From NCBI GenBank assembly GCA_017518225.1, contig JAFWVV010000056.1, positions 1-48,081 on the forward strand: a DNA stretch of 48,081 nt. The letters are read 5' to 3'. Under the pieces are notes generated by a model. It made no database searches. It was not told where the DNA came from and saw only the letters and a program-made list of their open reading frames with translations. Source of the stretch: Oscillospiraceae bacterium. GTDB taxonomy: Bacteria; Bacillota; Clostridia; Oscillospirales; Oscillospiraceae. Positions 1 through 48,081 of the stretch are shown piece after piece. The position numbers and the translations under genes are program-made. Positions within the stretch are counted from its first letter, which is position 1; every line of letters starts with the position of its first letter.

Positions 1-39
1 GCGTACCTCGCGCTGAAGCTGCGTCGCAAAGACGACTAA
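1..39 (+). CDS. 3' end of an unidentified gene
   Basis: The first 39 bases can be read as the last 12 codons of a protein ending LRRKDD followed by TAA. The charged C-terminus is plausible, but there is too little to identify a family. A third frame is also open here, so the assignment is tentative. Confidence 0.35.
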   Translation, partial: AYLALKLRRKDD

Positions 40-49
40 AACAAAAAAT

Positions 50-79
50 CCCGTGTCCGGATCGCCATCCGGACACGGG
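50..79 (-). terminator. Rho-independent terminator for the leftward gene
   Basis: A perfect 13-bp stem (CCCGTGTCCGGAT at 50-62 with its complement at 67-79) closes a 4-base loop. Reading leftward, the stem is followed by ATTTTTTG, a proper U-tract, so it suits the minus-strand gene ending at 233. Confidence 0.75.
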
Positions 80-96
80 AAACGGAAAACAACAAG

Positions 97-142
97 AAAG
101 GGACGGTTGCGAGCGTTTTTATGCGCCCGTAACCGTCCCTTT
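97..142. repeat. 12-bp inverted repeat hairpin
   Basis: AAAGGGACGGTT at 97-108 is exactly complementary to AACCGTCCCTTT at 131-142, with a 22-base loop. It ends in an A-rich/T-rich edge on both sides, so it may be a weak bidirectional terminator or part of a dispersed palindromic element. Confidence 0.6.
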
Positions 143-151
143 CAGCTTGTC

Positions 152-175
152 AAAAAAGTCCTTTGGGACTTTTTT
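152..175. terminator. Bidirectional terminator
   Basis: A 10-bp perfect stem (AAAAAAGTCC / GGACTTTTTT) encloses a TTTG loop. Six A on one side and six T on the other give a U-tract in either direction. It lies between the gene end at 39 and the leftward gene that stops at 233. Confidence 0.75.
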
Positions 176-232
176 GGCTTTGCTTTGCTCAGAATGACAA
201 TATCTGGGCTCCGGCTGATCCGGCGCGGCAGA

Positions 233-688
233 TCAGTCGTTCGGGCGCGGACGCAGCTCGTGCATAAAGCCGTTGAGCGCGGCGGAATGGATGTCGCCGC
301 CGACCACGCGCCCCTCATAGACGTACAGCGTTAGATACACCGTCTGCGTATAGCCCGGGTAGTTTTCAAGCTCATAGCTGTACTGCTGCAGCGTTTTGCC
401 GGCGTATGGCGCCAGATCGTAGCCGGCGGCTTTCATCAAGGCGTTGTAATCGGCCATCGCGCCCTCGCTGCAGTCCGGAATCTTGACCTCCTGCATTTGC
501 TCGCTGTCGGCTCGACAGACCCAGCCCAGCGCCTCGATAAAGGCTTGCCGCGCCTGCGCGCTGTCTGCATCCTTGCTGCCGGCGGACAGAAATTCTCCCA
601 GAAGCAACGCCGCAAGCAGCAGAAGAAAGGCGCCCAAAACGATCCATAGGACTTTTCTTCGCATTTTTTCACCAATTTTTTCGAGCAT
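233..688 (-). CDS. small membrane-anchored hypothetical protein
   Basis: This encodes 151 residues and I do not recognise a named family. The N-terminus has a basic stretch followed by a strongly hydrophobic segment (about residues 11-30), then a soluble, presumably extracytoplasmic domain with two cysteines (in VCRAD and PDCSE) that could form a disulfide. The C-terminal half resembles a small beta-rich sensor or lipoprotein-like fold (YLTLYVYEGRVVGGDI). The ATG start is supported by GAGGTGAGAGG directly upstream on the minus strand. It is a single gene between terminators to its left and the rsuA promoter region to its right. No enzymatic motif is visible. Confidence 0.7.
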   Translation of the reverse strand: MLEKIGEKMRRKVLWIVLGAFLLLLAALLLGEFLSAGSKDADSAQARQAFIEALGWVCRADSEQMQEVKIPDCSEGAMADYNALMKAAGYDLAPYAGKTLQQYSYELENYPGYTQTVYLTLYVYEGRVVGGDIHSAALNGFMHELRPRPND

Positions 689-850
689 ATCCTCTCACCT
701 CGTGATACAATATGGCGGCTGTGCGTTCCTTATGCCGGAAATCTCCGCTGCCATACGGGCAGGCTCGTTCGCCGGATTTACCTCCTTGTGAGGGCTTGAG
801 ATAATTCGTAGAAATTATAAATGGATTTTTGGCAATTATGACGATAGGAA

Positions 851-873
851 TTGACCACATTTTCGTGTATAAT
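851..873 (+). promoter_or_regulatory. possible promoter for rsuA
   Basis: A TATAAT (868-873) and a TTGACC (851-856) lie upstream of rsuA, but they are only 11 bases apart, so they cannot form one canonical promoter. One of them may belong to a weaker promoter. The region 689-925 otherwise shows no gene. Confidence 0.3.
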
Positions 874-925
874 AATTACAAACCAGTGACAACATTGCTG
901 GCTTCTTTGGGCAGGTGAGAGAAAG

Positions 926-1639
926 ATGGCGCAGCTTCGGCTGGACAAATTTTTATGTGATCTGGGACTGTGCAGCCGCAGCGAGGCGAGAGAGCGGATC
1001 CGCGCAGGGAGACTGTGCGTAGACGGCCGCGTCGTGCTTCGTCCGGAGCAGAAGCTCGATCCTGCGTGTGCGACGGTTCAAATGGACGGGCAGCCGCTGC
1101 GATACCGCGAGAGGCACTATTATATGATGGATAAGCCCGAGGGTGTCATTACGGCAACCGAGGACGATGCGCAGAAGACCGTGATGGATCTCCTGCCGCC
1201 GGAGCTGCGGCGGCTCGGCCTGTTTCCGGTCGGGCGCTTGGACAAGGACACCAGCGGTCTGCTGCTGCTGACCGACGACGGAGATTTTGCTCACCGTGTC
1301 ATTTCGCCCAAAAGCGGCGTGAAAAAACGCTATTGGGCGCTGGTGGACGGCCTGCCGGACGCGGAGGATGCGCTGGCCTTTGCGCAGGGGCTTGTGCTCG
1401 GCGACGGAACGCGCTGTCTGCCGGCCGTGCTGGAATACAGCGGTAAAAACGAATGCTTTGTCAGCGTACAGGAGGGGAAATATCATCAAGTACGGCGGAT
1501 GCTCGCCGCGCGGGGGATGCCTGTTTTGAAACTGCGGCGGCTGTCGATCGGCGCGCTGCGGCTGGATGAAAAGCTTGGCCCCGGAGGCCTTTGCGAACTG
1601 AATGATGAGCAGTTGTGCATGGTGTTCTTGGATAGATAG
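926..1639 (+). CDS. rsuA: RsuA-family rRNA pseudouridine synthase
   Basis: The 237-residue protein has an N-terminal S4 RNA-binding domain (about residues 1-50, RLDKFLCDLG) followed by the pseudouridine synthase fold of the RsuA/RluB/E/F family. The catalytic aspartate is Asp106 in GRLDKDTSGLLLLTDDG, and the MMDKPEGV and KYHQVRRM motifs of the family are intact. Length matches RsuA (about 230), so the likely job is isomerising one uridine of 16S rRNA, although RluB/F-type 23S specificity cannot be excluded. The ATG is preceded by a GGTGAGAG ribosome binding site. It stands alone and ends at a hairpin terminator. Confidence 0.9.
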   Translation: MAQLRLDKFLCDLGLCSRSEARERIRAGRLCVDGRVVLRPEQKLDPACATVQMDGQPLRYRERHYYMMDKPEGVITATEDDAQKTVMDLLPPELRRLGLFPVGRLDKDTSGLLLLTDDGDFAHRVISPKSGVKKRYWALVDGLPDAEDALAFAQGLVLGDGTRCLPAVLEYSGKNECFVSVQEGKYHQVRRMLAARGMPVLKLRRLSIGALRLDEKLGPGGLCELNDEQLCMVFLDR

Positions 1640-1672
1640 CTGAAAAGATTGGCGCATTTTCAAGCTGTTTTT
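1638..1672 (+). terminator. terminator after rsuA
   Basis: AGCTGAAAA (1638-1646) pairs with TTTTCAAGCT (1657-1666) with one bulge and is followed by GTTTTTC. The stem starts at the rsuA stop codon. Confidence 0.6.
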
Positions 1673-1725
1673 CACGGATAGAACAGATTTATAAAAAAAT
1701 TAACAAAAAACTAACTTCGTTTCTA

Positions 1726-1754
1726 TTGAAAATACCCGTAATATGCTGTATTAT
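1726..1754 (+). promoter_or_regulatory. sigma-A promoter of the ftsEX operon
   Basis: TTGAAA (1726-1731) and TATTAT (1749-1754) are separated by exactly 17 bases in AT-rich DNA. It sits about 60 bases upstream of the PucR-like gene and is the only good promoter seen before ftsE. Confidence 0.7.
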
Positions 1755-1813
1755 GTTAAAAAATCATTGTAGTCCTTTGGCGCTTTTTAACAATACGCAT
1801 GGGAGGGTATCGT

Positions 1814-2905
1814 ATGTCCAACAGAATTTTTCAAAATGTTATCGTACAAATGAAGGACAGCCTTGACCGGACGGTCGGCGTTGTTGACGATCAGGGGCTG
1901 GTTGTCGCTGCCAGTGAGCTTACGCTGATCGGCACAAGGCTGGTGGGCTTTCATGCGGATGCGATCACGGGCGCGGAGCGCCCGACGGCGGTGGGAGGAC
2001 GCTGCTGTTTGCCTCTGGCCTGCGCGACGCCCGGCTTTGACTATGCCGCCTTTGCCGACGGAAACGACGCGACGTCCCACATGGTTTGCGCGATGGCTGC
2101 CGTCGCTTTCAACGAGGCCAAGGAGAGCTATGAGGAAAAGCACAACAAGGCCGCGTTTGTCAAGAATATCATTTCCGACAACATCCTTCCCGGCGACGTC
2201 TACGTGCGCGCCAAGGAGCTTCACTTTGTCACCGACGAGCCGCGGACGGTGCTGCTCGTCCGACAGACGGCGAACTCCGACGTCGCGGCGGTGGAGGTGC
2301 TGCAGCGCCTGTTCCCGGATCGGCAGCAGGATTTTGTCATCAATATCAACGAGTCCGATATCGTCGTGATCAAGAGCGGCGGCGAGGAAGATCGCGATGC
2401 TGTCATGAAGGTGGCGCATGGGATCGGGACGGCGCTGCAGGAGGAACTGGGCGTCAAGTGTGTGATCGGCATCAGCACCGAGGCCGGGCACCTGAGAGAA
2501 CTTGCCGACCGCTATAAGGAAGCGCAGGTCGCCATCGAGGTCGGCCGTGTGTTTGACAATGAAAAGGATATCATCTCCTACGAGAGCCTCGGCCTGGGGC
2601 GTATCATCTACCAGTTGCCGACGACCTTGTGCGAGATGTTCCTCAATGAGGTGTTCAAAAAGAATCCCATCGAAACGCTGGATGAGGATACCATCGAGAC
2701 CATCAATCGTTTCTTTGAGAACAATTTGAACGTCTCCGAAACCTCTCGCAAGCTCTACGTACACCGCAATACCCTGGTGTACCGGCTGGAAAAAATCAAA
2801 AAGATTACCGGTCTTGATCTGCGGGAGTTCGATCATGCCATCGTCTTCAAGGTGGCGATGATGGTCAAGCAGTATCTGGACTCGCTCAGCAACACCAGAT
2901 ATTGA
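1814..2905 (+). CDS. PucR/CdaR-type helix-turn-helix regulator
   Basis: The 363-residue protein has an N-terminal region resembling the sugar-diacid/CdaR sensor domain (DRTVGVVDDQGLVVAAS) and a central GGDEF-like regulatory fold. It ends in a C-terminal PucR-type helix-turn-helix (about residues 300-360, VSETSRKLYVHRNTLVYRLE). This family normally senses small carboxylic or sugar acids and controls transcription. The ATG at 1814 follows GGGAGGG; an in-frame start five codons earlier lacks such a site. It is the first gene after the promoter at 1726-1754 and precedes ftsE by 49 bases, so it probably shares that transcript and may control it. Confidence 0.85.
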   Translation: MSNRIFQNVIVQMKDSLDRTVGVVDDQGLVVAASELTLIGTRLVGFHADAITGAERPTAVGGRCCLPLACATPGFDYAAFADGNDATSHMVCAMAAVAFNEAKESYEEKHNKAAFVKNIISDNILPGDVYVRAKELHFVTDEPRTVLLVRQTANSDVAAVEVLQRLFPDRQQDFVININESDIVVIKSGGEEDRDAVMKVAHGIGTALQEELGVKCVIGISTEAGHLRELADRYKEAQVAIEVGRVFDNEKDIISYESLGLGRIIYQLPTTLCEMFLNEVFKKNPIETLDEDTIETINRFFENNLNVSETSRKLYVHRNTLVYRLEKIKKITGLDLREFDHAIVFKVAMMVKQYLDSLSNTRY

Positions 2906-2954
2906 AACAGCGCGGGCGCGTTCCGCAAAAGCATATCCAGGAGGATACATAGTA

Positions 2955-3650
2955 ATGGTTGAAATGAAAGATGTGAAGGTGGTCTATCAAAGCAGCGATA
3001 CCGTTGCGCTCGATGGCATCAGCATGCGCATCGACGACGGGGAGTTTGTGTTTCTGGTAGGGCCCTCCGGCTCGGGCAAGAGCACGATCATGAAACTGAT
3101 TACCGGCGAAATTCGTGCAGACGCGGGAAAGATCACAATCAACGACTTCAACATGCGCAAGATCAAGCGCCGCAAGCTCCCGAAGGTGCGCCGAACATTG
3201 GGCGCGATCTTCCAGGACTATCGCCTGATCGAAAACATGAACGTCTATGACAACGTGGCCTTTGCCATGCGTGTGGTTGGCGCGCCGAACCGTGTGATTC
3301 GCAAGCGCGTGCCCTATGTGCTGGAACTGGTCGGACTGGATGGGCGGGAAAAGCGCATGCCCAATGAGTTGTCCGGCGGCGAGCAGCAGCGTGTGGCGAT
3401 TGCCCGCGCGCTCGTCAACAACCCCCGCATGATCATCGCGGACGAGCCGACCGGAAACCTTGACCCGGTGCGCAGCCTGGAGCTGATGCTCCTGTTTGAA
3501 AAAATCAACAAGGAAATGGGAACGACGATCATGGTCGTCACCCATGAAAAAGAACTGGTCAACGCCCTGGAAAAGCGTGTTATCACGATTGAAAACGGGC
3601 GCGTAGCCAGTGATGAAACGGATGTGTATTACGGTTATGAGCTTAAGTAG
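2955..3650 (+). CDS. ftsE: cell-division ABC ATPase FtsE
   Basis: FtsE is the ATPase of the FtsEX complex, which gates peptidoglycan hydrolases at the division site or side wall from the cytoplasmic face. The 231-residue protein has Walker A GPSGSGKST (about residue 36), the signature LSGGEQQRVAIARAL, Walker B MIIADEPTGNLD and the H-loop VVTHEKE, all intact. The length equals that of the family. The start has the ribosome binding site AGGAGGATAC. The reading frame overlaps ftsX by 14 bases, which implies translational coupling. The genes that follow encode M23 hydrolases, the expected partners. Confidence 0.95.
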   Translation: MVEMKDVKVVYQSSDTVALDGISMRIDDGEFVFLVGPSGSGKSTIMKLITGEIRADAGKITINDFNMRKIKRRKLPKVRRTLGAIFQDYRLIENMNVYDNVAFAMRVVGAPNRVIRKRVPYVLELVGLDGREKRMPNELSGGEQQRVAIARALVNNPRMIIADEPTGNLDPVRSLELMLLFEKINKEMGTTIMVVTHEKELVNALEKRVITIENGRVASDETDVYYGYELK

Positions 3651-4521
3651 AAGTGCTTATTTGATCCGCGAAGGTTTCCGCAGTATTTCCACCCACGGAT
3701 TTATGTCCTTCGCCTCGGTCACGATTATTATGGCCTGTCTGATTATTATGGGCAGCGTCTCCCTTTTGACCTTGAACATCGACGGGATGATCAAAAATCT
3801 GGAGGATCAGAACGAGGTCGTTGCCTTTGTGGATGAGGCTTATTCGGAAGAGGATGCGCGTGCGCTGGAAAACCGTCTGACGGCCATCGACAACATCAGC
3901 AACGTGCAGTTTGTCAGCCGCACGGACGCCATGAGCAACTTCATGGATAACTACTCTCGCGATCTGATGGTCGGCATTGACGAGACGGTCTTTCGCCACC
4001 GCTACGTGGTGCAGCTGACGGATATCGCGCTGATGGCGCAGACCAAGTCTGCGCTGGAGGCTGTGGAGGGCGTTGCGAAGGTCAACGCGCATCTGGACTA
4101 TGCGCGCATCTTTGTCACCATTCGCAACGTCGTTACGGTCGTTTCGCTGGTTTTGATCGTAATTTTGGTGTTTATCTCGATCTTTATTATGTCCAACACC
4201 ATCAAGCTTGCGACCTTTAACCGCAGGGAAGAGATCGCGATCATGAAAATGGTCGGCGCGACCAACAGCTTTATCCGACTGCCCTTTATCATCGAGGGCT
4301 TGGTTCTTGGTATCCTTGGCGGCGGTTTGGCCTTCCTGGCCGAGCTTGGACTGTATCAGCTCGTCACCGGCCGCGTGGTCACGTCTCTGACCGGAAGCTT
4401 TATCCGGGTCATCCCAATCACGCAGGTTGCGCTGCCAATGTTCATTGCCTTTATGGGCACCGGCATTCTGGTCGGCGTTTTCGGCGGTGTGAACGCGATT
4501 CGCAATTATCTGAAGGTATAA
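3637..4521 (+). CDS. ftsX: cell-division permease-like protein FtsX
   Basis: FtsX is the membrane partner of FtsE. The 294-residue protein shows the family topology: one transmembrane helix (about 22-46), an extracytoplasmic domain (about 47-163) that in other bacteria binds hydrolase coiled coils, and three further helices (about 165-187, 215-240, 262-284). The conserved cytoplasmic segment RREEIAIMKMVGAT is present. I chose the ATG at 3637, which overlaps the end of ftsE, because it gives the typical N-terminus; an upstream start at 3610 would add nine residues. Eighteen bases separate it from the next gene. Confidence 0.95.
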   Translation: MSLSRSAYLIREGFRSISTHGFMSFASVTIIMACLIIMGSVSLLTLNIDGMIKNLEDQNEVVAFVDEAYSEEDARALENRLTAIDNISNVQFVSRTDAMSNFMDNYSRDLMVGIDETVFRHRYVVQLTDIALMAQTKSALEAVEGVAKVNAHLDYARIFVTIRNVVTVVSLVLIVILVFISIFIMSNTIKLATFNRREEIAIMKMVGATNSFIRLPFIIEGLVLGILGGGLAFLAELGLYQLVTGRVVTSLTGSFIRVIPITQVALPMFIAFMGTGILVGVFGGVNAIRNYLKV

Positions 4522-4539
4522 GCGAAACAGGAGAATGAC

Positions 4540-6045
4540 ATGAACGCAAGAAAAGCGAAAAACTACATAGCGATTGCGCTGGTCTGCCTGTTGCTTTTGC
4601 CGCTGTGTTTGCGTGCGTTGATGCCGAAAGCCTATGCGGTCACGCAAAGCGATATCGACAAGATCCGGCAGGAGCGAGATCAGCTGACGCAGGAGCAGCA
4701 GGTAAGTCAGAAAAAAATCGAGCAGCTGAAGGAGCAAAAGGCCAGCGTTTTGGAGCAGAAGGAAGCGCTCGATGAACGCAATGCTCTGGCCAGAGAACAG
4801 CTGGCGCTGATCCACAGCCAGATTGAACTCTATGATCGTCTGATCGAGGAAAAGGAACAGGACGTTGCTGCGGCGAAGGAAAAGGAAGACTACCAACTGC
4901 AGCGTTATCGGGTTCGTGTGCGCGCTATGGAGGAAAACGGCGGCTATGACATGCTCAGTCTGCTGCTGTACGCTGACAGCTTTGCCGAACTGCTTGCGGT
5001 GACGGACGATATTCGTTTGATCATGGAGGCTGACCGCCGTCTGGAGGAGGCCTATGTCGCCGCCCGTGAGGAGCACGAAGCTGTTCAGGCTGATTATGAG
5101 GCGACCAAGAGCGAACTGGAAGACAGCCGCCTTGAGCTCAGCCGCGAGCAGAAGGAGCTGGAGAACATGATCCGGGAGGCGACGGATTTGATCGCCCTGC
5201 TGGATGAGGATATCGAAAAGGCGAAAAAGGAATACGAAGAGCTCGAGCGCGCCATGCAGGCGGCAGAATCCCAGATCGCCCAGTTGATTGCGGATCTCCA
5301 TCGCCAGCGTCAGGAAGAGGAACGCAGACGCCGCGAGGAGGAAGAACAGAGAAAGAAGCCGAAAGAGACCCCCGCCCCCGAGCAGACGGAGATCCCCGCC
5401 CCCGAGCAGACGGAGATCCCCGCCCCCGAGCAGACGGAGGCCCCGACCCCCGAAGCGACGGAGACTCCGGCCCTCGAAGAGACGGAGACCCCGGCGCCCG
5501 AGCAGACGGAGGCTCCGGCTCCCGAGCAGACGGAGGCCCCGGCTCCCGAAGAGACGGAGGCTCCGGCTCCCGAAGAGACGGAGGCCCCGATTCCCGAGGA
5601 AACGTCGCAACCCGTCGGTGTCGGCACGGGCAGTCTGATGTGGCCGGTTCCGAGCGGACACAACGTGACGAGTCCTTACGGCATGCGCATTCACCCAATC
5701 ACGGGCGAGGAAAAAATGCATACCGGCATTGATATCGACGGCTATGGCAATGAAGGCGGTGCGATCGTCGCCTGCGACAACGGCGTCGTGGTGACTGCCA
5801 CCTATGACAACGGTTACGGCAACTACATCATCATCGACCACGGAAACGGTATGCAGACCCTGTATGCGCACATGTCCGGCTTCGCGGTCAGTGCCGGCGG
5901 CACGGTGAGCAAGGGCGATACCATCGGCTATCTCGGCTCCACCGGCATTGCGACCGGAACTCACTGCCATCTGGAGGTTTTCGTGAACGGCGGACGGGTA
6001 GACCCGGCCGGATATTTTTCGGGAATCAATTACATTGATTGTTAA
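4540..6045 (+). CDS. secreted coiled-coil M23 peptidoglycan hydrolase with PAPEQTE repeats
   Basis: This 501-residue protein has a signal peptide (about 1-32, ending near PKAYAV), a long coiled coil (about 38-265) like PcsB/EnvC/CwlO-type FtsEX partners, ten octapeptide Pro/Glu/Thr-rich repeats (residues 278-357) and a C-terminal LytM/M23 domain. The zinc ligands look intact: His394 and Asp398 in HTGID, and His475/His477 in HCH, so it should cleave peptidoglycan cross-bridges or stems. It directly follows ftsX, which suggests that FtsEX activates it through the coiled coil. The Pro-rich linker is absent from the tandem paralogue downstream. Confidence 0.92.
   Translation: MNARKAKNYIAIALVCLLLLPLCLRALMPKAYAVTQSDIDKIRQERDQLTQEQQVSQKKIEQLKEQKASVLEQKEALDERNALAREQLALIHSQIELYDRLIEEKEQDVAAAKEKEDYQLQRYRVRVRAMEENGGYDMLSLLLYADSFAELLAVTDDIRLIMEADRRLEEAYVAAREEHEAVQADYEATKSELEDSRLELSREQKELENMIREATDLIALLDEDIEKAKKEYEELERAMQAAESQIAQLIADLHRQRQEEERRRREEEEQRKKPKETPAPEQTEIPAPEQTEIPAPEQTEAPTPEATETPALEETETPAPEQTEAPAPEQTEAPAPEETEAPAPEETEAPIPEETSQPVGVGTGSLMWPVPSGHNVTSPYGMRIHPITGEEKMHTGIDIDGYGNEGGAIVACDNGVVVTATYDNGYGNYIIIDHGNGMQTLYAHMSGFAVSAGGTVSKGDTIGYLGSTGIATGTHCHLEVFVNGGRVDPAGYFSGINYIDC
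5371..5610 (+). repeat. ten tandem 24-bp units coding PAPEQTE-type octapeptides
   Basis: Units begin every 24 bases from 5371. The first three are almost identical and the later ones diverge (PTPEATET, PALEETET, PAPEETEA, PIPEETSQ). All keep frame, so copy-number change would alter linker length without frameshift. Confidence 0.95.
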
Positions 6046-6056
6046 AGGATAACGGC

Positions 6057-7355
6057 ATGAATAAAAAGACACAATCCATTCTTGCGACCATCTTGGTTAT
6101 ACTGATGATCCTGAGCCTGCTGTTTGCATTAATTCCGAGCGTACATGCAGTCACGCAGGAGGAGATCGATCGGCTGAAGGAGAAGCGGGATGAGATCGCT
6201 GCAGAGAAAGCGAAAAAGCAGGCGGTCGTGGATGAACTGGAAGAAAAACGAGCCAGTGTTTTAGAACTCAAGCACGCGCTGGACGAGAGAAATCAATACA
6301 CGCGCCAGCAGATTGAACTGACCCTGGAGCAGATCGAGCTGTATAGCCAGATGATCCAGCAAAAGGCGGACGAGGTCGAAGTGGCTCGCGCGCTGGAGGA
6401 GCAGCAGCTCGAACGCTATCGCACACGTGTGCGCGCGATGGAGGAAAATGGAGACTTTGACTTTCTTGCGTTGCTGCTGAATACCACCGACCTCGGCGAG
6501 CTGCTGACCACGATCGATGACATTGGGGAGATCATGGAGAGCGACCGCCAGCTGGAGGACAATTACATTGCCGCGCGTGAAAACACGGAGCGCATCAAGG
6601 CCGAGTATGAGGCGGTCAAGGCTGACCTTGAGACCCGGCAGGGGGCGCTTTGGGAAGAAAAACTCGAACTGGATCGTCAGATCCAGGATGCGACGACGCG
6701 TATCAATGAACTGATTGAAGAAATTCAGCTTTGGCAAGAGCAAATCGACGAATTGGACGAGCAGCAGGAAGCACAGCAGGCGGAGATTGACGCCCTGGTT
6801 GCCGAGCTGGAGCGCGAACGCGCCGAAGCAGAAGAACGCCGCCGCCGCGAAGAGGAAGAGCGCCGCAGACAGCAGCAGCAGCAACAGCAGCAGGGCGGCG
6901 GACAAAGCGGTTCTTCCGGCACGACAGCCGGCAGCGGTTCTTTCGGCTGGCCCTGCCCGGGCTGGTATTACATAACCAGTAAGTTTGGCAACCGGCTTCA
7001 CCCGGTCTATCAGACCTGGAAATATCATTCTGGCATTGACATTGCGGCCAACAGCGGATCAGCGGTCGTTGCATCCGACAGCGGTACGGTCGTTTTTTGC
7101 GACTATAACGGCGGCGCCGGTAATATGATTACGATCGATCATGGAAACGGTTATTGCACACTCTATTTCCATTTGTCCGGATTTGCTGTTTCCAATGGTG
7201 ATGCCGTGAGCAAGGGACAGACGATCGGATATGTCGGCTCGACCGGCGTTTCGACCGGACCGCATCTGCATTTTGAGATCCGCTATAACGGGACCTGTAT
7301 TGATCCCGTTGAAACAGCAGGCTTCTCCGGCTTGAGTTATGCGGAGGATGCATAA
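6057..7355 (+). CDS. second secreted coiled-coil M23 peptidoglycan hydrolase
   Basis: A tandem paralogue of the preceding gene, 432 residues long: signal peptide (about 1-33, ending at SVHAV), a coiled coil (about 36-270) sharing the motif RYRTRVRAMEENG with its neighbour, a short Gln/Gly/Ser linker with an eight-Gln run, and an M23 domain. The zinc-site residues His324, Asp328, His403 and His405 (HSGID, HLH) are present, so it is predicted to be active. The ATG at 6057 follows AAAGGA and lies 11 bases after the stop of the upstream gene. Two hydrolases behind one FtsEX suggest divided roles, for example septal and lateral wall. Confidence 0.92.
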   Translation: MNKKTQSILATILVILMILSLLFALIPSVHAVTQEEIDRLKEKRDEIAAEKAKKQAVVDELEEKRASVLELKHALDERNQYTRQQIELTLEQIELYSQMIQQKADEVEVARALEEQQLERYRTRVRAMEENGDFDFLALLLNTTDLGELLTTIDDIGEIMESDRQLEDNYIAARENTERIKAEYEAVKADLETRQGALWEEKLELDRQIQDATTRINELIEEIQLWQEQIDELDEQQEAQQAEIDALVAELERERAEAEERRRREEEERRRQQQQQQQQGGGQSGSSGTTAGSGSFGWPCPGWYYITSKFGNRLHPVYQTWKYHSGIDIAANSGSAVVASDSGTVVFCDYNGGAGNMITIDHGNGYCTLYFHLSGFAVSNGDAVSKGQTIGYVGSTGVSTGPHLHFEIRYNGTCIDPVETAGFSGLSYAEDA

Positions 7356-7398
7356 AGGAAAAAACAGACAAAACACGATCAGTCCCATGGGGCTGACA

Positions 7399-7427
7399 GC
7401 CGGACAGCCCGTTTTGGGCTGCCCGGC
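7399..7427 (+). repeat. intergenic GC-rich hairpin
   Basis: GCCGG-A-CAGCCC (7399-7410) pairs with GGGCTG-C-CCGGC (7416-7427) around a GTTTT loop, with one mismatch. A smaller hairpin (TCAGTCCCATGGGGCTGA) lies just upstream. No U-tract follows, so it may be an RNA stabiliser or partial attenuator between the hydrolase and S41 genes. Confidence 0.55.
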
Positions 7428-7462
7428 TCTCGTGCTGAAAAGAATGAATTGGGGGTAAGATT

Positions 7463-8707
7463 ATGGGGAACCTGATCCGTCGTCTGCTGATGGGGCTTGG
7501 GCGTGTACTGCATGTGTTGTTTAGCCAAAAGCTTTCCCTGCGTGTCGTGGCAATTTTGCTGATCCTCGGCATTGGCTCCACATGGTGGCTGACGTCCAAC
7601 CAGTTGAAAAAATCTGTCGGCGGCGAAGCGGATTTCGACGAGGCGATGCGCTACGTCGAGATCAAGGACATCATCGAGTCAAACTTCATCAATGAGGTTG
7701 ACCGCGTGAAGCTCGGCGAATCGGCGGCTGCGGCGATGGTCAGCGGTCTGGGGGATCGATGGAGCAGCTATATGTCGGCTGACGAGTATAAGACTTTTCA
7801 GCTATCCAGCGCCAATGAGGTCTCCGGCGCGGGGATTTCGACCATCAAGCAGGGGGAGGGCTTTCAGGTGACCATGGTCAATCTGGACTCTCCGGCTGCG
7901 CGCGGCGGGCTGAACGCCGGCATGCTGATTACGGCGGTGGACGACATCGACGTGCGGAAAATGGATGCGGACGAATTTCGTACGATGATCCGCTCCCGCC
8001 TGAACGCCAAGTTTACGCTGACGGTGTCCGGACAGAAGGAGCCCTTGACGATCGACTGCTCCCGCGGCTATATCAACCCGGTTTCCTATACGATTGAGCG
8101 GACCGGCGCGGGCAATATCCGCGTGGAGAGCTTTGAAGCCGGCAGCGGCGAGGCGATGATTGACGCGTTTGAAGCCCTGCTGCATCAGAACGTCAACAAG
8201 TTTATCATCGATTTGAGAAACAATCCCGGCGGTCTGATTGACGAAATGAAGACGGCTCTGGATTATCTTCTGCCGCAGGGCGAACTGTTTGCACTTCGCG
8301 ACAAAAACGGCAAGGAAGAGATTTATCGTTCGGATAACAGTTCTCTGAAAACCGATATATGTATTCTTATCAACGAGCAAACCTTTGGCGAGGCGGAGAT
8401 TTTTGCTGCGGTGATGCAGGAACTGCGCTGGGCGACGATCATCGGTGAGCGCAGCGCAGGACGCACCCGCATTCAAGAGACGATTGAAATATCCGATGGC
8501 AGCGCGATCCGTCTGTCTACGCGCAGCTTTATGACGCCCAATCGTGTGGATATCTCACAAAACGGCGGTGTGGTGCCGGATATCATTGTCTATAATACTG
8601 TCAATGAAAATGAGGATATTGTAGAGGGGAACGGCATGGCCATCTACGCCTCCGACCCACAGCTTCGCACGGCGCTGGAGCGTTTGAGCAGCGGTTTTTC
8701 AAGTTGA
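7463..8707 (+). CDS. S41/Ctp-family protease homologue, predicted catalytically dead
   Basis: This 414-residue protein has an N-terminal membrane anchor (about 24-45), an N-terminal helical segment, a PDZ domain (about 115-195) and an S41 fold, the architecture of carboxy-terminal processing proteases. In active members the dyad is the middle Ser of SASASEI and, 25 residues later, the Lys of FGKG. Here those positions are Gly309 (QTFGEAEI) and Arg334 (SAGRTRI), and the auxiliary Asp is Glu320. Both key residues are therefore lost while the fold stays well conserved, which implies a scaffold or adaptor. Its position after ftsEX and two M23 hydrolases suggests it binds or regulates them. Confidence 0.88.
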   Translation: MGNLIRRLLMGLGRVLHVLFSQKLSLRVVAILLILGIGSTWWLTSNQLKKSVGGEADFDEAMRYVEIKDIIESNFINEVDRVKLGESAAAAMVSGLGDRWSSYMSADEYKTFQLSSANEVSGAGISTIKQGEGFQVTMVNLDSPAARGGLNAGMLITAVDDIDVRKMDADEFRTMIRSRLNAKFTLTVSGQKEPLTIDCSRGYINPVSYTIERTGAGNIRVESFEAGSGEAMIDAFEALLHQNVNKFIIDLRNNPGGLIDEMKTALDYLLPQGELFALRDKNGKEEIYRSDNSSLKTDICILINEQTFGEAEIFAAVMQELRWATIIGERSAGRTRIQETIEISDGSAIRLSTRSFMTPNRVDISQNGGVVPDIIVYNTVNENEDIVEGNGMAIYASDPQLRTALERLSSGFSS

Positions 8708-8732
8708 CAGGCGCTGCGGCGCAGGATATAAT
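8704..8732 (+). promoter_or_regulatory. consensus sigma-A promoter for greA-lysS
   Basis: TTGACA (8704-8709) and TATAAT (8727-8732) with a 17-base spacer match the consensus exactly. The -35 box contains the stop codon of the S41 gene. Confidence 0.9.
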
Positions 8733-8785
8733 AAACCAATTTGTTTCCCTTGCATTTATTTATCCAGGAAAAGGAGATTGAGAAT

Positions 8786-9274
8786 ATGGCAACTGCAGGC
8801 AGATATAAAATGAGTCAGGAGCGTCTGGAGGAGCTCAAGCAGGAGCTTCATTATTTGGAGACGGTCCGTGAAAAGGAAGTCGCTGAACTGATCAAGGAGG
8901 CGCGCAGCTTCGGCGATCTGTCGGAAAACAGCGAATACGACGAGGCAAAAACCGAGCAGGGCAAGCTCTATTCCAAAATCGCAGAGATCAAGGATTTGAT
9001 CGACAATGCCGAAATTGTTGACAATATCGAACTTGACGCGCCGAAGGACACGGTCACGCTCGGCAGCATCGTGCGTGTGCGGGACTTGGGCGACGATTTT
9101 GAGGAGAGCTATGAGATTGTCGGCTCGCAGGAGGCCAATCCCAAGCTCCACCGTATTTCCGACGACTCGCCGCTTGGCCGTGGTCTGCACGGTCATCGCG
9201 CCGGAGAGATCGTCTCCGTGCTTACTCCGGCCGGAGAGCTGAAATTTGAAATCATTTCATTGGAAAACCGTTGA
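8786..9274 (+). CDS. greA: transcription elongation factor GreA
   Basis: GreA binds RNA polymerase through its secondary channel and stimulates cleavage of backtracked RNA. The 162-residue protein has the N-terminal coiled coil with the acidic tip [13 protein letters not shown] and the C-terminal FKBP-like domain ending [13 protein letters not shown]. The length is normal. The ATG at 8786 follows AAAGGAG; an earlier in-frame start at 8741 has no site and would overlap the leader. A consensus promoter precedes it, and lysS follows after 20 bases, a pairing often seen in Firmicutes. Confidence 0.96.
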
Positions 9275-9294
9275 GAGAGAAAAAGAGGATTAGC

Positions 9295-11241
9295 ATGAGT
9301 GAATCAAATAACCGACAGACAGAGAACGCGCAGGAGCTGTCTGAAATCCTGCAGATTCGCAGGGACAAGCTGAAGGCGCTGCAGCAGGAGGGGAAGGACC
9401 CCTTTGAAATTACCAAATATGAGATCAGCCATCACAGCAGCGAGGTGCTTGCGCAGTATGAGGCCCTGGAAGGACAGACGGTCTCCGTGGCTGGACGCAT
9501 GATGGTCAAGCGCGTGATGGGCAAGGCGTCCTTTGTCAAGCTTCTGGATCGTGAAGGACAAATTCAGTGCTATGTCGCCCGCGATTCCCTCGGGGAGGAG
9601 GCTTACGCCGCCTTTAAGAAAATGGATATTGGCGATATTCTCGGCGTGAAGGGCTACGTGTTCCAGACCAAGACCGGGGAGACCTCCATCCATGCGACGG
9701 AGATTACACTGCTCACAAAGTCGCTCAAGCCTCTTCCGGAGAAGTTTCACGGTTTGACCGACGTGGATACCCGTTACCGCCAGCGCTATGTGGATCTCAT
9801 CGCCAACCCCGAGGTGCGTGATACTTTCATCAAGCGATCCCGTATTATCAGAGAGATACGCCGTTTTCTGGACGATCGCGGCTTTATGGAGGTTGAGACC
9901 CCCATGCTCGTGTCCAACGCCGGCGGCGCTGCGGCGCGCCCCTTTGAGACGCACTTTAACGCGCTCGACGAGGACGTGCGCCTGCGGATTTCGCTGGAGC
10001 TCTATCTCAAGCGTCTGATCGTCGGCGGGCTGGAAAAGGTCTACGAGATCGGCAGAGTATTCCGCAACGAGGGCGTGGATACCCGGCACAATCCCGAGTT
10101 TACGCTGATGGAGCTGTATCAGGCCTATACCGATTACCACGGCATGATGGATCTGACCGAGGACATGTTCCGCCATCTGGCGCAGGTTGTATGCGGCACG
10201 ACGACGGTGAGCTATCAGGGAACGGAGATCGACCTCGGCAAGCCCTTTGAGCGGCTGACCATGAACGATGCGATCAAGAGATACAGCGGCGTGGACTTTG
10301 ACGCGGTCAAGACCGACGAAGAAGCCAAGGCGATCGCGCGTGAGCGCGGCGTCGCCTACGAGGAGCGCCACAAGCGCGGCGATATCATCAACCTTTTCTT
10401 CGAGCATTATTGTGAAGAAAAGCTGATCCAGCCGGTATTCATCATGGATCACCCCATCGAGATCAGCCCGTTGACCAAGCGCAAGCCCTCCGACCCCACA
10501 AAGGTCGAGCGCTTTGAGCTGTTTATCTACGGGCGCGAGATGTGCAATGCCTACAGCGAACTCAACGACCCCATTGACCAGCGCGAGCGCTTCAAGGCGC
10601 AGGAGGAGATGCTGGCCAAGGGCGACGAGGAAGCCAACACCACCGACGAGGACTTCCTCAATGCGCTGGAGATCGGCATGCCGCCCACGGGCGGCATCGG
10701 CTACGGCATCGACCGACTGGTCATGCTGCTGACCGACTCCGCCTCCATCCGCGACGTCCTGCTGTTTCCGACCCTGAAGAATCAGGGCGCGGCGAAGAAC
10801 GAGGCGAACAACGCCGCCCAGGCTGCGGCAAAGGAAGAGACGGCGACCGTTGAAGATATGCCGATCGATTTCTCCAAGGTCGAGATCGAACCGCTTTTTG
10901 CCGATTTTGTCGATTTTGAGACCTTCTCCAGGAGCGACTTCCGCGCGGTCAAGGTGCTGGCCTGCGAGGCTGTGAAAAAGTCCAAGAAGCTTTTGAAGTT
11001 TACGCTGGACGACGGCAGCGGCACGGAGCGCGTGATCCTCAGCGGCATCCACGAGTACTACGAGCCGGAAGAGCTCGTCGGCAAGACCTGCGTGGCGATC
11101 ACGAATCTGCCGCCGCGCCCGATGATGGGCATTGAGAGCTGCGGTATGCTGATCTCCGCCGTGCACCACGAGGACGGCGCGGAAAAGCTGCATCTGCTGA
11201 TGATCGATCCGCATATCCCGGCCGGCGCGAAGATGTATTGA
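9295..11241 (+). CDS. lysS: lysyl-tRNA synthetase (class II) with C-terminal tRNA-binding domain
   Basis: The first roughly 500 residues are a class II LysRS: an OB-fold anticodon-binding domain ([16 protein letters not shown]), motif 1 ([19 protein letters not shown]), motif 2 ([17 protein letters not shown]) and motif 3 ([14 protein letters not shown]). After an Ala/Glu-rich linker comes an extra domain of about 110 residues (about 540-648) that resembles the MetRS-C/Trbp111 tRNA-binding fold ([42 protein letters not shown]). That makes the protein about 150 residues longer than ordinary LysRS. The ATG at 9295 follows AGAGGAT. It is co-transcribed with greA. Confidence 0.95.
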
Positions 11242-11284
11242 GTGCGAGCAGCTCGGAAAAAGCTGTGATAGAAGGAGTATTGGA

Positions 11285-11653
11285 TTGAAAAAAAGAGATA
11301 CCTTGTTGCTTGTCGGAGCAGCACTGATCGTGTTTGGGTTGTTTATGTTTTTTAAAACCACAAGGATCTCATCCTGGGGGGTTTACCGGGTCGGCCGCAA
11401 TATTTCGACCGGCGGGATCCTGATCGCACTAACGCTGTTTGATCTGGTTTTGCTTGTTGCAACGAGACACAAGGCGACGAAGATCCTGCTGCCGATTTTG
11501 ATTTCGATGATTGTACTATCCATCATTATGGGAACCCAACTTTATTATCACGGCACGCTGCTGGATCTGTTCCTGATCCTGGTTCCGGCGGCTGTCGGCG
11601 CGGGGCTTCTGCTGCGTGCGCTGCTGCTCAAACCGGAGAAGACAAACGAATAA
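11285..11653 (+). CDS. small four-helix membrane protein
   Basis: An unrecognised protein of 122 residues with four predicted membrane helices (about 6-24, 43-58, 66-84, 90-110) and short basic loops. The start is TTG at 11285, placed seven bases after the strong site AGAAGGAG. It lies 43 bases after lysS and ends at a terminator, so it is probably the last gene of the greA-lysS transcript. No functional motif is visible. Confidence 0.7.
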   Translation: MKKRDTLLLVGAALIVFGLFMFFKTTRISSWGVYRVGRNISTGGILIALTLFDLVLLVATRHKATKILLPILISMIVLSIIMGTQLYYHGTLLDLFLILVPAAVGAGLLLRALLLKPEKTNE

Positions 11654-11657
11654 AGCT

Positions 11658-11694
11658 ACACGGCGCGATGTCCCGAAAAGGACGCGCGCCGTGT
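11658..11694 (+). terminator. terminator after the greA-lysS operon
   Basis: ACACGGCGCG (11658-11667) pairs with CGCGCCGTGT (11685-11694); an inner GTCC/GGAC stem extends it. TTTCCTG follows. Confidence 0.8.
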
Positions 11695-11777
11695 TTCCTG
11701 TTGCCGCAAACGCGGGAAGATCCGGTCAAAAAAATGACGTTAAGATATTAAAAATCATGCAATTGCGCTGAGATGTA

Positions 11778-11806
11778 TGGAAATATACGCCGTTGTGTGC
11801 TATAAT
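11778..11806 (+). promoter_or_regulatory. promoter with extended -10 for the DUF4012 gene
   Basis: TGC-TATAAT (11798-11806) is a perfect extended -10. A weak -35 (TGGAAA, 11778-11783) sits 17 bases upstream. The start codon is 31 bases downstream. Confidence 0.7.
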
Positions 11807-11836
11807 ATACAAAAACTATACGCAAAGGAGTGTGCC

Positions 11837-13732
11837 ATGAGCGACCAAGAAAAACGTGATACGCTTGATGAGATCAAGCTTCTGACGGATAAACAAGCGC
11901 CTCACCATGGCCGACACGAGACGCCGTCGATGGGCGACGAAGAAAAAGGCCGGGGAAAAACGGGCGGGAAAAAAAAGAATAAGAAGCGCGGAAAGTGCAC
12001 GCGCGCGGTTTTGATCGCCGTCTGCGTCTTGATCCTGGCGTTTCTATTTGGCGGTTTGCAGCTTACACGCGGAATGCGCGCCAGTGTTTCCGCGCTTAAA
12101 ACCGATGCAAAGACGGTGATCAGCGCCGTCAAGGCGGAGAATGCGGATCAGGCGGAAACGGCGTTGCAGAGGATGGCAAAGCACACGGAGGAGCTTCAAA
12201 GCAGTTTGGATACGCCGTTATGGCGCCTGATGAGAAAGATTCCCGGTTTGCGGCGCGAGGCGGTTTCTGCAAGGCGGCTGGCAGAACTGACGGAACAAGT
12301 GAATACGCGTCTGCTGCAACCCTATATGCCGCTGATGCGCGAGTATCCGATTTCATCGCTCAAAACGGAGGATGGAGGAACAAATGCGGCGATGCTGCGC
12401 GCCTATCTTGATTTTTTGCAAGCGCATATGACGGATATCCGCGACATGAACGACGTGCTTGCCGGGGTCGATTTCGGCCTCCTCGGCAATATTGGCAAAA
12501 TCAACACGACCATCGACAGCGTCAAAGAACTGATGAGCGCTGTGATCGAGGTGGAAACCTATCTCCCACTGGCGAAAGCTTTCTTGGGGGAGGGCGAGGA
12601 TCGCCTGTACGTTTTTGCCGCGCAGAATTCCGCGGAGATCCGCGCATCCGGCGGATTTCCGGGCTCCGTCGGAACCATTCGCATCAAGGATGGCGTTCTG
12701 CAGCTCGGCGACTTCCAGCCGGTCAATCAAGTGTTGCAGTTTCACGGCTCATGGGAGGCGCAGATTACCAGCACGGAAAACGTGATTTTTGCCGGATGGC
12801 TGAACGAGCCTCGAGATGCCGACTATTGCCCGGATTTTGAACGTGTTGCGCAAATTTGGGCAATCGCCTACAAGGATAAAAACGGAGAGCGGGTGGACGG
12901 TGTTTTGTCCTCGACGCCCGTCATCATCCAAAGGCTGCTGGGTATTCTCGGTGAAATTGAACTGTCGGACGGCACGGTGCTCAACGGAGAAAACGCAACA
13001 AAGGCGCTGGAGTACGATATGTATTACCGCTACTTTCCCGCCGGGAGCGACCGCCATGAGGGTAACCGGATGACGGATGCGCTGTTTGCGGAGACGGCGG
13101 AGAAAACCATGGAAAAGCTCAATGGGATCAAGGATCCAAAGCATGCCGGCGCGCTTTTGCGCTTGCTGCGCGATGGCGCAGCCGATCGAACGCTGATGCT
13201 GTGGTTCACTGATGAGCAGGAGCAGGAGCTCGTGCGTGCATTGGGACTGGACTGCGGATTGAACCGGGAACCGGATAAGCCGGAGGCGGGCATCTATTTC
13301 AGCTTGAGCAACCCCGGACGCATGGGCTGGTTTTTGGATATGGATGCGCAGAAGCAGCTGCTGGAAACGCACGAAGACGGCTCGAAAACCTATGAGATCA
13401 CGCTGCGCATGGCAAACGTCATCACGACGGAGGAGCTGAACGCAGGCTCGTCCTATATTACCGGCGTACAGATTCGCGGGTGCGTGGGCGGCTTTCTGCA
13501 TCTGTTTGCCCCGGCGGGCGGAACGATCAGCGATATAGAGTGTTCGGATACGAATGTCCGTTTTGAACGGCAGAACTATCATGAACTGGAGCTGCAATAT
13601 CATTTGGGCATTCGCCTGTATCAGGATGATGTGCTGACATTTCGCTATACGGTCACAACGGCGCCGGGCGAGCAGGAAGACTTGCGCTTCAGCATGACGC
13701 CGACGCTCCAAAACTATCGGAACGTGGAATGA
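11837..13732 (+). CDS. DUF4012 membrane-anchored extracellular protein
   Basis: The 631-residue protein has a very basic cytoplasmic tail (about 25-48), one membrane helix (about 50-72) and a large exported domain. The segment FAAQNSAEIRASGGFPGS is the hallmark of DUF4012 proteins, which often occur beside surface-polysaccharide genes and LytR-CpsA-Psr enzymes; their biochemical role is unknown. The ATG at 11837 follows AAAGGAG. It has its own promoter and terminator just ahead of the glycan locus, so a cell-surface role in glycan attachment or assembly is a reasonable inference, not shown by motif. Confidence 0.85.
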   Translation: MSDQEKRDTLDEIKLLTDKQAPHHGRHETPSMGDEEKGRGKTGGKKKNKKRGKCTRAVLIAVCVLILAFLFGGLQLTRGMRASVSALKTDAKTVISAVKAENADQAETALQRMAKHTEELQSSLDTPLWRLMRKIPGLRREAVSARRLAELTEQVNTRLLQPYMPLMREYPISSLKTEDGGTNAAMLRAYLDFLQAHMTDIRDMNDVLAGVDFGLLGNIGKINTTIDSVKELMSAVIEVETYLPLAKAFLGEGEDRLYVFAAQNSAEIRASGGFPGSVGTIRIKDGVLQLGDFQPVNQVLQFHGSWEAQITSTENVIFAGWLNEPRDADYCPDFERVAQIWAIAYKDKNGERVDGVLSSTPVIIQRLLGILGEIELSDGTVLNGENATKALEYDMYYRYFPAGSDRHEGNRMTDALFAETAEKTMEKLNGIKDPKHAGALLRLLRDGAADRTLMLWFTDEQEQELVRALGLDCGLNREPDKPEAGIYFSLSNPGRMGWFLDMDAQKQLLETHEDGSKTYEITLRMANVITTEELNAGSSYITGVQIRGCVGGFLHLFAPAGGTISDIECSDTNVRFERQNYHELELQYHLGIRLYQDDVLTFRYTVTTAPGEQEDLRFSMTPTLQNYRNVE

Positions 13733-13746
13733 AAGGAGAAAAACAG

Positions 13747-13789
13747 GCACAAAATCGCTGCTTTTTTTGCGGCGGTTTTGTGCGTTTTC
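13747..13789 (+). terminator. terminator after the DUF4012 gene
   Basis: GCACAAAATCGC (13747-13758) pairs with GCGGTTTTGTGC (13772-13783) with one G-T wobble; the loop holds seven T and GTTTTCTT follows. Confidence 0.85.
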
Positions 13790-13846
13790 TTGAAAAAACA
13801 GCCAAAAAAGGAAAGAGTTTTTGTGCTTGAAAATCTGCTCGTGGTG

Positions 13847-13875
13847 TTGCTTTTTTTTTTGAGATGTGGTATATG
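13847..13875 (+). promoter_or_regulatory. candidate promoter with a T10 spacer tract for the PglF-like gene
   Basis: TTGCTT (13847-13852) and TATATG (13870-13875) are 17 bases apart, and a run of ten T (13851-13860) starts at the end of the -35 box and fills part of the spacer. Length change in such a run would alter promoter spacing. Confidence 0.45.
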
Positions 13876-13920
13876 TATGGCAACGACAATAAGCTTATCT
13901 GCAAAGGATTTGGATAAAAA

Positions 13921-16086
13921 ATGATAGATAGAAAATTCCTGAATCTAAAGGATTGGGGAAAAAAGCACGGGCGCGTGGAGCATTGGCGCGTGATTGGCGC
14001 TTTCTTGATTCTTTATGATATGATTGCGGTCAACGCGGCGTTTTTTTTGGCGCTTTGGCTGCGCTATGATTTCCAATTTAACGACATCAAGCAGGTTTTT
14101 CTGCAGAGCTTTTATCGCTTTTCGCCTTACTATACCGGGATTTGCATTCTGGTATTCTTCCTGCTGCATTTGTATCAGAGTGTGTGGCGTTTTGCCAGCT
14201 TCCGCGAGTTGGAGCGGATCGTCATCGCAACGCTGATTACGGGCGCCATTCAGGTTGGAGGGACGTTGCTGTTTGTTCACCGGATGCCGATTTCGTATTA
14301 TGTCATTGGCATCATACTCCAATTTGTGCTTGTAACGTCGGTTCGCTTCTTGTACCGCTTCGGGCTGCTGCTCAAAGCCTCCATCAAGAAAATGTCTGAG
14401 GAGATGGCGACAAAGGTCATGCTGATCGGCGCGGGCAATGCCGGTCAGCTTCTGATGAGAGATATTGCGGCCAATGCTGAGGGCAGGGAAAAGGTCTGCT
14501 GTATCATTGACGACAATCCGAACAAATGGCATCGCTACATTGACGGCGTGCCCATTGTCGGTGGTCGCGAGGATATTCTGCTCAACGTAAAAAAATACTC
14601 CGTTAAAAAGATTTACTTTGCGATTCCCACTGCCTCGCCAGCAGATACCCGCGATATTCTGAACATCTGCAACGAGACGGAATGCGAATTGAAGATTCTG
14701 CCCGGCATCCATCAGATGGCGCAGGATCAGGTTTCCCTGAACGCGATGAAGGATGTGGCCATCGAGGATCTGCTGGGGCGCGAGCCCATCCAGACCGATA
14801 TGGCTGAAATTTCCGAGTTCCTTAAGGGGAAAACGATTTTGGTCACGGGCGGCGGCGGCTCCATCGGCAGCGAGCTGTGCCGGCAGATTGCCGCCAACGA
14901 TCCGAAGCGGCTGATTATTTTTGACATCTACGAGAATAACGCCTATGCCATCCAGTTGGAGCTGAAAGAAAAGTATCCCGATTTGGATCTGGTGACGCTG
15001 ATCGGCTCGGTGCGCGACAGTCTTCGTCTGGATCAGATTTTTGCCGAGTACCGTCCGGACGTCGTTTACCATGCTGCGGCGCACAAGCACGTGCCTTTGA
15101 TGGAATACAGCCCCTGTGAGGCGATCAAAAACAACGCCATCGGTACATACAAAACCGCCTACGCTGCCATGAAATACGGCGTGAAGCGCTTTGTGCTGAT
15201 CAGCACCGATAAGGCGGTCAACCCCACGAATATCATGGGCGCGTCCAAGCGACTGTGTGAGATGGTGGTGCAGTCTTTTGACCGGCTGGTGCGGGAAAAG
15301 CGCGCCAACGAGATACCGCCGCTGTTTACTCATCATACGGACGAGCACGATAGAATCCCGCAGGAGCGCGTCCCGGTTGACGCCTGTACGGAATTTGTGG
15401 CGGTTCGTTTCGGCAACGTGCTGGGCAGCAACGGCTCGGTCGTGCCGGTGTTCAAGCGCCAGATTGAGCGTGGCGGCCCGGTTACGGTGACGCACCCGGA
15501 TATCATCCGCTATTTTATGACGGTACCTGAAGCGGTCGGCCTTGTGCTGCAGGCAGGAACTTACGCGCACGGCGGGGAGATTTTTGTGCTCGATATGGGC
15601 AGCCCTGTCAAGATTGACACGCTGGCGCGCAACCTGATCAAGCTGTCCGGTTTTCGCCCGGATGAGGATATCAAGATCGAGTATACGGGTCTTCGTCCCG
15701 GCGAGAAGCTGTATGAAGAAAAGCTGATGGCCGAAGAGGGCATGAAGAAAACCAAAAATGAGCGCATCCACATCGGCAGTCCCATTCCCTTTGACGAGGA
15801 CGAGTTTTTGCGGTCCATGGAGCGGCTGATGGCGGTGGCCTATGCCAACCGAGAGCAGGACATCCGCACGGTTGTCGCTGGCATGGTCTCGACCTATCAC
15901 CCCGCGGGCGAGCACGGCAACGACAAAAAGGACGATAAATATGAGGAACTGGCCGTACAGATGCTGGCGTGTACGGCGGGAAAAACGGTGGAAGGACAGT
16001 CGACGCCGGGCGCTGATGAGGATGTCGCGGCAGCAGCAGATGCGCTGTCTGAAACTGTGGAAGCGGCGGTTGCTGTTGTCACCTAA
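13921..16086 (+). CDS. membrane nucleotide-sugar 4,6-dehydratase (PglF/CapD/FlaA1-type)
   Basis: This 721-residue protein has four membrane helices at the N-terminus (about 22-130), a CoA-binding-like Rossmann domain (VMLIGAGNAGQLL, about 163-280) and a second SDR domain with ILVTGGGGSIGSELC and the catalytic-region motif STDKAVNPTNIMGASKR. These are the features of enzymes converting UDP-GlcNAc to its 4-keto-6-deoxy form, the first step towards bacillosamine-type amino sugars. The C-terminal 55-60 residues form an Ala/Val/Glu-rich tail beyond the usual end. A run of eight T (14041-14048) lies in the first helix. An aminotransferase and a PglC-like gene follow, consistent with that pathway. 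Confidence 0.92.
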   Translation: MIDRKFLNLKDWGKKHGRVEHWRVIGAFLILYDMIAVNAAFFLALWLRYDFQFNDIKQVFLQSFYRFSPYYTGICILVFFLLHLYQSVWRFASFRELERIVIATLITGAIQVGGTLLFVHRMPISYYVIGIILQFVLVTSVRFLYRFGLLLKASIKKMSEEMATKVMLIGAGNAGQLLMRDIAANAEGREKVCCIIDDNPNKWHRYIDGVPIVGGREDILLNVKKYSVKKIYFAIPTASPADTRDILNICNETECELKILPGIHQMAQDQVSLNAMKDVAIEDLLGREPIQTDMAEISEFLKGKTILVTGGGGSIGSELCRQIAANDPKRLIIFDIYENNAYAIQLELKEKYPDLDLVTLIGSVRDSLRLDQIFAEYRPDVVYHAAAHKHVPLMEYSPCEAIKNNAIGTYKTAYAAMKYGVKRFVLISTDKAVNPTNIMGASKRLCEMVVQSFDRLVREKRANEIPPLFTHHTDEHDRIPQERVPVDACTEFVAVRFGNVLGSNGSVVPVFKRQIERGGPVTVTHPDIIRYFMTVPEAVGLVLQAGTYAHGGEIFVLDMGSPVKIDTLARNLIKLSGFRPDEDIKIEYTGLRPGEKLYEEKLMAEEGMKKTKNERIHIGSPIPFDEDEFLRSMERLMAVAYANREQDIRTVVAGMVSTYHPAGEHGNDKKDDKYEELAVQMLACTAGKTVEGQSTPGADEDVAAAADALSETVEAAVAVVT

Positions 16087-16104
16087 GCGACGGAAAACAG
16101 ATAT

Positions 16105-16137
16105 AAAGGAGCGGAGAATTTACATCTCTGCTCCTTT
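16105..16137 (+). terminator. terminator after the PglF-like gene
   Basis: AAAGGAGCGGAGA (16105-16117) pairs with TCTCTGCTCCTTT (16125-16137) with one wobble around a 7-base loop. The U-tract is short, so some read-through is possible. Confidence 0.7.
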
Positions 16138-16196
16138 GTGTTTGCGGACAAATGAGCCGCGGAGGCTTAAAATGCTGGTAAATATCATAGCTTATA

Positions 16197-16225
16197 TTGC
16201 TTTTTTGTTATATGCGTGATAAAAT
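16197..16225 (+). promoter_or_regulatory. promoter for the aminotransferase-led glycan operon
   Basis: TTGCTT (16197-16202), 17 bases, then TGA-TAAAAT (16217-16225), an extended -10, all in AT-rich DNA. It is the last recognisable promoter before a long run of closely spaced plus-strand genes. Confidence 0.6.
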
Positions 16226-16319
16226 ATATTAGATTAGGCACATGATGGAAACAGCTCTTTAGCATAGAAAAAAGAATGATCACAGGGCTGTTGACCGACA
16301 ATCAAGGATGTGAACAACA

Positions 16320-17627
16320 ATGAAGATACAAGAGGATCAACGCTTCGCGGGCTTGAAGCCGTTTGAGAAAAAGCTTTGGCTGGCAACGCCGACCATGCAC
16401 GGCGAGGAGCAGAAATGGGTGGACGACGCCATCCGAACGAACTGGGTATCCACCGTCGGCGCCAATATCAACGAGGTGGAGGCACAGATCGCCGCATACG
16501 TCGGCGTAAAGTACGCGGTGGCGCTCTCGGCCGGCACGGCGGCGCTGCATCTGGCGACGAAGCTGGCGGGCGAGAAGCTCTATGGACAGGCGCGCCCCAA
16601 TCAGGGTACGCTGCAGGGACACCGTGTTTTCTGCAGTGATCTCACCTTTGACGCCTCCATCAATCCCGTCGCATACGAGGATGGCGAAGCTGTGTTCATT
16701 GACACGGAGCGGGATACCTGGAACATGTGTCCTGACGCGCTGGAAAAGGCCTTTGAAATCTACCCGGAGGTTCGCCTGATCGTGCTGGCGCATCTCTATG
16801 GTACACCCGGCAAGATGGAGCGTATCCGCGAGATCGCGCAGCGGCACGGTGCGCTCATCGTGGAGGACGCGGCGGAAAGTCTCGGCGCAAAATATCTGTT
16901 GGACGGAAAATGGGTGGAGACCGGCGCGCTGGGCGACTATAACTGCATCTCCTTTAACGGCAATAAAATCATCACCGGCTCCTCCGGCGGCATGTTTTTG
17001 ACCGACAGCCGTGAAGATGCCGAAAAGGTGCGAAAGTGGTCCACGCAGAGCCGCGAGGCAGCCCCCTGGTATCAACATGAAGAGGTCGGCTATAACTATC
17101 GGATGAGCAATATCATCGCGGGCGTTGTACGAGGGCAGATTCCGCATCTGGACGAGCACATCGCGCAAAAGCGCGCCATTTGGGAACGCTATGAGCAGGG
17201 GCTGGCGGATTTGCCGGTCAAGATGAATCCCTGGGATCGGGAGAAAAGCGTTCCGAATTTCTGGCTGTCCTGCATGATCATTGACGAGGACGCTATGGCG
17301 CCGCAGCTGCGCGGCGAGCAGGATTACCTCTATCAATGCGAGCCCGGTAAGAGCAGCCCCCACGAGATTTTGGACGCACTGGCGGCCTTCAATGCCGAAG
17401 GAAGACCGATCTGGAAGCCGATGCACATGCAGCCGATCTATCGGACGCACGCCTTTATCACGGCGGAGGGCAACGGTCGCGGTCGCAGCAACGCCTATAT
17501 CGCCGGTTCTGGTGTGGACATTGGCGCGGATCTGTTCCGGCGCGGCCTGTGCCTGCCGAGCGACAATAAGATGACGGCGGAGCAGCAGGATCGCGTGATC
17601 GAGATCATCCACCGCTGTTTTCGTTGA
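16320..17627 (+). CDS. DegT/DnrJ/EryC1-family sugar aminotransferase (PglE-like)
   Basis: This PLP enzyme probably aminates the 4-keto sugar made by the PglF-like protein, giving a 4-amino-4,6-dideoxy sugar nucleotide. The 435-residue protein has the family features: NWVSTVG and ALSAGTAALHLATKL near the N-terminus, the PLP-contacting VEDAAESLGA, and the Schiff-base lysine Lys216 in FNGNKIITGSSGG. It is somewhat longer than many members (about 390), with an extra segment around residues 330-350. The next gene starts 17 bases downstream. Substrate identity is inferred from neighbours. Confidence 0.93.
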   Translation: MKIQEDQRFAGLKPFEKKLWLATPTMHGEEQKWVDDAIRTNWVSTVGANINEVEAQIAAYVGVKYAVALSAGTAALHLATKLAGEKLYGQARPNQGTLQGHRVFCSDLTFDASINPVAYEDGEAVFIDTERDTWNMCPDALEKAFEIYPEVRLIVLAHLYGTPGKMERIREIAQRHGALIVEDAAESLGAKYLLDGKWVETGALGDYNCISFNGNKIITGSSGGMFLTDSREDAEKVRKWSTQSREAAPWYQHEEVGYNYRMSNIIAGVVRGQIPHLDEHIAQKRAIWERYEQGLADLPVKMNPWDREKSVPNFWLSCMIIDEDAMAPQLRGEQDYLYQCEPGKSSPHEILDALAAFNAEGRPIWKPMHMQPIYRTHAFITAEGNGRGRSNAYIAGSGVDIGADLFRRGLCLPSDNKMTAEQQDRVIEIIHRCFR

Positions 17628-17644
17628 ACGGGGAGAATACGATA

Positions 17645-18304
17645 ATGGAGAAAAAGAACGGAATCTATGCCGGCTATGTTAAGCGTGCGCTGGATATCCT
17701 GTGCGCAGGGCTCGGCATGATCCTCTTTTGCTGGCTATATGGCATTCTGGCGCTTCTGGTGCGGATTAAGCTCGGCAGCCCGGTGATTTATAAGGCAAGG
17801 CGGCCGGGGATGATCGATCCGAGGACGGGGAAAGAGAAAATATTCGAGTTGTATAAATTTCGTTCCATGACCAATGAGACCGATGAAAACGGAAAGCTAT
17901 TGCCGGACGAGCAGAGGCTGACAAGATTCGGGCGGATTCTTCGTGCGACGTCTTTGGACGAGCTGCCGGAGATTTTCAATATCTTGAAGGGGGATATGAG
18001 CTTTGTCGGGCCGCGCCCGCTGGCGGTGTCCTACCTCAACTACTATACGCAGGAAGAGCATCACCGCCACGACGTGCGTCCGGGCTTGACGGGTCTGGCA
18101 CAGATCAATGGACGAAACGGCTTGAGCTGGGAAGATAAATTCCGTTATGACCTGCAATATATCGAGCAGCTTTCGTTTGTGAACGATGTGAAAATTCTGT
18201 TTCAAACGGTTTGGAAAGTGCTCAAAAGAGAAGGAATCGGACAGGGGGAGGCCGCCCCGGTCAGCTTGAGCGTTGAAAGGAAAAACGACGCGAAGATCCA
18301 GTAA
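17645..18304 (+). CDS. PglC-like phosphoglycosyl transferase (bacterial sugar transferase)
   Basis: Enzymes of this family transfer a sugar phosphate from a nucleotide sugar to undecaprenyl phosphate, starting glycan assembly at the cytoplasmic face. The 219-residue protein has one N-terminal re-entrant hydrophobic helix (about 9-32), the KFRSM motif, the catalytic Asp-Glu pair in TSLDELPEIFNILKGDMS, and GPRP and RPGLTGLAQINGRNG. The size fits the monotopic PglC class rather than the large WbaP class. The ATG at 17645 follows GGGAGAAT. PglF, PglE and PglC homologues in a row support a bacillosamine-type first sugar. Confidence 0.93.
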   Translation: MEKKNGIYAGYVKRALDILCAGLGMILFCWLYGILALLVRIKLGSPVIYKARRPGMIDPRTGKEKIFELYKFRSMTNETDENGKLLPDEQRLTRFGRILRATSLDELPEIFNILKGDMSFVGPRPLAVSYLNYYTQEEHHRHDVRPGLTGLAQINGRNGLSWEDKFRYDLQYIEQLSFVNDVKILFQTVWKVLKREGIGQGEAAPVSLSVERKNDAKIQ

Positions 18305-18322
18305 TAAAAATCGGAGATAAAA

Positions 18323-19363
18323 ATGGAAAAGAGCTTTGTCAGAGATGAAATCGGCAGCGAGTTCTGGGATGTTCCTGTGTCGGAAACCGTTTGGAACGGC
18401 TTTTCTGACAATATCAAATGGTTTATATCCGGGACAAGCGCACTCCAGTTTGTTCTGGCGGATGCGAAGCGCGAGCGGGAGATCAGGAGCGCGGCGATCC
18501 CGTCCTGGTGCTGTGAATGCATGATTACGCCATTTCTTCAACAGGGGATCGAGGTCTTTTTCTATTCGGTGTATGTGGATGAGGACGGCGTTCTCACCAG
18601 CGACTACAGCTCGGCGCCGTCCTGTGATCTTACGCTGGCGATCTCCTATTTCGGCTATACCGGACAGCGCAGCAAGGGAACGCCGAGCGGCGTGATCGTG
18701 AGAGATCTGACCCATGAGATTTTTTGTTTTTCCCGGCAGGACGCCGCGTACTATTTTGGAAGCCTGAGAAAATGGGCGGGCTTTTGGACCGGCGGATTTG
18801 CGTGGAAACACAGCGCATGGATTGCCGGCCAGGAGCCGGAGCCGCTCGATGCGGCGTATGTCGCCATGCGCAAAGGCGCAATGGAGCACAAACTCCGGTA
18901 TCTGAGCGGCTGCTGTGAGGATAAATCGTATTTGGAGCAGTTTGAACAGGCGGAGGATTTCCTTGACCGCTGCGGCGTGATGTCCGGCAGCCCGAGAGAT
19001 GTTGATCTTGCGCTGCATTTTGACGTCGCTACCATACGCCGGAAAAGACGGGAGAACGCCATGCTTTTGCTGGAAGGTCTGCGCGAGTATGCGCTGTTTC
19101 AGGATCTCGCCGAGGCAGACTGCCCGTTGTTTGTGCCGATTTTGCTGGATCAGGAGCGCAGGGACGGTTTGAGACGCTTTTTGATCCGAAACCGCATTTA
19201 CTGTCCGGTGCACTGGGGGATCTCGGATGCGCACCGGCTGAGCGAACGGCAGAGGGCGATCTATGAACGCGAGCTGAGCATCGTGTGCGATCAGCGCTAT
19301 GGAAAAGCGGAGATGACCAGAATTACGGAAATGGTCACAGCCTATCTGCAAAGCCATCCTTAA
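18323..19363 (+). CDS. divergent DegT-like PLP-fold protein
   Basis: The 346-residue protein has the outline of a DegT/DnrJ fold type I aminotransferase (SGTSALQFVLAD near the start, DLTHEIF in the middle) but is short and divergent. The region where the PLP lysine would lie reads GSLRKWAGFWTGG, so Lys150 might be the Schiff-base residue or the site may be lost. It sits 18 bases after the PglC-like gene and is followed by a FemAB-like gene. The two may act as a pair, for example in making and attaching an amino-acyl substituent; this is inference. Confidence 0.7.
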   Translation: MEKSFVRDEIGSEFWDVPVSETVWNGFSDNIKWFISGTSALQFVLADAKREREIRSAAIPSWCCECMITPFLQQGIEVFFYSVYVDEDGVLTSDYSSAPSCDLTLAISYFGYTGQRSKGTPSGVIVRDLTHEIFCFSRQDAAYYFGSLRKWAGFWTGGFAWKHSAWIAGQEPEPLDAAYVAMRKGAMEHKLRYLSGCCEDKSYLEQFEQAEDFLDRCGVMSGSPRDVDLALHFDVATIRRKRRENAMLLLEGLREYALFQDLAEADCPLFVPILLDQERRDGLRRFLIRNRIYCPVHWGISDAHRLSERQRAIYERELSIVCDQRYGKAEMTRITEMVTAYLQSHP

Positions 19364-19374
19364 GGAGAAGCAAT

Positions 19375-20358
19375 ATGCTTGATATTTATTTCAATCCCGC
19401 GTATGGAAAAATCTGTGAGTGGGTCGACGGGGGAGCGTGTTGCCGATTTGAGCTGAACACGGAATATGGTCAAATCGTCAATCAGTTCATTCAGAGGCCG
19501 CTGCCGTTTCTGATCGACGGCGTTCAGTATTATGATATCGTTACGCCGTATGGCTATGGCGGGCCGATTGTTTTGTGCTCGAGCGACAAAAAGCGTCTGA
19601 TAGAGGAATATGAGCGGCAGTTTTCACGCTATTGCGAGGAAAACCGGATGATCTGCGAGTTTATCCGATATCACCCGATCTTGAAAAACTACGAGGATTT
19701 TTCCGGCGTATATGAAAACAGCTTTTCCCGCCATACCGTGGGCACCAATCTCAAGGATTTTGATGACCCGGTGCAAAGCGAGTACAGCAAGAGCGCGAGA
19801 CGCGAGGTGCGTAAGGGAGAAAACGCGGGCGTGGTCTGCGTGATCCATGAGCATCCCGCGGATCTGCGTGTGTTTCGGACGCTTTATGAGGAGACCATGG
19901 ACAGAAATCATGCCGGCGCCATGTACTATTTCCCGGACGCCTATTATGAGATGCTCACGAGCGAGCTGCGCGAGAGCGTACTGGAGGTACAGGCGCTGCT
20001 CGACGGGGAAGCGATTGCCAGCGAGATCTATTTTATTTCAAACGGACTCATGCACGCGCATTTGCTCGGAAGCAACAGCAAGCTGCTGGAGATCGGCGGG
20101 GGAGCGATCATAGAGGCGACGGCGGCCCGTTGGGGAAAAGAGCACGGCTATCAGTATATCCATCACGGCGGAGGAAGAAGCTCGGCGGAGGATGATCCGC
20201 TGTATCTGTATAAGAAAAAGTTTGGAAAAAACACGGAATTTGATTTTTATATCGGGAAGAAAATCTGGAATCCGGCCGTTTATGACAGAGCAGTTCAAAT
20301 TCGTCGGGCTCAGGGAGTAATAGAAAACCCCGATTATTTCCCCGCTTACAGAGGGTAG
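19375..20358 (+). CDS. FemAB/GNAT-like aminoacyl- or acyltransferase
   Basis: The 327-residue protein shows the tandem GNAT layout of FemAB-type enzymes: DIVTPYGYGGPI near residue 65, the basic segment SKSARREVRKGENAG, the RTLYEETMDRNHA stretch and a C-terminal IIEATAARWGKEHGYQYIHHGGG. FemAB enzymes move aminoacyl groups from tRNA to peptidoglycan or sugars; glycan-locus relatives probably modify sugars. The ATG at 19375 follows AAGGAG. It is 11 bases from the DegT-like gene. No catalytic residue can be assigned from sequence alone. Confidence 0.8.
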   Translation: MLDIYFNPAYGKICEWVDGGACCRFELNTEYGQIVNQFIQRPLPFLIDGVQYYDIVTPYGYGGPIVLCSSDKKRLIEEYERQFSRYCEENRMICEFIRYHPILKNYEDFSGVYENSFSRHTVGTNLKDFDDPVQSEYSKSARREVRKGENAGVVCVIHEHPADLRVFRTLYEETMDRNHAGAMYYFPDAYYEMLTSELRESVLEVQALLDGEAIASEIYFISNGLMHAHLLGSNSKLLEIGGGAIIEATAARWGKEHGYQYIHHGGGRSSAEDDPLYLYKKKFGKNTEFDFYIGKKIWNPAVYDRAVQIRRAQGVIENPDYFPAYRG

Positions 20359-20378
20359 CCGGGGCGTCAACGCCCCGG
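20359..20378 (+). repeat. GC-rich tetraloop hairpin
   Basis: CCGGGGCG pairs with CGCCCCGG around TCAA at the end of the FemAB-like gene. No U-tract follows, so it is more likely an RNA stabiliser than a terminator. Confidence 0.6.
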
Positions 20379-20439
20379 GTTCGGGGGCTTGTGCGAGAAG
20401 ATAGGGGCAATCAGATTTCACAGAGGAAAACAAAAGCTT

Positions 20440-21729
20440 ATGAATGCAAGTTCTGGTGAAAAAAGAATCCTGATTGGACAGGCAAGAAACGATGCGGCGG
20501 CGCGCGCCTTGAGCGGGCTGACTGCTTTCATCCTTGTGCTCTGCCCAATCTTTCAGCACTATCGGGGGCTTGTTACCGACGCGGGGATAGAAATGCTTCT
20601 GCTGGCCTTTCCCTACACGCTGCTGCGACTGTTGACCAAAAGGAGCTATCGGCTTAAAGCCATTCTTCCGCTGGCGATCTATGCAATCTATATTTCATTG
20701 ATCCACGGGTTTTCCCCCGCAACGCTTGTCAGGGAGCTTGTGCTGCTGTTTTATTTCTTTGCAATCATAAACGACGGCGTTGATATTGACCGATATTTCG
20801 GCGCGGCAAAAACGGTGGCCAAGCTTGCTGCGGTGCTGATTGTTGTACAATATTTTTGCTATTATGTGCTCCATCGCCATCTGCAGCTGGCTCCGGCGAG
20901 CCGCCTGCTGGAGAGCGCCGGACAGTGGAAGGATCTGGTGGCTACCGGGCGAATCTCTGTTACGGGCTCGGTCATGTCAATCTACAGACCATCCGCGTTT
21001 TTTCTGGAGCCCTCTCATTTTGCCATCTATTTCATTCCCGTTTTGACGATCACGCTGCTTTCAGCCGGGCGAGACCGCAAAAGAATCTGGGAATCGATTT
21101 TCCTTTCCGCTGCAGTTGTTTTATCCACGAGCGGCATGGGCGTGACCTTTGTAGCGGCGATTTGGATCCTCTATTTGGTGTTTTATTTCGGGGAAAACGA
21201 GAAAAGCGGCAATCGCATCGGCGAGCATGATATCAAGATCAACAAAACCGCGGTTGGATATCTTGTTTTGGTACTGGTTTTGTTCCTTGGACTTTATCTG
21301 TCCGTCGGCTTTTTCCGCTCGGCGGTCAACCGGATTTTCCTGAATCCCGAGTCCGGTACCGGCAACGCGATTCAAGGCAGAACGTCAACCGGAATTCGCC
21401 TGATGCGTATGTTGTCCGGCGTCAGTCTGCTGATCGGAAAAGGGAATTCTGTGAAAATATCGGATTGGAACGTCTCCGGTTTTTTCTACGTGGTTTTCCA
21501 ATTCGGCCTGCTGGGTGGGCTTGTCTATTACTGGTTCTATTTCAAAAGCCTGTTTCGGCTTAAAAAGGCGTATTTCTGGCTAACGGTGTTCGTGATGGGG
21601 CTGTCCTTTGTCACGGTGCACACCTTTGCCGCATTTTTTAGAATGTACTTTATCTGTCATATATTGATCGCTTATTCGCGCCCGGAAGCGCTGCGGCGAA
21701 AAAACAGAAAACAGCGAGAAGCGGCGTGA
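20440..21729 (+). CDS. Wzy/O-antigen ligase-like polymerase
   Basis: An integral membrane protein of 429 residues with about ten to twelve predicted helices and a larger exported loop near residues 140-180 (HLQLAPASRLLESAGQW, SIYRPSAFFLEPSHFA). That pattern is typical of Wzy polymerases and O-antigen ligases, which join lipid-linked repeat units outside the membrane. The ATG at 20440 gives a usual N-terminus and has AGAGGA upstream; a GTG at 20389 would add 17 residues without a clear site. The flippase gene follows, as in Wzx/Wzy-dependent loci. Confidence 0.82.
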   Translation: MNASSGEKRILIGQARNDAAARALSGLTAFILVLCPIFQHYRGLVTDAGIEMLLLAFPYTLLRLLTKRSYRLKAILPLAIYAIYISLIHGFSPATLVRELVLLFYFFAIINDGVDIDRYFGAAKTVAKLAAVLIVVQYFCYYVLHRHLQLAPASRLLESAGQWKDLVATGRISVTGSVMSIYRPSAFFLEPSHFAIYFIPVLTITLLSAGRDRKRIWESIFLSAAVVLSTSGMGVTFVAAIWILYLVFYFGENEKSGNRIGEHDIKINKTAVGYLVLVLVLFLGLYLSVGFFRSAVNRIFLNPESGTGNAIQGRTSTGIRLMRMLSGVSLLIGKGNSVKISDWNVSGFFYVVFQFGLLGGLVYYWFYFKSLFRLKKAYFWLTVFVMGLSFVTVHTFAAFFRMYFICHILIAYSRPEALRRKNRKQREAA

Positions 21730-21801
21730 TGGCCTCCGGCGTGCGAAAAGCAACCGGGGCAAAATGATGCCGATGGGAACAAATCAAGCAGGAGCGTAAG
21801 C

Positions 21802-23079
21802 ATGTTTAGCAAAATCAAGGGAATTGTCAAAAATCCATATACGCTGTCGATCCTGTCGAAAATGTTCGGCGTGCTCATCGGATTTCTGTTCACCATTTTC
21901 CAGTCTCGGTATTTAGGCGCGGAGATCAAGGGACAGGTTGCCACGGTCAACAGCATCGTCAGCATCGGTTCCATTCTGCTGGGCTTTGGTATCTACTACG
22001 CATATCCGTATTATAAGCGCAATACGCAAAGGGATATCATGCCAGTCTTTATGAAGCTCGCCTTGCTGCTGCTGGCCGTCTATTCTGTCATATCGGCCCT
22101 GGCGATGGCCTTGCTGCGGTTGCCGCCCAAGTATTTTGCCGTCTGCATGATTACGCCGCTGCTGACCTATGACGGTATCGTATCTTATATCACCCTGATC
22201 GAAAAGCCAAACCGCAAGAGCCTGACGGATATGGCGGTGGTTTTTTCCGAGCTGCTGGTGCTGCTCGTGCTATGGAAATATGCGCCGCCCACTTTTTATA
22301 TCGGCGTTTTTATCATTACGCTCAAGAGTCTGGCACAGGCCCTGCTGTTTACCGGATGGTGGAGAAAGAGAATCTTTGTTTCGGGTGAATCCCTGCGCGA
22401 ATGGATTCCAAAGCTGATGCGTTTCGGCTTTTTTCCGATGCTGTCCCTGCTGATGACAACTTTGAACTACCGTGTGGATGTGCTGATGCTGGACGGCAAA
22501 GTGAGCGATGCGGCTATCGGCGTCTATTCGGTCGGCGTGCTCCTGGCGGAGCGGATCTGGATGATCCCCGACGCCATGAAGGGGGTTATGGTATCGCATC
22601 TGGCCAAAGGCAAGGACGCCCGCGAGACCGCCTATGTGATCCGCATCTGCAACAGCGTGTGTCTGATCATCGTCATCGGAATCATTGCGCTGGGAGAGCC
22701 CTTTCTTGATTTCGTTTTCGGCGCAGAATATCATGGCGCCTACCAGGTGACGCTGATTCTTCTGGCCGGCGTGTTTTCCATGATCTATTATAAGCTGATC
22801 GCTGCCTATAACATTGCGATGGGAAAGCAGATGATAAGCTTTGTGCTTCTGGCGGTCAGCGTGGCCTGCAACATCGTGGCAAATTTGCTGCTGATCCCGG
22901 GAATGGGCATTTACGGCGCGGGTCTGGCCAGCATTATTTCCTATGCGCTCTGCTCGGTGCTGTTTGTCGTGTACTTTTGCCGGGAGACTAAAATCCCGTT
23001 TACCGCTATGCTGTTTATCAATAAGGCGGACTATGCACGGCTGAAAGCCAAGCTGGTCAAGAAGAAAAATACACAGTGA
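21802..23079 (+). CDS. Wzx-like polysaccharide flippase (MOP superfamily)
   Basis: The 425-residue protein has twelve or so hydrophobic helices and an N-terminal pattern (LSKMFGVLIGFLFTIFQSRY) characteristic of the polysaccharide-transporter branch of the MOP superfamily. It probably flips the undecaprenyl-linked repeat unit to the outer face. The ATG follows CAGGAGCG. It lies between the Wzy-like gene and the acyl carrier protein. Length and topology are ordinary. Confidence 0.9.
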   Translation: MFSKIKGIVKNPYTLSILSKMFGVLIGFLFTIFQSRYLGAEIKGQVATVNSIVSIGSILLGFGIYYAYPYYKRNTQRDIMPVFMKLALLLLAVYSVISALAMALLRLPPKYFAVCMITPLLTYDGIVSYITLIEKPNRKSLTDMAVVFSELLVLLVLWKYAPPTFYIGVFIITLKSLAQALLFTGWWRKRIFVSGESLREWIPKLMRFGFFPMLSLLMTTLNYRVDVLMLDGKVSDAAIGVYSVGVLLAERIWMIPDAMKGVMVSHLAKGKDARETAYVIRICNSVCLIIVIGIIALGEPFLDFVFGAEYHGAYQVTLILLAGVFSMIYYKLIAAYNIAMGKQMISFVLLAVSVACNIVANLLLIPGMGIYGAGLASIISYALCSVLFVVYFCRETKIPFTAMLFINKADYARLKAKLVKKKNTQ

Positions 23080-23111
23080 CGAGTTTTGTCATATCATAAG
23101 GAGGAAAAAGC

Positions 23112-23345
23112 ATGTCTACAAAGGAAACCGTTCTTTCTATTCTCAAGGAAATCAAGCCCTCTGTCCATTTTGAGGGGATGGATCAGATCGTCGACGGCGC
23201 ATATCTCGACTCCATGGAGCTGATGGCGCTGATCTCCATGCTGATGGAGAAATTCAACTTTGAGATTGATATCGACTGGATCTCGCCGGAAAACTTTAAT
23301 TCCGTTGACGCTATTGCGGCGCTGGTCGACAGAGTCAAGCAATAA
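23112..23345 (+). CDS. stand-alone acyl carrier protein
   Basis: The 77-residue protein has the ACP four-helix pattern and the phosphopantetheine attachment serine Ser34 in YLDSMELMAL. Helix II is Met-rich. The site AAGGAGG precedes the ATG. It is encoded inside the glycan locus next to an acyltransferase and an acyl-activating enzyme rather than with fatty acid genes, so it probably carries a dedicated acyl group for glycan or lipid modification. The downstream AMP ligase is the likely loading enzyme and the thioesterase at 28.2 kb a possible editor or release enzyme. Confidence 0.93.
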   Translation: MSTKETVLSILKEIKPSVHFEGMDQIVDGAYLDSMELMALISMLMEKFNFEIDIDWISPENFNSVDAIAALVDRVKQ

Positions 23346-23363
23346 GCTTTTGGAGAGTACAAC

Positions 23364-23933
23364 ATGAGACGCGAGAGATTGAAGCACAGTCTTCGGCTGC
23401 TGATGATGAGGAGCATCCGAAAAAGAACCCGCTATATGAAAGAAAACAAGATCCTCGGTGCGATGGGCGAAAATTGCGTCTGGGGGCCCTGGCTGGTTCC
23501 GCTGTATCCCAAGCTGATCAAGCTGCACAACAACGTGCGTGTGCATAAGAGCGTTACGATCTCCACCCATGACGTCATCAACGGCTTTCTCAAGGACTGC
23601 AAGCCGGACTATGATTTTGGCGGCGAGGAGAAGATCGGCTGTGTCGAGCTGATGGATAACGTATACATCGGCATGAACTGTGTGATCATGCCGGATGTGC
23701 GGATCGGCCCGAACTGCATCGTGACGGCGGGCAGCGTCGTGACAAGCGATATCCCGGAAAACTCCATCGCCTCCGGCAACCCGGCAAAGGTGATCGGAAA
23801 ATTCGATATGTATCTGGCGCTGCGCCGCATGGGGAAAAACCAGATGGTGGCGTTCAAAAACCAGGAGCTCCCGGATGCTTTGGCGGAGGAGCAATGGGTG
23901 AAATTTGAGAAAAAACACGAGCCGGCGGAGTGA
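23364..23933 (+). CDS. left-handed beta-helix (hexapeptide) acyltransferase
   Basis: The 189-residue protein has a basic N-terminal segment and then hexapeptide-type repeats (VYIGMNCVIMPDVRIGPNCIVTAG, split as IG-N-VI-PDV-IG) ending in SGNPAKVIGKF, the pattern of the maltose/serine acetyltransferase superfamily. These trimeric enzymes move acetyl or longer acyl groups from CoA or ACP to sugars. Location next to the ACP suggests the donor may be acyl-ACP. A histidine in STHDVINGF could be catalytic. The start is ATG at 23364; the downstream ligase overlaps or abuts its end. Confidence 0.85.
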   Translation: MRRERLKHSLRLLMMRSIRKRTRYMKENKILGAMGENCVWGPWLVPLYPKLIKLHNNVRVHKSVTISTHDVINGFLKDCKPDYDFGGEEKIGCVELMDNVYIGMNCVIMPDVRIGPNCIVTAGSVVTSDIPENSIASGNPAKVIGKFDMYLALRRMGKNQMVAFKNQELPDALAEEQWVKFEKKHEPAE

Positions 23934-23973
23934 GAACGCTTGCTGCGGCGGCCAAACAGGGAGGCAGATTGGC

Positions 23974-25443
23974 TTGGCGAGAGATAGCGTTGCGGCGCTG
24001 ATTCAAAAGCGCGCCCTCAATACGCCGGATAAAATGGCGCTTGTCGTCGACGGACAGGCGTTCAGCTATGGGGAATTAAACAACAGAATAAAGTCTGCGG
24101 CCGGGTATCTGGCCGCACAGGGCGTGAAGGCCGGGAGTCATGTGCTCACGGTGGCTGTGCCGGGCATTGACTATGTGGCAAATATGTATGCGATCCTTGC
24201 GCTCGGGGCGGTTCATATTCCGGCGGAAAATAAGGTGCCGGAGCAGCGGCTGGCGGAGATCGCGGGGGCGGTAGACGCCGACTTCGTGCTTTCCGACAAC
24301 TATGCCGGGGCGACGGGACGGTGGATCGACGCAGGCTGCGTGGGCTATGGCGAGCCCTGCGAGCCGTGGGAGCCCGTTCCGGTTTCGGACGAGTGCTCGG
24401 AAATCGTATTCACTACAGGCACGACCGGCAAATCCAAGGGCGTGATGCTCTCGTCGCGCTGTCTGGACGTCTATCTGGCGACGATGAACGAGTCGTTCCA
24501 GCTGGATGAGAACAGCGTATTTTTGCTGACGACGCCGCTCAATCACGTCGGCGGCATGCACCGGATCCACCAGTGCATGGCGGCGGGCAGCACGCTTATC
24601 ATGATGGACGGCATTCGGGATCTGAAGGCCTTTTTCCGCTATGCCAACGACTATGGCGTTACGCATACCTATCTTCCGCCGGCTTCGGTCAAGCTGCTGA
24701 TCACGCTGGCTAAAAAAGAGCTTGCCAAGCTGGATGGAAAAATCCGCTTTATTTACACTGCGTCGGCGCCGTTTCCTGTTGCCGATATCGAAAGGCTGAT
24801 CGAACTGATGCCCCACACGCATCTGCATCAGGGCTACGGCAGCAGCGAAACCGGCAGCATCTGCAACTGCTGCTACAATGCGCCCGGGGAGAGCGTTGAC
24901 TGTCTGGGTAAGCCCTATGCCTGCGTCGAGGTGATTTTGCAGGATGAAAACGGAGAAGCGGTGCATGAGCCGTACCGGGCGGGGCTGATCCGCTCCCGAA
25001 GCGGGATGAACATGCTCGGCTATTATAACGAGCCGGAGCTGACCGCGAGCGTTTTGAAGGACGGTTTCGTCTACAGCAATGACCTGATGTTTTTCGATGA
25101 GCGCGGCAATCTGTATTTTGCCGGACGCGGCGACGACGTTATCAATACCAAGGGCTTTAAGGTCGCGCCGACCGAGGTGGAAAATTTCGTCCTGAAATTC
25201 CCCGACGTTTTGGAATGCATCTGCATCCCTTATGAGGATGCGGTGCAGGGGCGAGTGATTAAGCTGCTTGTGCGCATGAATGAGGGAAAAGCGCCGGATC
25301 AGGAGGCGCTCGGCGCTTACCTTGCGGAGAGGCTGGAGGCCTATAAGGTTCCCAAATATATTGAGGCGGTGGAGGAGATTGCCAAAACCGCCAACGGCAA
25401 GATCAACAGAAAGCTGATGATTCAAAAGTTTTCCAATCTTTGA
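23974..25443 (+). CDS. AMP-dependent acyl/amino-acid ligase
   Basis: A class I adenylate-forming enzyme: phosphate loop TTGTTGKSKGVMLS, the YGSSETGS motif, AGRGDDVINTKGFKVAPTEVE hinge region and a C-terminal Lys in TANGKINRK. It should activate a carboxylic acid as an acyl-AMP and load it on CoA or, more likely here, on the adjacent ACP. I chose the TTG at 23974 because GGGAGGC lies nine bases upstream and the protein (489 residues) then begins just before the domain; an earlier TTG at 23905 would overlap the acyltransferase and has no site. Confidence 0.9.
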   Translation: MARDSVAALIQKRALNTPDKMALVVDGQAFSYGELNNRIKSAAGYLAAQGVKAGSHVLTVAVPGIDYVANMYAILALGAVHIPAENKVPEQRLAEIAGAVDADFVLSDNYAGATGRWIDAGCVGYGEPCEPWEPVPVSDECSEIVFTTGTTGKSKGVMLSSRCLDVYLATMNESFQLDENSVFLLTTPLNHVGGMHRIHQCMAAGSTLIMMDGIRDLKAFFRYANDYGVTHTYLPPASVKLLITLAKKELAKLDGKIRFIYTASAPFPVADIERLIELMPHTHLHQGYGSSETGSICNCCYNAPGESVDCLGKPYACVEVILQDENGEAVHEPYRAGLIRSRSGMNMLGYYNEPELTASVLKDGFVYSNDLMFFDERGNLYFAGRGDDVINTKGFKVAPTEVENFVLKFPDVLECICIPYEDAVQGRVIKLLVRMNEGKAPDQEALGAYLAERLEAYKVPKYIEAVEEIAKTANGKINRKLMIQKFSNL

Positions 25444-25531
25444 AAACAATGAGCATTGATGGAAGACTGAAGTGCTGCGGCGCGAAACGGAAAAAGAACA
25501 GCGCCGATGCCGGCTTTCAGAAGGAGGAGCA

Positions 25532-26791
25532 ATGACGCGTTATCTGGAAGGAAAAAAGCTGCTGCTGCTCGGCGGTGGAGCGGACATGGTTGAAATGACA
25601 AAGCTCGCCCAGTCTATGGGCTGTATCGTTTATATTATCGATTACTATGACACGTCCCGTTCGCCGGCCAAGCTGGTTGCGGATCATTACGCGGATATCA
25701 GCATTGCAGATTATGAGGCGGTTGTCGCCTATATCCGTAAAGAGGGCATCGACGGTGTTATGACCGGCTATACGGACTCTTATCTGGCGCACTATCTCAA
25801 GATCTGCGAACTGGCAGGGCTGCCGCATTATGGATCGGAGAGAGCCTTTGGCATTGCTACCGATAAAATGCTGTTTAAGCAGGCTTGCATCGCGGCAGGT
25901 GTCGGCGTTATTCCGGGCTGCAACGCCTATGATTTTGATACGGTGGAACAATTTGCGGCGAGTAACGGCTATCCGCTGATGCTCAAGCCCACGGACAACA
26001 GCGGCTCACGCGGCGTGATTAAATGTGAAAAACCGGACGATTTGAGAGTGTGCTACGAGTATGCGTTCTCATTCTCCCGATCCGGCAATGTAATCGTCGA
26101 ACGATTTATGGATTGTGATTCCATCGGGCCGGTCTACCAGTTTAACGGGAAAAAGGCAAAGCTGGTTGCCGTTTGCGACAGAGATATCTACACGGCAAAA
26201 GGCGACGGCTCTGCGATCGTATCCGGGACGCGATATCCGTCCAAATATCTCGATCGTTACATCCGTGAGGTAGATGCCGCCATGATTGAGCTGTTTGAGC
26301 AAAACGGCTTTTCCGACGGCATGGTCAGCCCGATGGCCTTTGTGGACGATGACGGGTTTTATATGTGCGAAATGTGCTATCGTCCGAGCGGCGGTCATCA
26401 TTTCACGCTGATTAACGACCAAAATGGCGTGAACGGTCTGGCGCTGCTCATAGAGTTTGCGGTGACGGGAAAAATCGACAGCTATGACGCGGAGAAGGAG
26501 ACGCCCTATTTTTCGGATTGCTGCGGGATGATCCACATTGTCGGAGAGCCGGAGGAACAGGTTGCGCTTTATGCCGGACTGGAGGAAATTGCGGCGCTGG
26601 ATGGCGTTCTTGAGGTATGTCAGGAACTGAAAGAGGGACAGACGGTTGGTAAAGACGGAACAACGGCGCAGAATCTTCTTTCTGTCTGGCTGAGAGCGAA
26701 AACCTGGAGCGAGTATGAGCTCTTGATTCAAAAGGTCAGGAAACTTCTGGTTGTGAAAAATCCGGAGGGGCGCCCGATTGTGAGACTATAA
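25532..26791 (+). CDS. ATP-grasp carboxylate-amine (or similar) ligase
   Basis: The 419-residue protein begins with a Rossmann-like preATP-grasp domain (LLLLGGGADMVEMTKLAQ), then an ATP-grasp fold with DKMLFKQACIAAGV, PLMLKPTDNSGSRGV, VIVERFMD and a metal-binding MCEMCYRPSGGHH. These enzymes make an acylphosphate and join it to an amine or other nucleophile. The C-terminal third resembles the regulatory region of PurK/PurT relatives. The ATG follows AAGGAGGAG. Substrates are unknown; in context it may form an amide between an amino acid and the group handled by the ACP system. Confidence 0.88.
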   Translation: MTRYLEGKKLLLLGGGADMVEMTKLAQSMGCIVYIIDYYDTSRSPAKLVADHYADISIADYEAVVAYIRKEGIDGVMTGYTDSYLAHYLKICELAGLPHYGSERAFGIATDKMLFKQACIAAGVGVIPGCNAYDFDTVEQFAASNGYPLMLKPTDNSGSRGVIKCEKPDDLRVCYEYAFSFSRSGNVIVERFMDCDSIGPVYQFNGKKAKLVAVCDRDIYTAKGDGSAIVSGTRYPSKYLDRYIREVDAAMIELFEQNGFSDGMVSPMAFVDDDGFYMCEMCYRPSGGHHFTLINDQNGVNGLALLIEFAVTGKIDSYDAEKETPYFSDCCGMIHIVGEPEEQVALYAGLEEIAALDGVLEVCQELKEGQTVGKDGTTAQNLLSVWLRAKTWSEYELLIQKVRKLLVVKNPEGRPIVRL

Positions 26792-26857
26792 CGGCTGTAT
26801 GGCGGAACAAAAGCTCCTGCCGGAGGGCAGCTGCGGGAGAGAGAAAGGAGACGCTTG

Positions 26858-28192
26858 ATGGGATTGACATCGAGCCTGGCGCAAGATCTGTATAGCATCC
26901 AACACCTGAGCGAACAGGATCAACAGCAGCTTCAAACGCTCATCATCGACTTTTTTGCGGCGGCCTATGCCGGATTTCAGCAAAACAGAGCATTTCATGA
27001 ACCGGTGGAAAAGCTTGTATATGCGCAGGGCGGCACGGAAGAGAGCTGGGTGCTTTTTCAAAACAGAAAATATCCCGCCCGTCTCGCGGCATTTATGAAC
27101 GCGATTTACGGACACGGAGCAGAGCTGGATGACGGCAATAAAAAGGCCGCCGGACATGCGGGCGTCCATTTGATCCCTGCGGTGTTTGCGCTGGCAGATC
27201 GGCTGGAAAGCAGCAACGAGGACGTTTTGCTCGCACTGGCGACGGGGTATGAGGCGTATATCCGCATCTCCTCCGCCGCGCAGCCGGGGCTTGTTGCCCG
27301 GGGCTTTCACTCTACTGGAATGGCGGGAACGCTTGCCTGTGCCGCCGCCTGTGCCAGACTGTATCATCTGGACGCCCAGGGGATCGAGGATGCGATTGCG
27401 CTGGCCACGACGATGACGGGCGGCCTGCTGTCCTACGGCGATTCCAGACCGGCCATCAAGCCGCTCAATCCCGCCAAGGCTGCGGAAAACGGCGTGTTTG
27501 CCGCAATGCTGGCCAAGGAGGGCGTACAGGGGCCGACAGAGGCGTTGGAGGGACAAAACGGCTGGTTTCATGCCGTGACGGACCATGTGGAGCTGCAGTA
27601 TCTGCGTCCTTCCGACCATCTGCTGTTGCACGACTGTTATTTTAAGCTCTATCCGTCCTGCCGCCATATGCACTGCGGGATCGACGCGGCGATTGCCTTG
27701 CATCAGGAGCTGTCGGTTGAGGACATTGCGGAAATCAAGATCTACACCTATCCCAATGCGATCAAGCTGGCGGGCATACGCTGCCCCAAAGATCAGAATG
27801 AAACCAAGTTTTCGATCCAGTACACGTTCGCCTGCGCGCTGCTGCAGGGCTCGTACGGCATCGCGGACATGGACCCGCCGCGGCTGACGCCGGAGGTGCT
27901 GGCCTTGATCGAAAAATCACAGTTGATTTCTGACGAGACGCTGGAGGATCGAGAGCGCGGCGTACGAGGAACAAAAGTGGTCGTCTGCCTGAATAACGGG
28001 CAGACGCGCGAGAAAACCGTTCTGGTACCAAAGGGCGATCCGGAAAACCCGCTGAGCAGAGCGGATATTGTGGAAAAGCTCCGCGTCTGCGCGCAGGGGC
28101 AGGCGGACGAAAAGAGGCTTCAAAAGCTTGTCGGAGAAATCGAGGGCATTGCCGGGAAAAACAGGTTTTCCAATCCAATGAAAGGGTTATAA
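26858..28192 (+). CDS. MmgE/PrpD-family protein (first copy)
   Basis: A 444-residue member of the family that includes 2-methylcitrate dehydratase, cis-aconitate decarboxylase and iminodisuccinate epimerase. The landmarks HGAELDDGNKKAAGH, GFHSTGMAGTLACAA and KLYPSCRHMH are present. Family members act on di- or tricarboxylates by proton abstraction and water, CO2 or stereochemical change. The ATG follows AAAGGAG. It is 66 bases after the ATP-grasp gene and seven before the thioesterase, so it belongs to the acyl module. A second, different copy of the same length is encoded at 31.8 kb. Confidence 0.9.
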   Translation: MGLTSSLAQDLYSIQHLSEQDQQQLQTLIIDFFAAAYAGFQQNRAFHEPVEKLVYAQGGTEESWVLFQNRKYPARLAAFMNAIYGHGAELDDGNKKAAGHAGVHLIPAVFALADRLESSNEDVLLALATGYEAYIRISSAAQPGLVARGFHSTGMAGTLACAAACARLYHLDAQGIEDAIALATTMTGGLLSYGDSRPAIKPLNPAKAAENGVFAAMLAKEGVQGPTEALEGQNGWFHAVTDHVELQYLRPSDHLLLHDCYFKLYPSCRHMHCGIDAAIALHQELSVEDIAEIKIYTYPNAIKLAGIRCPKDQNETKFSIQYTFACALLQGSYGIADMDPPRLTPEVLALIEKSQLISDETLEDRERGVRGTKVVVCLNNGQTREKTVLVPKGDPENPLSRADIVEKLRVCAQGQADEKRLQKLVGEIEGIAGKNRFSNPMKGL

Positions 28193-28199
28193 GTCGGCC

Positions 28200-28952
28200 A
28201 TGACAGAAAAAGCATGGTTTTATGAAAAGACCTTCCGCGTGGGAACGAGCGAGTGCGATCTCAATGGCGCATGGCGGTTGGGCGCGCTGCTTGAAGCCCT
28301 GCAGGATACCGCCAATGAGCACGGAAAAGAGCAGCATCTGTGGTTTACAGAGATGAAAGAAAAGAATGCCACCTGGGTGCTTTATCGCACAGAGCTTGCA
28401 ATAGATCGAGTTCCGCTTTTGGGAGAAAGCCTCCGGATTCAGAGCTTTTCAAAACGACCGCGCGCGATGTTTTGTCCGCGCTATTACCGGCTGCTGGACG
28501 AGCAGGGGCAAAGCGTTGCAAGAGCCGGCGCGCTTTTGATGCTGATGGATCTTACGACGCGAAGGGCGGTTATGCCTGCTTCGCTGGGGCTTGAGATCCC
28601 GGATGCGCCGGATCTGGAGCCGACGATCAAAATTCCCATGCTTACACCGACGCTGGAGGGAGAGACGGACAGCTGCGTCTATTTGCCACAGTATACGGAC
28701 TATGACGTGAACGGTCACGTCAATAATGTTCGCTATGCGGATTGGCTGTGCAATATGCTGGGAACGCAGCTGCTGCAGGAATATGAAATAAGCGCGGTTT
28801 CCATCGAATACGGCCGTGAGATTACCCGGGGAGAGCCGGTTGAGCTCGTTTTGACACGACGGGAAACGCAATTTCTGTGTACAGGTTTTTTTGACGGCAA
28901 ACGAGCCTTTGGCATATACGGACAAATGAGATTGAGAAACTGCCGACAGTAA
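28200..28952 (+). CDS. acyl-ACP thioesterase
   Basis: The 250-residue protein is a double hot-dog thioesterase of the FatA/TesA plant-type family (pfam Acyl-ACP_TE). It carries FRVGTSECDLNG near the N-terminus and, in the second domain, YTDYDVNGHVNNVRYADWL, where Asp, Asn and His are the conserved active-site set. It should release a free acid from acyl-ACP, or act as an acyl editor. It starts seven bases after the MmgE/PrpD gene. Together with the ACP and ligase upstream it indicates a dedicated acyl pathway. Confidence 0.9.
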   Translation: MTEKAWFYEKTFRVGTSECDLNGAWRLGALLEALQDTANEHGKEQHLWFTEMKEKNATWVLYRTELAIDRVPLLGESLRIQSFSKRPRAMFCPRYYRLLDEQGQSVARAGALLMLMDLTTRRAVMPASLGLEIPDAPDLEPTIKIPMLTPTLEGETDSCVYLPQYTDYDVNGHVNNVRYADWLCNMLGTQLLQEYEISAVSIEYGREITRGEPVELVLTRRETQFLCTGFFDGKRAFGIYGQMRLRNCRQ

Positions 28953-28963
28953 GTGAGAATCGT

Positions 28964-29869
28964 ATGAATACCAAACAATTTCAATACGTTCTGACCCTCG
29001 TGAGGGAGGGCTCCTTTTCAAAAGCGGCTGAGGCGCTGAATATCAGCCAGCCCTCGCTCTCCCAGTATATCAAGAAAATCGAGCGCGAGGTTGGACTGGA
29101 GCTTTTCGACAGAACGAACGGGGAAGTGAAAATCACCGACGCGGGAAGAATTTATATTGAAGCCGGCCAGAGGATTCTTGCCATTGAGCATCAGATGGAA
29201 AACGCCTTTACCGATCTGGCGGAGCACAAGTCCGGCTCCTTGATCATCGGCGCCGCGCCCTACCGGGCCGCCGGGATGATGCCGACGATTGCGGCAGCCT
29301 TTAAAAAACTGTATCCGGGCGTGCATCTGGTGGTGCGGGAGGGCACGACGGCGGAGCTCGTAGAGGGTATGGAGCACGGCGCCTACGATCTGGCGTTATC
29401 GCTGCTGCCGGTGGATGATCAACTGTTTTTCTGCGAAAAGGTGATGGAGGAGGAGCTCGTTTTGGCCGTTCCGGCGGCTCATCCGGCGCTGCGCGCAACC
29501 GCCATGGAGGGGCGCAAGCATCCGGCTGTGGAGGCAAGAGTGCTGAATGGACAGGCAATGGTGATGCTCACCGAGACGCAGTTTATGCAGCGCCAGCTGC
29601 AAAAAATGATGCGCGAATACAATTTGAACCTGCGTCCCGCCGCTGTCGTCAAGTCGCTGGAGGCACAGATCGAGATGGTCAAGGCCGGCGTCGGACTGGC
29701 GCTGATGCCAAGCGGGATCGAGCGCTTTTGCAGCGACGGCTCGGTGCGCTTTTATTCCTTTACCAACCCGCTGCCCAAGCGCGAGCTCGTGCTGATTTGG
29801 CGAAGAGATCGGGCACTGTCTCAGGTGGCGGAGGATCTGAAACAGATGATCTGCCAGATGGAATGGTAA
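28964..29869 (+). CDS. LysR-family transcriptional regulator
   Basis: The 301-residue protein has the N-terminal winged helix-turn-helix (FSKAAEALNISQPSLSQYIKKIE) and a type 2 periplasmic-binding-like effector domain (about 90-300). LysR proteins usually respond to a pathway metabolite. The gene starts 11 bases after the thioesterase gene and precedes the transporter operon, so it is probably the local regulator of one or both modules. The ATG at 28964 is the natural start. Confidence 0.93.
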   Translation: MNTKQFQYVLTLVREGSFSKAAEALNISQPSLSQYIKKIEREVGLELFDRTNGEVKITDAGRIYIEAGQRILAIEHQMENAFTDLAEHKSGSLIIGAAPYRAAGMMPTIAAAFKKLYPGVHLVVREGTTAELVEGMEHGAYDLALSLLPVDDQLFFCEKVMEEELVLAVPAAHPALRATAMEGRKHPAVEARVLNGQAMVMLTETQFMQRQLQKMMREYNLNLRPAAVVKSLEAQIEMVKAGVGLALMPSGIERFCSDGSVRFYSFTNPLPKRELVLIWRRDRALSQVAEDLKQMICQMEW

Positions 29870-29887
29870 AGAGCCTGGGAATATGAT

Positions 29888-29909
29888 CTGCCGCTTCAGA
29901 CGGCGGCAG
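29888..29909 (+). promoter_or_regulatory. dyad upstream of the transporter operon
   Basis: CTGCCGC (29888-29894) and GCGGCAG (29903-29909) form a 7-bp inverted repeat in the 76-base gap between the LysR gene and the permease. It may be a LysR operator or an RNA hairpin; no U-tract follows. Confidence 0.4.
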
Positions 29910-29945
29910 CATAGAAATAAAACAATAGAAAGAGGGGATTAAACC

Positions 29946-31310
29946 ATGCCAGCCGCACTGACCTATCTGGCCATCATGCTCGTGGTGATCATCATCTGGT
30001 TTTTGCTGCTGAAACGCCCGGTCTACGAGGCCGTGCTGATCAGCTTCATCATCCTGCTGACGATCACGGGAACCTGGAGTCGAGTGGGCGGGTACATTGA
30101 TACCGGCCTGAAAACCTCGCTGCTGTATTCAATGACCGCATTCTGCGCGATGTCTATTCTGCTGTCAAAGACGAAAGTCATTGACAGCGCGATCGCCGTG
30201 ATCCTTGCCCTGCTGGGGCGCGTGACCGGCGGTGCGGGCTACGTTTCCGTCGTAGCGAGCGCCTTTATGGGGGCGCTGTCCGGCTCCGGGCCGGGTAACG
30301 TTATGGCAACCGGCTCCATCACCATCCCGGCGATGAAGAAGTCCGGTTTTCCCGCGGAGCTCGCCGCAAACATAGAGTCCAACGCTTCGTATCTCGGCAA
30401 CATGATTCCGCCGTCCGGCAACATTACGGCGGCTCTCGGTGCGCTGACCGGCATGGCGGCTTATGGCGAGGGATTCATCTCACAGGCGGAATTCTGGATC
30501 GTTCTATGGGGCTGCTCGCTGTGGTTCGTTCTGCAGCGTCTGCTGATGGTATTTGCTTTCTGCAAATACTACAAGGTTGTGCCGATGGCAAAAGAGGATT
30601 TGCCCAATTTGAAGGAGACCTTCAAAAAAGGCTGGCAGGGCTTACTGCTGCCGGTTATCATCCTGCTGCCCTTTGTGCTGGACTATTTCTTCAAATCTAC
30701 ATTCTTTACCGACCGGCTCGGCAAGGATGGCGCCAAGTACATGTCCAGCTCTCTGTTGATCTTCATCGGCGGCCTCGCTTCGATCTATGCGGTGATCATC
30801 GCCAGGGACAAAAAGCAGGTCACGCCGCATGCGCTTGCAAAAATGTTTGGCGACGGGATCAAAACCATCGCTCCGGCCATCGGCGTGTGCGTGATCGGTT
30901 ATATGATCGGCGCGATGTTTACCGATCTGAAGGTAACGGACGAGATGCTGGTGTTCATGGAAGGCATGAACATGGGCCGTTTTGGTCTGGTCGTGTTTAT
31001 CTGTTTCATCACCTGCCTGCTCGGCATGGTTATTCCCGGAAGCTCTCTGGTTGTCATCTTTGGCCCGGTGTTTATCACTATTCTCGCCTCCAAGGGCGTC
31101 AATCCGGTGCTGGCTGCTGCAATGCTGCCCTGCATTTGCGGCGTTATGTGCGGGATTACCCCGCCGCTTGGCCTCGGCATGTATGCCGGTATGAGTCTGG
31201 CGGGCTCGGAGTTTGGCAAGACGTTCAAAAACAACCTTTGGTGGGTGGTAGCGCAGTTTGTCATGGAGGTCATTGTTCTGATGGGCTGGCTGCCGATCCT
31301 CGGACTGTAA
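29946..31310 (+). CDS. TRAP-type carboxylate transporter large permease (DctM-like)
   Basis: The 454-residue protein has about twelve hydrophobic helices and the DctM signatures GSGPGNVMATGSITIPAMK and a second inverted half with PGSSLVVIFGPVF. TRAP large permeases import carboxylates and related acids with sodium. The ATG follows AGAGGGGATTAA. A tiny second subunit follows, but no DctP-type binding protein is encoded nearby, which is unusual. The enzymes downstream suggest an organic acid substrate. Confidence 0.85.
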   Translation: MPAALTYLAIMLVVIIIWFLLLKRPVYEAVLISFIILLTITGTWSRVGGYIDTGLKTSLLYSMTAFCAMSILLSKTKVIDSAIAVILALLGRVTGGAGYVSVVASAFMGALSGSGPGNVMATGSITIPAMKKSGFPAELAANIESNASYLGNMIPPSGNITAALGALTGMAAYGEGFISQAEFWIVLWGCSLWFVLQRLLMVFAFCKYYKVVPMAKEDLPNLKETFKKGWQGLLLPVIILLPFVLDYFFKSTFFTDRLGKDGAKYMSSSLLIFIGGLASIYAVIIARDKKQVTPHALAKMFGDGIKTIAPAIGVCVIGYMIGAMFTDLKVTDEMLVFMEGMNMGRFGLVVFICFITCLLGMVIPGSSLVVIFGPVFITILASKGVNPVLAAAMLPCICGVMCGITPPLGLGMYAGMSLAGSEFGKTFKNNLWWVVAQFVMEVIVLMGWLPILGL

Positions 31311-31323
31311 GGAGGGGGATACG

Positions 31324-31614
31324 ATGAAGGAAACCTGCAAGAAAATTTCCGAAGTATGCAAGATCATTTTCGGTTATGGCATTATGATCGTGCTCTTTGC
31401 CGGCGGCCTGACCTTCTTCGGCTATCTGCTGGCGCTGCTGATCGGCGGTGAAAAGGCGACGGCGATCTGCACCTGGATCTATAAGTCGTTCATTCCCGTC
31501 ATCATCTATGCTTCGACGGTGCTGATCCTGTTTGGCCTTGCTACCATGTATTTGGCCGGAGAGAAAGCGCTGACGCCCGGTATAAAAAACAGCAAAGACG
31601 AGGGCGAAAAATAA
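31324..31614 (+). CDS. two-helix membrane partner of the TRAP-type permease
   Basis: A 96-residue protein with two membrane helices (about 14-40 and 55-80) and a charged tail. It starts 14 bases after the permease with a strong AAGGAGGGGG site and ends at a terminator. Normal TRAP small subunits (DctQ) have four helices and about 160 residues, so this is a reduced or unrelated accessory subunit. Confidence 0.75.
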   Translation: MKETCKKISEVCKIIFGYGIMIVLFAGGLTFFGYLLALLIGGEKATAICTWIYKSFIPVIIYASTVLILFGLATMYLAGEKALTPGIKNSKDEGEK

Positions 31615-31637
31615 GCGTATTCCGTAAAAACGCAAAG

Positions 31638-31685
31638 AAAAGAACGGTGTGTTAGCTTTTTGTCTGGACAAACCGTTCTTTTTTT
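31638..31685 (+). terminator. terminator after the transporter genes
   Basis: AAAAGAACGGT (31638-31648) pairs with ACCGTTCTTTT (31672-31682), and the T-run continues to 31685. The 23-base loop contains the -35 of the candidate promoter that follows. Confidence 0.75.
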
Positions 31686-31693
31686 GTTATACT
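31665..31693 (+). promoter_or_regulatory. candidate promoter for the catabolic enzyme operon
   Basis: TGGACA (31665-31670), 17 bases, TATACT (31688-31693). The -35 lies in the loop and the spacer in the stem and T-run of the upstream terminator, so termination and initiation share DNA. Confidence 0.55.
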
Positions 31694-31734
31694 ATATAGG
31701 TAATGAGTTATCGAAATTATAAGCTATATTGCGA

Positions 31735-31760
31735 GGCAAATGACAAAAACTATATTTGCC
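31735..31760 (+). promoter_or_regulatory. candidate operator dyad before the second MmgE/PrpD gene
   Basis: GGCAAAT (31735-31741) and ATTTGCC (31754-31760) form a perfect inverted repeat with 12 bases between, about 40 bases downstream of the putative -10 and 32 before the start codon. It could bind a regulator such as the LysR protein. Confidence 0.4.
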
Positions 31761-31791
31761 ATTTTTGCCAATCAAGCAGAGGAGGACAAGG

Positions 31792-33126
31792 GTGAATCAG
31801 TCCAGAGAATTCTTGCGCGCTGTGGACAGCGTGTGGACAGCGCCGGTGCCGGAAGCGGTGATGGCAAGAGCCAGACGGAGTCTGCTGGATTATCTGGCGG
31901 TGACCTGTGCGGGGGCTGCGTTTCAGCAGGAAAAGCTGGTGCGCTATTTTGAATTCGCGCAGCCGGAGAACGGCGCCTTTCGCGCGATCGGTACAGGCAG
32001 ATCGCTGGTGCTGAAGGAGGCCGTGTTTTTGAACGGGCTGAATGCGCACGCGCTGGATTTTGACGACGGAACCAATTCTGGTATTATCCATCTGGGTTCG
32101 CCGATTTTCAGCCTGCTCATCCCGCTCTGTCAGAGATATGGCCTCGGCGTGGACGAGCTTTTAAAGGCGGCGGTCGTGGGCTACGAGGCCTCCTATACGA
32201 TGGCGGTTTCCATCCAGCCGGGGCATAAGGCGATGGGCTATCACGCGACCGGCACCTGCGGAACCCTGGGGGCGACGCTTGCTGCGAGCTATCTGCTTGG
32301 CTTCAGCGAGGAAGAGCGCTTCCAAGCCTTCGCCAGCGCCAGCGTGGCTGCCTCCGGCATGCTGAAGGTGCTCGATGACGGCAGTGAGCTGAAGCCCTAC
32401 AATGTGGCAAAAGCGGCGCTGCTTGCGCTGACGGCGTTGCAGCTCGGAAAATCCGGCTTTCAGGGACATGCCGACCCTCTGGGCGGACGCGGTTTTCTGA
32501 AGATGATGACCGGGAGAGAGGACATTGTACTCAAACCCGTTTTGCTGGATGGAAGCTATGCGATCATGAAGTCCTACACCAAGCCCTATGCCTCCTGCCG
32601 ATACACGCATCCCGCTGTTGAGGCGGCGATCCATCTGCGCGAGCGTGTAAAAAGCGCGGAGGTAGAGGAGATCGTGGTCGAAACCTACGATCTGGCGGTC
32701 AGCGGCCATGAGCACACGGAGATCCCCGGCAGCTACAGCGCAAAAATGAGCATTCCATACGCCACGGCGGCGGGGCTTCTCTATGGAAAGGCCGGATTGC
32801 AGGAGTTTTCTGAACAGGCGGTCAAGGACCCGGAGATTCTCGCGCTGACCAAAAAGGTCAAGGTTCTGGCCGACGAGGCGCTGAGCGCGGTCTTCCCCGG
32901 CGTTCAGGCAGCGGTTGTGACGATCTATACCAAGGACGGAAGCTATACTCATCGCGTGGATTTCCCCAAAGGAGAGCCGGAAAACCCGCTGAGGGATGAG
33001 GAATTCAAGAGCCGCTATGACGATCTGATGGTCTATGGCGGCGTAGATCCGACGATTGCAAACGCTGTTTTTGCTGCGGTATATTGCGCAGACACGGCGG
33101 TTGAGACCTTGGTGGAAAAGCTTTAA
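31792..33126 (+). CDS. MmgE/PrpD-family protein (second copy)
   Basis: Another 444-residue MmgE/PrpD homologue, with the family motifs HALDFDDGTNSGIIHLG, GYHATGTCGTLGATLAA and YASCRYTHPAVEAA. I chose GTG at 31792 because GAGGAGG lies about ten bases upstream; the frame is open 12 codons further but without a site. It heads the enzyme set 31.8-38.9 kb. Its sequence differs markedly from the copy at 26.9 kb, so the two probably act on different substrates or steps. Dehydratase, decarboxylase or epimerase activity cannot be told apart by eye. Confidence 0.9.
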   Translation: MNQSREFLRAVDSVWTAPVPEAVMARARRSLLDYLAVTCAGAAFQQEKLVRYFEFAQPENGAFRAIGTGRSLVLKEAVFLNGLNAHALDFDDGTNSGIIHLGSPIFSLLIPLCQRYGLGVDELLKAAVVGYEASYTMAVSIQPGHKAMGYHATGTCGTLGATLAASYLLGFSEEERFQAFASASVAASGMLKVLDDGSELKPYNVAKAALLALTALQLGKSGFQGHADPLGGRGFLKMMTGREDIVLKPVLLDGSYAIMKSYTKPYASCRYTHPAVEAAIHLRERVKSAEVEEIVVETYDLAVSGHEHTEIPGSYSAKMSIPYATAAGLLYGKAGLQEFSEQAVKDPEILALTKKVKVLADEALSAVFPGVQAAVVTIYTKDGSYTHRVDFPKGEPENPLRDEEFKSRYDDLMVYGGVDPTIANAVFAAVYCADTAVETLVEKL

Positions 33127-33138
33127 GGAGATACGAAT

Positions 33139-34119
33139 ATGAAAGACGTCAAATTGATTCTCGGCACAATGACCTTTGGGGAGTCTGTTTTCTCTCCGGA
33201 TGTGGAAGCCTTTATCAATACCTTTCTGGACGCGGGCTATGACGAGTTGGACACGGCCTACGTCTACAACGAGGGCAACTGTGAGCGCCTGCTGGGCGAG
33301 GTGCTGCCGAAGCTGAACCGCCCCTTTACGATCGCCACGAAGGTCAATCCGCGCATTACCGGACGCCTGGACGCCGAGGCGGCCTATCAGCAGGTGAATG
33401 AGAGCCTGGCGCGCATGCGCCTCCATGCGGTGGATACGATGTTTCTCCATTTTCCCGACCCGGCGACGCCGGTGGAGGGGGTGCTGGGGGCAATGGCAGA
33501 TCTGCACGATCAGGGCAAATTCCGTGAGCTCGGATTGAGCAATTTTCCGGCCTGGATGGTCGCTGACGTCTGGCATATCTGCGATAAGCACGGCTGGGTG
33601 AGGCCGACGGTGTACGAGGGCGTCTACAACCCGCTGACGCGGCGTGCCGAGGCAGAACTCAACGCCTGCCTGAATGCTTTCGGTCTTCGTTTTTATGCGT
33701 TTAATCCCATGTGCGGCGGTCTGCTGACCGGGCGTTACGGCAAGTTTGAGGATGCGCCGACCGACGGACGCTTCACGCACCGGCCGAACTATCAGGGACG
33801 CTACTGGAAAAAGAGCTTCTTTGACGCGGTGGAGCTGATCAAAACCGCTGCGGAAAAGCAGGGGATCACGAGCATTGAGGCGACCTATCGCTATCTGGCC
33901 TATCACTCCATGCTCAAGGGCGAGCGCGGCGACGCGATTTTGGTCGGTGCATCGAAGCTCCAGCATCTCAAGCAGAATATGGACACGCTCAAGGCCGGAC
34001 CGCTTCCGGCGGAGCTTGTTGATGTGTTTGAGCAGGCTTGGAAAATGACACGCGGCGACAGCCCCGAATACTTTACACTATACACGGGCAAGGGCTCGGT
34101 AGGAGGAGAACAGAAATAA
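33139..34119 (+). CDS. AKR7-like aldehyde reductase (aldo/keto reductase)
   Basis: The 326-residue protein closely follows the AKR7 family (aflatoxin aldehyde / succinic semialdehyde reductases): LGTMTFGE, catalytic Asp and Tyr in LDTAYVYNEG, Lys in TKVNP, His in FLHFPDPAT, and the C-terminal LRFYAFNPMCGGLLTGRY. It should reduce an aldehyde with NAD(P)H. The gene overlaps the decarboxylase gene at TAATG, so the two are translationally coupled. This fits a decarboxylase-to-aldehyde-to-alcohol sequence. Confidence 0.9.
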   Translation: MKDVKLILGTMTFGESVFSPDVEAFINTFLDAGYDELDTAYVYNEGNCERLLGEVLPKLNRPFTIATKVNPRITGRLDAEAAYQQVNESLARMRLHAVDTMFLHFPDPATPVEGVLGAMADLHDQGKFRELGLSNFPAWMVADVWHICDKHGWVRPTVYEGVYNPLTRRAEAELNACLNAFGLRFYAFNPMCGGLLTGRYGKFEDAPTDGRFTHRPNYQGRYWKKSFFDAVELIKTAAEKQGITSIEATYRYLAYHSMLKGERGDAILVGASKLQHLKQNMDTLKAGPLPAELVDVFEQAWKMTRGDSPEYFTLYTGKGSVGGEQK

Positions 34120-35249
34120 TGCTGGATCAAAAAAAGGTATTTCAAGTGCTGGCGGATTTTGGCGTAAGCTTTTTTACGGGCGTGCCGGACAGCTATCTGA
34201 ACGGCTTTTGCAATTACGCGCTGGCTAACTGCGGCGAGCGCAACATCATCGCTGCCAACGAGGGTAACGCCGTCGGCATTGCGGCCGGACATTATTTTGC
34301 CAGCAGGGAAATCCCGCTGGTCTACATGCAAAACAGCGGCGAGGGCAACGCCATCAACCCGCTGGCGAGCCTCGTGGACGAGGCGGTATACGCCGTGCCA
34401 ATGCTTTTGCTGATCGGCTGGCGCGGTCAGGGCGGCTCGGAGCCGAATCATCCGCAGCATAAGCTGCAGGGGGAAATTACGGCCTCGCTCCTTGATATCA
34501 TGCACATTCCGTACACGGTGCTGTCGGATTCGGACGAGGATTTTGCCGCAACGGTGGAGAAAGCCGTCCGCTACTGCCGCGAGACGCGACAGCCCTATGG
34601 GCTGATTGCTCCGAAGGGGGTTATGGCCGATCCGGACAAGCCCAACAATGTGGACGACGCCTATCCGATGAGCCGGGAAGAGGCGATCGAGGTCATTCTC
34701 GACCACATGCCGGAGAATACCGTCTACAGCGCGACGACAGGGCGCGCGACCCGCGAGCTTTTCTTCCTGCGCGAAAAACGCGGAGAGACCAAGGCGAGGG
34801 ATTTCTTGAATGTCGGCTCGATGGGACATGCCAGTTCCGTGGCGCTTGGCGTCGCGTTGGAAAAACCGGATCGCTGCGTGGTTGCGCTCGACGGCGACTG
34901 TGCGGCGATGATGCACCTGGGTGCGATGACAATGGTCTCCAAGCTTTCGGCGCCGAACTTTCTGCATGTCGTGCTCAATAACGGCGCGCACGAGTCCGTC
35001 GGCGGACAGCCTTCAGCGGGTCACCGTGTGGACTTTACCAAAATCGCCGAGGCCTGCGGCTATGCGACCGTCGGTAAGGCGGTGGAGACGGAAGAAGAGC
35101 TGATTGCGGCGCTGGAAAAGCTGTGCGGCAGTGGGAAAGCGGGATTCATTGACTGCCGGATCCACAAGGGACTGACGCGAAAACTGCCGCCGATCATCTT
35201 TGATCACCGCGAGGCGATCGACGCCTTGATCGAGGATCTGAACGGCTGA
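34119..35249 (+). CDS. ThDP-dependent decarboxylase of the phosphonopyruvate decarboxylase family
   Basis: The 376-residue protein matches phosphonopyruvate/sulfopyruvate decarboxylases: FFTGVPDSYLNGFCNYA, the catalytic Glu in AANEGNAVGIAAG, VYMQNSGEGNAINPL, LLIGWRGQGG and LHVVLNNGAHESVGGQP. The ThDP signature GDG...NN reads G-D-C (Asp260, Cys261), a change at a normally conserved Gly. The ATG at 34119 overlaps the AKR7-like gene stop. No phosphoenolpyruvate mutase is encoded nearby, so the substrate is probably another 3-substituted pyruvate or 2-keto acid, and the aldehyde product would go to the AKR7-like enzyme. Confidence 0.88.
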   Translation: MLDQKKVFQVLADFGVSFFTGVPDSYLNGFCNYALANCGERNIIAANEGNAVGIAAGHYFASREIPLVYMQNSGEGNAINPLASLVDEAVYAVPMLLLIGWRGQGGSEPNHPQHKLQGEITASLLDIMHIPYTVLSDSDEDFAATVEKAVRYCRETRQPYGLIAPKGVMADPDKPNNVDDAYPMSREEAIEVILDHMPENTVYSATTGRATRELFFLREKRGETKARDFLNVGSMGHASSVALGVALEKPDRCVVALDGDCAAMMHLGAMTMVSKLSAPNFLHVVLNNGAHESVGGQPSAGHRVDFTKIAEACGYATVGKAVETEEELIAALEKLCGSGKAGFIDCRIHKGLTRKLPPIIFDHREAIDALIEDLNG

Positions 35250-35322
35250 GCCCGTATGGTAAATAAGTAAGAAAAAGACCTTGAATATAGTGCCGGCATA
35301 GCCGGAGAAAGGAAACGAGAGT

Positions 35323-36237
35323 ATGAACAGCATGGACAAGACCAGAGAATTTTTGAAATCTATCGGCCAGCCCGGCGGCGACGCCTATGATCTGCCGACT
35401 TCGACCAAGCGCTTTGCCGACGGCGGACAGTTCCGCTTTGAGGTTCCCGGCATTCAGGGGCCGAAGGTGATGCAGGCGCTGCTGGAGGCCGTGGAGAGCT
35501 ATGGGCTGTATCTGCACCGTGTGACCCAGACCCAGGGCATCATGCGTATGGCGGACGAGGACATCGTCAAGATGGTGGAGCTTGCCCACAAATATGAGAC
35601 GGATCTGATCCTTGCGATCGGCCCGCGCGCGACGACCGATACCTCCGCCTCCGTGCACACCGAAGAGGGCGTTCGCATGGGCTACCGCCTGCGCGGTCAG
35701 GAGCAGATCGTCCGCGCGATCGAGGACGTGAAGCGCGCTGCGCGTCTGGGCTGCCGGGGCTTTCTTGTCTACGACGAGGGCTGTTTGTGGGTACTCAATG
35801 AGATGCGCAAGGCCGGCGAGATCCCGGCGGACTGCCACTTCAAGGTCTCTGCGCACGCCGGACACGGTAACCCCTGCTCGGCCAAGGTGCTCGAGACCCT
35901 CGGCGCAGACTCCATCAATCCCATCCGAGACATTCAACTGCAAATGCTGGCCGCGATGCGCCAGGCGGTTGATTGCCCGCTCGATATCCACACCGAGAAC
36001 CCGAAGTCCACAGGCGGCTTTATCCGCCACTATGAAGTTCCGGAGATGGTTCGCGTGGCTGCGCCCATCTACCTGAAGACCGGCGGCTCCGTCGCTGCTA
36101 CCCATTCCTGGGACAGCACGGTGGAGGATGCCAAGAAGAGAGCCAAGCAGTGCTCGCTCGTCAAGCGCATGCTCGACGAATACTATCCCGAAGCCGTCTG
36201 GTCGCCGAAGGGCAGCCTGACACAGGAGACGATCTGA
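35323..36237 (+). CDS. TIM-barrel protein, possibly peptidase-U32-like
   Basis: A 304-residue protein with an alternating beta/alpha pattern that suggests a TIM barrel: FRFEVPGIQGPK, TDLILAIGPRATTDTS, GCRGFLVYDEGCLWVL, CHFKVSAHAGHGNPC and CPLDIHTENPKSTGG. The conserved acidic, His and Gly-rich loops at strand ends resemble an enzyme active site with a metal or phosphate ligand. It is distantly like the U32 barrel proteins, but I cannot name its reaction. It lies between the decarboxylase and the C-C lyase in the same direction, so a role in the same pathway is likely. Confidence 0.75.
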   Translation: MNSMDKTREFLKSIGQPGGDAYDLPTSTKRFADGGQFRFEVPGIQGPKVMQALLEAVESYGLYLHRVTQTQGIMRMADEDIVKMVELAHKYETDLILAIGPRATTDTSASVHTEEGVRMGYRLRGQEQIVRAIEDVKRAARLGCRGFLVYDEGCLWVLNEMRKAGEIPADCHFKVSAHAGHGNPCSAKVLETLGADSINPIRDIQLQMLAAMRQAVDCPLDIHTENPKSTGGFIRHYEVPEMVRVAAPIYLKTGGSVAATHSWDSTVEDAKKRAKQCSLVKRMLDEYYPEAVWSPKGSLTQETI

Positions 36238-36256
36238 TCATTTACCCCATGACGCG

Positions 36257-36289
36257 GCATCCCCGGGCGTATGGAACGCCCGGGGATGC
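36257..36289 (+). repeat. 13-bp intergenic hairpin
   Basis: GCATCCCCGGGCG (36257-36269) and CGCCCGGGGATGC (36277-36289) form a perfect stem with a 7-base loop in the gap between two enzyme genes. No U-tract follows. It may stabilise mRNA ends, set expression ratio or be a copy of a palindromic repeat. Confidence 0.75.
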
Positions 36290-36334
36290 GCACGGGCAAA
36301 GCGGAGCTTTGCCTGAAACAGAAAGGAAATCAAC

Positions 36335-37480
36335 ATGAGACATCACATGTACAATCCGGACTTCAAGTTTGTCGTGGAGCCGGAGCATTTTGATAAATAT
36401 ACGGAGCGGGAGCTTTTGCAGTATTGCCTCGGCGCGACCATGTATATGCCGGGCTATAAAGACTTCACGCCGAAGCTGCTCGCGCACGCTATGCCTGCGT
36501 TGACGACGATGGTATTGTGCTTTGAGGACGCCTGCCCCGAGGAGAAGGTCCCCGAGGCGATGGAGAACGTCCATCATATGCTCACTGCGGTCACAGAGGC
36601 GGTGGACAAGGGCAGCCTCGATCCGGATCACGTGCCGCTGATCTTCGTGCGTATCCGCAATCTGGATCAGTTTAAGGCTTTTGGTGAGCAACTGACCAAA
36701 CAGGAAGTGCGTTCTCTGTGCGGCGTGAATTTCCCCAAGTTCAATGCGGAAAACGGCTACGAGTATTTTGCCTATCTCAAGGACTTGAACGAGCGTTTTG
36801 GCGAGATCATATACGGTATGCCGATCATTGAGGATCCCGAGGTCGCCTACAAGGAGACGCGGATGCAGGAACTGCTTGGCATCAAGAAGATTCTCGACAA
36901 GTACCACGATCTTGTGCTGCAAGTGCGTGTCGGCGGTACAGACTTCAGCTCCGTCTTCGGTGTGCGCCGCGGCGTTGATTACAGCTTGTACGACATTATG
37001 ACCGTGCGTGAGTGTCTGTCAGACATCATCAATGTCTGTGGACGCAACAACGACTACGTGATCGCTGGGCCGGTGTGGGAGTACTTCCGTGCGCCCAAGG
37101 AGATGATGTTTGAGGAGCTGCCGCACCACGGCATCGAGGACTATCTGCTGCGCCGCCAGCCGCTGGTCAACAACGAGATCGACGGGCTTTTGCGCGAGGT
37201 GATTCAGGACAAGGCCAACGGCTTTGTTGGCCGCACCGTGATCCATCCCACGCACGTCAGGTTTGTCAACGCCCTGATGGCGGTCACCCGTGAGGAGTAC
37301 GATGACGCCTGCCAGATTCTTGGTACCGGCGGCGGCGTGATCAAGAGCGCGGTAGGCAATAAGATGAACGAGATCAAGCCCCATACCAACTGGGCGAGGA
37401 AAATTTACAACCGTGCGAGAGCCTATGGCGTTATCAAAAACGAGAGCGGCTACGTCAAGCTCTTTGCGGTCAACGAATGA
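36335..37480 (+). CDS. HpcH/HpaI aldolase / citrate lyase-like C-C lyase
   Basis: The 381-residue protein matches the atypical branch of the citrate-lyase beta/HpcH superfamily (C-C_Bond_Lyase type): ATMYMPGYKDFTPKL near the start, MVLCFEDACPEEKV for the acidic strand-end motif, PLIFVRIRN for the catalytic Arg region, and GRTVIHPTHVRFVNA near the end. Such TIM-barrel enzymes cleave or form C-C bonds next to a carbonyl, usually with Mg2+. This branch is longer than CitE (about 290). The ATG follows AGAAAGGAAA. No CoA transferase or ligase is adjacent, so CoA-free substrates are possible. Confidence 0.85.
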   Translation: MRHHMYNPDFKFVVEPEHFDKYTERELLQYCLGATMYMPGYKDFTPKLLAHAMPALTTMVLCFEDACPEEKVPEAMENVHHMLTAVTEAVDKGSLDPDHVPLIFVRIRNLDQFKAFGEQLTKQEVRSLCGVNFPKFNAENGYEYFAYLKDLNERFGEIIYGMPIIEDPEVAYKETRMQELLGIKKILDKYHDLVLQVRVGGTDFSSVFGVRRGVDYSLYDIMTVRECLSDIINVCGRNNDYVIAGPVWEYFRAPKEMMFEELPHHGIEDYLLRRQPLVNNEIDGLLREVIQDKANGFVGRTVIHPTHVRFVNALMAVTREEYDDACQILGTGGGVIKSAVGNKMNEIKPHTNWARKIYNRARAYGVIKNESGYVKLFAVNE

Positions 37481-37533
37481 AATAGTCAGCCCTGCCGTGC
37501 GGTATTTGCGCCACAGGGACTTGAGGTGAAGAT

Positions 37534-38043
37534 ATGATTGAATTACAAACGCCGATCAGCGAACAGGCGGCCGCCGCGCTGCAGGTGGGCGACACGGTGG
37601 AGATCAGCGGCTATATTCTCTGCGGCCGTGACGCCGTGCTGCCAAAGCTGCTGCAGATGATCGAAGAGGGGAGCGCGGATCAACTGGGAATCGACCTGCG
37701 CGGGCAGGTGATTTTCCACACGGCGGTCAGCCCGGCGGGCGTCGGGCCGACCTCCTCCAACAAGCTTGAGATCGAAAGCAGCATTGAGCCCTTGAGCCGG
37801 GCGGGCATCAAGCTTCATCTGGGAAAGGGACAGCTGCACCGCGAGACGATCGAGGCGCTGGATCGGTATAACGCGGTCTATGCGGTCATCCCTCCGGTGA
37901 CGGCGCTGCTTGGCAGCAAGACGACGGAGCAGCGTGTGCTGGCCTTTCCGGAGCTGGGCATGGAGGCGCTGCATCTGATCAAAGTGGAGCGCTATCCTGC
38001 CATCATCGGTGCGGCGCACGGGAGGAGCATTTATGACAAATGA
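37534..38043 (+). CDS. fumarase/tartrate dehydratase-type, beta subunit
   Basis: The 169-residue protein corresponds to the C-terminal (beta) swivelling domain of class I fumarases and L-tartrate dehydratases: VGDTVEISGYILCGRDA, the VSPAGVGPTSSNKLE loop that binds substrate, and a C-terminal half of the usual type. Its stop lies 11 bases inside the alpha gene. In most two-subunit enzymes the alpha gene comes first, so the order here is reversed. The reaction should be reversible water addition or removal on a dicarboxylate. Confidence 0.9.
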   Translation: MIELQTPISEQAAAALQVGDTVEISGYILCGRDAVLPKLLQMIEEGSADQLGIDLRGQVIFHTAVSPAGVGPTSSNKLEIESSIEPLSRAGIKLHLGKGQLHRETIEALDRYNAVYAVIPPVTALLGSKTTEQRVLAFPELGMEALHLIKVERYPAIIGAAHGRSIYDK

Positions 38044-38884
38044 TATCGCAGCTCTTGTAAGAGACTGTCTTGTGGAGGCCGGCTCGACCTTCCGCGAGGA
38101 TAAAAAAGCAGCCTACCGTCGCGCAATCGACAAGGAAGAGCAGGCACACGCCAAATGGGTGCTGCAGACGGTGCTGGAAAACGCGGAGGCGGCGGAGAAA
38201 AACCGCAGCCCGCTTTGTGACGACACGGGTATCCCGCATCTCGTGCTGGAACTCGGGCCGGACTGCGCGATCAGCGGACGGATGCTCGACGATATCCGCG
38301 AGGGCGTACGGCAGGGGCTTTGTCAGCTTCCCGGGCGTCCCATGGGGATCATGGGCGACGACAGCCATCGCATCGACCAGAGCGGCGGCTTGAACCCCGA
38401 CAGCGCCGGTGTGGAGAGTGCGCCGATTTTGCTGCGCCGCTGTGAAGAGAACGTGATCCGCCTGCATATTCTGATGTTTGGCGGCGGCCCGGCGATCCGA
38501 GGAAAAACCTATCGCATCTTCCACAGGCACAGCACTCAGGTCGTGCTGGACGAGATCGTCAACTGGGCGCAGGAGAGTGTCGCACAGCTCGGGTGTTCAC
38601 CGTGTACGCTGGCTATCGGCGTCGGACGCAGCCACTTTGAGGCGGCGGCTATGATGCTGCAGGCTCAGGTAGACGGCAGCTACGATCATCAGAGTGAGAT
38701 GGAGGCGGAGATTACGCGCCGCGTCAATGAGGCGCGGATCGGGCCGCTCGGCCTTGGCGGCAGCACCTCGGTGCTGGCGACCTTTATGAAGGTTGGGCCG
38801 CAGAGGGCCAGCGGTGTGCGTATTGTTTGCCTGCGTCCGACCTGCTGCTTTGAGCCGCGCATTGCTACGGTGCAACTACAGTAA
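38033..38884 (+). CDS. fumarase/tartrate dehydratase-type, alpha (Fe-S) subunit
   Basis: The 283-residue protein is the N-terminal catalytic part of class I hydro-lyases. Three candidate [4Fe-4S] cysteines are visible: SPLCDDTGIP near residue 62, LGCSPCTLAIGVG near 187-190 and RPTCCFEPR near 272. The NEARIGPLGLGGSTS motif is present. The ATG at 38033 follows GGGAGGAG and overlaps the beta gene by 11 bases. With the beta subunit it should form an oxygen-sensitive dehydratase; fumarate, tartrate and methylated analogues are all possible substrates. It is the last gene before a terminator. Confidence 0.9.
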   Translation: MTNDIAALVRDCLVEAGSTFREDKKAAYRRAIDKEEQAHAKWVLQTVLENAEAAEKNRSPLCDDTGIPHLVLELGPDCAISGRMLDDIREGVRQGLCQLPGRPMGIMGDDSHRIDQSGGLNPDSAGVESAPILLRRCEENVIRLHILMFGGGPAIRGKTYRIFHRHSTQVVLDEIVNWAQESVAQLGCSPCTLAIGVGRSHFEAAAMMLQAQVDGSYDHQSEMEAEITRRVNEARIGPLGLGGSTSVLATFMKVGPQRASGVRIVCLRPTCCFEPRIATVQLQ

Positions 38885-38902
38885 TCCGGCTTGCAGAAGC
38901 GA

Positions 38903-38938
38903 AACCTAAGGCTGTGTCAACAGATGCAGCCTTAGGTT
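38903..38938 (+). terminator. terminator of the catabolic operon
   Basis: AACCTAAGGCTG (38903-38914) pairs with CAGCCTTAGGTT (38927-38938), a perfect 12-bp stem, followed by ATTATTATG. A second small hairpin (ACCGCC/GGCGGT, 38953-38970) follows. Confidence 0.8.
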
Positions 38939-38982
38939 ATTATGAGGAAAAAACCGCCGGCCAAGGCGGTAATCGAAAAAAC

Positions 38983-39011
38983 TTGCCAATGACAGTCACT
39001 TTTGATATAAT
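38983..39011 (+). promoter_or_regulatory. promoter of the Wzz-like gene
   Basis: TTGCCA (38983-38988), 17 bases, TATAAT (39006-39011), with TG one base before the -10 (extended -10). The start codon is 35 bases downstream. Confidence 0.85.
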
Positions 39012-39045
39012 GGCTCAAAATGATCTGCATTAGGAAGGTGTAATT

Positions 39046-40551
39046 ATGAACAACAATGAAAGAGAGATTCGCCTGAGTGATCTTGGCGCGATGATCTTAA
39101 AGAGCTTCACGGCAATTATTGCTTTGACGCTTGTTTTTGCGCTGCTTGGCGGCCTTTACGGCGCTTATCGTGAAATCCGCAGAGAAAAAAGAATTACAGT
39201 ATCAATTGCGGATGTAAAAAAAGCGGAGGATGAATTTGCCGCAATACAAAAAAAGCTGAGTGATGCGCAAAAAGCTTTGAGAAAACGCACGGTGATTGAG
39301 ATTCCGGATGCAGAGAGAAACATCGAAAACGCCGAGCTTCTGGTGCAGCGCCGGCAGGAGTATATTGACAACAGCCTCTATCAGGCGATGAACCCCTTAA
39401 ACCACGCGGTTTCCCGTATGACTATATATGTGAAAACGGATGTGGAAATCAATCCAAATACGCCGTGGCTGGGCAGTGATCCACAGTCGAGTATTGCGAT
39501 CGCGTTTACCAGAGCCTATGACAATGATACGGCAATATTGGATCGGATTTGCGAGATCATGAACACGACCGCAGACGTTCGATACGTTAAAGAATTGATT
39601 TCCGTCACTGCCGTATCGGATCAATTTGTAGAAATTGTGGTATATTATGATGACGTTGCGATTGCGGAAAAGGTACTTGACTTCCTTTATCAGGAACTGT
39701 CCAAGCGCATGAAGGAAAACATCGGCGATTTTTCCGCAAACATTATCAGCCAGTTTACCGGCAATGAGGTCGACTGGAAGATGAGCGATAAGCAGAACGA
39801 CAATCAGGACAATCTGTTGAGCGCGCAGCGTGCGCTTGAGGAAGCCAATGTCACGTTAAAGACGCTGCAAGACGGCATTGCAGACATTGAAACGCTCATT
39901 GAAGAATCCACAGAGCAGGCGGAAACAAAGGCAGAGGAACTGGAGGAGCTTCGGCAAGCGCTGGTGGGCGGTTCCATCAACGCCCGAAAGGTTTTGAGAA
40001 AGACGGTGATTTTCCTCGTGCTTGGCGCAGTGCTCGGCCTTTGCGGAGCCTCGTTTCTGACGGTATTCCGGCGCCTATTCGGCGGCAAGCTTCAAAATCA
40101 AAACGATATTCTCGTCCGCTATGATTTTTCTGTACTTGGTGTGCTGCCGGGGCAGAAAAGACGCCCTCTCGCAAAAACGATTTATGCCATGGAGGGCGAG
40201 ATGGACACCGATTATGCGTCGGCTATGCAAACAACGGTGCAGAGTGTGAAGGCGATCGCCGGGGAAGAGAGCGTTGGCTTGATTTCGACACGGGGATGCG
40301 AGCCCTTGGAGGAAATCAGCAGCATTGGCGGAAAACAATTTGTTGCCTGCGGTAATATTTTGGATGACGCCAAGGCCGTCAAGGCAGTGGAAGACTGCGA
40401 CAAGGTGCTGCTGGTGGAAAAGAAGGAATGCTCGTACCTCAGCCAGATTGACGCGGAGGTTTTGCGGGCGCGGGCTCTGGGTAAGACGATCCTCGGCATG
40501 GTGATTGCGGATGTGTATCCGAACAGCATGCGAAAAAACAAGAAAAAATAA
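39046..40551 (+). CDS. Wzz-like polysaccharide co-polymerase with degenerate kinase-like tail
   Basis: The 501-residue protein has the layout of chain-length regulators: a cytoplasmic start, helix 1 (about 20-42), a long exported coiled-coil region (about 45-318), helix 2 (about 322-345) and a cytoplasmic tail of about 150 residues. The tail resembles the P-loop tyrosine kinase (CpsD/Wze) fold in its last strand (KVLLVEKKE, KTILGMVIADVYPNS), but where Walker A belongs it reads VGLISTRGCEPLEEI without GK(S/T), and the Walker B part seems deleted. It may therefore only bind the polymerase. It has its own promoter and terminator, 15 kb from the Wzy-like gene. Confidence 0.85.
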   Translation: MNNNEREIRLSDLGAMILKSFTAIIALTLVFALLGGLYGAYREIRREKRITVSIADVKKAEDEFAAIQKKLSDAQKALRKRTVIEIPDAERNIENAELLVQRRQEYIDNSLYQAMNPLNHAVSRMTIYVKTDVEINPNTPWLGSDPQSSIAIAFTRAYDNDTAILDRICEIMNTTADVRYVKELISVTAVSDQFVEIVVYYDDVAIAEKVLDFLYQELSKRMKENIGDFSANIISQFTGNEVDWKMSDKQNDNQDNLLSAQRALEEANVTLKTLQDGIADIETLIEESTEQAETKAEELEELRQALVGGSINARKVLRKTVIFLVLGAVLGLCGASFLTVFRRLFGGKLQNQNDILVRYDFSVLGVLPGQKRRPLAKTIYAMEGEMDTDYASAMQTTVQSVKAIAGEESVGLISTRGCEPLEEISSIGGKQFVACGNILDDAKAVKAVEDCDKVLLVEKKECSYLSQIDAEVLRARALGKTILGMVIADVYPNSMRKNKKK

Positions 40552-40581
40552 GATAGGTCATACCGCCATTAAATTAGAGTA

Positions 40582-40622
40582 ACAGCAAGGAGAGCGCTCC
40601 CGAGGAACGCTCTCCTTGCTGT
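40582..40622. terminator. bidirectional terminator between the Wzz-like gene and prmA
   Basis: ACAGCAAGGAGAGCG (40582-40596) and CGCTCTCCTTGCTGT (40608-40622) form a perfect 15-bp stem. It lies between convergent genes and can end both. Confidence 0.85.
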
Positions 40623-40652
40623 ATCAATAAGGAAAACGGTATTATTTGGCGA

Positions 40653-41579
40653 TCAGCGCGGATCACGGCAGACAAAACAGTGCCAATCCTCAGCACAGGT
40701 GTGGGAGAGAATCTGCAAGCCGTTTTTTTTCAGAACGGCATGCAGTTCGTCCTGACGTCCTTCAATGATGCCGGAGCAAATAAAAATGCCGCCGGGCGCC
40801 ATGTGCGTGCGCACAATGGCGGAGAGGGGGAGGATGACGTCGGCCACGATGTTGGCGAGCACAAGTTCATAGCCCTCTCCCAGCGTGCGGCGCAGACCGT
40901 GATCCTGCAAGACGTCGCCGGCATAGACCCGGAAACGATCCGGCCCGATGCCGTTGAGCGCGGCGTTGGCGGCGGCGACCTCCGGCGCTTTGGGGTCGAT
41001 GTCACAGCCGACGCAGTAGTCGCAGCCGAGCAGCAGCGCGCCGATGCCGAGAATGCCGCTGCCGCAGCCGAGATCGAGCACCCGCTTGCCGGGTGCGGCA
41101 TAAGCCTCCAGCGCAGCCAGACACAGTCGCGTGGTGGCATGACTGCCGGTACCGAAAATCAGGCCGGGATCAAGACGCAGGGGGATACGGCCGTTTTCCG
41201 GCGTCTCCAGCCACTCCGGCACGACGACCAGGCGCTCGCCGACCTCGATCGGCTGGTAATAATCACGCCAGTTGTTTTCCCAGTCGCTGTCGGCAATGAA
41301 CGCAGTCTGAATCGCCGGATAGGCCGCCTGTATCCGCGCCAGGATGGCGCGCCCCTCCTCGTCGTCCGCCAGATAACATTTGATCCGGCTCAGACCTGCA
41401 TAGTGCGCCTCCAGCTCCTCGTCTACATAGTCCCAGTATTGACGATTGTTTTCCAGAAAATCATGGAAATCTTCCTCATTTTCTATGACAAAGCCTTCGG
41501 CGCCGAGCGCGGCCAAGGCTTCACATCGTATGTCAATTTCCTCAGGGGGGAGATCTAATCTTACTTCAATCCAGCGCAT
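40653..41579 (-). CDS. prmA: ribosomal protein L11 methyltransferase
   Basis: The 308-residue protein has the N-terminal L11-binding domain (MRWIEVRLDLPPEEIDIRC) and the class I SAM-methyltransferase core: PGLIFGTGSHATTRLCL, VLDLGCGSGILGIGALLLG, ELVLANIVADVILPL. These are characteristic of PrmA, which trimethylates ribosomal protein L11. I chose the start at 41579 because AAAGGAG lies just upstream on the minus strand; the frame continues eight codons further without a site. It lies downstream of the zinc-ribbon gene in the same direction. Confidence 0.95.
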   Translation of the reverse strand: MRWIEVRLDLPPEEIDIRCEALAALGAEGFVIENEEDFHDFLENNRQYWDYVDEELEAHYAGLSRIKCYLADDEEGRAILARIQAAYPAIQTAFIADSDWENNWRDYYQPIEVGERLVVVPEWLETPENGRIPLRLDPGLIFGTGSHATTRLCLAALEAYAAPGKRVLDLGCGSGILGIGALLLGCDYCVGCDIDPKAPEVAAANAALNGIGPDRFRVYAGDVLQDHGLRRTLGEGYELVLANIVADVILPLSAIVRTHMAPGGIFICSGIIEGRQDELHAVLKKNGLQILSHTCAEDWHCFVCRDPR

Positions 41580-41617
41580 ACGCGACTCCTTTCTTTGCTT
41601 CATGCATATACCGTAAA

Positions 41618-41643
41618 CCCGCGCTGCGTAACTGCAGCGCGGG
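41618..41643 (-). terminator. hairpin between the zinc-ribbon gene and prmA
   Basis: CCCGCGCTGC (41618-41627) pairs with GCAGCGCGGG (41634-41643). On the minus strand only TTTACGG follows, so it may attenuate rather than fully stop transcription into prmA. Confidence 0.55.
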
Positions 41644-41659
41644 CAGGAATAATCATCAG

Positions 41660-41905
41660 TCAGTTTTCCGTGTCTCCCAGCCAGGCAGCGAGTTTATCTT
41701 CGGCAATACCGCAGCCCTTGGACAGAAAAACAACTGCCTCGTTGAAGCTCATGGCGCGCAGACGCTCAAAGTTGCTGATCTTCGGCTCCTGGATGTTCTC
41801 GCCCAGATTACGGCCTTCCATATAACCGCATTCATAACACATCATTACGTCATATTTGCGATGGCTGTCCAGCTCCATTTTGGCGCCGCAGCGGGGACAT
41901 TGCAT
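41660..41905 (-). CDS. small zinc-ribbon protein
   Basis: The 81-residue protein starts MQCPRCGAKMELD and continues with MCYECGYMEG, giving two CxxC pairs that make a zinc ribbon. The rest is helical (FNEAVVFLSKGCGIAEDKLAAWLGD). No specific function is known. The start at 41905 has GAGGAGGG upstream; the reading frame is open 14 codons further but without a site. A good minus-strand promoter lies about 50 bases upstream. Confidence 0.8.
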   Translation of the reverse strand: MQCPRCGAKMELDSHRKYDVMMCYECGYMEGRNLGENIQEPKISNFERLRAMSFNEAVVFLSKGCGIAEDKLAAWLGDTEN

Positions 41906-41951
41906 ATCCGATCCCTCCTCGTTTTTACTCGGGCAAGCCCAAAGCACCCTT

Positions 41952-41980
41952 ACTATATCACTCTGTTATTTTTTTTACAA
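41952..41980 (-). promoter_or_regulatory. promoter of the zinc-ribbon-prmA transcript
   Basis: On the minus strand: TTGTAA (41980-41975), 17 bases, TATAGT (41957-41952). It is back-to-back with the promoter of the RluA-type gene. Confidence 0.65.
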
Positions 41981-42048
41981 GCTTTTTTCCAAGTTTTCCG
42001 TCTCCTCTTTGGTTAAACGCAAATCGACGGCAGGGAAAAGCTTGTAAA

Positions 42049-42077
42049 TTGAATGATTATGTGTTAACATATATAAT
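42049..42077 (+). promoter_or_regulatory. promoter of the RluA-type gene
   Basis: TTGAAT (42049-42054), 17 bases, TATAAT (42072-42077). The expected transcript start (about 42084) is only a few bases before the GTG start codon at 42090, so the message would be nearly leaderless. Confidence 0.6.
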
Positions 42078-42089
42078 GAGGTGATAGCG

Positions 42090-42755
42090 GTGTATATCTC
42101 CGCATTGTTTCAAAACAGCGCCTGCATGGTGTGCATCAAGCCTGCGGGGGTCAACGCGCAGAGCATTGGTATGCCCGAACGATTGGAGCAGCAGTATGGC
42201 GGCGCGTTTTTTTGCGTCCATCGCTTGGATCAGGCGGTGGGCGGCGTGATGGTCTATGCGCGCAGCCGCGAGGCGGCGGCGATGTTGTCAAAACAGATCG
42301 CCGGGCAAAAGCTGGAAAAGGAATATCTGGCGGTTGTGGAAGGCTGTCCGCAGGAGCGCACGGGTCTTTTGCGCGATCTTTTATATCATGACGCTGTACG
42401 CAACAAGAGCTATGTTGTCAAGCGCAAGAGAAAGGGCGTGCGCGAGGCCTCGCTTTCCTACGAGCTGCTGGAAGCCACGGAGACAGAGGCGGGAATGTTA
42501 AGCCTTGTTCGGGTGTGCTTGCATACGGGGCGCAGCCATCAGATCCGCGTACAGTTTGCCTCGCGTGGCCTGCCGCTCGTCGGCGACCGTCGCTACGGCA
42601 GCCGGACGGACGCTGCGATCTCACTTTGGTCAGCGGCGCTGGGCTTTGACGAGCCGGAGAGCGGACGGCATATGTGCTTGGAGGCGCCGCCGCCGGAGCA
42701 ATGGCCATGGTCTTGCTTTTCGCGTTTGAAGGAACAGGGAGGAATGAGGATTTGA
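42090..42755 (+). CDS. RluA-family pseudouridine synthase without S4 domain
   Basis: The 221-residue protein has the RluA core: CIKPAGVNAQS, the catalytic Asp motif VHRLDQAVGGVMVYARS, KEYLAVVEG and TGRSHQIRVQFASRGLPLVGDRRYGS. It lacks an S4 domain and is short, like the RluA/YabO-type tRNA or rRNA enzymes; the target cannot be named. GTG at 42090 is chosen because GAGGTGA lies just upstream, but the promoter position would leave that site outside or at the edge of the transcript, so an internal start at 42125 is possible. Its stop overlaps the next start (TTGA). Confidence 0.88.
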   Translation: MYISALFQNSACMVCIKPAGVNAQSIGMPERLEQQYGGAFFCVHRLDQAVGGVMVYARSREAAAMLSKQIAGQKLEKEYLAVVEGCPQERTGLLRDLLYHDAVRNKSYVVKRKRKGVREASLSYELLEATETEAGMLSLVRVCLHTGRSHQIRVQFASRGLPLVGDRRYGSRTDAAISLWSAALGFDEPESGRHMCLEAPPPEQWPWSCFSRLKEQGGMRI

Positions 42756-44509
42756 ATATAACGAATGTTATCAGCCTGCTGGGCGGCGTGGCGCTGTTTT
42801 TGTTCGGCATGTCGCTGATGGGCGAGGGGCTGAAGCGTGTGGCCGGAAACCGGATGGAGCTCGTGCTTTACCGCTTGAGCAGTACGCCGGTACGCGCGGT
42901 GCTGCTCGGTGCGGGTGTGACGGCGATCATTCAGTCGTCCTCCGCTACCTCTGCGATGGTTGTAGGCTTTGTCAACTCCGGCATGATGAAGCTGATACAG
43001 GCGATCGCCGTGATCGAGGGCGCCTTGATCGGCACCAGCGTAACCGGCTGGATCATCTGTCTGTCAAGCATCCAGGGCGCGGGCTGGGTTTCTCTGTTGT
43101 CCACCTCGACGCTCTCGGCGATGGTGGCGGTCGCGGGCATCATTCTGCGCATGTTTTCGGACAAGCAAAGCCGCCGTCACGCAGGGGATATCCTGCTGGG
43201 CTTTGCAGTGCTGATGTTTGGGATGCAGACGATGAGCGGCTCGGTTGAGCCGCTGCGGGAGAGCCCGGTGTTTATCGAACTGATGACAAGCTTTTCCCAT
43301 CCCTTGGTCGGCATTTTTGCAGGCGCTGCCTTTACGGCGATTTTGCAAAGCGCCTCTGCTGCTGTCGGTATTCTGCAGGCCTTGAGTATGACGGGCGCGA
43401 TCGAGTTGGCGGTGGCCTGGCCGCTGCTGCTGGGTATCGCGATCGGCTCTTCGGTTCCGGTGCTGCTGTCGGCCCTGGGAGCGAGAACGACGGCCCGCCG
43501 CGCCGCCTGGCTGTATTTGATTGTGCAGGGTGTTGCCGTCATTGTATTCGGTGCTATCTACTATGCGATTGTCGGCGCCTTTGATTTGAAAATCGGCAGC
43601 ATTGTGATGAACCCGGTCTCCATTGCCGCGATCAATACGGGTTTTCGTGTGCTGAGCATTGCGCTGCTGCTGCCCTTTAACCGCTGGATGATCGCGTTGG
43701 CCGAGCGTTTGATCCGTCCCAGCGAGGCGGAGTCCGAGGCAAATGCATCCATTGACCGGCTGGATGAGCGCTTTCTCGCACACCCGCCGCTGGCAGTGGA
43801 GCAAAGCCGCCTGACGATGAACGATATGCTCAAGGCCGCGAGAAAGAACTTTATGGCCGCGCTGGAGTTGCTGGAGCATTTTAGTGACGAGGCTTATCGC
43901 AAGATTGAAGAGACTGAGCAGCGGGTGGATATGTTTGAGGATAAGATCGGCAGCTATCTCGTGCGGCTGAACACGCAGGAACTGGATCCGAGGCTCAACG
44001 CCGAGGCTTCCAAAATTTTGCACACGCTCAGTGACTTTGAGAGAATCAGCGACCATGCGATCAATTTGGCAGACGTTGCCCGCGAATTGGACGAGAAAAA
44101 GTTTCATTTTTCCGAGACCGGACGGAAAGAACTGCAGGTTTTACTGGCGGCGGTTCGGAAGATTATGGAGTTGTCCTTCGATGCATTCCGGGATAACGAC
44201 GTGGACAAGGCCTATCGGGTCGAACCCCTGGAGGAGCGCATCGACGAGCTGTGCGACGAGCTGAAGCTGCATCATGTGGAGCGCCTGCAGCGCGGCGCCT
44301 GCTCCATCAATCAAAGCTTTGCCTACAACGACCTGCTGACGAATCTCGAGCGTGTGGCCGACCACTGCTCCAACGTCGCAATTGCGGTGATCGAGCTGCA
44401 GGAGTCCGCGTATGATGCTCATGATTATGTAAACCGCCTGCGTCAACTGCGCGCGCATCACTTTGACAACTATTACGAGGAATACTGCAATCGTTTTCAG
44501 CTGGAATGA
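42752..44509 (+). CDS. Na/Pi cotransporter family protein with PhoU-like domain
   Basis: The 585-residue protein has two repeated Na/Pi-cotransporter units (GGVALFLFGMSLMGEGLK, IIQSSSATSAMVVGFVNSG; then FTAILQSASAAVGIL), where the QSSSA/QSASA motifs form the transport site. A C-terminal PhoU-like helical bundle (about 370-575) follows. It should import or export phosphate with sodium, with the PhoU part regulating it. The start is TTG at 42752, eight bases after GGGAGG, and it overlaps the previous stop codon, so translation is coupled to the RluA-type gene. Confidence 0.92.
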   Translation: MNITNVISLLGGVALFLFGMSLMGEGLKRVAGNRMELVLYRLSSTPVRAVLLGAGVTAIIQSSSATSAMVVGFVNSGMMKLIQAIAVIEGALIGTSVTGWIICLSSIQGAGWVSLLSTSTLSAMVAVAGIILRMFSDKQSRRHAGDILLGFAVLMFGMQTMSGSVEPLRESPVFIELMTSFSHPLVGIFAGAAFTAILQSASAAVGILQALSMTGAIELAVAWPLLLGIAIGSSVPVLLSALGARTTARRAAWLYLIVQGVAVIVFGAIYYAIVGAFDLKIGSIVMNPVSIAAINTGFRVLSIALLLPFNRWMIALAERLIRPSEAESEANASIDRLDERFLAHPPLAVEQSRLTMNDMLKAARKNFMAALELLEHFSDEAYRKIEETEQRVDMFEDKIGSYLVRLNTQELDPRLNAEASKILHTLSDFERISDHAINLADVARELDEKKFHFSETGRKELQVLLAAVRKIMELSFDAFRDNDVDKAYRVEPLEERIDELCDELKLHHVERLQRGACSINQSFAYNDLLTNLERVADHCSNVAIAVIELQESAYDAHDYVNRLRQLRAHHFDNYYEEYCNRFQLE

Positions 44510-44519
44510 AAAAGACAAG

Positions 44520-44549
44520 GAGGTCGGGGAACATTTTGCCCCCGACCTC
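44520..44549 (+). terminator. hairpin after the phosphate transporter gene
   Basis: GAGGTCGGGG (44520-44529) pairs with CCCCGACCTC (44540-44549) around a 10-base loop. A strong U-tract is missing. Confidence 0.65.
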
Positions 44550-44587
44550 GTCATATAGACAGAACCAATAGAAAGGTGGGTCCATCA

Positions 44588-45922
44588 ATGATGAAAAAAA
44601 GAATGATTAGCTTGCTTCTCGCGGCGGCTTTTTGTCTGTCGCTGGCCGCCTGTGCCAGAGCGCCGGAGCAGGGCAGGCCTGAAAACAGCAACGGCGGCGA
44701 GCGTGTGCCGACACAGACGCAGCCTGCCGCACCGAGCTCGACCGACACATCGTCAGCGACGAATCCGTCAACGGCTGTGCCGACGGAGAAACCGGTCAAT
44801 ACGAGTGGGAATGATATTCCCCGCTCGGGAGTGGGCGCTTTTACGGAAAAGTGCCTCTCCGAGCTTTTGGGAGATCTCAAGGGAGAAAACGGCGTTTGTT
44901 CGCCGCTGAATATCTATATGGCGCTGGGGATGCTCTGTGAGCTGACAGATGGCGAAAGCCGTAATCAGCTTCTGGAGCTGCTCGCTTGCAGCGATATGGA
45001 CGAGCTGCGAGAAGAACTCCGTGTGCTCTGGGCGAGCGCCAACAGCGATACGGATGATCTGACTCTGCTGCAGGCTGCATCGCTGTGGCTGAGCGACGAG
45101 ATCGCTTATAACGAGGAAACGCTGCGGCGTCTGGCGGAGACCTATGGCGCCGAGAGCTTCAGCGGTCAGATGGGCAGCGCGGACTTTAACCGGCAGCTGC
45201 GTGACTGGGTTGACGAGCAAACCAGGCATCTGCTGGAGAATGAGAGCAAGGAACTCGAACTGATTCCACAGACGGTGATGGGACTTGTAACGACGCTGTA
45301 TTTATACGCAAAATGGTCAAATCCGTTTGAAGAATCGTTCACAAAGGAGCAGGTCTTTTATGCCGAACAGGGAGAGCAGACGGCGCCCTTTATGCATCAG
45401 ACCTCCAGCATGGCCTACTACGAGGGAGAGAGATTTCGCGCAGTGCGTCTGCCGATGGAGGGCGGCGTTGGCATGTGGATTCTGCTGCCGGACGAGGACA
45501 GCTCCCTGCAGGAATTGATTGAGCGGGGCGGCGCAGCGGCGCTGCTGTGCGATACACAGACGCAGGAGACTCTGGAACAGACCCGGATTAAACTCTCGCT
45601 GCCGAAGTTTGACGTGGAGAACGGTGCGGATTTGATTGATCATCTGCAGCGGCTCGGCGTGAGCGATATTTTTGCTCCTGATACAGCGGACTTCTCGCCG
45701 CTGTCGGAGGAGCAGGCCTATGTCTCGGAAATTCTGCATGCTGCGAGAGTAAAGGTTGACGAATACGGCTGCGAGGCGGCCGCCTTTACCGCGATTCTCA
45801 TGAAGTCGGCGGCGACACTAAAGGAGCCGGTCGAATTCGTTTGTGACAGGCCCTTCCTGTTTGCCGTCACCATGGACGGCGGGCCGATCCTCTTTGCAGG
45901 GGCTGTCAACAGCATGGAATAA
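44588..45922 (+). CDS. lipoprotein serpin (serine protease inhibitor)
   Basis: The 444-residue protein begins with a lipoprotein signal peptide (lipobox LAAC, Cys near residue 22), a Ser/Thr/Pro-rich spacer (about 25-75) and then a full serpin fold: NGVCSPLNIYMALGML, LTLLQAASLWLS, LPDEDSSLQELIE, and the C-terminal CDRPFLFAVTMDGGPILFAG. The hinge of the reactive loop (EYGCEAAAFTA) has the short side chains needed for insertion, so it should be inhibitory. The scissile region reads MKSAATLKE, with Ala at or near P1, which points to elastase-like proteases. The ATG follows GAAAGGTGG. It is anchored outside the membrane. Confidence 0.93.
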   Translation: MMKKRMISLLLAAAFCLSLAACARAPEQGRPENSNGGERVPTQTQPAAPSSTDTSSATNPSTAVPTEKPVNTSGNDIPRSGVGAFTEKCLSELLGDLKGENGVCSPLNIYMALGMLCELTDGESRNQLLELLACSDMDELREELRVLWASANSDTDDLTLLQAASLWLSDEIAYNEETLRRLAETYGAESFSGQMGSADFNRQLRDWVDEQTRHLLENESKELELIPQTVMGLVTTLYLYAKWSNPFEESFTKEQVFYAEQGEQTAPFMHQTSSMAYYEGERFRAVRLPMEGGVGMWILLPDEDSSLQELIERGGAAALLCDTQTQETLEQTRIKLSLPKFDVENGADLIDHLQRLGVSDIFAPDTADFSPLSEEQAYVSEILHAARVKVDEYGCEAAAFTAILMKSAATLKEPVEFVCDRPFLFAVTMDGGPILFAGAVNSME

Positions 45923-45946
45923 GCCGTAAAACATCCCAAAAAAACA

Positions 45947-45984
45947 GACGCCCTTGTTCAGAGAGAGCTCCGAACAAGGGCGTC
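45947..45984. terminator. bidirectional terminator after the serpin gene
   Basis: GACGCCCTTGTTC (45947-45959) and GAACAAGGGCGTC (45972-45984) form a perfect 13-bp stem. The A-run to its left gives a U-tract for the minus-strand operon, and the serpin gene ends from the other side. Confidence 0.85.
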
Positions 45985-46047
45985 GTTGCATGTTGTCTTT
46001 TATCTAAAAACTATTAAGGCAACACCGATGAGAAGAAATGAAAAAGC

Positions 46048-46530
46048 TTATGATAAAACCCCGGAGGGAGAGCAGGAGAGCGAAACAGACAGCGTTTTTG
46101 AATGCAAGGAGCCTTGCTTGAATTTACAGCTTGCCGTCGCGGTGCTTCCGCTGCAGCCGGCGCTGCCGGAAACAAACTTCCAAGCCGAGTCTGTGATCGA
46201 ATAGCTGTATTTTGCGTTTGTGGCGGTCGCTGAAGAGCCGTTATAGCTGAACGTGCCTGTAACCGTTGCCGATAAAACAGCTTGTCCGTTGGCATTATAG
46301 TATGCATTCGTTTTTGAAGCGGTTTTTGTCGCTCGGGCGCCGCCTTCTGAAAAACCGATTTTCAAACTCTCTCGTAATTCTGTGATCGTTGTGATGCAAT
46401 AGCTGCCGTCCTCAAAAACGGTTTTGGCAGAATGGATGATTGTCTGATCCGTATTTGCAGCCAAGGTGGTTGATGAAAAGAAAGCTGTAATCAATAGCAC
46501 GCAAATAAGGAAAGACACTATTTTTTTCAC
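46048..46530 (-). CDS. small secreted protein
   Basis: The 160-residue protein has a signal peptide (about 1-25, ending STTLAA) and a mature part rich in Ser, Thr, Ala and Gly. The mature part shows a beta-pattern core, VTGTFSYNGSSATATNAKYSYSI split over two strands, and two cysteines (GCSGS, SCKF) besides SLSCS near the end. I recognise it as a type common in gut Firmicutes but without known function. The start is GTG at 46530 preceded by AAGGAGGG. It is the third gene of the PadR/HAAS operon, so its expression is probably PadR-controlled. Confidence 0.8.
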   Translation of the reverse strand: MKKIVSFLICVLLITAFFSSTTLAANTDQTIIHSAKTVFEDGSYCITTITELRESLKIGFSEGGARATKTASKTNAYYNANGQAVLSATVTGTFSYNGSSATATNAKYSYSITDSAWKFVSGSAGCSGSTATASCKFKQGSLHSKTLSVSLSCSPSGVLS

Positions 46531-46566
46531 ACTAACCCTCCTTATAACAATACAAATCCAAAGGAT

Positions 46567-46941
46567 TTATTCTTCTATAACGCTGATATCTTCGATGTTT
46601 TCGATTACATAGATGGGGGCATGTACCGACAAATACCGCATATATGCAGCAACGAGCAGCGCCAAAATGAGCGCAATCATACCGGCAATATAATAAGGGC
46701 GAGCCATTTTTCGTTTGCTTTCTCTCGCAATTTCTGCCGGGTCAACGGCCTCCATCAAAGACTGGGCAAGCTCTTCCGGTTTGCCAAACTGCAGCACGAG
46801 CTGTTCGTAATTCATATCTCCGAGATCACTCTCGGCCAGTTCTTCCCGAAAACCGTCCAGCAGCCGCTTTCGTGTTCCCTTGCGGCAGCACAGCTTTCGG
46901 TTGACGTCGCGCAAGTATTTCCGCACAGCCTTATTATTCAT
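46567..46941 (-). CDS. HAAS/DUF1700-like membrane protein
   Basis: The 124-residue protein has a helical N-terminal domain resembling the HAAS signalling domain (YLRDVNRKL, RKRLLDGFREELAES, LVLQFGKPEELAQSLM), then one membrane helix (about 88-107) and a short exported acidic tail. Such proteins are regularly encoded after PadR regulators in Firmicutes, and their role is thought to be membrane signalling. The start ATG at 46941 overlaps the PadR stop by eight bases, so they are translationally coupled. Confidence 0.8.
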   Translation of the reverse strand: MNNKAVRKYLRDVNRKLCCRKGTRKRLLDGFREELAESDLGDMNYEQLVLQFGKPEELAQSLMEAVDPAEIARESKRKMARPYYIAGMIALILALLVAAYMRYLSVHAPIYVIENIEDISVIEE

Positions 46942-47287
46942 GGCTTTCAGCACCACCTTCCACAAGCGACAGGAATATGTCAGACAGCTCTTGATACTCC
47001 GCGCATGTCCGTGTCAAATACGCCCGCCCGGCAGGCGTGATTTGGTAATAGCTTCTGGCGCGCCCGTCAACGACCTCCGTCCTTGCAATCTCAACAAAGC
47101 CCTGCTCCTGCAGACGATACAAAATCGTATACAAAACAGAAACCGTATATTTCCCTCGGCTTCGGGTTTTCATCTGGGAGGAAATCTCATAGCCGTACAT
47201 GGGCTTCTCCCGAAGAATCGCAAGGACAACCAGCGGGCTGGTTGCCCGCTTAAAGTAAGAACTGAAGGAATGGCTGGAATCTTCCAC
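46934..47287 (-). CDS. PadR-family transcriptional regulator
   Basis: The 117-residue protein has the PadR winged helix-turn-helix: SPLVVLAILREKPMYGYEI, the wing VLYTILYRLQEQGFVE and ARSYYQITPAGRAYL. The short length and lack of a long C-terminal domain place it in the PadR-s2 type. The start is GTG at 47287 with AAAGGGGTGATC upstream. It leads the operon with the membrane and secreted proteins and is divergent from a lipoprotein gene, so it probably regulates both and itself. Confidence 0.93.
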   Translation of the reverse strand: MEDSSHSFSSYFKRATSPLVVLAILREKPMYGYEISSQMKTRSRGKYTVSVLYTILYRLQEQGFVEIARTEVVDGRARSYYQITPAGRAYLTRTCAEYQELSDIFLSLVEGGAESHE

Positions 47288-47331
47288 GAACGATCACCCC
47301 TTTGTACGCCAAAATATTTACAAGCAAGTCG

Positions 47332-47360
47332 AGTATACCACAATATCAATAAAATGTCTA
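47332..47360 (-). promoter_or_regulatory. promoter of the PadR operon
   Basis: On the minus strand: TAGACA (47360-47355), 17 bases, TATACT (47337-47332). It is adjacent to a divergent promoter. Confidence 0.7.
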
Positions 47361-47376
47361 CATGATTGATTGACAT
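47354..47376. promoter_or_regulatory. possible PadR operator
   Basis: ATGTCTACAT (47354-47363) and a further ACAT (47373-47376) give ATGT/ACAT dyads, the half-site type bound by PadR proteins, overlapping the -35 region of both divergent promoters. The spacing differs from the classical 8-base gap, so this is tentative. Confidence 0.4.
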
Positions 47377-47399
47377 ATATAGTGGATTTGTGATAATAT
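47370..47399 (+). promoter_or_regulatory. divergent promoter for the micro-lipoprotein gene
   Basis: TTGACA (47370-47375), 18 bases, TAATAT (47394-47399) with an upstream TG giving an extended -10. Confidence 0.55.
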
Positions 47400-47498
47400 G
47401 ACAAATGCAGAGATACGGTGGGCGCAGAAAAAGCGCCGCATCAAAAAGCCGGCGGATCGCCGGCCATTCAGGAGAGGCTGCTGCTTGAGGGTAAATCA

Positions 47499-47633
47499 AT
47501 GAAGATCAATAAGATAAAATGCTTTGTTGTAGTATTTATCGCCGCTTTTATTTTGCTTTGCTTTACATCTTGCGTTCTGACGAAATCTAACCATGATGAC
47601 AATACGCTCGTCGTGGTAGGGACGGAGACTTAG
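47499..47633 (+). CDS. 44-residue micro-lipoprotein
   Basis: A tiny protein with a basic start (MKINKIK), a hydrophobic segment and a lipobox (FTSC) near residue 25, then about 20 polar residues ending LVVVGTET. It looks like a small membrane lipoprotein. The ATG at 47499 has GAGGGT upstream and a plausible promoter lies about 100 bases before it. It faces away from the PadR operon. An in-frame upstream ATG at 47418 is possible but would put 27 residues before the signal, which is unlikely. Confidence 0.55.
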   Translation: MKINKIKCFVVVFIAAFILLCFTSCVLTKSNHDDNTLVVVGTET

Positions 47634-47653
47634 TGCGATTATAAAAAAGCAAA

Positions 47654-47673
47654 CGTGGCAACAGAGCCACGCT
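47654..47673 (+). terminator. hairpin after the micro-lipoprotein gene
   Basis: CGTGGC and GCCACG pair around AACAGA; no U-tract follows, so function is uncertain. Confidence 0.45.
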
Positions 47674-47962
47674 TGACAAACACAGTAAAATGGGGGTGGG
47701 TCCAATGGGCTAAGACAATGCGGGGACGTGAGCTGCGCAAATGAACAGAAAAGATCTCAAAAAAGTTTTCTCTTTTTGTGTCCCCGTTTATGCTTCTCGT
47801 ACGTTATATAGGTAGAGGAACAAACATATAAGCCAGCAGATATCAAACAAAGCTTTTCCCGCCATCAAGTTTTCACACGAGTATAAAAATCTATGGTTGC
47901 TATCATCCGGCAAGGCGCCTGCCGGGTGTTGCAATAATTAAAGAAGAAAGGACAAGAAAGAA
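47674..47962. other. gene-poor region before the last gene
   Basis: From the stop at 47633 to the start codon at 47963 there are about 330 bases without a convincing gene. It holds an isolated TTGACA (47673-47678) with no -10 at proper spacing, a distant inverted repeat (CGGGGAC at 47721-47727, GTCCCCG at 47780-47786), AT-rich DNA around 47800-47900 and a hairpin just before the gene. It may be a long 5' leader. Confidence 0.5.
47907..47925 (+). repeat. leader hairpin before the last gene
   Basis: CCGGCA (47907-47912) pairs with TGCCGG (47920-47925), with a GGCGCC palindrome inside the loop. It lies 38 bases upstream of the start codon. Confidence 0.5.
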
Positions 47963-48081
47963 ATGAAGAAAAGACTTATTTCCGCACTTTTGGTTTTGGT
48001 CATCGCGATCTGCATGTTCCCCGTATCTGCGTTTGCCATCAACCCTAACACTCCACCTTCCGGCTTGGGAAGCAATGAAAC
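47963..48081 (+). CDS. secreted protein, 5' part only
   Basis: The gene runs off the window. The 40 visible residues are a signal peptide (MKKRLISALLVLVIAICMF, cleavage near SAFA) followed by INPNTPPSGLGSNET, the start of a mature exported protein. The ATG has GAAAGGACAAG upstream. No family can be named. Confidence 0.8.
   Translation, partial: MKKRLISALLVLVIAICMFPVSAFAINPNTPPSGLGSNE

Follow-up and report, generated by a model that had tools for sequence, protein, structure and literature searches.

An apparent S41 pseudoprotease retained beside ftsEX and M23 hydrolase genes in an Oscillospiraceae genus

Introduction

CTPs, proteases of the S41 fold, are known for cutting. What use could a bacterium make of one that lacks both the nucleophile and the general base, and that is encoded among genes for division and cell-wall hydrolysis? 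The question is raised by a contig of 48,081 nucleotides from an Oscillospiraceae bacterium (GenBank assembly GCA_017518225.1, JAFWVV010000056.1), called the window here, in which an S41 gene follows ftsE, ftsX and two M23 hydrolase genes. An original prediction, made from the DNA letters alone, took the protein for a catalytically dead protease that may serve as a PDZ scaffold, tethering the M23 hydrolases or holding them in check. To our knowledge, the control of FtsEX-linked wall hydrolases in Clostridia has been little studied.

S41 homologues without protease activity and Clostridia pseudoproteases with a role are both already known. The former include IRBP/RBP3, a eukaryotic protein of tandem modules that binds retinoids and lacks protease activity; it is a fold match to the model described below but is not linked to cell-wall genes. 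Among the latter are C. difficile CspC and CspA (PMC12880746). They differ from the window protein in belonging to the subtilisin family and in serving germination signalling. S41 is not mentioned in the available text of a census of inactive serine protease homologues in prokaryotes (PMC2605481). No report of an ftsEX-linked S41 pseudoprotease was found in one open-access library, searched mostly at title level, nor was an S41 pseudoprotease beside EnvC or PcsB found there in a title-level search.

A predicted CtpB-like fold

The S41 gene (positions 7463..8707; all window features given here are on the + strand) starts with ATG and encodes 414 aa. Pfam detects Peptidase_S41 (E 1.9e-37), with PDZ_6, PDZ and CtpB_N-like domains also above their cut-offs, whereas the NCBIfam model TIGR00225 (prc) scores 173.8 bits, below its cut-off of 218.6. 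The single-chain AlphaFold model (mean pLDDT 91.0, pTM 0.84) has the S41 fold, which together with the Pfam match places the protein in the S41 fold family. From the N-terminus, the model has a membrane-anchor helix at residues 26-51 (7538..7615), its hydrophobic stretch judged by eye, and a PDZ domain at residues of about 112-200 (7796..8062; Pfam PDZ_6 136-188, PDZ 122-187), with the PDZ domains of DegS and HtrA2 as fold matches within residues 112-207. The S41 core spans residues of about 207-378 (8081..8596; Pfam S41 217-376, and the model). That anchor, PDZ domain and overall fold are retained, as originally proposed, is thus borne out by Pfam and the model together, and for the anchor helix by the model and by eye.

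In its fold, N-terminal helices, PDZ domain, cap and core the protein is like CtpB of B. subtilis (PDB 4c2c to 4c2h). Sequence alignment places residues 122-125 (7826..7837) as the equivalent of the CtpB carboxylate-binding loop Gly113-Ala116, so that the PDZ domain appears to carry such a loop, and Arg177 (7991..7993) as the counterpart of CtpB Arg168, the PDZ-cap substrate sensor. When superposed with VIA-align, the model deviates from the active-state chain 4c2c by 11.7 Å over 341 residues and from 4c2h and 4c2e by 3.1-3.3 Å over 263, and we therefore conclude that its domain orientation differs. For fold comparison we relied on these values, the Foldseek TM-scores being mostly 0.4-0.6 with large rmsd.

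The Ser/Lys dyad is replaced

The closest PDB sequence match is P. aeruginosa CtpA (E 4e-34). Gly309 (codon GGC, 8387..8389) aligns to the CtpA position occupied by Ser in 7rpq and by Ala in 7rqh, the S302A mutant, and Arg334 (CGC, 8462..8464) to the Lys of the CtpA FGKG motif. An alignment chained through a relative (L044) to CtpB chain 4c2c equates the same two residues with CtpB Ser309 and Lys334, the identical numbering being a coincidence. Unlike CtpB, then, the protein has Gly and Arg, at the same spacing of 25 residues, where a CTP enzyme has its Ser nucleophile and Lys general base, just as had been predicted. The third triad residue, which the original prediction omitted, is kept as in CtpB (Gln338, CAA, 8474..8476). 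According to the accessible parts of the source papers, the CtpB triad is Ser309, Lys334 and Gln338, and Q338E abolishes activity (PMC3808539), while in CtpA S302A and K327A abolish activity in vivo and Q331A has a minor effect (PMC11021448). The further proposal that Glu320 replaces a catalytic Asp is ruled out; Glu is normal for the group, occurring in 53/55 dyad-bearing relatives from the family (Asp in 2/55) and in 81/90 members of the window's genus (Asp in 9/90).

A different Ser/Lys pair in the active site would have contradicted this picture; none was found in the genus across core residues 200-380, nor was any newly fixed Lys, His or Cys. The genus-fixed Lys and Cys residues (68, 129 and 199) all lie in the N-terminal and PDZ parts, and the two core serines fixed in the genus, 290 and 352, are just as invariant in the dyad-bearing set of 55. 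Three threonines of the core (Thr214, Thr335 and Thr353) have reached fixation in the genus or come close to it, and are conceivable alternative catalytic residues. An assembly error behind Gly/Arg is unlikely because five genomes of the window's subclade share these residues. Judged by its sequence, the protein is a member of S41/CTP by fold and not a CTP enzyme by its defining residues.

Loss of the dyad across the genus

The window's genus (code g1) comprises 102 genomes, 91 of which match the window protein as query P0001; 90 orthologues were read, G034 being omitted as two fragments at a contig end, and L034-L038 were excluded as probable repeats of genus genomes. The letters at positions 309, 334 and 338 are SKQ in 3, SRQ in 3, GKQ in 15, GNQ in 11, GRQ in 6, GMQ in 2, AKQ in 9, ASQ in 9, AMQ in 3, RNQ in 23, RSQ in 5 and KNQ in 1. 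Ser is therefore absent from 84/90, present without Lys in 3/90 and present with it in 3/90, Gln338 is kept in 90/90, and position 309 ranges over G, A, R, S and K and position 334 over K, N, S, R and M. With the nucleophile and general base gone here, and 87/90 genus members without the dyad, the expectation of a catalytically dead protein has strong sequence support. The three members with both residues may be inactive too, because they share the genus-type Glu310 and the neighbouring letters GKT of their dyad-less kin. The label "S41 peptidase" is thus mostly misleading in this genus.

Outside the genus the dyad is usual. Our family sample consists of 58 orthologues from other genera, hand-picked and mostly high-ranking among 165 matched non-genus genomes; 55/58 are SKQ (unpicked figures: Ser in 55/58, Lys in 56/58), and the 3/58 without the dyad are, given the hand choice, not an unbiased rate. 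These three are G254 (Ala/Lys), whose three sampled congeners are SKQ, and G143 (Asp/Ser) and G269 (Cys/Ser), which share a genus. In 20 genomes from 20 other families of the order, the 21 S41 rows comprise 16 SKQ and 2 with Ser/Lys and Ile338; the remaining 3, which lack Ser (L180, L193 and the first tandem copy of L192), all adjoin ftsE-ftsX-M23. The rest of the class, sampled as its 30 top-ranking matches and 32 more picked from the remaining list and including many short stretches, has Ser and Lys in 62/62 rows (61 SKQ, 1 SKN), with FtsX in view for 23. Paralogues fetched from stretches without FtsX are 8/8 SKQ, and over the order, class and paralogue rows (n=91) Ser/Lys is kept in 38/41 with FtsX in view and 50/50 without. 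Further non-genus loci, which may overlap with the other samples, are 14/14 SKQ. The survey of homologues that the original prediction had called for thus finds the loss genus-wide and scattered in family and order; what was presented as one odd gene is a wider pattern, while the loss itself stands.

On a tree of 108 rows, built without columns 309, 310, 334 and 335, dyad-bearing and dyad-less rows are intermixed. If the dyad is ancestral and never regained, 12 inactivations are needed on the tree as it is and 9 with branches below 80 collapsed; because rooting on G143 splits it from its sister G269, one event is removed to give 8. We therefore count at least 8 inactivations in the family, provided that a lost dyad is never regained, six of them in the window's genus: in G168/G315, in the window's five genomes, in G366, in G337, and two in a large clade, where some members have retained Ser but not Lys and others Lys but not Ser. 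The two non-genus events on the family tree fall in g74 and g107, and the three dyad-less cases from other families lie outside it and would add to the count. A more careful tree of 53 rows gives support of 100/100 to the pairs G004 (SK)/G366 (AM) and G035 (SK)/G337 (GK), and of 100/99 to a nine-row clade that includes the window. Equal-weight parsimony on dyad presence or absence requires a minimum of 6 changes on the 108-row tree, and return of Ser/Lys in place of repeated loss is possible. Among the genus Ser codons, 5/6 are AGC or AGT, one step from the Gly codons GGC and GGT, and 1/6 is TCG.

Purifying selection and a relaxed active site

We computed dN/dS (Nei-Gojobori, own script) for 22 hand-chosen pairs, some of which share a genome. 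The ratio is 0.023-0.158 in the 17 pairs in which both genes lack the dyad, with dS above or near 1 in six of these, 0.196 and 0.088 in two pairs of dyad-bearing and dyad-less sisters, and 0.051 and 0.168 in dyad-bearing pairs, a third being saturated. The low values in dyad-less pairs and the conserved locus bear out the original view that the gene is not decaying. A pseudoprotease is recognized by the disappearance of its catalytic residues while the remainder of the protein stays under purifying selection, and on this sequence evidence that identity is well supported.

The former dyad itself has become variable. In 88 genus rows (without G168 and G315), positions 309 and 334 stand at the 77th and 81st entropy percentiles, and parsimony assigns them 13 and 10 steps in the genus, where the median column has 8; sites 118, 122, 262 and 314 are among the others whose variability in the genus exceeds that in the 55 dyad-bearing relatives. 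Because possession of Ser and Lys was the criterion for choosing those relatives, they are necessarily invariant at 309 and 334. Asp250, Arg252, Gly256, Gly257, Glu312 and Gln338 are invariant in the genus.

In the putative binding switch, Arg177 is present in 90/90 genus members versus 21/55 dyad-bearing relatives, and Ser115, at the place of CtpB Ser106, in 74/90 versus 15/55. As far as the available text of PMC3808539 goes, CtpB Arg168 is the sensor that ties PDZ ligand binding to the cap, with Ser106 as its contact. The genus is shallower than the 55 multi-genus relatives, which raises its conservation generally, and Arg177 is for this reason weak evidence for a kept switch. In the carboxylate-binding loop, Gly122 is replaced in 56/90 genus members versus Gly in 55/55 relatives, while Gly124 is invariant (90/90); the window protein keeps both, and elsewhere in the genus tail binding may also be altered. 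Overall, these contrasts are no more than suggestive of a protein that has given up the chemistry and kept a binding switch, and the replacement of Gly122 counts against it.

The ftsEX locus

The gene closes a cluster of ftsE (2955..3650; Pfam ABC_tran and conserved order), ftsX (3610..4521, the true start probably later than the listed GTG; Pfam FtsX_ECD and FtsX) and two M23 hydrolase genes. M23a (4540..6045) has a helical N-terminal part, a Pro/Glu/Thr linker and an M23 domain, and M23b (6057..7355) a helical N-terminal part and an M23 domain. Pfam agrees with the original naming of these four neighbours, and both M23 domains match the zinc-ligand pattern. With FtsE, an FtsX with an extracellular domain and M23 genes side by side in a single cluster, the locus is like those of FtsEX with EnvC or PcsB/M23 partners. 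A CC_PcsB match is weak (E 4e-4, below cut-off), and an EnvC-model match covers M23b almost from end to end (E 5e-16, likewise below cut-off).

The recurring order is a PucR-like regulator, ftsE, ftsX, one or two M23 genes, S41, greA and lysS. FtsX lies upstream on the same strand in 107/148 stretches; of the other 41, most are short and read M23-S41-greA-lysS, and two read FtsE-PucR-S41 without a recognised FtsX. M23b and S41 are 107 bases apart in the window. A TTGACA-17-TATAAT sequence (12/12 consensus match, 8704-8732) overlaps the S41 gene end ahead of greA-lysS. It suggests a separate promoter for greA-lysS, with the S41 gene as the last of the ftsEX-M23 unit; such sites, of which 5 were found versus 3.8 in shuffles, are consensus matches and not proof.

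Two candidate causes of the loss were considered, and neither accounts for every lineage. Where FtsX is in view, genus rows (n=57) have two M23 genes in 48, one in 8 and three in 1, and other rows (n=50) have one in 40, two in 3 and none in 7, by a pattern that can miss genes. The rise of a second M23 gene nevertheless does not track the loss of catalysis: G168, G315 and G254 are dyad-less with one M23 gene, and G327 has the dyad with two. Nor is loss of sporulation required, since the window genome has SpoIVB and Spo0A; dyad-less rows occur both with and without Spo0A. Spo0A was detected in 77/102 genus genomes, many of them incomplete, and in none of subclades such as G009/G317/G328/G344, where its absence may reflect repeated sporulation loss or incomplete genomes.

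What a non-cutting CTP might do

Near-genus-wide retention of a dead protease beside division and wall-cutting genes suggests a useful non-cutting job. The explanation we favour, and whose chances we judge to be evenly balanced, is a selected pseudoprotease of the CtpB kind that serves the FtsEX/M23 machinery as a PDZ scaffold or restrains it. Its direct support is the predicted fold, the dyad loss, purifying selection, the conserved locus and recurrence. The protein would be anchored in the membrane, presumably facing outward, with the N-terminal helices, cap, PDZ domain and core of CtpB. It would be unable to cleave because the nucleophile and general base are gone, but would most likely still capture the tail or a segment of a protein with its PDZ domain and tunnel, and switch between open and closed states. 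By binding and not cutting, it would hold the M23 hydrolases of its own cluster, which FtsEX drives, in place or in check. The lack of activity, a dimeric form, ligand binding, and M23 hydrolases or FtsX as partners are the inferred parts of this scheme. A scaffold that tethers or restrains M23 hydrolases is plausible in that it fits the common locus, the retention of the PDZ motif and of the sensor residue, and the precedent of CtpA, a live protease that acts, with LbcA, on M23 wall hydrolases. Within the text available to us, CtpA-LbcA degrades the M23 hydrolases MepM and PA4404, and the dead S302A form co-purified with MepM (PMC6050968). Against the explanation count the service of CtpB in B. 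subtilis sporulation signalling (accessible part of PMC3808539), the three genus members that keep both Ser and Lys, and the cases of dyad loss beside a single M23 gene.

Moreover, the locus points to no role peculiar to the dead form, because dyad-bearing homologues occupy the same locus order. This gives some room to a selected pseudoprotease that binds another envelope protein, its locus inherited from a dyad-bearing ancestor; the window genome's SpoIVB and Spo0A indicate that other envelope signalling pathways are present. We nevertheless regard such a partner as a lesser possibility, given that the order is conserved across the family and in 18/21 order-level rows with FtsX in view, and that known CTP clients elsewhere include wall hydrolases. 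A subunit that pairs with or competes against an active CTP is unlikely: 89/91 matched genus genomes have one P0001 place (G317 has a second, weak one and G034 its two fragments), and in the 86% complete window genome P0001 gave one match, while its two other Pfam S41 proteins match the CTP profile weakly (E 8e-13 and 2e-6). Yet L044 as query gave two matches there, G045 (L192) carries a dyad-less and then a dyad-bearing S41 gene in its ftsEX locus, and, in the portions of the papers available, CtpB is a dimeric ring (PMC3808539) and a single protomer per dimer is activated in CtpA-LbcA (PMC11021448).

More doubtful still is continued proteolysis by altered chemistry within the original pocket, built for instance on Glu310, Thr335, Arg336 and Gln338. 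Beside the former dyad, the first three are each kept in 84/88 genus rows and Gln338 in 88/88, Thr214 and Thr353 are fixed, and Asp250, Arg252, Gly256 and Gly257 are intact; but 309 and 334 vary, unlike a selected catalytic pair, and the core has gained none of the fixed residues sought above. Loss of constraint at the active site itself is also what a decaying, functionless relic would display. That reading is very improbable given the dN/dS of the 17 dyad-less pairs, lengths (as trimmed) of 405-427 residues in all 90 genus rows except G003 (contig end) and G332, and presence of the gene in 33/34 genus genomes with completeness of 90% or more and contamination of 5% or less.

The selected pseudoprotease acting on FtsEX/M23 can be extended, tentatively and with odds against it, to the ftsEX-locus CTP of the whole order: its main function would never have needed proteolysis and would be a PDZ/cap switch holding back or positioning FtsEX-linked M23 hydrolases, with catalysis an extra that was lost many times independently while the switch was kept. 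The losses meant are the at least 8 in the family, if the dyad was never regained, plus the dyad-less copies in three other families. Since the dyad has apparently gone repeatedly from a protein under selection, the genus offers a natural separation-of-function test, cleavage being an improbable job for the dead forms. CTPs would thereby join the families with bacterial regulatory pseudoenzymes.

Further features of the loci

Many first M23 proteins of the genus have Cys as their last residue, in the ending -Y(Y/W)NC (window M23a C-terminus, 5998-6042), many second ones end in -DAG(E/V) (window M23b C-terminus, 7308-7352), and several single M23 proteins of other genera in -DA; these are possible PDZ docking tails. 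Between M23b and the S41 gene lies a strong hairpin (7391-7436; -30 kcal/mol, z -3.5) with no T run after it, possibly involved in mRNA processing or attenuation. Downstream, positions 9271-11241 encode a lysyl-tRNA synthetase with a C-terminal MetG-type tRNA-binding domain at residues of about 540-656.

Several relatives differ in their S41 genes. The tandem genes of L192 lie at about 5953-8316 in the ftsEX locus, a dyad-less copy preceding a dyad-bearing one. L090 has a tandem pair at 6298 and 7430 on the + strand, and L110 a double S41 protein (ORF of 817 aa, - strand); all four domains have the dyad, and the second copies, both SKQ, are not included in the orthologue counts given above. 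In L184, L187 and L251, Ser and Lys are kept and Gln338 is replaced by Ile, Ile and Asn, respectively.
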